From assembly GCF_964340395.1 (NCBI RefSeq), contig NC_135567.1, positions 13,537,091 to 13,601,090 on the forward strand: a stretch of DNA of 64,000 nt, read 5' to 3'. A program made the position numbers and the translations under genes. This stretch comes from Glandiceps talaboti. Its lineage: Eukaryota > Hemichordata > Enteropneusta > Spengelidae. Under the pieces are notes generated by a model that did no database searches, was not told the origin of the DNA, and saw only the letters and a list, made by a program, of their open reading frames with translations. This document shows, in pieces, positions 1-64,000 of the stretch; position 1 is the stretch's first letter, and the number at the start of each line of letters is the position of its first letter.

Positions 1-724
1 GGTCGGGGAAAAATCAAGTCCGGTCTGTGGTATACAATATGACCCTCCCCTAGTCCATTCTACTGAAAGGTGACCTCCCATAATTTCCATTCTCTAAAAT
101 ATGACCCGCCCTCTGTTAAAATATTTCAACGGAAACATATTTTAAACACCACCTCTCTGTGGTGTAGATGTTGCAGCTTAAGATTAGTAGTCTGGATGTC
201 CTGGGTTGGAATCCCAAAAGAGACTTGTTCTGTAGTATGATCCCACCATATTGATTGCTTTTTTGTTTGGATTTAATTGGCATAGCTGAAGGCCAGATCT
301 CCTAAAAGACTACACTAGCGCACATCTGACAACCTCAGGACCGCGATCAATATCTCGACTCCACCACATTATCCCAAATATCTTGCCACGCTGTTCCCCC
401 TTTACTACTGTAAGAACCGCTCCTCTCCTCACACCACAACTAACAGATCATTCACTGCAGTTCATTGATATGTTATGATAATATCTTAACTAAGCAAAGC
501 CCATAAGCTCGCGCAGGGTAGATTCATTTGTGACCAGCTGCCTCACGATGATATTGTAGATAGCGCCCTCTGCATGGAGAATGCGCATAGTGCATAGAAC
601 GTGCATGCAAAGTCATTGTGCCACAATTCATCACCATCTATGGGTAAAACCACACACAAGAGTATATAGGACGCGCATGCATACGAGTCTTTGGCCCGCT
701 GCGCGAGCTATTACTTTACAATGG
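1..724. other. Gene-free leader with SINE-like and repeat debris
   Basis: No convincing exon is visible. Bases 1-130 resemble the C-rich 'gacctccc...aaaatatgaccc' sequence also found at 838-900 and 17810-17870. Bases about 165-232 look faintly tRNA-derived, with a B-box-like GGTTGGAATCC near 213. Short open frames here have no coding character that I can recognise. Confidence 0.4.
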
Positions 725-1430
<706 letters not shown>

Positions 1431-1457
1431 CCTAGTCAGGGAATAGATAGACAGAAG

Positions 1458-1630
1458 TGTAAAATTCCGCCTTATTGGCTCAGATTAAACTAGACTTTAG
1501 ACAAGATTCAACTTCAGCAGACGAACGAATATGTAATACTTTATTTGCCGCTCATTTCTATATACCCAGAATGCTCTGGAATAAGTAAGTTCCGCTTCCG
1601 GTGGAATGTGGTACATATCAAAACACGACA
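1458..1630 (-). repeat. 3' LTR of the gypsy element
   Basis: TG...CA-bounded LTR, 173 bp. It includes a 30-bp stretch near 1520-1549 that the other LTR lacks. It is flanked on the left by target duplication AGAAG. Confidence 0.9.
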
Positions 1631-1955
1631 TCCCTCTTTTTCTTCTAAGTGAAATAAGTCATCAAAAGTAAATGTCCTGATCATGCACAAGTAACGTTCT
1701 TTGGGTTTTTGTTTTTAACCAAACAATTAACAGCTTAAAGTTCTTCAGCTTTCAGCTTAACAGTCAACAGTTAATAGTTCCAACAGTTATTTAATTATTA
1801 ATTCTCAAGTGGAGAAACAACATAGTCAAGACTTAAACAGTCAAAACGATAAGTCAAATTACTCAGTGTTCAAGAATAACTTTCAGGCTGGGGTGGACTA
1901 CCCATTAACTATATGCCTGTCATTAAGGGGATTATTCTGCCCCTTTACAATAGCA

Positions 1956-4900
1956 TCATCCCATGATGAAGTCATCATATTTCACGGGTAACTTCCTTGT
2001 GCGAGTTGGTCTACAGGCAGCTTGTGGCACACTAGATTTACTATGGTCATCCACTGGTGCTTCCACAGGTGGTTCCACTGCTGTATTATTAGTTTCAGGA
2101 TTTACAAACAATTTCACATGGGACGTGTTTCGCTTGTAACCAACACCTTCAGGTGATTGAACAGTTACCTGGTTACCATCTCTGTGCACAACGGTGTGTG
2201 GAATGTCATTGAAGTTAGTTGTCAGCTTGTTCATCTTTTCCTGGCGAATCAGTACTTCATCCCCCACGTTGATTTCTGATGGTTTTACACCACGTGGCAA
2301 ATCAGCGGTTATCTTAGACTTGGCTTTCTGCTCAGTGTCACGGTCTCGAACTTCGACGTCATATTGTGATGATGCATTGACAAGTCTGGTAGTTTACCAC
2401 GTAGTTTACGACCAAATAACAATTCTGCAGGGCTGCGACCAGTTGTAGGATGAGTGAGTGCCCTGTATGATGCTAGATATTTTCGAATCTCTCTCCTCCA
2501 GTCTTGCTTTTCAGCTTGTGCTATTTGCAGTCGTTTCAACAGGGAGGAATTCTGGCGTTCTACCTCTCCATTGGCCTGTGCCCACTTTGGAGTAACTTTA
2601 ACAGCTTTGATGCCATTGACTTCACAAAATATCATGTAGTCTTCAGCTTTAAACTGGGGTCCATTGTCAGACCGAATTGTCATGGGAATACCATGACGAC
2701 TAAGATGTTCATCTAAACAGTCAATCACCTTATCTGCTGTGGTAGATGTCATTATATCCACCTCATAATACCGACTGTAGTAGTCTACCAGCACGAGTAA
2801 TGAATGACCGGATGGGAGTGGTCCCAATAAATCAACAGCTAAGTCTTGCCAAGGACCGTCTGGTAGCATCGTTGACCTAATAGGCCCAGCTGGATCTGGT
2901 TTAGCTACAAATTGACATCCATGACATGAACGAACAAAACGTTCCGCGGCCTTATCATAGCCTGGCCACCAAACTTTAGTACGCAAGTTCTGCTTGGTAC
3001 CAACAATACCGAGATGTCCTTCATGGGCTCGAGCTAGAGCTTGCTGTCTCAACTTTGCAGGTAACACAATACGAGTCCCTCGCAATATCAACTGACCAAT
3101 CATACACAACTCACCAGCCACATGTTGGTATTGTTTACAGCTTTCAAAATGACCTGAATTGATTGCCCTTCTGACCTCTGCAAATTCTGGATCAAGAGCT
3201 GCAGCTTCCTCTACTTCGCGTGTTGTCAAGGCTTGTGGTGTTGCACGTACTGCCACAAATCGCACGTAGTCATCAGCACCATGGTCATGGCGTTCTAATT
3301 TACCACCAGGTTTCAGAAGTCGTGATAATGGATCTGCTAACATCTGCTTGCCAGGTATGTGTATCACATTGAAGTCATACGGTTGCATGCGCAGAACCCA
3401 TCTTTCAATTCTAGCACTAGGCTTTGAACGACTCCCATATATCACCTCTAATGGCTTGTGATCAGTAAGTAAATCAAACTTTACACCATATATGTATGCA
3501 TGAAATTTCTCACAACTCCAGACCAAAGCAAGTGCCTCCTTTTCTGTCTGTGAGTATCATCGTTCCACATCTGTAAGCGATCTGCTGGCATAACACACTG
3601 GTCTCAGACTACCATCTGATTGTTCCTGTAGAAGTAAGGCACCCAATCCAACCGGACTCGCGTCAGCAAGAACTTTAGTACGGGCTGACTTGTTGAAGTA
3701 TGCTAGTGTCGTGGCATCTGCCATTTGTTGCTTCAATTCATTGAATGCATCGCGTTGTCGCTTTCCAAATTCAAATTTCACACCTTTGCGTCTAAGCTCA
3801 GACAATGGTTCGCAGATCATCGAACAATGCGGTATGAATCGACAATTTAAGTTGACCAAATCCAAGAAGCTACGTACTTCAGCTGCATTTTGTGGTTCAT
3901 GAGCTTCAAGGATGGCTTTCACACGTGACTCAGTCGGGCCAACTCCTTTCTCAGACAGTAGCATCCCCATGAATACGAGCTCATTCATAGAGAACTCACA
4001 CTTATCCCTATTCAGTGTTAGTCCACACTGCTGAAGTCTGTTCATGACTTTATGCAATCGTTCATCATGCTCCTCTTGGTTTTGAGCGTGAACAATGATG
4101 TCATCAGAGATGTTCTTTACACCTGGCATTCCAGCTAACGCTGAGGCAATTTCGTGCTGATATAGTTCACTGGCTGAACTTACACCAAACAACAGTCTTT
4201 TATATCTGTACAGACCACAATGTGTTACAAATGTGCAGATATCTCTCGACTCAGGGTCTAGTTCTAACTGATGATAGCCCCACTTCAGATCTAACTTGCT
4301 GAAAACTGTGGATCCATTCACACTTTGAAGCAATTCATCCACAGTAGGAATAGGATATCTACCCCTAATGATAGCTTCATTAGCTTGTCTCATATCAAGA
4401 CACAATCTTATGTCACCATTGGCTTTCGGAACTACAACTACTGGGTTGACCCACCTGCTAGGGCCTTCAACTGGTTCAATAATGTCATTGTCCAATAGTT
4501 CCTGTATTTTCTGTTCCACTTTACATCTCAGGTTGAATGGTGTACGTCTCAGGGGTTGTGTTACAGGTTTAACCTGATCGTCCACATGAATCTTGACCTG
4601 TTTAGTGTTCAATTTTCCTACTCCCTTGAATACTGATGGATACTGGCTTTGCATTACACACTTTTGATTAATTATAGAGTTAACAAGGTCAACTCCCACC
4701 TTAAATGCTCCCACTTCAGTGGCTGTGGTTTTACCAAGTAGTGGTATGCCGCTCCCTTTAACAGCAATGAAGTCAGCATCTGCTTTCCCTTTACCAACTT
4801 TAATTTCGCAGGAGAAACCACCAATAACACTGAGAGGCTTGCTAGAAGCATATGGGTATAGCTTGGTATCTTGCTTATAGGATACACACTGAATTGTCTG

Positions 4901-5143
4901 TGTTTTCAGAGTTTTCCAAGTGTCCTCATCAATGATGTTTGTGGTAGCGCCCGAGTCCACCAACATGTTCAGTTTGATGCCACCAATGATAACTGGGATC
5001 ATACCATTCTCGATTTGACCTCGAACATGGAATGCATAATCTGAATTCACGCCACTTGGATTTTGCTCAGAGTTCACACAGTTCACATCTTTACGTTTTG
5101 ATTTAGAGACCGATGCAAAGTGATCAGCACCATTACACTTCAA
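1956..5143 (-). pseudogene. pol: gypsy pol polyprotein (protease-RT-RNase H-integrase), broken
   Basis: Reading downward from 5143: a retropepsin-like site 'LVDSGATTNII'; reverse transcriptase with 'FSKLDLKWGYHQ' and the catalytic 'NISDDIIV' box; an RNase H region ('LTDHKPLEVIYG'); an integrase HHCC finger ('HEGHLG...CHGCQ'); and a DDE core with D in 'DLLGPLP', D in 'RSDNGPQF' and E in 'NGEVERQ'. An in-frame TGA at about 3554-3556 separates 'SLTDVER' from 'YSQTEKEA', and CGA to TGA is the likely change. A frameshift near 2300-2312 puts the C-terminal 'GDEVLIRQ' tail in another frame. All catalytic residues I can check are intact, so the damage looks recent. Confidence 0.9.
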
Positions 5144-5889
5144 ACACTTTTTACCTTTTGCAGGGCACTGTGGGTCTCTGCCATAGTGTCCAGTACGGCC
5201 ACATCGGTAGCATGCATTACCAGTAATACCACTAGCGCTGTTACCACTATACGTCTATTGTTTTTTACTTTGTTTGGGCTTGTGTTTGTCAACACGATTG
5301 ACAACAGCTGTCTCTGGTTTGCTTACCGACAAGGTTGCCATTTGACTTTCGACTTCTTCACACTGTCTTGCTACTTTTAACGTGTCAGCGAGAGTTAACG
5401 TAGCACCTTCTTCTAACAGCTTACGGCGAATATAGTCGGAGTTGCATTTTGCGATGATTTCATGACGGATCTGATTGTTCATATAAGCACCAAAATCACA
5501 GTCTTTTGCTGATCGTCGTAATCTAGTTACAAATTGCTGGACTGTCTCTCCCTTCTCTTGGGTGAGGGATCTGAACTATCGCCTCGCGTAGGCTGAGTTA
5601 ACTATCGGTACAAAATGAGAGTTCAAAGCATCGACAGCATTCTGATAATCGTTTGGCGTACCTGTGTGGCTAATGTGCTGAAAATGTCATGTACATCGGG
5701 TCCAGCTAAGTGCAGCAACTGTGCTCGCCTCTGTCTTGCAATAGACGGCTTTTCAGGGTCTAATATCAAACCTTTGGCGTCTGCAAAAAGTTCGAATGAC
5801 GTCAACCATCTTTTCCAACGTTGACCGACCATGGCAGTGTCTCCAGCACAGTCAAAGGTCGAGATTACATTCTTATGCAAATCATTCAT
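5144..5889 (-). pseudogene. gag: gypsy gag with zinc knuckles, frameshifted
   Basis: Gag begins at ATG 5889 (MNDLHKNVIST) just inside the 5' LTR and holds a capsid-like region. The first frame ends near 5623; gag-like sequence continues in other frames to 5255 and then to the knuckles near 5210-5110. Those read 'CYRCGRTGHYG' and 'CLKCNGADHF', resembling CCHC knuckles; the last cysteine of the second appears replaced by serine. At least two frame changes are needed to read the whole protein, so it is not translatable as one product. Confidence 0.75.
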
Positions 5890-5938
5890 GATGAAAAGTT
5901 TACACGCGAAACCTGTGAATATTGATCCTCGTCGCCAA

Positions 5939-6081
5939 TGTAAAATTCCGCCTTATTGGCTCAGATTATACTAGACTTTAGACAAGATTCAACTTCAGCA
6001 GCTCATTTCTATATACCCAGAATGCTCTGGAATACGTAAGTTCCGCTTCCGGTGGAATGCGGTACATATCAAAACATGACA
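5939..6081 (-). repeat. 5' LTR of the gypsy element
   Basis: 143-bp partner of the 1458-1630 LTR with only a few substitutions and one 30-bp deletion. It is followed by the AGAAG target duplication. High LTR similarity implies fairly recent insertion, despite the coding damage. Confidence 0.9.
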
Positions 6082-6086
6082 AGAAG

Positions 6087-7338
6087 GATTGATAGAAGTG
6101 ATATGCTGAAGTTGCAGGCTGCTCGCACAAACCGTTATGTTAACTCTTGTAAACGTTTAAATATAGAACAACATGGATCTTTTAACATTGCTCTTTTCTT
6201 TTGACACACTATTTAAAGTCACAGGGGTTTTTTCCTTTGTTTTACAAAATGGTTTACCATTGATGACCTTTATATCTTATTTACCGTATTTTACTGTATA
6301 AATTTGGCACATACTTCAAACATAACAATGAGCACATGTCCTGAAAAGCTTGTTGATTTAGCCTGTAGTTTTAATGAGTCATTTGCATAATTAATTATTT
6401 TCAGTAATTAGGCTATACATAAAGAGTGTAAGCTTCAATTTCTATATAATTTGGTATGTACATTAATGATACCAGGGTGCACATATCTCATAAGGCTTAC
6501 TGATGTAACACTAATGATTCTCAGTAATTAGGCTGTATCTTTTTCTCCTTCAAATTTAATATAATTCGGTATACATTGATGGTAACAAAGTTCATGCACC
6601 ATATAAAGTTTGATAATGTAGCTTTTAGTTTCAATGACTCATTTGCATAATTAATGATTTTCAGTTATCAGGCTATCTCTTCAAAATACATACTTCAAAG
6701 TCACTATAATTTGCAATTGGTACATACTTCAAACATAACTCATCGCATATGTTCTGTTGCATTCCAGCAGTCATTGTGGGTAGGAACGAAAATCTAAAGT
6801 TTTTGCCCTTACGGAAGGCATTCATTTTAAATCTAAAGTCTTTGCCCTTATGGAAGGCATTCATTTTAAATCTAAAGTCTGTGCCCTTACGGAAGGCATT
6901 CATTTTAAACCTGGTTGTAGTTATAACGCCTAATTTGCCTTAATTTTGATGGATGTTTGGTCCATGGACTTTGATTAGTTCCTCGGGAACTATTTCCATG
7001 GTTCTCACGAGAATTCTGTCTTGTTTTACTTTTAAAGAATGTATTTTTTTTTTCATTTCCTGGTGGAATAAATTTCAATTCTATTCTATTCAATGCAAGG
7101 GTCCTACAATGACGTCATCACCATCTATTAATAATCCACACCAGGTCCTACAATGCCTTCCACATGCCTGTTTTGTTTTATTAGGGCGTTTATTTTTAGA
7201 AATTCATGCGATTTTGAAATTTTGAAATCGTTCGTTGTATTTTGCGAGCTGTATCGAGATAAGCTTACATTTAAGCCTCCTTGTATTCGATATTGCTGTA
7301 AGTATTGATGAATAAATTAAAATATACATCTTTTATAG
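6087..7338. other. LINE tail, then AT-rich sequence with local repeats
   Basis: 6087-6200 is the continuation of the LINE interrupted at 1457. From 6360 to 6680 a segment of roughly 130 bp containing 'ttgcataattaatgattttcag' is present about three times, diverged. 6795-6910 carries three copies of a 35-bp unit ('ggaaggcattcattttaaat...'). 7085-7150 resembles the 'cctaccatgatgtcatcacc' part of the 725-1016 repeat. No host exon is seen before 7339. Confidence 0.5.
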
Positions 7339-10300
7339 AGTTGATAATGGAAACGCAGCAAAATATAAGCAAAGAAGTACTTTCACAACTGGCGGCTTTA
7401 GAATCAGACAATTATACAACAACTGCTTCAAATGAACAGGTATGAACTCATTTATATGTAACAACGGTATGTATTAATCTGATATGGTTTCCATAGTGAT
7501 ATCATCCATACCAACTATTTCATTCAAATCTATTAAAATTTGATCTCACCAAAAATTCGACTTATAATTTTAAAACCCTCTCATACCTCCCCATAAAAGG
7601 ATATATGTTCCAAAGACGTAATTCTCTGAATACATGACAAGTGTAGTACAACTTTTATTCTTTTTAATTTTAAAAGATTTCATTTTTTTAAATACTAATA
7701 ATAATAGCACTTGTAAAGCGGCATATATTCTAGAAGTTCATAAGCGCTGAGCACTACACAAGCAATAAAAACTGCTAGTTGAAAACATACTAAAAGAGTC
7801 ACAAAAGTCACTGACAATAAAATAGTCTCACATAATAATAAACAAGAATCATTGTTTAAAAGTCACTATAAAGAATCACCTGTAATAAAAATCAAAAATA
7901 CTAAATTAAAAGAGTAAAGAGTCATTTGCAATAAAAGTCCCTTGTGATAGAAAAAAGTCACTTGTGAAAGTCACTTATGATATAAATGCCTTTTTCAAAA
8001 GGAAAATCTTAACTATAGTTTTAAAACACAAAAGTTCATCACAATCTCTAATTTCAAGAAGTAGACCGTTCCATAAGACTGCTGCAGCATTTGAGAAAGC
8101 ACGTTTTCCATACGATGATTTTACCGGATTAATTGTGACGAGTAGCGTGGACTTAGAGCGTAGATTACGTCAGGGTTCATAATACTGTGGTATGTATGGC
8201 GGAACCGTGCCATGTAGTGCTTTATAGGCTACCTTGAATTCAATCCGTTCAGATATTGGAGGTTTTGAAGAACTCCAATAATGTGGTCATACTTTCTGGT
8301 TTTGGTGATTAATCGAGCAGCAGTGTTCTGTACAAACTGAAGTTTCCTTATACTGCTGAGAGGAATACCATACAATAAGCTGTTGCAAGAATCTATCCTG
8401 GATGTAAGAAAGGCATGGACTAGTAATTTGTCTGTATCATAGCTGAAATATTTTCTAATTTTAACAATATTCCTAATATGAAAAAGAGTAAGTTATCGAT
8501 ATATTATTTTATTACCCGGCAAAAGTAATGCGTAAGTTGATGTCAGTAATCAATACACGTGTGTTAAGCGAAGAAAAAACCCTGACTCGACTGTTCCCTT
8601 AACTCTTGAACGAATGAAAGGCAATATATTAACCAGGAGACATAATCATGCATAACTCTGTCAATTTGTATTTTTCAGCTCAAAGAGAAAATGAACGACT
8701 TGTACAATATCACAGAGAACCTCCAAGAATTCGATGTAACTTTGGGAGAGAGCAAAGAGATAGCTCAAGGTAAGACCAAATGAGAACCATTTATTTGATA
8801 GAAACCTCCTGTTTTTAGTTTCTAATATGTCAATATCCCTAATAACAATAAACATAAATAATTGCATCGTCACATCTCCTGTAGTCAGGTAGCTCAATAT
8901 AAGATTGAAATCAGGTGCTAGCAAATCTGTACTATTCAAAATGTAGCATATTTCCAGAATTTTTACAACAGAGAAATGAATAAATTATCGCAATCACCAT
9001 GCATATGAAATCCTTGTAATGGTTTCACAAAGAGTAAAAGCCTTTTCTCCTTCTTAGTTAATTAAAACTAACCATACCTATATCTAAGTCTTGTGATTCT
9101 GTTTTCAGTCTTAATAATTTATGGATATATTTTATATTTAATTTCATAATGCAGCATTGTCAACAGTTTGAACATAATATATGATAACTAATTAGCAGCT
9201 GCTCTGGGGATGATTAAGATTTTCTTATTACGATATTTTGTTAAAGAATTGCTTGCCTTGAAGAACGGTTGAATAGACCCAATGTGTAAATAATCCATTC
9301 TCATAACAATTACAAAACATAAAATGTTTGAAAAATGTTGAAAGTTTAGAATATAAACTTGCAAGGTACTAATCAAGTAATCTTTCACAGCTGTAGTGTC
9401 GATTGTTGCTAACGTGCTGGTTAGTACTTCAACCATAATGAAGTCACCACCTGATAACGAAACTCTAAGTCCTGAGAACGCCAGAGATTTCACCGAAAAA
9501 ACCATGAACATCCTGGAGAAGACAGCTGATTTTGTTCTGAACAACATGGAACCTGATAATCGCCCTGTAGTCATCAACACTTCAAGTGTCTTGCTGAATA
9601 TGGAGTCTGGGACTGTAGACGGTATGGGAAACAAGACAGTTAACCTGGGTCATTATAGCGGTTTTGAAGTTCCATCTGCAGATACCTTATTCCCAATGCT
9701 GGACAAGAAGAGTCACTTATATGCAAAGGTAATGAAACTCAAATAATTATGGAAATGTCTTCGACAAATACTCCTAAAATAGACTTGACATTGTATACCC
9801 CCAGCAAGCCGGGTTGAACGCGTTACAACAAGATACTAAGGAATTTATGCCCTGGTCATTTTATGTCACTACAATACGCATCTACATCATTGGTACAGCA
9901 ATTATACCCTATCGCCTGATATGACCCAAAATTCATGTGACTGTGGTCCCCAGTTTTGGATCCGACAACCGTTTAGGAACAGCGCCCCTAGTGGCCAAAC
10001 CTTATAAATCATTTGTTTTTGTTTGTGTCGTTTTTATGATATTAATTGGAATGTGACGTTTTAAAGTGGAGGAGTAGAATGGATTTCCTTGATTTACCAA
10101 TTTCCTCCGTTATTGTCATTTCTTTGTGTTGTCATTCTGGGATCTGATCCCCTCTTCCTTGAAAAACAAACAACAATAAAGGTAATAAATGGTAAGTAAA
10201 TGGAAGATATAGCCATATTTTAGTATAACATCAGATTTAAAGAGATTGACAACGAAGGTGGAGATTGAAATCAACGTAACGAAGTGTTTTCCTGATTTAT

Positions 10301-13190
10301 GTATCAATGATAAATAATATCTATGTCAACAAACGCAACTAAGCAACTTATTTGTTTTACATTACAGTCTTACAGAATCACTGGCAATCCATTCAGTTTA
10401 AGAGGACAGGAGTTTATCCATGACCTACTCGGTTTGACGTACACTTTTACCAATGGGACCAAGATCAATGGTAAGCCTGCTTAGATTAAGTTTTAAAACT
10501 ATACATTTGTTTATAGGTTTGCACGAGTCACTTGAATATTGTATTTCAAAAGTATGTCGTTGCATATATGGCCAAGGACTTGTTTGTATGATCGTTCAAT
10601 TTCAGAGAAAAAAATCAGAGCTATTTTCATAAATCAGTCATTGCCACAATACAAGACTGACGGCAGGGGGTGGGGGACTTCATTTACGTAGATTTGCCAG
10701 TCTTGACCAGTCTTCTGTTCAGACATTAAAGGGTGTGGGAGTGGGCTCTCCATTTCCCTAGATACATTGCAACAGTGTTTTCGACCAGACCTCATTTTCA
10801 TTAGTAACTAATTTCCAGCCTGTGCATCTCATCTCGTGTATAAATCTGGATTTGAATATACCAGGTTTCTATTGAATACTTTTGTTGCATTTATTCTATT
10901 TTTTAACGTATGGTTGAATAGAATGTCAATTCTATTAGAATTATTGTTAACATTTCTATACCGATATTTTCGATGTTTATAATTGCATCATTAATACATA
11001 TAATCATTAAATCATTATATGCCTCAGAGGATTTGGGGGGAAATGGACCAAGTCCCTGCAATACATGAAATTTGACCAGGTGAGACAAGTATGCATAATA
11101 ATCGTTTTCCTTGCTTTTACAGTAACTGACACGGAGGAAGATATTGGAGTATGGTTAGGAAGACAATCGCTTAGAGGTTACCTCGGTGAAAATGTGACAG
11201 CGACCATCTCTGATGATTGGAAGAATTATACCTGGGGTGGACAGGTAAATGTAATAGATATTTTGATAAAGTACACTATAGTGGTAGTAATAGCATCCAA
11301 TTCTCCACGACATGTATACCGTTAATAAGATGACATTAGTGTACTTTGTGTAAGCCAAGCTGTACACGTTCAATGGAATATTTTGTTGTTCTAAATGAAT
11401 TTAGACAATGTACGACTACATCATAGTTCGGTTTGACGATGCTCAAAATATCAAACACGAACAGTATGATTTCTAAATTTATCGTCAAAATAGCTTCTTT
11501 CATTGAGAACAAAGGCAAGGCTGGTTTCATCTAATAGCTGCAGTTTTCTATGCTTGAAGGACCCATAACTTTTTCACTAATTCTACAGCACACGATCTCT
11601 CTAGAATAGCATTATACCATTTGGAAATCGGGCAGAAAAGACCTTCTATACACCGAGGTGAGGCATTCTGGGAAACAGACGTGACGAGTGTTTCACACTT
11701 CTTGAAACAATAAACTGAGCAATTACTTAGTATAATAAAGGGCACATTCCTAACTTTGTTATTCAAAATTTCTAATTCCGACGTTCAGAAGGACCCCTAA
11801 TTCTGTGATAGATTTGCGAATTTTTTAAACTCTATTTTAGAAAGGTCGTTCAGTGCAGGATTGATGACAATCACTGTTCTAGGTATGTAGATATAAAGAA
11901 ATGCAGTATATGAGATAATACCATCCTCTGCTTTGTTCCCCTTTCACGTCTATGCTTATATTATACCGTGTTTCAGGTCTCACAACCATTTGCTGCTCTA
12001 CAACTTACTCTTGTTGGCACAGCACACATTCTGGCAAACACAACTGTTAAGGTGTACTACCAGAACAGCCGTAGAAACACCAGTGAGTGGATATACACTG
12101 CGACTGTCAAGATAAATGGTACATCGTTCGAAGCATTCGTCCCAGAACATGAAATCTGGTATAATGGAAATTATACATTTAACTTTGACTTGCCAGCAGG
12201 TGAGTGACCTCAGAAAGGGAAAGATTTAGAAGCATAGTTTTTTTGTAATGTACAAGATACAATGGATAAAGACTCATCTGGTTGATAATTTTGCTGACCG
12301 TTGTTGGGACTGGGTTAATGGGTTATTCGAGGTATTTTAGTGCTTGTACTCATTTCCAAATGTTCGCAAATTCTCGTCTGATAATTGATGAAATGAAGAA
12401 CAGTTGTGCATGAGCAGCTAGTATTAAAATCGATATTAACATTAATGCTACATAAATCAACAGCTATATCGGTAATGAAAAGAAGACATTTGCAAGAACC
12501 TAAAAAGAACCTAACATTACTAAGCCAGTTATTCAATGTATAAATCAGTCTATTTACAATCGACAATATTTCATCATTGCAGATATTCAGACCAGCTTTA
12601 CTGTGGGTATGACTCAGCACAGATGTGACTATTGGAGTGATGATGAAGGACGATGGAGACAAGATGTATGCCGGGTAAGATAACATCAGTTCTTATGTAT
12701 AATTGAATACACAGATAATTCCCTTTTAACGAATACTGGAAATCAATCACGGGATGAAATATCAGACCATGACTTATTTAAATATTTATATTTCAGTTTC
12801 ACTGGCTTTAACTGAATGAATGAATGAATGAATACGTACATTCATGTTAATTTTTACTGTTATAAATTTACAATATAGAAATACCCATTTTATATTTTAG
12901 TAAATGAAATTGAAAAATGTCCTAAAACAGATCTGATCAAATTGTCAATTTGTCATTGTTTGTAATTTCACAGATTAAGCTATCATTTACAATTTGTAGC
13001 ATATAGGTAGCACCAACCACGATTGTGTTTTATTTCCACGTCCTTCTAATGAAATATCATTTAAAGTATATGTCTCTATGTTCAGTACTTTATTCCGAAA
13101 CTATCAAATGACAAATGTTTTTTTCTCTTACAGGTGTCTCCAAGATCTAACAACAATGCCACTCTGTGTCTGTGTAATCGTCTGACTTAA
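7339..13190 (+). CDS. GAIN/GPS-domain extracellular protein, polycystin-1 or adhesion-GPCR type, ending at the GPS
   Basis: Eight exons with matching phases: 7339-7439, 8679-8769, 9391-9728, 10368-10470, 11123-11244, 11977-12199, 12583-12674 and 13134-13190. The product has helical N-terminal exons ('KEVLSQLAAL', 'MNDLYNITENLQEF', 'ILEKTADFVLNN') and then beta-rich, heavily N-glycosylatable sequence (NYT, NIT, NTS, NKT, NGT, NVT, NTT, NAT). It closes with a GPS-like motif: C..YW...W....C, then C-L-C-N-R-L-T. This is the layout of GAIN domains in polycystin-1-like proteins and adhesion GPCRs, which self-cleave between Leu and Thr of His-Leu-Thr. Here the expected His is Arg, and TAA follows directly after the Thr, so no membrane segments follow. 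The true 5' end is not identified; ATG 7347 is one candidate and further 5' exons may lie before the window. It may be a soluble form, an alternative last exon or a truncated paralogue. Confidence 0.7.
7955..8465 (-). mobile_element. CR1/L2-like LINE 3' end inside intron 1
   Basis: On the minus strand the translation reads 'LVHAFLTSRIDSCNSLLYG', 'IRKLQFVQNTAARLI' and 'YDHIIGVLQ'. After frame changes it reads 'YGKRAFSNAAAVLWN' and 'FKTIVKIFL' near the end. These are the standard C-terminal landmarks of CR1/L2-type reverse transcriptases. At least one frameshift and one stop mark it as dead. It lies in the first intron of the GAIN-like gene, antisense to it. Confidence 0.85.
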
Positions 13191-13307
13191 CTGACATGAT
13201 ATCACATGGTGATATTGATGAAAGTGATATAAAAGAAGAAACGGTTGAACATCAGCATCTTCTTGGATGTAGTTGACACTAAAGTACAGACAGAGAGACA
13301 GACAGGC

Positions 13308-13344
<37 letters not shown>

Positions 13345-13560
13345 CACACACACACACACACACAGAGCTACACACAGGCGCATACATGCATAAGATTACA
13401 TTATAACATCACCTAAAACCTACCTATCTACCTATAGACCAACCAACCTACCTACCTACCTACCTACATACATACCTACCTACTAACCAACCAACCAACC
13501 AACCAACCAACCTATCTACCTACCTACCTACCTACATTGATAATTACACATTATGCATTA
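13191..13560. repeat. 3' flank of the GPS gene with CAGA, CA and CCTA/CCAA arrays
   Basis: Stacked microsatellites: (CAGA)n 13284-13343, (CA)n to about 13363, and (CCTA)n mixed with (CCAA)n at about 13425-13541. No polyadenylation signal is convincing directly after the stop at 13190. Confidence 0.8.
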
Positions 13561-13579
13561 TGGGACATTTGTAATTACA

Positions 13580-14610
13580 GAGAAGACTGTAGTTTATAAT
13601 TATCCAACTATTTGCTAGACTTGTTAGATCTTTTAAATATCCCAGTTTATTACATAGGTGTTTGACAATGTTTATTGTATAGGATTTATATTATTATTAC
13701 GTTAATATTTTATGATTGTACGACACGGTTCTGGTAAAAGTATCACAGATGTACAGTCATTTCAAGAATATAATATATGATATCTTTGAATGGTGTAATC
13801 TGAATAACATAATGTAATTTGTGTGAATAAGGATAGTCAACCTAGAGTATTGAGTGCATAATTAAAACCTAACATGACTTGAGTTACTGAGTATACTGTT
13901 TATCATCAAACTGTTTAAATGTTTATTATCATAATTAATTGTATGATAGATACATAACATCATTAAGTAGGACAACAGGCTGCCAACACAATGTCATTAA
14001 TGAGTGTGTTATGTTGATTAATTGCAGTATTTTAATGTGTGAACTTAACATTGAAATGAATAACTTCAAGGAATACCACGTTTGTTATGTTACTACATAG
14101 AAGTGTTTCTCAATATATTTTCCATATATTTGACAATATTATTGTATATTTTATTATTATATTATTATCACATTGACACTGTTCCAGTGAAAGTATTCCA
14201 ATACATTTATTGTCAGTTCAAGATTCTAATACATCAGATCTTTGAATGATGTAATTTGAATAGTGTAAGGTTATGTGTGTAAATAAGGGGAGTAAACCCA
14301 GAGTATTGGATGCACAGTGTTAATAGCTGACAACGTCTGGTGCGGCATTAAAGTCTGCCATGATTTGTGTTACTAAGTATACTGTTTATCATCAAAGTGT
14401 TTAAATATCTATCATCATAATTTATAGTATGATAGATACATAGCATTATCAACTTGGATAACAGTATGGTAACAGGCTAACAACACAATGTTATTATGAG
14501 TGTGTTATTGATTAGTTGTATACTAGTATTCTAAAGTGTGAATAATATCAAAGAATATCAAGATTGTTAAATTATTACATAGATGTTTTGCTGAAATTGC
14601 TATTTAAATG
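13580..14610 (+). repeat. Tandem direct duplication of a ~480-bp AT-rich unit
   Basis: 13590-14080 and about 14095-14600 share, in order, 'tttattattat', 'gacac.gtt', 'tctttgaatg.tgtaat', 'agagtattg.atgca', 'gtatactgtttatcatcaaa' and 'gatagatacat', at clearly diverged identity. No coding frame is conserved. It is an old local duplication. Confidence 0.75.
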
Positions 14611-14674
14611 AATGTGTGTTATTTATTATTACATAGAAGTGTTTCTCAACATTATTACTTCAATATTTGATAAG

Positions 14675-14679
<5 letters not shown>

Positions 14680-14705
<26 letters not shown>

Positions 14706-14755
14706 TCATCCATCCATCCATCTATACACTCATACATACATCCATCCATCCATAA
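14680..14755. repeat. (CATA)n/(CATC)n microsatellite
   Basis: Short tetranucleotide arrays 14680-14704 and 14707-14752. The stretch 14760-15520 that follows is AT-rich and holds nothing I recognise. Confidence 0.85.
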
Positions 14756-15527
14756 ATTAGTTTGTTTTAATTACATTTTTTAGTAGTTTTATTACATGGC
14801 TTGAATTATTATAAATATTTGTGATATTATTACTAATGCTAGCGCTAATACAAATATTGACAATCATTTCAAAGTTAGGTTGTGCCATTTTAAGTAAAAT
14901 GAGATAAGATCATCAAAAATAATTCACGAAATTTGTCATACCGAAATGCTACAAAGTGTATGTGTTATGTACAAAAATGGCTTAATTTTGATAGCCCACC
15001 CTGAGGGTTAATGGTAATAGTATTTTGTTATCAATAACTTGTTCATATTGATATTATATCATCATATAGTCACTTTATTGTAGTCAAAGGCCATAGGCCC
15101 AAAATACAATACAATTACAAAACCCCAAAATATGCTACAGTTCCATTAAAGATGTATATTGATCTAAATACCATTTCTATATTGATATTTAAAACATGGA
15201 AAATAATTTTGTAGACACATTTGAATAACTAAAAGTATTACTATTAACATGTTTTAAACAATATTGTAGTGCTAAAATATACTGAATCCAGTTAAGTGAT
15301 ATATAGGTGACAATTAGGGAAATAATCCTTCTATGAACTTAAGACTAATACCACTGAATTAATAGGAATACATTGTAGTGTATCCTGGTCATTTAAACCC
15401 AGTCCTTGAAAAAAAAAATTTGCTTGCAATATGTGGAAACAGTGATAACCCAAGGTGTATCCATGGAGTTCACCCATACATGAATTCCTGGTTAACAGTT
15501 TATATAGAGTTGAAATAATTGTACCAA

Positions 15528-15880
15528 TGTCCTGGTAGTATATCCTGGTTACTAGCATACATTGGTAATATATCCTGGTTACTATCATACATTGGTAATA
15601 TATCCTGGTTACTAGCATACATTGGTAATATATCCTGGTTACTAGCATACATTGGTAATATATCCTGGTTACTATAATACATTGTTAGTATATCCTGGTA
15701 CTATCATACATTGGTAATATATCCTGGTTACTATCATACATTGGTAATATATCCTGGTTACTAGCATAATTTGGTAATATATCCTGGTTACTATCATACA
15801 TTGGTAATATATCCTGGTTACTATCATACATTGGTAATATATCCTGGCTACCAGCATACATTGTGACATATCCTGGTTAA
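15528..15880. repeat. 30-bp minisatellite, about 12 copies
   Basis: The unit contains 'atatcctggttactagcat' followed by 'acattggtaat', with a 30-bp period. A diverged single 'tatcctggtc' lies at about 15379. Because 30 is divisible by three, the array stays open on the minus strand and gives spurious repetitive frames; these are not taken as genes. Confidence 0.92.
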
Positions 15881-16045
15881 TATTGTATAATGACTAGCCA
15901 TTTTACTCCCTGAAAGTGAATCAGAAATGTAAGGTTAGGAGGTATTTTACACGATATATATAACATTTACAGTCAGACTTCTATTGTGATTAGCCAATCA
16001 ATTGAATAGACGATCTATAATGAATATGATACTTACAGTGATGAC

Positions 16046-16516
16046 ATACATACATACATACATACACACATATACACATACACACATACATACATACATA
16101 CATACATACATACATACATACATACATACATACATACATACATACATACATACATACATACAAACATACAAACATACATACATACATACATACATACATA
16201 CATACATACATACATACATACATACATAAACACACATACATACATACATACATACATACATACATACATACATACATACATACTTACATACATACAAACA
16301 CACATACATACCTAAACACACACATACATACATACATACATACATACATACATACATACATACATACATACATACATACATACATACATACTTACATACA
16401 TACAAACACACATACATACCTAAACACACACATACATACATACATACATACATACATACATACATACATACATACATACATACATACATACATACGTACG
16501 TACGTACGTACGTACA
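16046..16516. repeat. (CATA)n tetranucleotide array with higher-order repeat
   Basis: About 470 bp of ACAT repeats, ending in pure (ACGT)n at 16495-16515. A variant block with 'acttacatacatacaaacac' then 'cctaaacacac' occurs twice, about 108 bp apart (near 16282 and 16390), so the array grew by copying a longer unit as well as by slippage. Confidence 0.93.
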
Positions 16517-17111
16517 GATATACATATATTCTGGATTTGAAATCTAAATCGCGAGTTTACTGAAGTAATTCATTCGTCAAATGTACGTTTAAACTACAAG
16601 GTTAACTGTCAACTTACCATATAGTCATCTACATGGCACATGTTACCATGGCAATGATATAAACACCAATCATGGTCAGGACACTTACTACGGCACAGCT
16701 AGCACCATTGACTGCAAGTGGGAGATACACGGTAATTGTTAAAATTATGCCTGCTTACAAGTTGTTTCATAAGCATAATGTTACTAAAATAGGTTATATG
16801 CTTGCATTCTTCTTGTAACACCCGTGGGCTAACTTCTTCTGTATAGTACCCTATGTCTTATCATCTTGTTACGTATGCTCAAAAGATGATTGTATTGTGC
16901 CATGTTTATGCAAATAAAACAAGAAAAAGAGAAACAGTAATGACGCCTTCCAAACTAATAAAAAAACAGAACTATACCACACACTCTATACCAAAAAAGG
17001 CAACCATTGTCCTAACCAGAAAGCCAAATTTTCTCATTGCAACTGCGAAACATAGTATACAAAACATACGTAATCATAATTTGTGTGGCCATATCAACAA
17101 ATGGACAATAC
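16517..17111. other. Unassigned AT-rich interval
   Basis: No exon, RNA gene or transposon signature could be supported. The open frame at 16853-17293 runs into microsatellite and has no recognisable protein sequence. Confidence 0.4.
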
Positions 17112-17290
17112 AATATGAACAATGCAATGCAATGCAAATCAATGCATTGAAATATATTGCAATACAGTACAGTATTATACAGTACAGTACAGTACAGTAC
17201 AGTAGTGCAATGCAATGCAATACAATACAATACAATACAATACAATACAATACAATACAATACAATACAATACAACACAACACAACAGTG
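17112..17290. repeat. Pentanucleotide satellites: (CAATG), (ACAGT) and (ACAAT)
   Basis: Three related 5-bp arrays sit next to each other: CAATG-type 17118-17150, ACAGT-type 17160-17205, and ACAAT-type 17218-17285. They grade into each other by single-base changes. Confidence 0.9.
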
Positions 17291-17696
17291 TAGTTCTTAA
17301 GAAGACGTCATGAATGTCTGCAGACATAGATGTTTCCGAGTTCTTGAAAAGATGTCAGAAAATAATGTCAATGCATTAGTGGCCTTAGTTTTCTGTTTCA
17401 AGCATGGCTTCTTACATTTCGTACACCCTACAGTTTTTTTCACACTTATAAAAATGTTTACTGCCGTAGTTACTGCAAACGATCACATACACAAAGGTTG
17501 CTAACATTGGTGACACGACTAGATTTGATAAATAAGCTTTTGATTAAAAAGTCTAAATATTCTCATTGCCACAAATATGTTCAGTGTACTTGTAGAATAC
17601 AAACACTAGTTTTCCAACGTGCAGGTTATGTTCTATTTTTCGCATGTCCCGTGTCCTCTGTTTCGTTTGATTTGGACATGGTGTGCAAGTTGTGGG

Positions 17697-18207
<511 letters not shown>

Positions 18208-18239
18208 CTACTTTAAGAGAGCTGTCCTTGTCATAACTA

Positions 18240-21410
<3,171 letters not shown>

Positions 21411-23237
21411 CTATAAAACAGAACAAACAAATACGTTAGTGAAAGAGTGTGGTGTTGTTATTATTATTTATTGGCGTTTAAATAAATGTTTAAATAATAT
21501 AAACAACAACATTTCCCAACGACTGATCATGAATTTATTTATTAGTAACAAGGTATTATTTCACATGAGCCCCACTTTTTCGTTTGAGACTCGCATCGAA
21601 AATCACCGTCATGAATATTTTACGTGGTCAGTCCAATAAATCTGTACAAAATAACGCCAACATTGGTCATGCACAAGAAGTTCATAGTGCATTGATCAAT
21701 GTCGAAAACAGAAACTCGATATTGGACAAAGTTAAGTAATGACATAAAACAGACCCGGGTCACGGTACCTTGGCCCTGGTCAAATCATGGTATTATATTA
21801 TAACTGTGTTAGGCAGGGTCAAAATGTTTGGTTTTGGACCAAGACATCATTTTGTTATGGATCAAATGTATAATTATGTTATTCTCTAATATTTGTCTTC
21901 TTTCAGCCCGAAAAATACTCATGACTTAAGGGTTGTCTTTACTCGTCTAGCGACTCGTAGTGACAAGGGCCCCTTAGGTCACTTGTACTTTCAACAGGGC
22001 GTAACATCTAATTGTCCTCACCTTGTGCATCTATCTCTGGCAATATGCCACCGGACAATATAAAAGCCAAGTTGACGAACGTATATGTAGCCCTATTAAG
22101 GAAGAAAAACAAAGATGATATACAGACAGCATTTTATAAAGACTATGTCAGCTAAACAGATTCTTTAAGGCGACAATTCATTTTCATATCTGTTGAACCA
22201 CACTATGTTGATAACAATAAAGACCATTTATGAATGTAAGTTATCAAAAACTATACCATCCTTTAATATTGTGAAATTAAATGTAAGACTTGCAAAAAAG
22301 ATCGAATGCCATATTGCCAAAAGAAAAGACTGTCTCCTAAAGTTTTGTGCAAAATTGGACAATTTTGAAGTTTAAGTGAATTTTGTTCCCTATCTCTGCA
22401 CTGTACTTTTTTTCTCAACTTGTTTTAGATATTCCAAATGGTGCCACGTGTTATTTTTGCACGTGTGTTGCTGTAATTTGTCTTTTACGAAATAAAACAG
22501 TTATAAAAAAAGACTATAGGATTCAGAATAAGTTACATTACTTTGTTGACCATAACGACCAAATTGTCGAACGGGATTGGATAAAGTATGTTGTGAAAAA
22601 CTTCAAACATATCTACTCCAATTATGAGCCCCAACGGACACAACCTGAGAGGATCTATCTATAGAAAAGGGCATTGTGGGTAATCTATGCAAATGAGAGA
22701 AATTCATAACTGTTATACACAGCATTGTCATAGATTATGTCCACTTTTCATTCTATTTTTCTTTCTTCATGAAATATGTGACATCTTGTTTCTGTACAAA
22801 CTGTTTTTGAATGCTTAAAGATTGAAAATGCCTTTGTTTTTTTATTTTAAAAAAAATTGAGTCAATTCGTGTTGTTGGCGTCCTAGAGCTGGAAAACTTC
22901 AGAAACGGAACCGAAGTCTATTAAAGTTCATCCATGTTTTACCTTGGTCGAATCTGTTGCGGCGTTATCTGCCATTTTATTTGCTGTTCACTAAAACTTT
23001 TCTTTGTTGTAAAATTCATCATATCATATATACCTATAGTCACGTGAATCACGCCCCCATGTATTGCTATGGAGAAATCGCGAGCTCTAGCCGGGCAGTA
23101 ATTTTCCGTATCGCGGACCGACCAGGTTTCCCAAATAAGGTCACTTGCGGGAATTTTGGACCCTTTTCTTTCTCGTTGCTATGCGCGTTGTTATGCGTGT
23201 TGGAAAACTTGTTGGCATCCTGTATGTGTTCGCTATC
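21411..23237. other. Intergenic stretch with one possible orphan exon
   Basis: Mostly AT-rich without recognised features. A pyrimidine-rich tract and AG at 22427-22428 precede an open frame 22429-22664 ('DIPNGATCYFCTCV...QRTQPERIYL', then stop). It has the form of a 3'-terminal exon but matches no family I know. I mark it as a possibility only. Confidence 0.25.
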
Positions 23238-23915
23238 ATGGCGGAAGAGGACGATATTCAACAGTGGCTCCAGGAAATTCCTCCCAAAATCTTAAACAAT
23301 ATTCTATTTGGCGATTGTGGCGAAGGTACTTAAAATATTGGTATTAAGGACGCTTTGTATTCGATCAGTGATGTACCGAGAAAGACGAAGACGTTCCGTT
23401 CCTCTCTGTACGATAATGAACAGCTGTAACTTGTAAGCTATGGTCATTTCTTTCCAAAACATCTGTTGCATAGTATTATTCTCTGTACAGGTCATTGTTC
23501 TCAGTGAACTTTTTGGTGGTGAAACTAGATTTATTCCATACCACTGTTGTTGTACTCTATAGTCTATACATTTCATATTGAATGATGTGCCATTCTGCTT
23601 TTTTTTCACCACACATTGGCTTTTGTACACTTTAGAATAAGTCGTGTTCGGTTTTGTAGAATCAGGTATCAAGTTAAAGAACTCAAAATGACGTCATTTT
23701 GTTGACCTTTGACCTACTTAAGATATCTCTTTTCATTCAAAACTTTTGATATATTTTTGTGAATGGTTGATAATTCATTAAATATAGTGTGTAAGATTTA
23801 AAAACGGCTTTTAAGTAACTTTTACATTGTTTTATAGGCATTAAGTATAAAGCCTACCGAAAACCCATGTTCACCCATAGCAATACATGGCATTTCGGTT
23901 TTCTCGCGATATAAC
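23058..23915. repeat. Diverged inverted pair around the candidate first exon
   Basis: 'catgtattgctatgg' at about 23059-23073 followed by 'aaatcgcgag' is matched in inverse by 'ccatagcaatacatg' at 23876-23890 and 'ctcgcgat' near 23904. The pair brackets the CpG-rich segment. It could be the ends of a DNA element or chance. Confidence 0.35.
23238..23325 (+). CDS. Candidate first exon of an unrecognised gene
   Basis: ATG at 23238 in the context atcATGG, open for 88 bases ('MAEEDDIQQWLQEIPPKILN...'), ending at a GTACTT donor in phase 1. The preceding 200 bases are richer in CpG and G+C than the surroundings, as many invertebrate promoters are. An acidic start followed by 'IPPKIL' is unremarkable and no family is recognised. 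I cannot connect it to a downstream exon; the possible terminal exon at 25211-25354 begins in phase 0 and so does not join directly. Confidence 0.3.
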
Positions 23916-24721
23916 GAAATGCCCAAGGGTGCGCGAGTGGCACCCGTCAGATTTGTTATCAAGACACCTTTCTGAGGTGGAATCTGCAAAACAAAACATT
24001 ATATAACTCGCATTGCAATGTTAACCCCAAAAAAACACCCCTGGCAATTGTTATTTTGTGTCGAATCGTGATCAAAATAAAAATGGTGTGATTTCTATCT
24101 TAAATGAGGTTGGTAATTTGATATAGTTCACGTCTGAAAAGTGATAGAGAATTTCCCTTGCCAGCTACACCTATCTCTCCACTTTCGTACTTTATACTGA
24201 GACTCGAGTGTAAGTGTGGCGTACTTGGGGTATTTACTTGCAGTGTTCTCTGTGGTCGTACTTTCACTAGTCAAAGCACAGCTGCAGAAAACTGAAAACA
24301 CGAACGAAAATACTTGAGTACCCACACAACTCACGTGGCATGATGTTCTGTTATTGTTACATGTTTATCTGAAAGAACATTTCATAAGTATTCAACGAAC
24401 GATCGTGTTTTTGCTATTGCACTGCAGTGCAAAGTGACAACTAATCTCTGTACTTTTTTCTGCAATGTTTTGTGATACACCATGATATATAGTGACAGAA
24501 GAATATTTGTCCAAAAGATATCAATTTAATCCGGGAAATGTTCACTCCTCCCATTCATTTACTCATGTGAAGCTACCAAGTCGTTTCTCAATGTAAAGCT
24601 CGTATTCCGGTCAATCAAGTTGTTTGTTTTCAACGTTTCTAAATGAACCTCTCACAGACTCAAAAACTCATATTAGGCCAAACAATAAAATTGTTTCTAG
24701 TCGGGACAGTTTGTCAGGCTG

Positions 24722-24800
24722 TCTAAAGTGGTTCGAACCCCGACCGCAGTGATAAGAGGCAAGTAGTTTAACCACTCGGCCACCGGCAACCCTGAAATGG
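24722..24800 (-). mobile_element. tRNA-derived SINE head
   Basis: On the minus strand, 'GGTGGCCGAGTGGTTAAAC' is an RNA polymerase III A-box of tRNA-Ser/Leu style. 'GGGGTTCGAACC' about 40 bases later is a B-box. The acceptor stem does not pair properly and no anticodon arm is convincing, so this is a SINE or tRNA relic, not a tRNA gene. Confidence 0.65.
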
Positions 24801-25210
24801 TCACATTTATCTCCACAAAGAATCACACAATTATTGGCTGTAAACAGAAAGTTTTCCTTACTTAACATCGTTGTGTATTGGGACGTATCATCACCTCATC
24901 ATAGGGATATATATAGTATGCCACATGGAGTGAGTAAAATACAATATTGACAAAATCGTTCGCGAAACAATACATCAGTGATGCAATGTACGTCATCACA
25001 TACACGTTCTGGGTGATAGATTCCGTTAGGGTGACCTTTTTTTTTGTTTCTCATCTCCAGTGGAATATTCAGGTGGGGCGGGCGGGTGAAATAAAAAAAA
25101 GGGGGAAGGAAAAAAATCTGTATTTTTTCACTTCTATTCTCTGTCCTTTCTGTCCTTCCAGTCTCTCTACAACTTCTTTTGTCGTCTCTTTATCGAATTC
25201 CTTGTTGCAG

Positions 25211-25354
25211 GTATTTTTCCTTCATTGTGACAAGGTTGACAAGTCCGTCGAACAATTTTGTAAGAAGATGAATACTTATCATCCTGATGGATGTATATCT
25301 GTAGCCATGAACTATATGATTTTTTCTGGAGTACTAATACAATCGTCTTATTAA
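25211..25354 (+). CDS. Candidate 3'-terminal exon, unrecognised
   Basis: A strong pyrimidine tract and CAG (25208-25210) precede 'VFFLHCDKVDKSVEQFCKKM' and a further 27 residues to a TAA at 25352-25354, with AATAAA immediately after. This is the shape of a last exon. The protein sequence is not recognised, and a poly-T/CT-rich stretch upstream could create the acceptor by chance. Confidence 0.25.
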   Translation, partial: VFFLHCDKVDKSVEQFCKKMNTYHPDGCISVAMNYMIFSGVLIQSSY

Positions 25355-27260
25355 TAAAAGTGGCATTGACATCGCTAGCAATTGTTTCAAGTTATCAAAT
25401 TTGAACTGTAGTATGTAACTTTTTGAAACACTTGAGTGATTGTCATCAGTGTGCTAGAGGAATGTTCATTTATATAAATCATTACTTCTATGAAAGATTT
25501 TTCTTCAGTGTGAACTTGTCAAAATAATCCGCCAGATAACATGTAAACATTTCTAGAACTTAGTACTCCTTTGGGATTTACTATATAAAAGTAATAATGT
25601 AAACCTCGGTAACATGCCATGCAAGTCTTGGTTGACCTTGCAGTACAGTATAATACATTATGCGTCTTCTGTAGCTTGTAAGTATTGTTACTATGTTAGC
25701 AATAGGCAATAGCAAGACGTTGTTGCAAAGTGTCGACACCGACAGATTTACATTCAAACATTCCAATGCTGAAAGTATTTAAATGATCAGTTATCACTGC
25801 TCCTTTTGAGTCATTTTGTACAATTTTTGTAACATCCATGCCTAAAACCTGTGTTTATGACACAATTGAAGCTTGTAACAAACACCGCCGGTGAGCCTAT
25901 GCTATGCTACGTGAAGCTGTGATAATTTCATTTATTGCACATGCGCAATGAACAAGGAACGTCTTCCAATGTCATGCATGTCATGGGTCATGAAACGCAT
26001 TACCATTACGGAGTCGGTCATTTCCCTGTTGATACAACTGGTTTAAAGCTAAAAACTGGTCAAAATTGTTTTTTGAGGAATGCAATATGCCTTTTTCCAA
26101 TTTTAAGCATAATTTTGAAAATGATAGAAATATTCTGAGCTATTACCTTGCAGCAAAATGTACCGCGCGACGGCGTTTAAATTTCAAGCCCTGTCCCTCA
26201 ACGACTTCAGCCATGAAAGACACATGCTGCTCCGACGTAACAAGGTGGGGGGGGGGGGGAGTTAATACGCCATGAGGAACGTTTGATGTTAGTTCGAAAC
26301 TTACAATCTTGCTGTGTTGAACTCAGGGGTCGGTCAGAAATTAAAAAAAAAAAATTCTGATGTCTCAGCTGCAAATTAGGGTCGGTCGGGAGATGAGAAA
26401 CAGAAAAATAAATAGAGCCGCCCTTAGCATTGAATTTTGGTAGCGCAGTTGGTAGTGAGTCCTTCTAGTTGTGATCACTCAATCAATTAACCACCCAGCC
26501 AACCAACCAACCAACCAACCAACCAACCAATCAATCAATAAATCAAGCAATCAGATGTCTATAACGCCGATGTCCAGAGCAAAGTTCTGTTCAGTAGTGC
26601 CTGATCGCAGAGACTGAATTTTTTCCGGGTGAATTTTAGTCTCGGCTTTGGCCAACACTTTTACTACATTTGACGACGAGTAAAGCTTGGTGACGCTCAG
26701 GGTGCAGTGTTACAGGCTGGGACCAATGTTGACAATTAGAGGAGTGTGTTGTAGAAATAGTGGACGTCGGCCTGGGTAGAACAGTTGGTAGTGTGTGTCC
26801 GTCTAGAGATCACGGTGTCCCGGGATCGAGTCCGAGCTCTGGCCAACTGTTCACCTTGTTTATTAGTTGTGGTCCACATCCTACAGCTACCATCGAACTT
26901 CACACAATACAGGTCAACACTATACTTGATGTCTCACGCTAGACTAACAGTGCAGATATGTAACGTACGTAAGAAACGTGTATTTCCCACTAAACACATA
27001 ACTTAAATATAGCAAACTCCGCAGAGATGACATCGTTCTTTCGAACTCGTACAGAATTAGCTAAACTGCTTACAGGTACTAGCTAACTAGTAGAACACAC
27101 CACAGCATAATAAGTTTTGTTCTGATATACTGATGTATGTACTATGTATATGACAATACTTATGAAATAGAGGTTCGTTCTGTCAGTTCTGTCAGTTCTG
27201 TCAGTTCTGTCACTACGCTAGGAAAGCGTCGGTTTAGCTCAAAATATGTTCTAAACATAC
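25355..27260. other. Interval with tRNA-like elements and (CCAA)n
   Basis: An A-box-like 'TAGCGCAGTTGGTAGTGAG' lies at 26441-26459. A fuller tRNA-like pair lies at about 26770-26840 ('GGTAGAACAGTTGGTAGTG' and 'GGGATCGAGTCCGAG'). (AACC)n spans 26485-26545. (TTCTGTCAG)n, four copies, lies at 27175-27215. No coding exon is supported. Confidence 0.5.
26765..26850 (+). mobile_element. tRNA-derived SINE head
   Basis: The A-box 'AGAACAGTTGGTAGTG' and B-box 'GGGATCGAGTCC' have tRNA-like spacing, but the cloverleaf is not complete. A partial relative (A-box only) lies at 26441, so this family is present at least twice within 350 bp. Confidence 0.6.
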
Positions 27261-27560
27261 CCCAGATAGCACACCTGTGGTGGGCCAACGTTGGCCCAAC
27301 GAAAGTAGATCAGTTGGGCCAACGTCAGGAACTGAGGTTGGCCCAACGTCGTTTTGTCCGTCGGCCCAACGTTGGCTCACTGGTGGCAAGAAATAGGTTG
27401 GCACAACGTTGGCCCAACTTTGGACACTGGCAAGGTTGGCCCAACGTTGGCCCAACAGTGGCAAGAAATAGGTAGGCACAACGTTGGCCCAACATTGCTA
27501 ATTGGTGGTAAGGTTGGCCCAACGTTGGGCCACTGTTGGCCCAATGGTGCTTCACTGCAT
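27255..27560. mobile_element. Palindrome-rich non-autonomous element (CCCAGATA family)
   Basis: Starts with 'CCCAGATAGCACACC' at 27260 and is filled with self-complementary 'TTGGCCCAACGTTGGCCCAA' blocks alternating with 'gtggcaagaaataggt'. The internal period is irregular, about 60-70 bp. The same terminal sequence and the related ACGTTGG/GACGTCGG palindromes appear in inverse orientation at 42700-42970, so this is an interspersed family. No transposase frame is present. Confidence 0.65.
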
Positions 27561-28239
27561 AATGGCAAGCTGCCCACAGATCTATCAGAGATTCCATACA
27601 GGGCTGAATGTGATTCAAATACACTAAACAAGACACAAAATATTGGATTTTATCAAATATTTATTGCTAGTGTACAAGTAATGATATTACACAGTTCCCG
27701 CTTTTTTTTTCTTTTCTTTTTTTGAATATTTGGAAATATCTAAAACTTATCTTAAATGTAATTGTGTGTGGAATGTATGACATCTTGCTAACAGAGTTCA
27801 AAGTAATAAAGGCTGTAGACATGGCAGAATTTATAATAAAATGGTTGCCCTATGGACAATGTCTCCTCACACCAACTTTGAATGCTAAAAATACCACCAA
27901 TGGTGTTGTAGCACAACTGTACAATGTACTGTTTTGAAAATATTTATTCGCATGGTGAGCATGCTAGGTATACATGTTCATTTGGTGAATCACACTTTCT
28001 TGACCCCAAAGACTGTATTATGTATGTAGCACAGAATGAACCTGTTTAATCATAGAGAGTATTTTTAAAACAGTGTTTCCAAGCAACCTTAAACAGAGGG
28101 TAATCTTCATGCAATTGACATTGACATGTGAAGTAGCCCATAAAAGATTTTAATGATTTTATTGCATCTATAAAACTATAACTTTTCATTTTGCATGAGT
28201 TTCAAACCCAGAATCACATTTGTTGATGCAAAATGCACA

Positions 28240-28885
28240 TCTGTGATGCAATCATTTTGATTTTGTCCAAATGTTTTTGAAGAAAATCTGCAAGAATAAC
28301 ACTTTCAGAAACATCTCCCCAAGTTTCAGTCTCATTGACCAAGTTCTTTTTGAGATATAAGTTTTTGACCAAAAATGAACATTTTTCCACCTAATTTGCA
28401 TATCACTCATGAAATCATAGTATGCTTAGTATTTCTTTGTCTATACACCCACAGATGCATCCCTGTTAAATTTCAGCCCAATCTGCTGAGTAGTTTTGGA
28501 ATTATAGCGTTTTGACCAAAAAGACACATTTTTAGCCCTAATTTGCATATTACTGAGGGAATCATCATGTCATGAACAAATCTTAATTTACTCACCCCTA
28601 AGAATGTCCCCACCAAATTTCATGCCAATCTGCCTTGTAGTTTTGGAGTTTAAGTTTTTTGACCAAAAATCACATTTTTTGACCCAAAACCCATATCTGT
28701 GATACTATCATTTTCATTTGAACAATTTCCCAACTAGATACCAGAAGTAACATGACCACCAAATATCAAAGCCATCGGTCCAGCAGTTTTTGACTTTAAG
28801 TTGTTTACACACACACACACACATACAGACAGACAGACACTTTGCCATCCCTATAGCACTACTGAACCTCAGTTCAGTTGTGCTA
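28240..28885. repeat. Tandemly reiterated ~150-bp repeat in the 3' flank of the DUF4806-type gene
   Basis: Four diverged units, each with 'tttgaccaaaaa.cacattttt', 'taatttgcatat', and 'aaatttcatgccaatctg' or a variant followed by 'gtagttttgga'. The block ends in (CA)n, (CAGA)n and 'ttcagttgtgcta' at 28805-28885. It reads as a repeat-derived 3' UTR or flank. Confidence 0.7.
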
Positions 28886-28889
28886 AAAA

Positions 28890-30323
28890 TCACTCTTGTT
28901 CATCATCACTTGAGTCAAGGTTCAGGTTAAGAGCCTTGAACTTCCTTGCTTGCTCTCTATCTCTTTCTGCAAATAAAGAAGTAAAATTTTAGGCAGTCAT
29001 GTTTTGTTGATTTTAAATCATAGGTGTTTTCTCAGACTCCAGCATGTGAGTCAAAATTAAGTCATTTATACATGTAAACTGCCAGATACTGAAAAAAGAT
29101 AAAATTATTACCAATATTTTTAACTGTTACAGCATATCTTCATGGCTGACAAGGTAAAAATTAAATGTTTCTATGTCAAACACTTCACGAGACCTTCAAT
29201 TATAGTTTCAATAGTAAAACATGAATTTCCTGAAAGCAGGGACAACATTTTGGAGGCTGGTTTCAACACACTTCCTCTTTCACAGTTACAACTTACAAAG
29301 TAACAAGTCAACTGATTGGAAAAATATATATGCACCATAAAGAAATGAGTATTTTGAAGTCAGGCTGACATCTGTGATCTTGATTTAGTTCACTGAGGTC
29401 ATGAATATTTGATATGACACTATAATTGTACCTTTTTGCTTTTCTGCCCTCTTTTTTCAACCCCCATCCCGGTCGCTGGCATACTTCAGCCAGTTCTTGA
29501 TGGCTGCCTCACAGTCAGCCTCCTTTACATTAGACTGTTTGGCTGCATCTGGAATGGCAAATGTTGCATGAGATTTCGATTCATTACTGATTTTTTTTTT
29601 TTTTTATTTCTTTGATCCCTGGCTAGTGCCACTTTTTTGAGACATATCATAATTTGGATGGTATAATTTTTATGAATATCACTCTAAAAGCTTTTGTCAA
29701 ATTATTTGGCACCATGAGAGAATATAGAAGTCCATCACTTGTGCCTCTTACAATCCTGGGGTTAATTAGGATTATTTATAATGTACTGCATTACTCTGGT
29801 ATACTCATTTCATTACCTTGGTTAATAAACTAATAAAGTAAAACTGAATATCAATGTGAGCAGCACTGTGAAAAATAAATAATAATACAGAATTCGCCTT
29901 GCAGAGACATTATCCCTCTGTTAGGATACATGCAAAATCTTAATTGAGAAATTACCTTTGATAATTGTTGCAATACTCAGTTGTGAAAGGGCATGATTTT
30001 TTAGTTTCCCTTTTCCCAGCCAGTTGTAGATCGTGGATAATGATTGAGAGAACATGGCCACCATTATCCTCTCCACCACATCCTTGGAAGAAACACCTCC
30101 CAAGGTACTGAGATGGCGTACCTGGAATATATAATTGAAAGAGTGTACAGGAAACATAAGTAGCAGAAGACTTTAACCATGTTATCATAACATTGCAGGG
30201 TTAAGTTTTATGTTGGAAATACCCCAGTATATAATTTTTTTTCATTTATTTGTTGATTTATATATTTATTTTTATAGCAGTACGGTGATAAAGAGGTCCA
30301 TTCATTTATTCAAAAAATGCAAG

Positions 30324-30361
<38 letters not shown>

Positions 30362-33300
30362 TATATACTTAATTTAGTCCCAGACAAGAGGGGGGGGGCC
30401 CGGGGGGTTTAGGGCTGGGGTAAAAGATAAGCCGACATAAACTATTTTGAATGTGAATGGTTCAACCGACTTTAGGACGTCCTCGGTGTTTGACTTCAGC
30501 ATAGAAGCACTGAATACGCACACACAACCCATTCTGTATCATTCAATTTCTACGTCCCTAAAGTAACCCCTTCCTACCATACCCTACGGTGTTGTCCACT
30601 CCAAAGGGCACTTTCATGAACATCGATATTAACCCTTTGCTTCCTGTACAGCTTAGAGGGTATAAGACCCCCTAGTGCCTGGATTTTTTTAGAAAAACAA
30701 TGCCAATATGCATTGATAAATGTTAAATTGCTCTAATTTTGTTTCTATGGTAACTAGTTTAGACAGTGTATGGTAAGTATGTTACAAATCATCAACATTT
30801 TATAACAATGTATCAATATTTGAATTTTGCTACTTTTATGCAAATTTTATGCAAATTATCAGCTCTAAGGATACCTGCTTACCTCTGTCCCTACTATTCT
30901 TTACTGATTTTTTAATTAAATAAAGCTAATTTACTCACCACTAGTGTCTTTATTTATCCCCCTTATATGACTGACTATTCTGACTAGGTTTTTTTTCTTT
31001 TTCTAGCTAGTTCCCTTCCAGCACAAGCAGGATCATCATAAGAATAGTCCTTCATGTAGTGATAACGATGAAAGCATGGGACAGGACACATCCTAACTTT
31101 GCACACAGAACAAATGTACTTGGTGTCTTTTCTCTGTTTGTGTACTTGGCACTTCGATGAAGTGTCTAAAATTCCTGGTGCATGTTGCAATTGATGATTA
31201 AATCTGGCATCCTCACTTTGAGTAATGCTCTTCCTACCCGGCCTCTTCACAAAAGAGCGACCACCAATAAGCTCTTCACACAGTTGCCCTCTGAACTGAC
31301 GAAGGGTTGGTGGCTTATTGGGGTTGGCTTTCTTGTTTAAAATGTAAGCATTGACAATGCATACTTCTAAGATGTACCAAAAGATCTGCATGTACCAAGT
31401 CAGCCCCTTCATATGCCGTTTGTAGGTGGACAAGCGTTGGTCAGCTAGATCAACGCCTCCCATGTACTTGTTGTATCTTTCAACAACTACTGGGCGTTGA
31501 ACTAGCTGACGTTCCCATGTGCCACGGACCTTGACAGCTCTGATGATGGGTGTACTGTCATCACTTATAGGTAAGGTAGTTAGAGTATTCACTACCCTAG
31601 AATCTCTCCAAGCTGTTGCAGTTAGTCTGCCTTTCTGCCAGTGTACAAACTCTCCACGAGTAAGACGCTTAACTACTGTGCTAGTGGGTTTCATTTCTGT
31701 GGGTAGTCCCTGTCTGTTTGGCCTAACAGTTCCACAAGCTAGTATTTTTTTACCTTGAAGCTTGGTAAACAGTGCTGGACTAGTATAGTAATTATCACAG
31801 TACACTTCGTGTCCTTTGTTGTAATATGGACGGGTTAGATTCATGACTACACTTTCTGTTACAGAGCCCTCACTAACTTGTAGTTCTTTCCCTTGGTAAA
31901 CTTTCAAGTTCAACACATACCCGGAAGTTGACTCTGCTAGGTTGAATACCTTTATTCCCCACTTAGTAGGTTTGTTTTTGATGTATTGTTTGAATCCCAG
32001 CCGACCTTTAAATTTAATCATACTTTCATCCAAGGCTAGCTGTCTCTCCGGTGAATACATAGCTCTAAATCTCAGCAATATTCTGTCAACTACAGGTCGT
32101 ATTTTACCAAGCCGGTCATACATAGGGTCATTCCGGTCTGTCACTAATGTTTCGTTGTTGACAAAATGCAAATAACGAAGTATCTGGCAATACAGTAGAC
32201 GGGGCATGTGTCTTCCGAAAGCTGGGGTTTGAGTTAACCAGTTTTGAGACCAATATTCTCGAAATGACCCTTTCTTATCGACTAACCCCATCGCGAGAGT
32301 AAGCCCAAGAAATACTTCGAACTGATCGGTAGTTATATCAACCCATTCAGACCTTCTGTTTTCAAGGTCACTACGTTTCTGACTAGCGTAACGGTTGGTC
32401 TCGGTTACGATGTCGCTAATCAACTCTGGGGTGAATAAACATTCGAACACTTCTCTAGCTGATTTACCTGACAAATCTTCCTTTATTTCGGGAGTTTCAG
32501 TGAAATCAAAGTTACCCTGTTCATCAAATTCACGAGACCATTCAACGTCGCTGTCATTTCCGCTACTAGAACTGTCGAGGTCAGAGTTCGTGTCACTATC
32601 TTGATTGTTTATATTTCCGAGTTCTAAGTCCGATCCTATTTCGTCGTCGCTATCCCTATGTAATCGTAGCCTGGCTAAAGGAACGTCATCCTCTATATCT
32701 GACTCTGTAAAACCTTCAAAATCTGACTCTGAATCTGATGGTGAGAGAAAAATGTCCGCTACTCTATTCCATGATCTAAGTTCGTCGTCAGCTGACGCCA
32801 TTTTAAAAGTTCCGGGGTGAAAATTTACATCAAAGTTCAAAACACCCGCTCAAGCTTCCATGTTTGGCGGTAGATCACCGATAAATTACATATCATTATA
32901 AAGCTGACGTCAGTCCCTAGCTAATTGAATTGGTTATACCCCCCTATAAGAGAAAATGACGCCAATTCACGTGTCAAAGGTTATGTAGGGTTAGGGACCT
33001 TATAAATACGTATTTATACGTATACGGTCTCTATGGGAAGTGATCGAGCGTACGGATAAAGACGCCCTCGGGCGGCAAAGGGTTAAGTATGTGTTCTTTT
33101 CGACTGTTCTCCCTGGTCGTCTTGATCTATTCTGTATAATTTGTTCATTATTTTCTTCACTTGAGTTTCTAAGTTTATTAAAATGGCCCTGGTTTACAAA
33201 GTTCAACCTTCTTGAGCAACAAATGTAGGAATGGTAGAAAGAGAGAGAATATGGCTTGTTTGATGGTTTGAGTGGAGTGAGAGCACTTTGGCTTTGGATC

Positions 33301-36300
33301 AAAAGCCTTACCACCTTTCGTGTATGAACCCGAACTAACTCCAAGCCGTGATTTGTTTTGGCTTAACAGATTAATCCTTATTTCGGCCCTGGGCCACTTT
33401 GGTTTTGAGTGTGAACGAGGTATAAGTAAAAAACAAAAACCCAGAGTACGACTACGTTCACACTCAAATCCAAAAGTGGCCCAGGGCCGACATAAGGATT
33501 AGCCTGATAAGCCAAAAAATGTTACGACTCGACTTACATTCATGAAAGGTTTTTGCGTTTGACCCGACCTAACATTCCAAAGTCATAGCACCCTCATTCC
33601 AACGTAATGGCGGCCGTCGGACAACCACAAGCAAGGTTGTTCTCTCTTTCTTTTATTCTTACGCTTTTTACACTCAAGAAGGTCGAACTCTGTTAAACAG
33701 GTCATTGAATACATGGTATTTTTTTAATTATTTCATAAATACAGCCATATTCTCCACAGTGTGACGTAATACAGGACAAAAAGAAACACCCGTATACCCC
33801 TGTTCTACAGGAACTACTTTGAGAGTGCATATATTTCGCCGGGATATTTCGTAATACATGTACTCAAATCACTGCCGGTACAGTGTAGTTTATGTTTTTC
33901 TTGCAAAAAGTGGCATGTCGGCAATATTTTATTTAGATTGGGTAGAACATTATCAATGTTATAAAATTTTATTGAGTCTAGAAGTGCATATGACATTCGT
34001 TTCGGCTGCCGGATTCAGTTGACGGTACGGAACCCAGCTGACGCAGTGACAGCACTGCACTGTAAAGTTCTGATATGCGCTGTCCTTTAGATGTCAATAT
34101 CTAATAATTTAGACCGAGAGTAATGATTCTACGAACTATCAATGTAAATATCTCAAGAAATTTTCTTGTGACGTACTTGCGATGATTTGTTTGTAATCAA
34201 AACATCGGAAGTCAGAGACCAAACGAAAAGTGAGCAGCTGTATCAGCGCGAGACGGTCAGGTCATCACACTAATTTGCATATGACCTCATAATGTTTTTG
34301 TTTTTTCGCTGACACAAATATAGTTCGATAAAACATCCCAATTATAATTTGTGATCTAGTTTCAAAAAAATATTGTTATATTTATCGCTTTGTTTATGAG
34401 ATAAATATATAATCCCATGGTACCCACGTTAGTGTTACGTCATAATTCTACTCGTAGGATGGGCAGACTTTTATAAATTCTCGCCTACTGCTCGAGTTTA
34501 TATCAGTCCGCCCATCCTAATCGTAGAATTATGACGTAACACTAACTTGGATATCATGGGATTATATATAAATAGGTGTGCAAATACTGGGTTGATTTTA
34601 CCTGTTTCCTGACACCTTGAACAGCTTTTGTTTTTTTCTTTCCTCCAAGTCTTTCCTACCGTCTTCATCGTCACCCCCATCACTGGAGTCGTGATCACTG
34701 GGAAAATGCTTTGGTCATTTACGCCTGTTGAAACAAAAGTTTTGTATGTGAAAAGTAAATTATCATTCACTAGGCTTGCGAAATCTGGATAAGATGAGGT
34801 CTTGTGGTGCAGGATGCCTATGTATTTGATTTTAAAAAAAGGCCAACCCAACTTTTCATTAGTAGAAATGTGTAGAGGACATTTTTCAAGGATTTTTTTT
34901 TTCATGCTTGCATCGATCTCTTTTATTTACTGGATCTATGATTCAACAAAGAAATCAAATTGACATGGCCCTAGTCAACACTTCATTTCAATTATTGTAT
35001 ATGATGCTCAACCTGTGCATCATTTTGTTTTCCCCTATGGGCATCACCTAATAATACTGTAACAATGTACACATGTTGGTTGACTGACACTGAGAGCAAT
35101 ACGGTACGTTTGTTCCCTCAGGACTAGCCAGTCACACCAAAACAGTCTCGTTTCCTCCGAGGGCATAGCCCAAGGGGAAACAAGACTGTTTTGGTGTGAC
35201 TGGCTAGTCCTGAGGGGAACAAACATACAACGTTGCATGAATAATGTCAGTCGACATGTGTTTTATAACACACCAAACAAGAATCAGAAGTTTCGCTGCC
35301 AATACTGGTTGCGGCTGCAGACAAGAAAGCCATTGTTTACAAACAATTGTTGGGCTATGCAAATGTCGTCTGCATGCACACGCATGAGATGACGTTGTTA
35401 CCAGGCAACAACCGATGGTCATGTTTCCCTTGGGGAACATTACCACATACTTTTTGACTGGTACGTCATTGATCGTGGAACAGCGCGATATGATTCTGAT
35501 CACGTGGTGTGTCATTGACCAATAGCAATGCATATTAGATATGATCATGAGGTCTGGATAGGATGACATCTTGTGTTATAAGATAAGTTGTAGACTGCCT
35601 AAGATTCCTATGTTTGTGATAAGGCCCAGCTAAAAATTCATGATTGACATTTTTTGTACAATACATAAAGTTGGCTTTACAGCTCTATACCTCCGTCATT
35701 GGTCCTCTTCAGAGGTGGCAAGGTCACTGAGGCCATCTTCTGCCTTTTTACAGGCCTTGCGTGCCCGCTCAAAGCTCTCTATATTGACAGGAAAGATACA
35801 TATCATGTCTCAAAGAAGTCACAAAAAGGGTACTTCAGGAATATATTTCATAAATGTATATTATCAGTCTAAGAGTAAAATCTCCACACCAATTAAGATA
35901 TGTCTCTTTCCTAATTTTTAGGGTTTTAATGTTTTCTCACATTATTGATTTAAAGATAACTTCTAACAGATAAAATGACAGAATAATCTTGGGATGGTCC
36001 AGTCATTGTCAGAGGGAGCACAGAAGACACCATCAACTTGAGAATAAACAGTTAGTTACTGCTGTCCTTCAGATGATTAAATACATAGCTAGTAATACAT
36101 CCTTTACCTCTAACTCTAAATGTTCCAAATTTCAATAAAATACTGCAACTACTTATAACACACACCAACCTGTTTCTTTTAAGAGCTGCACGTCATAGCT
36201 TTCCCAGCCTGGTTGGGAGGGTTCCAAGTTCATGATCATATTGGTAAACTTCAGGCCTTTGTGTGGTGGCCACCAACACTGTTTGAGGTCCTTGCCATAA

Positions 36301-36352
36301 AGCCAGGATCTTGGCACAACATCAACTGTGTTGTCAGTTGGAAAAAGGACGA
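28890..36352 (-). CDS. DUF4806-type gene, multi-exon, with in-frame stops
   Basis: Minus-strand exons: 36170-36352 ('LFPTDNTVDVVPRSWL...CWWPP'), 35691-35778 ('ESFERARKACKKAEDG'), 34602-34697 (acidic 'DHDSSDGGDDEDGRK'), 29956-30121 ('LSTLGGVSSKDVVERIMVAM...SIATIIK'), 29432-29548 ('EADCEAAIKNWLKYASDRDGG') and 28890-28966 ('QARKFKALNLNLDSSDDEQE', stop). The N-terminal valine-proline-SWL/WPP segment, acidic linker and C-terminal 'LGG...NW.GK' domain match the organisation I know from DUF4806 proteins, which are common and often transposon-linked in invertebrates; their molecular role is unknown to me. Phases fit across the junctions. TGA occurs in frame near 35698 and at 29457-29459 although coding-like sequence continues after both, so the gene may be decaying. 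The first coding exon is not found. A piggyBac element sits in the 30122-34601 intron. Confidence 0.6.
30321..30367. repeat. (TA)n microsatellite
   Basis: Short TA array in the intron of the DUF4806-type gene, followed by G/C runs at 30390-30407. Confidence 0.85.
30633..33082 (-). mobile_element. Complete piggyBac transposon with TTAA target sites
   Basis: TTAA at 30629-30632 is followed by CCCTTTGC; the far end reads GCAAAGGG followed by TTAA at 33083-33086. This is the canonical piggyBac arrangement: 4-bp TTAA duplication and 5'-CCCTTTG termini. The element is about 2.45 kb and carries one long transposase frame in the middle. Insertion is in an intron of the DUF4806-type gene, same strand. 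Nothing in the element looks broken. Confidence 0.93.
30984..32801 (-). CDS. piggyBac transposase, apparently intact
   Basis: The start chosen is the ATG giving 'MASADDELRSWNRVADIF', about 605 residues. It lies 13 codons inside the longest frame (32840), because the upstream codons add nothing family-like. Order: acidic N-terminus rich in D/S (the usual disordered region), DDE_Tnp_1_7 core with 'LALDESMIKFKGR', 'YCDNYYTSP' and 'NKYMGGVDLADQR' supplying the three aspartates expected of piggyBac transposases, then a C-terminal cysteine-rich zinc domain ('CQVHKQR...CSVCKVRMC...CFHRYH') that binds the element's ends. It ends 'ARKRKKT'. The enzyme excises and inserts the element at TTAA sites by a hairpin mechanism. 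Uninterrupted frame, catalytic residues and matching termini make recent or current activity plausible. A domesticated gene is less likely because the termini are intact. Confidence 0.93.
   Translation of the reverse strand: MASADDELRSWNRVADIFLSPSDSESDFEGFTESDIEDDVPLARLRLHRDSDDEIGSDLELGNINNQDSDTNSDLDSSSSGNDSDVEWSREFDEQGNFDFTETPEIKEDLSGKSAREVFECLFTPELISDIVTETNRYASQKRSDLENRRSEWVDITTDQFEVFLGLTLAMGLVDKKGSFREYWSQNWLTQTPAFGRHMPRLLYCQILRYLHFVNNETLVTDRNDPMYDRLGKIRPVVDRILLRFRAMYSPERQLALDESMIKFKGRLGFKQYIKNKPTKWGIKVFNLAESTSGYVLNLKVYQGKELQVSEGSVTESVVMNLTRPYYNKGHEVYCDNYYTSPALFTKLQGKKILACGTVRPNRQGLPTEMKPTSTVVKRLTRGEFVHWQKGRLTATAWRDSRVVNTLTTLPISDDSTPIIRAVKVRGTWERQLVQRPVVVERYNKYMGGVDLADQRLSTYKRHMKGLTWYMQIFWYILEVCIVNAYILNKKANPNKPPTLRQFRGQLCEELIGGRSFVKRPGRKSITQSEDARFNHQLQHAPGILDTSSKCQVHKQRKDTKYICSVCKVRMCPVPCFHRYHYMKDYSYDDPACAGRELARKRKKT
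33355..33517. repeat. Fold-back inverted repeat
   Basis: Arms 33355-33418 and 33453-33517 are inverse copies with few mismatches ('ggccctgggccacttt' against 'aaagtggcccagggcc'), with a loop of about 34 bp. It is probably a small MITE or fold-back element. Confidence 0.85.
34405..34570. repeat. Fold-back inverted repeat
   Basis: Arms of about 60 bp: 34405-34464 and 34509-34570 ('agtgttacgtcataattcta' against its complement), loop about 45 bp. It lies next to exon 34602-34697 of the DUF4806-type gene. Confidence 0.85.
35107..35225. repeat. Fold-back inverted repeat
   Basis: Arms 35108-35158 and 35172-35225 ('ctagccagtcacaccaaaac' against its complement) are almost perfect, with a loop of about 12 bp. 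Confidence 0.88.
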
Positions 36353-36410
36353 CTGCGTCGGATAAGAATGAATAACAAAGATAAACCAATGTGACCATGG
36401 CTTTTGTCTT

Positions 36411-36452
36411 ACCTTGGAGGAATTATACTGACAGTATAATTCCTTCAAGGTC
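36411..36452. repeat. Short perfect palindrome
   Basis: 'accttggaggaattatactg' faces its near-exact inverse with 1-2 bases between. It lies 60 bases upstream of the first recognised exon of the DUF4806-type gene. Confidence 0.7.
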
Positions 36453-36529
36453 TTACACTATCCATTACTGATAATACTTCAACAGCAAACACAGGCAAAG
36501 AGTTGGGTTATCAGCCACTGCACAAACCA

Positions 36530-37632
36530 CAGGGGCCATAGCGAGCATGTAATCGATCGATCGATCGATTGATTCATTATTTGGTCGAATGATTGATTGA
36601 TTGTTTTTTCCTTCTATCCCTGGCTACTTTTCGGGCTACAGATGGTGTAGCCGATAATGACATGCAAATCATATGCAAGTCTACCAAGTTCCAACTCCCT
36701 AATGTGGAGTTATGAACCTGTATCACCCATGTTGTCTCTCAGCACACAGTCTCTATACAGAGGGACTGTGCTCAGCAGAACTACTTCTGAAACATTGAAT
36801 GGGTCAATCAGAACAAGTTACTGCCTTCTAGCCCAAGGCCTAACTTGGTAACTAAGTAAGTTGGTAACTTGGAATGGGCCACCTTCTACCTTAGATTAGA
36901 GATCAAACCCTAACTTGGTAACTAAGTAAGTTGGTAACTTGGAATGGGCCACCTTCTACCTTAGAGATCAAACCCTAACTTGGTAACTAAGTAAGTTGGT
37001 AACTTGGAATGGGCCACCTTCTACCTTAGATTAGAGATCAAACCCTAACTTGGTAACTAAGTAAGTTGGTAACTTGGAATGGGCCACCTTCTACCTTAGA
37101 GATCAAACCCTAACTTGGTAACTAAGTAAGTTGGTAACTTGGAATAGGCCATGGCACCCCTACCTTAGATGCCAAGCCCTAACTTGGTAACTCCAGAAGT
37201 AAGTTGATAACTTGGAATGGGCCACCCCCTACCTTACAGCCCACGCAGTAAGTTCATCATACCCCCCCCCCCCCATGATTTTTTTCTTTTTTTCGTGTAC
37301 CCTATTTTCGTGTCGGCTACACTGTCTATATGCCTACTTTTCTCTCTTTCAACTGTATCTTTACTATATAAACAAAGACACCTTGTCAATTGTTCTCTTC
37401 TTATCTAAATTAAAACACCCCTAATCCCATGATCGGTTACAGTGAAAATGTTCATTATGCCTAATCTTTTGGCAGATAACACCCTATACAAACAATCAAT
37501 CATGCATAAACTAGTATCATATACTAGTTGAAAGAGAGAAAAGTAGCCAGGGAGAGAAGGAAAAAATAATCAATCAATCATTCGACCAAATAATCAATCA
37601 ATCAATCGATTACATGCTCGCTGTCCCCTGTG
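36530..37632. mobile_element. ~1.1-kb non-autonomous DNA element with ~100-bp TIRs
   Basis: Left terminus 36530-36632 and right terminus 37537-37632 are inverted copies, beginning CACAGGGG, then 'agcgagcatgtaatcgat', GATT-rich repeats and 'ccctggctacttttc'. The 7-bp direct repeat CACAAAC flanks both ends. The interior holds a tandem array (36837-37240) and no transposase frame. Termini and flanking duplication are loosely hAT-like, but the superfamily is inference. Confidence 0.75.
36837..37240. repeat. Tandem array inside the TIR element, ~6 copies
   Basis: The unit of 65-71 bp contains 'cctaacttggtaactaagta' and 'cttggaatgggccacc'. Units alternate between a 71-bp and a 65-bp form that differ by a 'ttagatt' segment, so a two-unit block was amplified. 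Confidence 0.9.
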
Positions 37633-37639
37633 CACAAAC

Positions 37640-40360
37640 TTTACTATTAGCTCCAGTAGCGGACTGCTAATCCTGCACATCTCAAACACTGAGCATGAAA
37701 GAAGGGTTATACTTCCATGAACTTAGTCAACATTTTGACAGTTAATAAAGGGCATAATTAGAGTTATCTAGTGGAATACACAATGTATATACATCTATCA
37801 ATGTTCTCATGACTAAGTTACTAACTGTTCCCATGACTATACAATAGACATGTATGGAGTACAGGAATTCTGTAGATTTAAAATGTAATGTTGCCTAGGA
37901 GAAAACAAACTTTTCCTCTCTGACTGAACTTGGTGGAGTTGTGAGGAACACATACTAGTATAGAATGGTTATGCATAAAGTTTGAATCATGCAGCATTTA
38001 CAATAAACCCAGGATGAATTTATACCAGTACCTCATAAATATGGTACAACATAATAGCGCGAGATCTATATATTTTGGAACCAGTGTCTGAAAATTAATG
38101 TTTCAATGTATGTGCAATTATTGCAGGAAATTTGTCTTGCTTGTAGAACAGATGCATGTAACTGAATCAGATATATATCACACACAAAAACAAACTGCAA
38201 TGTCAAATTGCAGATCCAGAAAATATAGCCTGGTACTAGCGGTAGCCTGAATCCATCACACACAAAAACAAACTGCAATGTCAAATTGCAGATCCAGAAA
38301 ATATAGCCCAGTAGCCTGAATCCATATTACATTAATCAACAGACAGAGGAAGTGACTACATACACTCTCAAACCACTATAAACCACTAGTCTGAGATACA
38401 GCGTGTCTTTTTTGGATCTATAAATCCCAAACTCAGTTTATATTGGGTAAAACAGGGTACAAAATTGTCAGCACAAAGACTATTAAATTCAACTATCATT
38501 GGGAAATTTCAGGAATATCCACAGAGTACATTTTTTATCTAAACACAAATTATCATTATTTTTATGCCGATGCACCTATTTGTAGGTAAAAATAATGATG
38601 TAAGATAAAAAAATGTAACTGTTTTTGTTAATTTGAGATGGGATTGACCAAAATGAAATTTACCTTTCTTTTTAGGAACAATAATATTTTTGTGTAAAAA
38701 CTCTGATTGTCATATGCACTATGTATGTGCCGACTCTGCAACTCAGACCTTGTTTGGTTCTTGCTACATGTGTACATCTGTATCACTGGGCAGTGTGCAT
38801 ACTTTGTACAAACACAAAACACATATAATATTGTGTCACTGTTTTGTATACTACATAACAATGAGCATGCATGCTTATTGGTTGAAAGAGTGGAAAGGCC
38901 AGAGGTCAACTTTAGCATAATTCTGCTGAAGTTGTACCACATACAACAACTGGTAAAAGTACGGTGCCACACATTGATACATAGTTTTAGCCAAGTTTTC
39001 ACTTATTTTCACATTGGCATGTAGCAAGTTACCTAGCTATAGCAGCCTTTGCAAAGGAGATCTCTTTTCTGCCATTTTTGGTGTAATTTTAACCGAAGAT
39101 GATCTCATGTCTACGTCTACTGATGGTTCCACAATAGTGGTTTCTCTGTTTGACCATGGCTGATATTACTTCCATGATCTGATCAACTTTTGGTCAAAAT
39201 CAAGTTCACTGGAACAACAAAGGTAAGAGTGACAATTTTTATCATTATTCTTGACATGTGGCAGATTGTGCTAGGGCTATATTTCTAGTTCAAGTACTGT
39301 TTTTTGAAACTTTTCAAACTCTTTAATATATGCAGCAAATCCATGCATTTCTTCAATAGTGACTAAATACTTGGTGGTAGAACTGATTCCAAACTTTCCA
39401 TATGTGACCCCAGTATGTCTGTGATGTTACAAATGTTTATTAAGATCTTGGCATTGCCATGTGTTGTTTCAGGATATTTTGAATAGACCATGGTAATTTA
39501 TCCCAAAAACAGTGGAGAGGTCTACTAGCTATTGTCTATGTTTATCTTTAGATAGATGTTGTCACACATTGCCTGAATAGACAATGAGATACTTATTACT
39601 TCAGTGCATCTTTTGTCCTTGCAACTTGACTGTACAAGAGAAACAAAAGAAAAGGTGTAAAATACTAAATATGCATTTTATAGTTGAGAAGACAGACAGA
39701 ACAGCTGTTACTGGTATCTTTCTTGATGCTGTAATGAACCCGTTTTTCCATGAGTCCCAGCTGACTTGAGATCCTCATGTAAATATTAGATAAACAATTA
39801 GGTTGTTTGCTGAAAACAAATCTTTTAGTATGACCATATCGAAATCACACTTGTAAATTTTATCCATTATCAGATACTCATCTGGTTGATCAATACATTT
39901 GATGCAATTGTTGTAATGTTCAATAACAAACTTTTTACACCATTCATTTTTTGTAATTTTTGCAGTCACTGAGTTACAAACACAGACTTAGTCAAATTGT
40001 TTTGCATTGATTTTCCAAATAGGAAGCAATGATAAAAATGTTTTATAAATGAAAAATCCAATATAAATGCCCGGTCCTCATTCATATGGCCACTTTTAAT
40101 TAATTGACCATTTATTTGAATATTCATTATGAAGACTTGGGGTTTCAAATGATATTCTTGAGTTAGAATTGAAATCAATCCAGGATTACTTACAGTGCTA
40201 CAAAACTTTATTGCAATAAATTAATGAATTGAAGCAGTTCATCAATTGTCATTTTTACCTTTGCTCCTAACATGGCAGTATTACTTCAATGCTCATACAT
40301 ATGAAATCTTACGTATCACTACAAACACCATTTATTTGTAGAGATGCTGTAACTTATATA
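37640..40360. other. Long interval without recognised genes
   Basis: AT-rich sequence. A direct duplication is visible at 38167-38229 and 38253-38310 ('aaacaaactgcaatgtcaaa'). I saw no splice-bounded coding segment of a known family on either strand; frames at 38628-39024 overlap on opposite strands and lack family features. Confidence 0.4.
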
Positions 40361-40368
40361 GCTTATAT

Positions 40369-40570
40369 ATCTGCTAAGACAGTGCTCTATACCGCAGTGG
40401 CAGAGCGCAATAGTTTTGGTAGTACTGGAACTCTTTCTTGGTTGTAACTCGGAGTTTCACGCATAGTGCGTGATGATAGTGTTGTCTGATGATCGCACTA
40501 TGCGTGAAACTCCGAGTTACAACCAAGAAAGAGTTCCAGTACTACCAAAACTATATATATATATTTATAT
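40369..40570. mobile_element. TA-array-associated module with a perfect 60-bp hairpin
   Basis: 40369-40416 is a module also present at 52699-52744 and 52870-52915. Here it is followed by two perfectly complementary 60-bp arms, 40411-40470 and 40494-40553, with a 23-base loop, then 'aaaactatatata'. The hairpin occupies the slot that holds only a few bases at the other two loci. No protein frame is present. Either an unusual mobile element or a hairpin RNA source is possible. Confidence 0.7.
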
Positions 40571-42390
40571 ATATGTATATAATGAAATGAACCAGTACAT
40601 CTATGAAACTGAGTAATCCCATTTTTCACATGAATATTTCAATACTTCAATAATCTGAAGAGAGTATCATCCCTCCCCTTCTTACCAATCATTTAGTGTT
40701 AATGTAGTTAGCATATTGAGATATCAGCACTGGCTCTAAATACATGTCCTATCAATTTATTTAATAACATACCCTTCAAGAGTCAAACATCATGTGGAGG
40801 AAGCTCAAAGCTATCCGTAACGTTATAACACAACAACACAAGTCAGATGCATCTTTAAAATATTTGTATTCTTATGGATATTCTTTGGCCTTCAACAGAA
40901 GTAAAATAACCTTTAAAGATTTTTAAGTTTTAACCAATCATTTCCTTTACTGCAGTTGAAGAAGCAAAATGAGAAAGAGAGAAAATCCACTGAAGAGTTT
41001 TAAGCACAGTTGCACTGATATGATGTCGGAGAAGAAACCATGGTGTGTGTAATTAAGAACCCATGAGTTCAGTCATTTATCCAAGACTTGAAATGGAAAA
41101 TCTAATCAAGAGCAATATGAAGAGCACAACTTTTGGAAAGAGATCACAGGACTATTAGTCTAGAAGAACATTGGAGGAACATTACTCCCTCCCTGTGGAT
41201 ATTCAGTCATCATAATGGATATAATTCTTAATTAGTAAATTAATTATTAAAAACTGGAATTTACTAATATTCAATTTTCAGCATTAGTAAATTTTACATA
41301 AGAATATAAAAGAAAATGTCAAATGTTGGCATATTTTTACAGAGTTTGCTGTTTTACTAATAAATTTTAAAACCCAGAGAAAACCCAGCAAATCTCTTGA
41401 TTTATCACACTAAAGTGACCGGTGGTTTATGGAACCTTCCCATATATATCATGGCATTTGGAGGATAGCCTTTTTGTGGAAAAAAAACCCAACCTCTCCC
41501 CTACCCCTCCAAATAAAATAAAATAAATACAGGATCCACCATACTAATAAATAATGATTGTCCCCTTATAGTTTTAACAACAACCACACTCAATGATTAC
41601 TTGACCCCATACTGCCCACACACAGGTATGCAAAATATACAACATAAATTGTTCCATTACACATATTTATACCACCAATCATACATATACTTCAAGTACA
41701 AAAACTTCACAAGTGCAAAAAACATACATTTTTCTGAACACCAGTCGTTCAGGTGCAAACGTCCATGCCTTCACATCGAAAATGCCATGTTATGTTATTG
41801 TTCCGAGTATAGAATTGCAGCTCACAATCTGGTGCAAATGATGGCAACAATGTTACATTTGTATGACGTAAAGGATCGCGCGGAAACAAAATTTAAACAC
41901 GAGGAGGGTGAATGGAAAAGACACGGTTATTTCGTGTCCATTTCCATGGTGACCCCAATACGCGTTCCGAGACAGCGGGATCACATACAATCGGCTCTGT
42001 AAGACGAACGCATGAAGTTATACCTTACCCAATCACATAGAAATTTAGTTTATTGTATTGGTATTACTATTTGGTATGTTTTTGTTTCGTGATAATTGAA
42101 AATATTTATGAAAAAGGCATTAATATTGTGTATTGTACGCTACTGATCACAGTGCGATCATTCTCGCGCCCATGCTATCAAATGTGCACGTTGAACTATA
42201 CATACCATGTTTCGCAATTTCTGTCGTCTTATTTAACAATCTAGACAATAAAACATATTCATGGTCATTTTGACAGTAATTATGTAAGATAAATATACTC
42301 ACCAAGATGAAAACAAATCCTAAAACGCTTAGTAAACGAGATGACGAGTTGGCGGCAGTCAACCAGAAGACACTTCTTATCTTGAGGGCG
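40571..42390. other. Interval without recognised genes
   Basis: No known exon or element. The open frame 41601-42002 (+) ('...VSISMVTPIRVPRQRD...') shows no family resemblance, and I do not call it. Confidence 0.35.
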
Positions 42391-42394
42391 TGCT

Positions 42395-42973
42395 ATACAT
42401 TCGCATCGTAACAATCACGTGATCACCCAGTCGACAGCGCAGGTTTGTAGCTCCATGATATAGTTGAGCTGACGGTGGCATTCGGCAAGTTAAAACGATT
42501 GTTTTAGTCGTTATTCTTGTGAAATAAAGCCTCATTGATGCTTCCCAAGTACGGCAAGTATTGAAAAATGACAACACAACGCATTTTATATGCTTTCAAT
42601 TATCAACGTCATGCATGTGCCGACGTCGGGAAAACGTTGACACACCGACCCAATATTCACACATTCATATCGTGACAATCACGTGAGCACCAAGTCGCAG
42701 GGTGTGTTGCATGGTTCAGCCAACGTTGGCCCGACGGTGGCATTCGGCAAGTTAACACGGTTGTTTTAGTCGTTATTCTTGTGAAATAAAGCCTCATTGA
42801 TGCTTCCCAAGTACGGCAAGTATTGAAAAATGACAACACAACACATTTTATATGCTTTCAATTATCAACGTCATGCACTGATGTGCCGACCTTCTGCCGA
42901 CGTCGGGAAAACGTTGACACACCGACCCAATTTTGCCGACGTCGGGCCGTCAGTGTGGTGTTATCTGGGACGT
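42395..42973. mobile_element. Duplicated element with palindromic GACGTCGG/ACGTTGG core (CCCAGATA family)
   Basis: Two direct copies of about 270 bp, 42398-42660 and 42665-42955, each containing 'gttttagtcgttattcttgt', 'gcttcccaagtacggcaagt' and 'gccgacgtcgggaaaacgtt'. The outer right end is the inverse of CCCAGATAACACCA, the same terminus as the 27260 element. It is non-coding. Confidence 0.7.
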
Positions 42974-44640
42974 GTTTACTTACCGTAAAGTCATGTTTAA
43001 TTGGTATGAAGAGCTATGTCCGAAACCCTGTTGTAAAGCGAAGGTGTCTCACACCAATGCACTTGTAAAGCGTTAGATATTCTCAATGGTTTCACTTGAA
43101 CAATTTCCAGCACCGATGGAACAAATTATGTCAAATATTTTGGTATCCAGGGTAGATTGTTTTGTATATATAGTAAACAGGAATGACAGGGCTAAAACCT
43201 TGTCAGAATTAATTCACGACCTAATTACCATTACAACATTTATCAAAGCAGGAGTGATCATGAATAATAGAGCAGTAATTATAGTCAGGCAACACAGAGG
43301 GCGTACTCATGTGACCCCAAGTCACATGTTACTTCACATTCTTGCTTGGTACTTCACAAACACATTTAACATAAAGTAATTTGTTAGTAATATATCATGT
43401 ATTGGGGGAGACGTGTCAACTAAGGATACAAGAATTGTAATATCATTTAATGTACAAGTTCATTAAAGTTGTTTATTCACACGTATAAGTTTACAGAAAA
43501 CACTTTTTGTAGTATATATACGTTGTCCAGACTGTTCATAAAACTATACACCTACCAGTCTGTGTTCATCCAGGCATCGGTTGACCTATCTACGTTTGTA
43601 GATTTCCTTTCTATACGTAGGATGATTCACTGCGCAGGTCATAAATTTGTATGGAATGACGTCATTGGGATCGTATAGTTTTTGATCATTCTGGCATCGG
43701 TTGTATAGCCATGCATCAAGTGATACCAAAATAAGCATGACACCAACGACTATTGTGTCTTTTGACTCGAGACAACCATAGTAAACAAGAACATAAATTG
43801 TGTTGCTATTTGACAACGTCATAATGTTTTGACTTCAAAGTTATTTTGTACTTTCTAAACATCCAAAATGGCAACTATGCTGTTCGATTGTTCGATATAT
43901 ATATGTTTTCTTCTCCCAGTTATGTTTTCAGTCCCCTTGATGGCTGAACCCTCTTATTGTTATCATTCACAATGTACAATGCTGGGGGGACAGGCTAGAC
44001 TAGCTGTAAGCTATTTCTTGACTCCCCATTTACCCTTCTCTCTTTAGTTTTCTGTTATCATTATTTTGTAATCATTCATACGCCTAGGTAAATAAACCAC
44101 TTGTATTGTTTGTGTATATAGTAAACAGGAATGGCATGGCTAGAACATTGTCTGAATAGGGAACTTGCAAACCCGCTATGTTGAATGTTGCATCATGGGA
44201 AATATGATAATAAATACTAATCAAATAGTATTGTAAACAATAATGTTACATTGTTTGTAACCACAAATGATCAATTCATAGGCACCCTGACCATTGTGGG
44301 AGGTTTATTTTATCGGTAGCTTCTGATTAGGTATTACGATAACCACAGATAATCCCATAGTCCATTGCGTCTGAGCATGCTCAGTCTGGATTGCAAGTTC
44401 CCTATTATAATATGTGCTCATTCATGCATCGAATGGCTTAGACAACAGTAACAGTTGTTAATGTTGGAAATTGTGGTTATCTTTATTTCTATATATATAT
44501 TTTTTCTTTCGCTGTACTTATTTTCCTATCTAATATTTTCTAAGTACATGTATTGCATAACAGGAACAGTTGTCACTTAAATTATTTTGCTAATTGTTGT
44601 ACTCTTGGTAATGAGGCTGAACTCGATTAGTTGCTAAATG
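42974..44640. other. Interval without recognised genes, with a dispersed duplication
   Basis: 'tatatagtaaacaggaatg' followed by 'ggctaaaacctt' and 'gtc.gaat' at 43168-43210 recurs at about 44116-44157. This is the sequence just downstream of the RAG1-like relic on the minus strand; I looked for the missing catalytic core here and found no recognisable exon. Confidence 0.4.
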
Positions 44641-44649
44641 CAACTATTT

Positions 44650-44775
44650 TTTAGTCTTTTTTTCTCTTTTCAATTTTGTACATTTCATAGAGCCACCCCT
44701 CCCTTGTCCCCACCAATTTTGATTTGGAGAGTATTGTGGGAAATGCTGTTGTTGTGCCATGTGAGTCGCGGGAGT
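44650..44775 (-). pseudogene. RAG1L: RAG1L exon with first catalytic aspartate motif
   Basis: The acceptor TTTATTTCAG precedes a 25-codon frame in the phase required by the upstream exon. It reads 'LPRLTWHNNSISHN' then 'LQIKIGGDKGG', with the Asp codon at 44706-44708. A small indel follows, so 'GSMK' (the family has GGGSFKM here) is in a different frame, and similarity ends about 44665. Confidence 0.8.
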
Positions 44776-45519
44776 CTGAAATAAAACCAAATGAGTAAAG
44801 GGAAATCTATGTGTTTTACCAGCAGGTCTTTGAAAATGAAAGTTATGTGAATATTCTAGTAGCAATGATACATACTTGTTATTTTCAGACAGGGGTTCTT
44901 CAACAACATCCATCAAATTACAGCTGACAAGTGGAGCTAGTCTGATTTCAGTTTTTTGTTTTCCTTGTGTTGTCTTGACGTTGAACACAAAAGGGAGGTT
45001 CTCTGTATAAAGAGACGGTACTACTGAATTTAATTCCCTTCTATCTGCAGCCTCAGACCTCAAACTTAACTTCCATCTCCTCATCCATCTGTCATATTAA
45101 AGAAAAAATATTGCATGGGTGTATTTTATGATATGAATAGTGTTTTTATCTCTAGAATGAAACTAAGTTAGAATTAATGCAATACAATAGAAGAGTTATG
45201 TAAACAGTTCTATACATACTGCTTCAGTTTTCGGAACTGGTACCAAGTCAGTTGCATATCTACTTTCAAGCTTAGCCCATCTCCCTCCTTCATGTGTGGT
45301 ACAAGGCCTAGATTGCTGAGAACAGCTGCTCTCTCTTTCTTCGTTAAAAGAGTTTTCATTTCATGAGCTAGCTGCTCTTGCACTCCAGGCCCTGTACCAC
45401 TCAGTTGCTCTCTGAGCTTCTTGACTTGATGACACCGCGATTTGTTCTTGTTCTGAGACTCGCCTCTGCACTGTCCTTACGAGGACGACTCGCATATTGT
45501 ACATGTATTGGCTATGCAA

Positions 45520-45523
<4 letters not shown>

Positions 45524-45613
<90 letters not shown>
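45524..45613. repeat. (GA)n microsatellite in a RAG1L intron
   Basis: 90 bp of GA dinucleotide just upstream (in minus orientation) of the acceptor at 45471, supplying a CT-rich polypyrimidine tract for that exon. Confidence 0.95.
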
Positions 45614-45617
<4 letters not shown>

Positions 45618-46530
45618 ATGATTCTTAAAACTGAAGTCACAAAACTGGAGTGAAATTAAAAAAATTAATACAATAAATCATAAATATCAACTGGAAACTG
45701 AAAAGGCTGAATAGTATATAACAAACAATTTAATAAAACTACAGTCCCATACCATTTATAGATTTTTTATTTTTTTTTTTATTTTTTTTTTATTTCATAA
45801 CCAAAAAGAAAGAACAATTACAAATACCATTTATAGATTTAACATTGTACAATAGGCATTTATAATTATTACACATAACTATTGTGTGTAAGTGTGAAAG
45901 TCTAAAATTTAAAATACTTACAGGACCACCAGTCTTGAAACGTAGAGGTATGCCTGTCCTACTATTAGGTGTACCCTCCATTTTTCACGCAGACACTTTG
46001 TTGCGAGCTCTTCAAAGCCAGGTAAGCCAGAAAGTGTGACCTCTGACCTTAGGAGAATATTCATTGCCTTCTCATTCTCATTTACTGCTGTAGGTTTTGT
46101 TATTTGTGACGTGGAAGTATGTTGATGATTCTTCAGTGACATTATCTTGACATAGGGTGCACGTCATCACCTTCTCTTCCAAACATGTTACAAATGGAAT
46201 GGCAACTTTGATAATGCATGTGAGGGAATTTATAACATATCTACAAATGGGGCATGTCACAGCTGTTGTTGCTGCCAGTACCCATTCAGGGAGTCACTCT
46301 CCACAAAATATGTGGCCACAAACAATCTGGATAGGCCCATCTAAAACTTCTTTGCAAATAGGGCATACAAATTCAAAAGAAATGTTATCAAAAAAATTGT
46401 CTGGGTGGAGGTTCATCTCAGTACAACCTGGGGGAAGAAAACTGTTTGTCTTTTTAGAATCAATTATATTGATGAGGTCTTCAATCAGAGGTGATGGAGT
46501 TGTGAGTAGTGGAGTTGGGGTTTCTTTGAT

Positions 46531-46571
<41 letters not shown>
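46531..46571. repeat. (TGA)13 / poly-serine trinucleotide tract in RAG1L
   Basis: 41-bp pure TGA array. In the RAG1L frame it encodes 13 serines just upstream of 'IKETPTPLLTTPSP'. It keeps frame, so it could be tolerated in a linker. Confidence 0.9.
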
Positions 46572-46635
46572 CACTGGTAGATATGCTGATGTGGATGGTG
46601 GTAGTACTAGTCTGGTTGGTGTGGCATTAACTTTA

Positions 46636-47013
46636 TATTGGTTGGTTGACTTTCGGGTTTTTTTGTGGTCTTCCACCTTTTTTGTGGACACGCAAGTCTT
46701 TACAAATCTCACAGTCACCAGTTCTAGAATGTCTTGACCATTCATAAAAACTTTCATTGACAATGTAAGATTTTCCATGCAATAATGTATCCTTTCCATG
46801 TACAAGTTTCCTCTTACATTTTTCACAAAATATAGACGGATGCACACCTTCTATGTCAGTAGCAACATTTAACTTAAACACATTCAGAATGTCACCTGAA
46901 TAATCCCTAACGTAATACTCACGACACTTTTTGCTATTTAAATTAGCAAAACAAAACCTGCAATGCAAATTAATAGCACTTGTATGGAAGTCTAATCCCC
47001 AGGGTGTTGACAT
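46636..47013 (-). pseudogene. RAG1L: RAG1L N-terminal zinc-binding exon
   Basis: 'MSTPWGLDFHTSAINLHCRF' opens at ATG 47013 (context aaaATGt). Likely metal ligands by position: C18, C21, H58, C63, C66, H72 or H79, H95, C101 and C104. The segment ends in 'HKKGGRPQKNPK', similar to the basic linker after this domain in vertebrate RAG1. The frame then meets TAA at 46633-46635. A short intron from here to about 46590 could bypass the two TAAs, but no good donor is visible. Confidence 0.8.
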
Positions 47014-47112
47014 TTTGAAATGGCTGCTCACAAAGGAGCCGGTCGACCGGTATAATGGCAGTTGTAAATTTCGATTGGAGAAATGATTTTGAAATTTACT
47101 AATTTGTAGCAA

Positions 47113-48447
47113 TTTTTGAACGGTATGCCCGGGGCTCCCATGTCATGCCCGTACTCGCGATCACAATACTATCACACAATAAACAAACACAGAAAACTAT
47201 TTTCTTTTCCATCAAAACTCAAAAAATATTTGGTTTCTCCGACCATTCGGGCTGACCATCCAACCAGGAAGTATGTAATACATGTTGACACAAGGGATGG
47301 CCAATGAACAAAAGAATAAAACATAACAATTTCATTAATCAAACCATAAATAATGCATATCATAATATTATCACACATTTCCAAGCACAGAGCACAGTCA
47401 TTCATACAAATTATGTTGATAGAGGGCGTGATCACCTTGTATTGTAGATGTCTAGTAAAATGCCTTTGTGGTGTTCATTTGATGTCTGTATGGTGGCATG
47501 TGTAGTTCGTATCACTAGGACTAAATGTAGCAAAGAAACTTTACTCATTCAATCTGACTATCTTGAAGACAAATGTACCATGGCTAGTTTCTTATTGGTT
47601 TCAGCGTGGTTGTCAACGTACAGCAGACGTGCAAAATAGTGTGATAATTATGAGCTAGAGTTCGTCTACCTCATAGAAAACTGGGATACAAAGTACAAAT
47701 GACGTCATGTGTTTATTGTACAATGAGATCGAAGTACCTACAGCAGGTATCAAATGACGTCGTTTGGGCAACCATGCATGTAAACTGAGGAGTGGTTGGT
47801 TTGGTTTATTTTTGGTGGGGGGGGGGGTTAGGTAAGGGTTCCAGAGTAAACTAGCGGTACAGCGGAGGAACACCGTGGTACGCCTACACACAGAAACAAA
47901 TCAGAGAGTTACGTTCCGTAATTCCAACAATCGGTTACGGAACGGTGTGTACTGCCGACGTAACTCTCTACACTGAGTAACTCAGAAGAGTGTATTTTTG
48001 AAGAATAAAAAATTGGTATACCGTTGGACCACAGAAACAAGTAACAGCGAAATTACACAAGAGTTACGGTTGTGGGGAATTTTCGTGTGTACCTGATTCG
48101 CTGTCTCAGATAACGTGACAATGTAGGCCCTTAAATCACCAACATTCCTACACTGCCTGTAGCCAATTGTAAACCAATGAGACTTGGACAGGGGTTGACA
48201 GGCATATATTTGTATATACAAGATGTCATGCTAAATGTTGTAAGTACAATCATGACGTTAGTGCGTGATAAAACCTCTAATTTATAACATTGGAAGGTAC
48301 GCCTCTTAAATAGTTAATACGAACCAGTTTAAACAAGTTGCCGTCACGACATACACACCAGATCAGTCTGGCTTCCCTGTGTACCATGATGTCATGCCAG
48401 TGCCACTCATGAACTTGAATATATCGCGATATTGATGGTAAAGCATC
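47113..48447. other. Interval between RAG1L and the NACHT gene
   Basis: No exon or terminal inverted repeat of a RAG-type element is evident. A nested inverted repeat lies at 47904-47975 ('agagagttacgttccgtaa' against 'ttacggaac' and 'cgtaactctct'). A G-run lies at 47817-47828. The last few hundred bases should contain the promoter of the DED-NACHT gene, but I see no TATA box I would defend. Confidence 0.4.
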
Positions 48448-51400
48448 ATGGCTGTCACTGACTCGGCACTCTCATGGCTGGCGATACTGTTCAACGACCT
48501 AGCGAGCCAACTAAAGACATCTGAAGTTTGTCGAATGAAATCTATGTTGGTGACATCTGGGAAAATCACTCCCAATGAGTCAGAACGTGTTTCTAATGCT
48601 TTCGACCTATTTAGTCTCCTACAAGATAGAGCGCACATCTCAGAAAACAACCTTAACCTTTTAGTTGAGGTATTCGAAAAGATAGGGCGAAAGAATTTAT
48701 GTGGCATCATCGACAAGTCGAAGAGGGAGGCCGGACACGCCATTAGTTCAGGTACGTGATAAGGTGGTTGTAAAGTTAATAAATAATCAACATATCTATT
48801 TTTATATGTGAACTGTTCTACTTAGTATGTTGTTGATCGTATCTATAGTAACGGGAATCAAACAAAGGCCGTTCAAGTGTTTTTGTCTAGCATTGATTTC
48901 CGGCGTGTTTTTACGCTGTGTATAATGCGAATACCTGTTTGTTTGTATGACTGGCTAGTTAATTGGTTGTTTAGTTATACAAATGTATGTGCATAAAAAC
49001 TGAGGTTTGCTTAAATAAAAAGAGGTCACGATGAACGTTTCGTTGTCAAAATTCTTCACAATCTACATAATGTGTTGTTCTACCATGGATGTATTAGTGA
49101 GAAGGATATCGCACGTTCCTTTGACGTATTGTTTCCGTGATCCTTGCCGACGTTAATACTTCCGGGGATTTGGCAGGCTTTCCGTAACAAGATTAACGTG
49201 ATAACTTATTCATAGGAGCTCATCGGGTTATCATCGGCAATTTCCGTCATTCTTCCGTACGTAAATGGCGTTCAAAATGGCATACACACACAGTCGCTTG
49301 TAAACTGTTATTCCTTTCCTAAATGGTTAATGGTTTTATTCTTGTCTATGACGGTCCTAATACAGAACAATGACGTTATTATAGGGATTGGTGATGATAT
49401 TATAAAATCGGTAGCGATGTCAAGTACGTGTTGTGTGTACTGTACAGTGTATGTATGACATCGCTACCGATTTTATAAGAATATAGCCAACCCCTATATA
49501 ATAACGTCATTGTTCTGTATTAGGACCGTCATAGACAAGAATAAAACCATTAACCATTTAGGAAAGGAATAACAATTTACAAGCGACTGTGTACATACAC
49601 GAAGATGCTGATACATCCATCCACTAATACATCCATGGTTCTACTAACATACCTCGTAGTACCGGCAATCCTATCTTCCATAAAAGTCGCGTCAAACACC
49701 GCCATCTGTGGCCACATTACCAGAGTAATTTGACTACTGAGTATAATTGTATTTTCAATGTGTAGACAACTACAAGTTGAGTTCAAATGATAAGGTAAAT
49801 TGCACCTCAAACGTTTAAATTTGGCGAATGGCAATTTAACATTCGTCATGCATTACATTGGGATATATAGGTTGTTACATTTATAGAAGTGTATAGTATA
49901 ACCTGATAAATGAAGGTGAGAGACATCAACACGACACAAATCAAAATGTCATATAAAACATCTTCCTTATTGTTGGATTTAAACTCTAGATGTCTGTTAC
50001 GTTGGGAGAATTCATCAAAATCTATGTAAAGGATCATTCTGCGAGATTATACTATAAATTCCTTGTGCTGCATTTCACTTGTAAATGTCGCCCTCTATGG
50101 CTACTTTACAAAAATATATTTTATTCTGTATATTCTTTATTCTTTAGGTGATGAAGCTGCAAAGAAATGCAAAGAATTGTTGAAGTCCCATTATAAAGAT
50201 AAAATGACGTACATCGATCCAGTACCCTGGTATGAACATGGTTTTCAATTACCTTTACTTGATGTATATACACAGTTAGAATTAGTCCAAAGAAGTAGAG
50301 AGGGCTATGAATACAAGAGTGTAGATTTTCGACAAGAGTTGACACCGACAGAGCAAAATCGCAGAGTTTTAGTTGAGGGGGAGCCTGGGATCGGCAAGAG
50401 CACATTCTGTAGAAAGATGGCGCTAGATTGGGCCATGAACACAGAACCAATGTTAGGAAAATATGAATTGTTAATTCTTTTAGAGTTAAGACAAATGGTA
50501 GATAGTACAGACATAGTTAAAGCTATATTTGATCAATTACTACCTGAAGACTCAGGAGTCAATGAAACAGATCTTCGTAATTATATTCGTGACAATCAAG
50601 ACAATATTTTGATTGTATTGGATGGAGCTGACGAGCTTAAACAATCTCTGAAAGGCGAAATTATAAGTTTGATGAATAAGAAGAAATTGTCAACCTCGAC
50701 TGTAATTATATCATCTAGAAGCACAGAGGTAAACACCTTCGTGAAATGTGTAAACAAGCATTTCATTTTAAAGGGATTTAGTAAGGAGAACATAAGTGAA
50801 TACATAATGAAATATGTTAGTGCAGATAGGAATAAGGCACTGCCTGTTGATATGGAAGAAGCCCGTGGAATTACTACCAAAATGAACGAAAATGAAAACA
50901 TAGCTGCACTCGCGATTAATCCACTAAACGTCGTTTTACTCTGCCTTCTCTGGAAAGACAACAAAGGTAAGCTGCCGAGTAAGTTATCTGATTTATTTTC
51001 TCAATTAGTAATGAGTATATTACGACGATACTGTGAAAAACAAAGCTTACCTGTACCTGAAGGCAATGAAATACCACGAAATTATAGGGAGGAAATGTTA
51101 AAGCTAGGTAAAATGTCGTATGATGGTTTAGATACCGACAAATTTAGGTTTTCTACGGTAGATTTTGAAACGTACCAAATAGCTACGGCAAGCGCTTTAT
51201 TTAGATTAGGATTGATAACTCAGGAATACAGCAGTGCTAGACTACAACCTGGTAAATACTGGGTGTTTGTACATAAGTCATTCCAGGAATATATGGCAGC
51301 TTACTATCTGGTACAAACTAATCAAGTAAACGACAGACAGTTTCTTCGTGCGTTTATTCGTAATAGAAAATTCACAAATACCTGTCTGTTGGTCGCCGGA

Positions 51401-52312
51401 CTCCTTGATAAGGATGGAGACGTGTTATTCAGTATATTTGCTGAAGTTCTTAACGATATTAAATATAGTGACTGCCAGGCGTTTGAGGAGTTAAGTCATC
51501 TAGCCCTTAGTTGCCTACACGAATCTGGATATCCTAAATTATTTGTCCTTACAATTGCAAGTAGCATAATTCATAATAATAAAATCTGCATAGGTTACTA
51601 TTTGTCCATCGTCAGTAATGCCTGTACTTCAGGTTTAAGCCATATGGTTAGATACTGTAATCAAAACGCTGATACGAATAGTAAATTAAGATTGCGTTAT
51701 CTTCGCCTTTACGAAGTTAAAGTTCCAAAACAGACACTAACAGTCTTAGCACAAGGACAGTATTTACAAATACTGCGTGTGAAGGTTTCAGATGATTCAC
51801 ATAATGAACTGACCGCTGTCATTGAAGCAAATCCTATAAAACATTTATATATAAATATTGTATCACAGAAGGATATGTTCAGTATCATGACGTTCATTGC
51901 AAATGTTATGCAAAAACTAAACAGTCCCATTACCTTCCAAACTTCACTGTATAATACTGGTAACCAGTCTGATATTACTGAATATCGTAGAAATACTCAT
52001 AAGTATCATTCTTTATTTCATCTCAATGAAACTCTGCAACGTTTAATCGTACACGGCTATCGTGGGAGTGAAATATTTTTCACCAGCATCGGAGAACATA
52101 TCGCTAGACAAAACTCTTTAAGGTATCTGAATATCAGATTCTATGCCAACGTTTTATTAGCTGAAAGAAGGAGAGTACTTACTAAAATACTACGACAGAA
52201 TAATAGTCACTGGGACAAGATCATCACCAGACTAACAAATGAACTCTTTGAGAAGAGTTGTCCAAGAATACAAAAGGCGGGATTTCATTTAAATGTTTGG
52301 GAACGCAAATAA
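48448..52312 (+). CDS. DED-NACHT innate immune receptor (NLR-like)
   Basis: Two exons: 48448-48751 and 50148-52312, phase 1 joint, about 822 residues. ATG 48448 has a good context (catcATGG). Exon 1 is one death-effector domain (residues about 5-95: hydrophobic heptads, 'FDLFSLLQDR', 'LLVEVFEKIGRKNL'). Exon 2 starts with a linker, then NACHT: Walker A 'GEPGIGKST', Walker B 'ILIVLDGADEL', sensor-like 'VIISSRS', 'INPLNVVLLCLLW' and winged-helix 'FVHKSFQEYMAAYY'. The C-terminal 250 residues contain weak LRR-like pieces ('LRYLRLYEVKVP', 'LQRLIVHGY', 'LRYLNIRFY'), not regular repeats. Such proteins are cytosolic NTP-driven sensors whose DED would recruit caspase or FADD-type adaptors; expanded families are known in lancelets, acorn worms and other invertebrates. 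Frame intact; AATAAA overlaps the stop and another lies at 52542. Confidence 0.88.
49280..49602. repeat. Long fold-back (~132-bp arms) in the intron of the NACHT gene
   Basis: Left arm 49291-49422 and right arm 49456-49590 are inverted copies with only a few mismatches and small indels, loop about 33 bases. Transcription of the host gene would put a 130-bp hairpin in its pre-mRNA. No coding content. Confidence 0.92.
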
Positions 52313-52610
52313 AATTATCATAAGAACTTACTAAGGGATTACAAAACAAAGTAGGTAACATTGACAAGTTTTCACATAAGAAACATTCAATGCTACACTT
52401 TTCCCTATGTGGTAACAATCATAGTACAGTGGAATGTGTTTTATAGACAAATTATGTTGATGTGTTATTTCAATTCTTTCCCTCATGATGAAACTAAAGA
52501 AATGTATTGAAATACTTTGTATACCAAGACACGTCATACCTCAATAAAACACATAGCAGATTGACATACATCTCCTTGGTTATACTTGAAATATATGACA
52601 CACACACAAA

Positions 52611-53089
<479 letters not shown>

Positions 53090-53337
53090 ATTTTCATAAT
53101 TTTACAACAGTGAATTGTCCAAATTTACAACTTTAGTGTTATACCTATACTTACATGTAACGTTAATATACTGTAAATCAGGAAAAAGACTTATTTTCAC
53201 TAATTTCGCTGGAAAACAAGAGCACAAAGAAGTAATGACTAAAATGCTTTCTTGTATATGAACACGTTATACCAGTCTGTCAGGTAATTATTGAAAATTA
53301 GTGTTTGATTGATGAACTTGCAAACTTTTGTAGTAGT

Positions 53338-53480
53338 TGTCGGTGGCCGAGCATAGTCCTCTTACCTCTGCAGCCTGTGAGTGTCGTTCAGTTTGACACT
53401 ACCGAACAACGCAGGTTTTCAATCTGGTACTCCGATTTCCTCCTGCATTAACACTGAACCAAAGAAGCTTCTAAATGGGA
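53338..53480 (+). mobile_element. tRNA-derived SINE relic
   Basis: 'gtcggtggccgagcatagtc' resembles an A-box of the same style as the 24722 SINE; a B-box is not clear. The rest of 53090-54190 is AT-rich without recognised features. Confidence 0.4.
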
Positions 53481-54194
53481 CTAGCTCCTGCTGGTCATCC
53501 GATAAATAGCTAGTAGTGAATATATCAAGGTTTGCAGTAATTCAAGTGACATACAGTACAATTATACAAAACAATGTTTTCTTCAGAGTGAATTAATTTG
53601 AGACAAAAGCTATTACATTTACCATTTGTTTTTAATAAAGGAAGAATTGTTTCCTTTGACGTGAGTAGATGCGACAGATTTTCACTTCTTCAATATTCTT
53701 GGAGGTCAAAGAACCATCACAATCTACATGTCTACTTTCAAGACATGACTTAGTTTGACAAATTACAATGTATGTATTATACAAACTATATATTTAGTCA
53801 CAATGATAGAACGACAATGTTCATGTGTTTTCTTGTTCTTGCCTTTACATGGAAAGAATAGTTTTGTTTTGTATCAGTTAACTTTTATAATGTGATGTAA
53901 TGTTTATATTTTATAAACAACATATCTAAATACAGTTATGTGTTTTTGCAGAAACATAAATAAGTATAGATTTTAAGAAACACTTTTAGTTTGTATGTGC
54001 TTTTAAACATGTGCTTTGCCGTTCCCCGGGAAAATATAATATAGTTTACATTGATTTTGTAATGTACACATTATTCTGTATACTGTTATTGAGTACTTCA
54101 ATATTCAATGATCTGGAATATATTTTCTAAAGCCTTCATAAAATACAGAAGTTGAACTTTAATCTTAATTGTGTATTGATTTAATTGTATATCT

Positions 54195-54925
54195 GACAAT
54201 GTGTGTACATGAATATATGTGTTCACTATGTTTACCATATATAGCAGTCTGTGTATGTTAATGGGTCATGATGGGAATTGATGTTCACTATGTGTATCAT
54301 AGTAGACTATGTGTATGTTAATGGGTCATGGTAGGAATTGGTGTTCACTATGTATATCATGGTAGACTATGTGTATGGATCATGGTGGGAATTGGTGTTC
54401 ACTATGTGTATCATGGTAGACTGTGTGTATGTTAATGGGTCATGGTGGGAATTGGTGTTCACTATGTGTATCATGGTAGACTATGTGTATGGATCATGGT
54501 GGGAATTGGTGTTCACTGTGTGTATCATAGTAGACTGTGTGTATGTTAATGGGTCATGGTGGGAATTGGTTTTTCACTATGTGTATCATAGTAGACTGTG
54601 TGTATGTTAATGGGTCATGGTGGGAATTGGTGTTCACTATGTATATCATAGTAGACTGTGTGTATGTTAATGGGTCATGGTAGGAATTGGTATTCACTAT
54701 GTGTATCATAATAGACTGTGTGTAAGTTAATGGGTTATGATGGGAATTGGTATTCACTATGTATATCATAGTAGACTGTGTGTATGTTAATGGGTCATGG
54801 TAGGAATTGGTATTCACTATGTATATCAAAGTAGACTGTGTGTATGTTAATGGGTCATGGTGGGAATTGGTGATTAATATGTGTATCATAGTAGACTGTG
54901 TGGGTCATGGTGGGAATCGGTGTGA
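54195..54925. repeat. 60-bp minisatellite, about 12 copies
   Basis: The unit contains 'ttcactatgtgtatcatagt', 'agactgtgtgtatgttaatg' and 'ggtcatggtgggaattggtg'. Two units near 54370 and 54485 lack 9 bp. The period is a multiple of three, which keeps long repetitive frames open on both strands; these are not genes. Confidence 0.95.
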
Positions 54926-56271
54926 GATTAAATGGGTAATTATTGAAATTTGAATGATGATAAATGATAAGTGAACAGGTAATAAATCTAAGATTCACAA
55001 ACGAAATCGAAATTTAGTTTCATTTTAAAGATTATGAACCAATATTGAGTTCAAAAAATATTGAAAATGTATAGCGCCCTCTCCAGTCTAGCATAGCATG
55101 CCTAACGCCAGCTGATATTAATTATTGTTATCTACACAGAGAACTGATTGGCTAGCTAAATACAAAGTCTTCACGAGGGTGTGTTCAGTGTGCAATAACA
55201 CAGCATACTTGGATAGTTATCGCCCTCATCTCCCATACATCCGGGTACTTAATGATGTATTTATTGATCTACCTAGGATCAGAAGAGTGTACATTAGGTT
55301 CATACGTCTACTCAATACCGAACACTCGACCATTCCAATACTAAATTAATAAACACAACACTACACACTGTGGATAGGCCATTGTTAACATTTTAACATT
55401 TCTCAATTATCAATAATCACCACATGTGAAATAGTAATTGCTTACATCGGTGTAGGCTCACTCTTTTACAGTATTTCCGAGTGTCTAGACTGTCATTTGT
55501 AAGTAGGCTTGTACTGGAATGATTTACCAAGCGCCCCTAACGGCCAGACTATTAATTTTTCTACAATGTTCATAATTTCATTGATCATTGATCATTGTAC
55601 CCAGTTGATGTCATATTAATTTCAATTTAGTCACCTGAATTGAATTGAATTGAATTAAGTCTCTATTCACCCATACTAATGAGAGTACCACTTAGCTTCC
55701 TTCTTGTATATGGAAAATAACTTATATAGGATAAATAGCTCTTGAAATGAGGTAGTTTACCATTTATTCCACAGTAAACAATCATACCAATCTGATAGTC
55801 AAACGTTTTGAAGGTATCTAGAATGAGTGTTTCGAACAATGGAGTAGTGTGAATCCAACTTCCTATCCGAAATGATTCTAAGCATGTTCTTTGCACAAGA
55901 AAGATCTCGCTAAGATACAATTTACATACACTTCCCCTAGACTTCAAGGCCATAAGAAATGTGCGTTAAAGAGTGTATAGCATGAAAGTAATCGAACGTG
56001 GAACTATAAATAATTCCGGTAAATTCGCATATTTTTTCTTTACCTCTCCAATGTGTGATTTTACAAGTTAAATGATTGTCTAGACAAATTCCAATAAAAG
56101 ATGTGTAATCGGTTGCTTTCATGGTCTTGTGCCTTCGTTCTGAGACATGTTATTGTTTTTGTCTGTGTTTTCGTAACTGTTGTATTATTTTTTTTAGTTT
56201 TTTAGTTTTTAGTTTGTTGTACAATGTGCTGAGATGTAGTGAACAATCAAAATAATAATTAATAACTAATT
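54926..56271. other. Interval with unassigned frames
   Basis: On the minus strand a 96-codon frame (55663-55953) and, just upstream of it, 'MKATDYTSFIGICLDNHL' with a possible GGTAAAG donor near 56046 could be exons of something. I recognise no family and do not call them. (AATTG)n lies at 55637-55656. Confidence 0.3.
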
Positions 56272-56624
56272 TTAAGACTTGACCTTGGACGCAGGTTTTA
56301 TAGATTTTTCACCATGTGTTTTTAGAACGAGGTTCACGTTTTAGTGGTTCACTATGAGGATCTGGTGAATGACACGATGTCCAACATTGGCCGTATGATG
56401 TCATTTCTTAACCTTACATTCAAGGAAGAACGGCGCCGATGCATTGCACGTAATCACGAAGGAAATTTCCACCGAAAACCAACCCAGGATAGTGATGAGC
56501 AAATGTTTGACCCATACATACACGATTTACGTACATTGATAGATGAGCACATCAGAAACGTGAACCTTGTTCTAAAAACACATGGTGATAGATCTATACA
56601 ACCTGCGTCCAAGTCTTAAAAAAC
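56272..56624. repeat. Inverted duplication flanking the sulfotransferase exon
   Basis: 56276-56341 is the inverse of 56553-56619 with few differences ('gacgcaggttttatag' against 'ctatacaacctgcgtc'; 'ccatgtgtttttagaac' against 'gttctaaaaacacatgg'). The last 22 codons of the frame are therefore mirrored just before it. Confidence 0.9.
56326..56619 (+). pseudogene. Terminal exon of a WSC-type (WSCD-like) sulfotransferase, orphan
   Basis: The frame reads 'VHYEDLVNDTMSNIGRMMSF', 'LNLTFKEERRRCIARN', 'FHRKPTQD', 'MFDPYIHDLRTLIDEHIRNV' and ends at TAA 56617-56619. HYEDL and the following helix are the C-terminal landmarks of the sulfotransferase domain found in WSCD proteins, which transfer sulphate from PAPS in the Golgi. 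No upstream exon with the PAPS-binding P-loop is seen between 53 and 56 kb on the plus strand, so this is an isolated last exon or a relic. The first 16 bases of the apparent exon and its acceptor (CCATGTGTTTTTAG, 56325) belong to an inverted copy of the exon's own 3' end; the AG at 56341-56342 before 'TGGTTCACTATGAG' is an alternative, more likely original, junction. Confidence 0.6.
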
Positions 56625-57062
56625 GCGCTTAAGTTTTACACTATGTATCAGCACATTGTACAAGAAACTACAAGCTAAAAATGAAACATAATACAACAGA
56701 AACAACAGCACAGAAAAGCACCAAAGAAATGTCTCGGGAATAAAGAGCGCTAATGTCGTATAACATTGCTGGTTAAGGAATTACAATTATGTTACTTTGT
56801 GACAAGAACAGTAAATTCTATATTTATTGCTCTTAGATTTGAACAGGATAAAAAGCTAAATTTTTCTTCATATTACTTGTACAGTAATGATATAAAGCAT
56901 GGCAAAGAACACAAAACTGGCTTCATTTCATTTTCTAATTCAACTCGCAATTCAATTTTCGTCTGACTTATTTTACATGATGTCATACAAAAATTGACAT
57001 GACATATTTTGTGATGAACGTTTGTTCTATCATCAGAATCAGACATTGCTAATGTCATAGTG

Positions 57063-57097
<35 letters not shown>

Positions 57098-57960
57098 TGT
57101 TTGTGTTTGTGTTTGTGTTTGTAATTGTATATTTTCTTAATGTTAGGTTCCCTTTTGTGGTTTCTCGAATACTAAACGACCTTTTGATCTCTGTCAGTCA
57201 CATTATTGGTGTTACTGTAACACCATCAAGGCTGGGTGTCAGCTGGAGATATAATCGTAAATAGACAATTTTAGAAAATATACGAGCATGTAGCATATGT
57301 GTTCAGCTATATCTTGTTAAGGGAAAAATCGACGTCAGTCATCTATCGAATAGGTACTGTTGAGATATTTCCAGAGCAGAAATCCACATGTCTACTTTAC
57401 CTAATTAATTTCGCATGTAGCAAAAGCAATATTTATCGTTTATATTTGAAAACGGGGGGGGGGGGGGTTATACCTAACGTGTGAATGGTGAACACGTCTT
57501 TTTAAACGCATGATTGGTGAATTGGTGAATATTGTGGTATTGGTGAATGATCGTTCTTTTCGAACGTAAATGGTGAATGCTTATAAATTAACACGTAAAT
57601 TGTGAATGACATAATTTTGCGTGAATGAAAATTGTGAATTTAACCTCAACTGGACTAGTCGTGACTTCTGACCTCGTTCTCGTTGCATGACATTTGTCCT
57701 CTCACTGTATTTATGTATTCATTTGAAACTTTAGTTAAAGAGGGTTATTATAAAACAATCATATACCTAACCTGGTTATCTAAAAGCTAGTCTTCCCTGG
57801 GGCCATCTAAAAGACAACAAAAACAGGATAAGTAAAACACAGACAGAAATACAAATATAAGACAAATACAAAATATGGGGATAAATAAAACTGGCGTAAC
57901 ACTTATTTAAAATATGCTTCTATAAAATGTTGTCTCAACAGCGCTCAAAGACGATGAACT
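56625..57960. other. Intergenic interval with (GT)n and GTGAAT-type repeats
   Basis: (GT)n and (GTTTGT)n at 57065-57122. A G-run lies at 57455-57467. A loose GTGAAT-rich segment spans 57480-57640. No exon supported. Confidence 0.5.
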
Positions 57961-58470
57961 CCAAACATTTTCAGTAAGATTAAAGGTGATAGCACCAGCA
58001 TGTCTTAATGGTCTGGACGTTGGTAATTTGGTTGTAGGGACCTATAGAACATTGTTTTGCCTGGAGAGTCTGGTATTGCGGGGTGATACATATTGATCCT
58101 AGTAAACATGTCTGAAATATGTTGAGATGTCGATTTGTTGAGTGCATTGTAAACAAGGTAACTTGTTCTGTACCTGACTCTTTGTTGTGTGGTCATAACT
58201 CTGCATCCGTTCTTGGGGCATCCATGATGATCTGAGGCCCATAATTCGAACAATATTGCAAGAACTACCCCAGAAAGTTTTACAGTAGTCAATGTGTGGA
58301 TAAATGAAATCTTACATCAATTGCATCTTTAGGAAGTCTGACAAATCTTTGTGTGGTACCAATTAGCATAGTCTTGGTTTTATCTGCATTTATCACCATT
58401 TTATTGTCTCTACACCAGGTGCTTACATTTTTCATAGCAGTCTGCATACTGTCTTTGTTTACTCTTCCTC
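57960..58470 (-). mobile_element. LINE reverse-transcriptase fragment (CR1/L2-like)
   Basis: Minus strand: 'VSTWCRDNKMVINADKTKTM' then 'LIGTTQRFVRLPKDAI', later 'CRVMTTQQRVRYRTSYLVYN' and 'ALNKSTSQHISDMF', then a shifted 'HAGAITFNLTENVWSS'. This is the thumb and C-terminus of a non-LTR reverse transcriptase with an internal deletion and frame changes, so it is inactive. Confidence 0.85.
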
Positions 58471-60970
58471 AACTTTCAACACTAGAAGGTTCATTTAAGT
58501 GACAAGATAACGAGACATCCCCAAGTGAGAATCTTGGGAAACCGGATCCCAACTCACCCTTTCTGGAACTAGCTGCTAGAGCAGAACATGCAGGGAAATA
58601 CTTCACTCAATACGAAAAGTCATATTTGACCATGTCTTTTCACCAGTGTAAATCTTGAGCAGAGGATATGTAAATGTGGTGAGTATGAGACGAAGTTCCA
58701 CCTTTGACTTCATTTACCCCTGGTGATCTCTAATATCTCATATCTCTCATATCTCTCTATCACCTGGGGGCTGTAGACAGTCAAAGGTGGTACTGCGTCT
58801 TGTACTACCCCTGGACAGAGATGGTAGTTAGGTGGGTCACAGGTAGGGTAAAGGTGGGTAAATGTGGGTAAATTGGAATTTTCGTGTAGTGACTGTTTTT
58901 GAATGAATTAATAGTAATTTATTCATAAATGTACAATCAAATTCTAATTGGCGTAAGCTTATGGGATGAGCCCTTGTGTTATACTAAGCATTATTATTAT
59001 ACCGGAGACATATGTTTGTTAGCCTGCCATATGTTACATAATCTGATTTATGTGGTTCTGCACTGTTTGTCATCTTTTCATTTCGTGTATCGATGTGATG
59101 GGAGTAAAAATGATAACCAAGAGAACTCACTGCTTTATTTTATTTATGTTTGTGACACTTGTTTATTTAGTAGTGATCCAACATTACCTTTTTCGAACAA
59201 ATGTATCGTATAGTACTAATCTGACAAGAAATCACTGGAGGAACAAAACATCCGGCCACACTTGTAAGTACAATTCTTTAGATGTTTAATATATTAGAAA
59301 ATATATTGTTCGTGGTTCCAAGAATCAATAGGGCATACAACATACTTACTTACTTACTTACTTACTTAGGAAGGATAAATTTGAAGCAAATGCGACACTT
59401 CGATCCGTCAACTAGACCTTGATCATGCAATGATTTAGTTATTAATCTTTGATGTGTCTCTCTTTCTGGCGTGCAAGATAATGATTTTACATCGTTGTTC
59501 TTCTTTCAAAAATGTTTCAAACCGTCGATATTTTGAGAATGGAATTTGGAGCAGTTTTTAACATGTCTCATACATATGTTGATACATATTTCATATGTTC
59601 TAGCTGTATGTTTTCACCCGTAAAATTGTTATGAAGAAATGTTGAACGATATTCAAGGAAAGAACATTTTGGGTGCAATTATGGCCTCATATACTCGTTG
59701 CAATTGTAGTGGATGATTGAATAAGCATGTCAGATGTTAAATAATATATCTGATAATATGTAATTATATCATTAATTGTTCGAAATAGTTAATTATTCAA
59801 AGTCATATTCACCACAGTTATCTAATTGTCACAACATCAAATTTAACATATTGATCAAATTGGATGAAGTTCTATGCGGTCGTTTTTAGTAATATTATAA
59901 TTCACATAACAAGTTGCTTGGGTAGGCTATGAAGAACCACCACTGAAGTACACATAAATATGTATTTACCTACACAGACACACACACACACCAATGTATA
60001 TTTATGTAATTAGTCTATCCGTGTTGGAAATTAGTGAAGGCTCCGAATGTTTTCCTTTGTATATATATGCAAACGGGCACATACATAAACACAACTCACT
60101 TTCTACCTAAAGCCATATTAGACTATATTGCACACATCATAGTGTACATTGTTTTACTCACAACTCTCTCTGATCTGTATGCTTGGATGTTCTCATTAAA
60201 CAAATTAATAAGCAGTATTTCTTAACATTTAAAGAATAAAAATAACATATACCAAATATAAGATGAACAATAAGTTGTAAATTTTGACTGGAAATGTAAC
60301 ACAACCTAAAGGACACACATGCTTTAAATAAAATAGTTTTAATTATTGCACATCAAGTAAACACCCATGCTGTCAGTCTGTCTAAAGGGTCTTAACTAAA
60401 ATGCCCCTTTATTATACCTATCCAGAGAATTAATAGCTTTGGTGAAGTCATGACAGATGCAAATTTCTCCGTAGTTTCCTTGCAAATATTTTGCAAGGCG
60501 TTATGAAAGTTTATTGAAAAATTAAATTTAAATGTCTTTCTACAAAAAATTAACTGATATTTGAACAGATAAAATGGATATTCATCAGTGACAAAGGTAT
60601 GATTCTACAATGTCAAAACTGTTTTCACAAAACCCTGTACACTGGTGGAAAAAGCGTTGTGCCAGAGTGCAAATCAGAGATAGGTACAGCTAAATATCGT
60701 ATCATATTGCTGTGAAACTGCCAATTCTTCCCCAGTCAGCCCACGAGCTATCCTAGAGTCCACCAGGCCCGGCTACATAGTAGCAGTGAGTTCCATGTGA
60801 GTAGTCATCCCCTAGCTACTGTTCGATTAATTACTTGAGGAATTTTTTTACAATCATCTTGTGTGTGCGTGAGATACGGCTGAATAATACCGCCTACCAA
60901 TAGAGTCTGCAGAACACCCACTCTGGGTTTGGTTCGGTCAAAGAAAAATCCCCTGTCTCCAGTGGGATTC
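58471..60970. other. Long interval without recognised genes
   Basis: (ACTT)n at 59345-59370 and a short (CA)n near 59975-59993. The frame at 58929-59213 has no family features and no splice logic. I see nothing else. Confidence 0.45.
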
Positions 60971-61310
60971 AAACTAATGACCTTAAGACAGCCAATCATG
61001 AACTCTAACCACTACCACATTGGAATTGTATGGCCAAACTAACTCATGACCTTAAGACAGCCAATCATCAACTCTAACCACTACCACATTGGAATTGTAT
61101 GGCCAAACTAACTCATGACCTTAAGACAGCCAATCATCAACTCTAACCACTACCACATTGGAATTGTATGGCCAAACTAACTCATGACCTTAAGATAGCC
61201 AATCATGAACTCTAACCACTACCACATTGGAATTGTATGGCCAAACTAACTCATGACCTTAAGATAGCCAATCATCAACTCTAACTACTACCACATTGGA
61301 ATTGTATACG
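60940..61310 (-). repeat. 69-bp tandem array derived from a tRNA-like SINE
   Basis: On the minus strand the sequence includes 'ATGTGGTAGTGGTTAGAGTT' (A-box style) and, at the array edge, 'GTTTGAATCCCACTGG' (B-box, about 60965). The A-box-bearing part is repeated about five times with a 69-bp period from 60979 to 61305, while the B-box occurs once. Confidence 0.8.
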
Positions 61311-61806
61311 CTACATACATTTATTGTACACGTTAGATCTGTGTTTGTGTATATCCAAGGATATCTCTGTACTACGAGTGCATCGGCACACATATACGCT
61401 CAGTAGATCCACTTTTTTGCCACAATGTTCAGTGTACAATAATGAAAATAATGTTCAAAGTATTCAAAGTTTACTCATGAAAAATACAATTTTCCCTTAA
61501 AGCTTGCTCTCAGAAAACAGATATTTCAGACAAGAAAAATAAAAATTTCATATGAAATATTAAATGTTTACTCTTCCTTTCAAGAATTACGTTTATTCTT
61601 GAAAAATTTTCACACAATATAAAACAAGATTCAAAGAAAGTATAACAAGTTTATTCTCTGAAATGAAAGTTTTTTTTCAAAGCAATAGACTTTGTGGTGT
61701 CACTTGAGGGCCACCGTAATCCTTTGACTCGCATAACTCGTCTCAATTATTCGTCCATCCATCTTGAATCTAAAAAGACATATCATTCCTCATACGTTAG
61801 TCCTGA

Positions 61807-63375
<1,569 letters not shown>

Positions 63376-64000
63376 GGTTAGTGCATTAGTATTCGTCTTT
63401 CATTTTCACTTTGGTCACTATAATACGAACAAGGTCAACTGGCGAAATTTACTTTATTAAATAAATGTACTATTTACTCCTCCAATACTGTTTCCATTCA
63501 TGGGTAAAGTACAAGTGGCCCGAGGGGCCTTGGTTCTTGTCATTTCTAGTCGAAGACAATGGACCTTGTCATTTAGAGTCGAATTAATGAAATCACTGGC
63601 ACACACCTTAAGTCTTGAGTATTGTCCAGTTGAGCGAAGGAACATTTAGGAAATTTACAACCATTACTCATTACTCATTACTCATTTCGAATTGTGTACG
63701 ACTATCTGAAAACAGAAAACAGAAAGCATTAGAAGGCCATACAGGATGTTTTCCACAACGTAATATGACGGTTGAACGTTAGTGTCTTTGTCTTTCAGCA
63801 ATAGTGATGTATGGAACTTCAAATAGATAACAATCTAGGAGACAACATGCACAATTGATATGTGTGTAGAGCAGTGTAAATAAGACAGTATCAAGTAAGA
63901 TACACAAGAGCCGGTGCACAGTGTTTTAAGTTGTTGCGATCATCAGATGATTAACGGTGTAGTTCTGCTATTATAACAGTATACATTCCCAGAAGTATAC
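63376..64000. other. Window end, intron of the sulfotransferase
   Basis: Nothing recognised beyond the exon at 63375. It is presumably intron leading to the next sulfotransferase exon. Confidence 0.4.

Follow-up and report, generated by a model that had tools for sequence, protein, structure and literature searches.

Identity of the minus-strand remnant

Is the gene remnant that lies beside an NLR gene on contig C20 of Glandiceps talaboti a lost RAG1-like gene, as proposed in an initial annotation of the locus, or does it derive from another kind of transposon? We addressed this question within a window of 64,000 nucleotides (C20:13537091-13601090 in an assembly of 590 Mb and 47 contigs), and positions given without a contig refer to this window. 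An element-like gene remnant occupies 47231-44677 of the minus strand, where a Chapa zinc domain and a RING are followed by three coding stretches ending in GGDKGG. Its Pfam family and published descriptions set it beside Chapaev, and we regard it as very probably a dead, doubly truncated cut-and-paste transposon of Chapaev type (CMC group). It is an ordinary fossil, a dead addition to known Chapaev transposons and not a lost RAG1-like gene. The features of the remnant are as follows.

44677..47231, minus strand: probable Chapaev-type transposase gene fragment, both ends lost relative to its relatives (blastn to L021 and L020)
45922..47013, minus strand: exon 1, Chapa (RAG1-type zinc) and RING, broken by stops and frameshifts (PF12560, PF13445; one unbroken exon in L021)
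46636..47013, minus strand: Chapa, or RAG1 N-terminal zinc domain (Pfam and PDB matches)
46243..46365, minus strand: RING finger, interrupted by a TGA codon at 46294-46296 (PF13445, PDB, frames)
45220..45511, minus strand: exon 2 (KKLREQLS...WYQFRKLKQ), from frames; shares 94.7% of 76 aligned residues with L021
44876..45088, minus strand: exon 3 (WMRRWKLSLRSE...NNK), from its frame; shares 97% of 72 aligned residues with L021
44684..44775, minus strand: beginning of exon 4, containing GGDKGG and truncated at this point (PF06918 match once exons 2-4 are joined)
44500..44684, unstranded: part of a dispersed repeat, sitting where the remaining element is expected (25/46 genome matches of window 44500-47300)
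45763..45824, unstranded: repeated insert of ~60 bp in intron 1, absent in L021 (6/46 genome matches; blastn)

N-terminal domains and exon structure

The zinc region is homologous to the RAG1 N-terminus, as the initial annotation had stated. Pfam placed 46636-47013 in PF12560 (RAG1_imp_bd; E 1.3e-11, 45.1 bits, cut-off 23.3), and a PDB search returned the N-terminal zinc region of RAG1 chains at E 1.8e-7 to 5e-7. Among the pieces searched in PDB, this region was the sole one matching RAG1. The RING described earlier was also recovered, with its first half matching PF13445 over the cut-off (E 2.8e-6, 27.7 bits, cut-off 25.2) and an in-frame TGA within the domain. In PDB, the RING half found 28 sequences at E 0.01, with TRIM-type sequences leading and in the majority and RAG1 absent. 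The WYQFRKLK/WKLSL and IKIGGDKGG stretches reported further along lie on the minus strand.

The order of the exons and the intron phases first assigned to them (0, 2, 2) hold. Joints 45220/45088 and 44876/44775 follow GT...AG in phase 2 with no stop across the splice, and joint 45922/45511 is compatible by eye with phase 0. The zinc region and the RING are parts of a single exon; in L021, the closest copy, they form one unbroken exon with a 411-aa frame. The reported stops and frameshifts are confirmed: exon 1 of the window copy contains stops, including the one within the RING, and the copy differs in length from L021 by numbers that are not multiples of three.

Affinity of the later exons

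When exons 2-4 are joined, they match PF06918 (DUF1280) across positions 47-167 of the 220 in the profile (E 5.8e-4, 20 bits); with 14 more residues E was 6.8e-4 at 19.7 bits. Both scores fall below the curated cut-off of 25 bits. Eight shuffles and one reversal of the joined exons gave no PF06918 match and no family below E 0.07 (0/9), and taken singly the later exons matched no Pfam family over its cut-off. Neither the eight window pieces nor the joined exons matched the RAG1 core (PF12940) in Pfam. No RAG1, RAG1L or Transib chain was returned from PDB at E 10 for the later exons, single or joined, and the joined exons gave nothing meaningful there (best E 3.6). Kelch matches were absent from the selected window open frames given to Pfam, viral_contigs held no relatives of the Chapa piece or the exon-3 frame, and a literature search on the literal motif GGDKGG returned nothing related. 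The profile search suggested as a check on the RAG1 proposal was therefore split: 47013-46636 matches the RAG1 family, and the later exons match no RAG1 core. Membership of the RAG1-like or ProtoRAG lineage does not stand, as PF12940 is unmatched and the spliced end and the relatives of the remnant match the Chapaev family DUF1280 instead.

Published descriptions place these results in context. PMC3985635 assigns DUF1280/PF06918 to Chapaev transposases and sets DUF1280 in one clade with RAG1. PMC4411706 describes a RAG1-type zinc part, called Chapa, and then a RING in two Chapaev subgroups, which is the architecture of the window copy. The same paper unites Chapaev, Transib and the ancestors of RAG1 in a single broad superfamily, which makes the relationship to RAG1 genuine, if remote: it holds in the broad sense that Chapaev is a clade of the wide Transib superfamily (PMC4411706), and not in the sense of RAG1L. 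The RAG1 homology of the remnant is of the kind common to Chapaev and RAG1. By itself, the Chapa domain would also fit RAG1L, and some RAG1L carry a RING-type domain according to PMC7204232. Finding a zinc domain of RAG1 type together with a RING is no evidence of RAG1L, as Chapaev elements have the same pair.

Relatives in the same genome

A profile search of this genome at E 1e-3 or better found DUF1280 at no fewer than 23 places; all of these score above the cut-off, and the window is not among them. We fetched 10-kb stretches round 20 of the 23 places; these were picked for DUF1280, whose presence in them is by construction. In all 20 loci, the best matches of window or L021 pieces were colinear and on one strand (2 to 10 pieces each), and Chapa was kept in 7/20 and the RING in 9/20.

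The closest copy, L021 (C20:13355100-13365000), lies on the same contig ~220 kb before the window copy. In blastn the two share 95.7% DNA identity across 44677-45765 and 45824-47231, and 2412 of 2458 sites are equal with gaps excluded. The block homologous to L021, 44677-47231, replaces the extent of 44650-47013 given originally. In L021, the exon with the Asp matches PF06918 over the cut-off (E 3e-10, 40.5 bits), and further exons follow the DUF1280 exon in open frames; these are predicted exons, and the joint check extended as far as exon 4. Inspection by eye found FCLWC and ALHLS in the L021 frames, in a stretch missing from the window copy. For Chapaev, PMC4079192 names the motifs C(2)C, LH and H(4)H. 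Directly 3' of L021, 4 kb read entirely as N (L030, C20:13351100-13355099).

A second close copy, L020 on C1, is 97% identical to the window over 44677-45613 (blastn), and relatives of the window copy on other contigs occur on C1, C12 and C18. Window 44500-47300 had 46 genome matches (from 40 of 91 candidates scored). The likeness to Chapaev covers the Chapa zinc domain, the RING, a DUF1280 region that is over the cut-off in L021, and the presence of multiple copies in this genome. The window copy differs in being an internal fragment that lacks ends and most of the catalytic core. The earlier reading of the locus as a decayed transposon fossil is borne out, given relatives with a fuller exon series and a window copy with stops, frameshifts and lost ends.

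Element ends and truncation

A sister element (L029/L011; 10,354 bp) has CACATGCGTTTC at both ends in inverted orientation, matching at 12/12, with TCTT flanks on both sides. According to PMC4079192, the hallmarks of Chapaev are CAC...GTG ends and a 3-4 bp target duplication, while RAGL elements usually have a 5-bp target duplication (PMC7204232). The sister element, with CAC...GTG ends and a 4-bp duplication, fits the Chapaev hallmarks and not the usual RAGL duplication.

At a threshold of >=10/12 and a duplication of 3 to 5 bases, the sister element yielded one 12/12 match (4-base duplication), and candidates numbered 0 in L021, 1 in L020 and 10 in the window; we recognised no inverted ends flanked by a target duplication in L020 or L021. 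Two of the ten window candidates start with CAC (39967, pairing with 52689 and 52860 within a TA repeat, 3-base duplication), and we judged these to be chance. At >=12/14 with a 3-, 4-, 5- or 8-base duplication, the window gave 14 candidates, none starting with CAC. The original remark that obvious terminal inverted repeats were missing holds in that no pair with a target duplication stood out in the window scans. Searching the same genome for copies and their terminal inverted repeats, another suggested check, yielded the relatives; terminal repeats were found in the sister element, and none were found for the window's own family. In L021, an inverted pair at 1481-1498 and 6688-6705 (16/18, E 0.74) does not start with CAC. 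We note that the upstream arm of this pair recurs in L031, L032 and L033, which is unexplained. The sister Chapaev family (L011, L016, L018, L025 and L027) has an apparent long array with a 53-base unit, varying in length by copy.

We considered position 47231 as an element end and rejected it: L021, L031 and L032 share sequence farther upstream, so 47231 is a truncation. A search of L035 for this family's outer 5' end did not locate it. At the other side, the break at 44677-44684 coincides with the start of the dispersed repeat, and 25/46 genome matches fall in about that stretch. In keeping with the first observation, neither the catalytic sequence past the first Asp nor the remaining element was found in the window. 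The copy has lost both ends and gathered stops and frameshifts, which makes it a dead Chapaev fragment, and it cannot make transposase. Near the dispersed repeat, at 44155-44406, is a MITE-like unit with 19-base inverted arms (95%) and 214 bases between them.

These features are best explained as follows. Fuller relatives carry a multi-exon gene for an N-terminal Chapa, a RING and then a DDE-type core made of DUF1280 and later exons. What the sequences show directly is the homology, the order of the pieces, the number of copies, the truncation and the decay, together with the ends of the sister element; we infer catalysis and the roles of Chapa and RING. By analogy with the Chapaev group, the transposase would bind CAC...GTG inverted ends, presumably including those of the window copy's own family, and would excise the element and insert it elsewhere, duplicating 3-4 bp of the target. 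In the window, the copy is missing its 5' part, cut at 47231, as well as all sequence past the first catalytic Asp, cut at 44677-44684 against the dispersed repeat, and it has accumulated stops and frameshifts.

Transposon copy or host gene

A different origin for the remnant would be a host gene domesticated from Chapaev and copied within the contig, the copy never having been mobile. The Chapa-RING-DUF1280 gene at L021 would then be a domesticated Chapaev transposase, with the window piece as its broken duplicate. L021 is ~220 kb away, its recognisable exons are open, and the scan there for inverted ends with a duplication found none. Per site, nonsynonymous changes are also below synonymous ones: the ratio is 0.34 for the window versus L021 (13 and 11 changes), and for L020 versus L021 it is 0.47 (22 and 13 changes). 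However, low ratios of this kind are ordinary between copies descended from active transposons. The few coding changes are fitting for copies of a once-active transposase, and on these sequence comparisons they also leave room for a host gene. Against a host gene stand the related copies on C1, C12 and C18 and the proper ends of the sister family, along with the run of N over the 4 kb 3' of L021 and the predicted status of its joints past exon 4. We consider duplication of a host gene unlikely, and doubt equally that L021 is a domesticated gene. If it were, L021 would parallel RAG1, with its source in a sister lineage of transposons. The suggestion that the window holds a domesticated N-terminal part is not needed, because the relatives have the full exon series.

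A RAG1L-RAG2L pair elsewhere in the genome

A true RAG1L-RAG2L pair exists in this genome, and the window piece is of a different kind. PF12940 has at least 6 matches at 4 sites, none of them in the window. The best (C15:20204960-20206699, E 5.6e-71) lies within an open frame of 680 aa that, among solved structures, is closest to the RAG1L chain 6b40_A (E 1e-171). In L036 (C15:20200000-20209900), RAG1L at 4733-6775 on the plus strand is convergent with RAG2L kelch and PHD stretches at 7086-8438 on the minus strand, and one opposite-strand stretch matches RAG2L 6b40_M (E 8.6e-4). The RAG1L frame of L036 has, by eye, a Cx2Cx3GHx4C tail. Three weak candidates for CAC...GTG ends were seen round L036, none convincing. 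A decayed RAG1-core copy is present at C12:18376562-18378420 in three pieces, two with a stop, and single weaker RAG1-core matches occur on C1 and C19.

In tblastn, window pieces showed no similarity to the 9.9-kb stretch of L036 (best E 1.3; L021 pieces, best 0.34), and for this reason we conclude that the window piece is not RAG1L. The original proposal, a fossil of a RAG1L/ProtoRAG (RAGL) transposon, draws on genuine observations: the N-terminal zinc domain is homologous to that of RAG1L, the RING is real and the genome contains RAGL. It is nevertheless highly improbable, as the window pieces searched lack a RAG1-core match, the relatives have DUF1280 instead, with the L021 exon series going from Chapa-RING into DUF1280, and the true RAG1L locus is unlike the window pieces. 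Chapaev seems commoner than RAG1L in this genome when the at least 23 DUF1280 places are set against the RAG1-core matches, both being counts of exons. The presence of both lineages in one genome is useful for testing the origin of the RAG1 N-terminus.

An element like N-RAG-TP of Aplysia, which PMC8355894 describes as composed entirely of RAG1 N-terminal-like sequence, would likewise carry such sequence on a transposon, and the window copy does end soon after its zinc-RING part; we give this reading almost no weight, as L021 and other relatives run on through catalytic exons into a transposase core (DUF1280 and later exons) and the window break coincides with the start of the dispersed repeat.

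Genomic neighbourhood

The neighbouring NLR gene was correctly recognised, with matches on the plus strand in two parts.

48442..48759, plus strand: NLR gene, death effector domain (DED) exon (PF01335, E 3.2e-13)
50030..52312, plus strand: NLR gene, NACHT open frame (PF05729, E 9.2e-25)

The Chapaev-type fossil is on the opposite strand and stops 1.2 kb before the DED exon. Its place beside a DED-NACHT gene is its sole unusual feature, and nothing among our tests shows importance or a link between the two. Between the DED and NACHT parts, at 49082-49639, 18-base perfect inverted arms enclose a nested hairpin with 96-base arms. Other mobile sequences were also seen in the window. A 621-aa open frame on the minus strand at 30984-32849 matches PF13843 (DDE_Tnp_1_7; E 1.7e-92), which we take to be of piggyBac type, and retrotransposon-type frames at 2309-5254, also on the minus strand, match protease, reverse transcriptase, RNase H and integrase.
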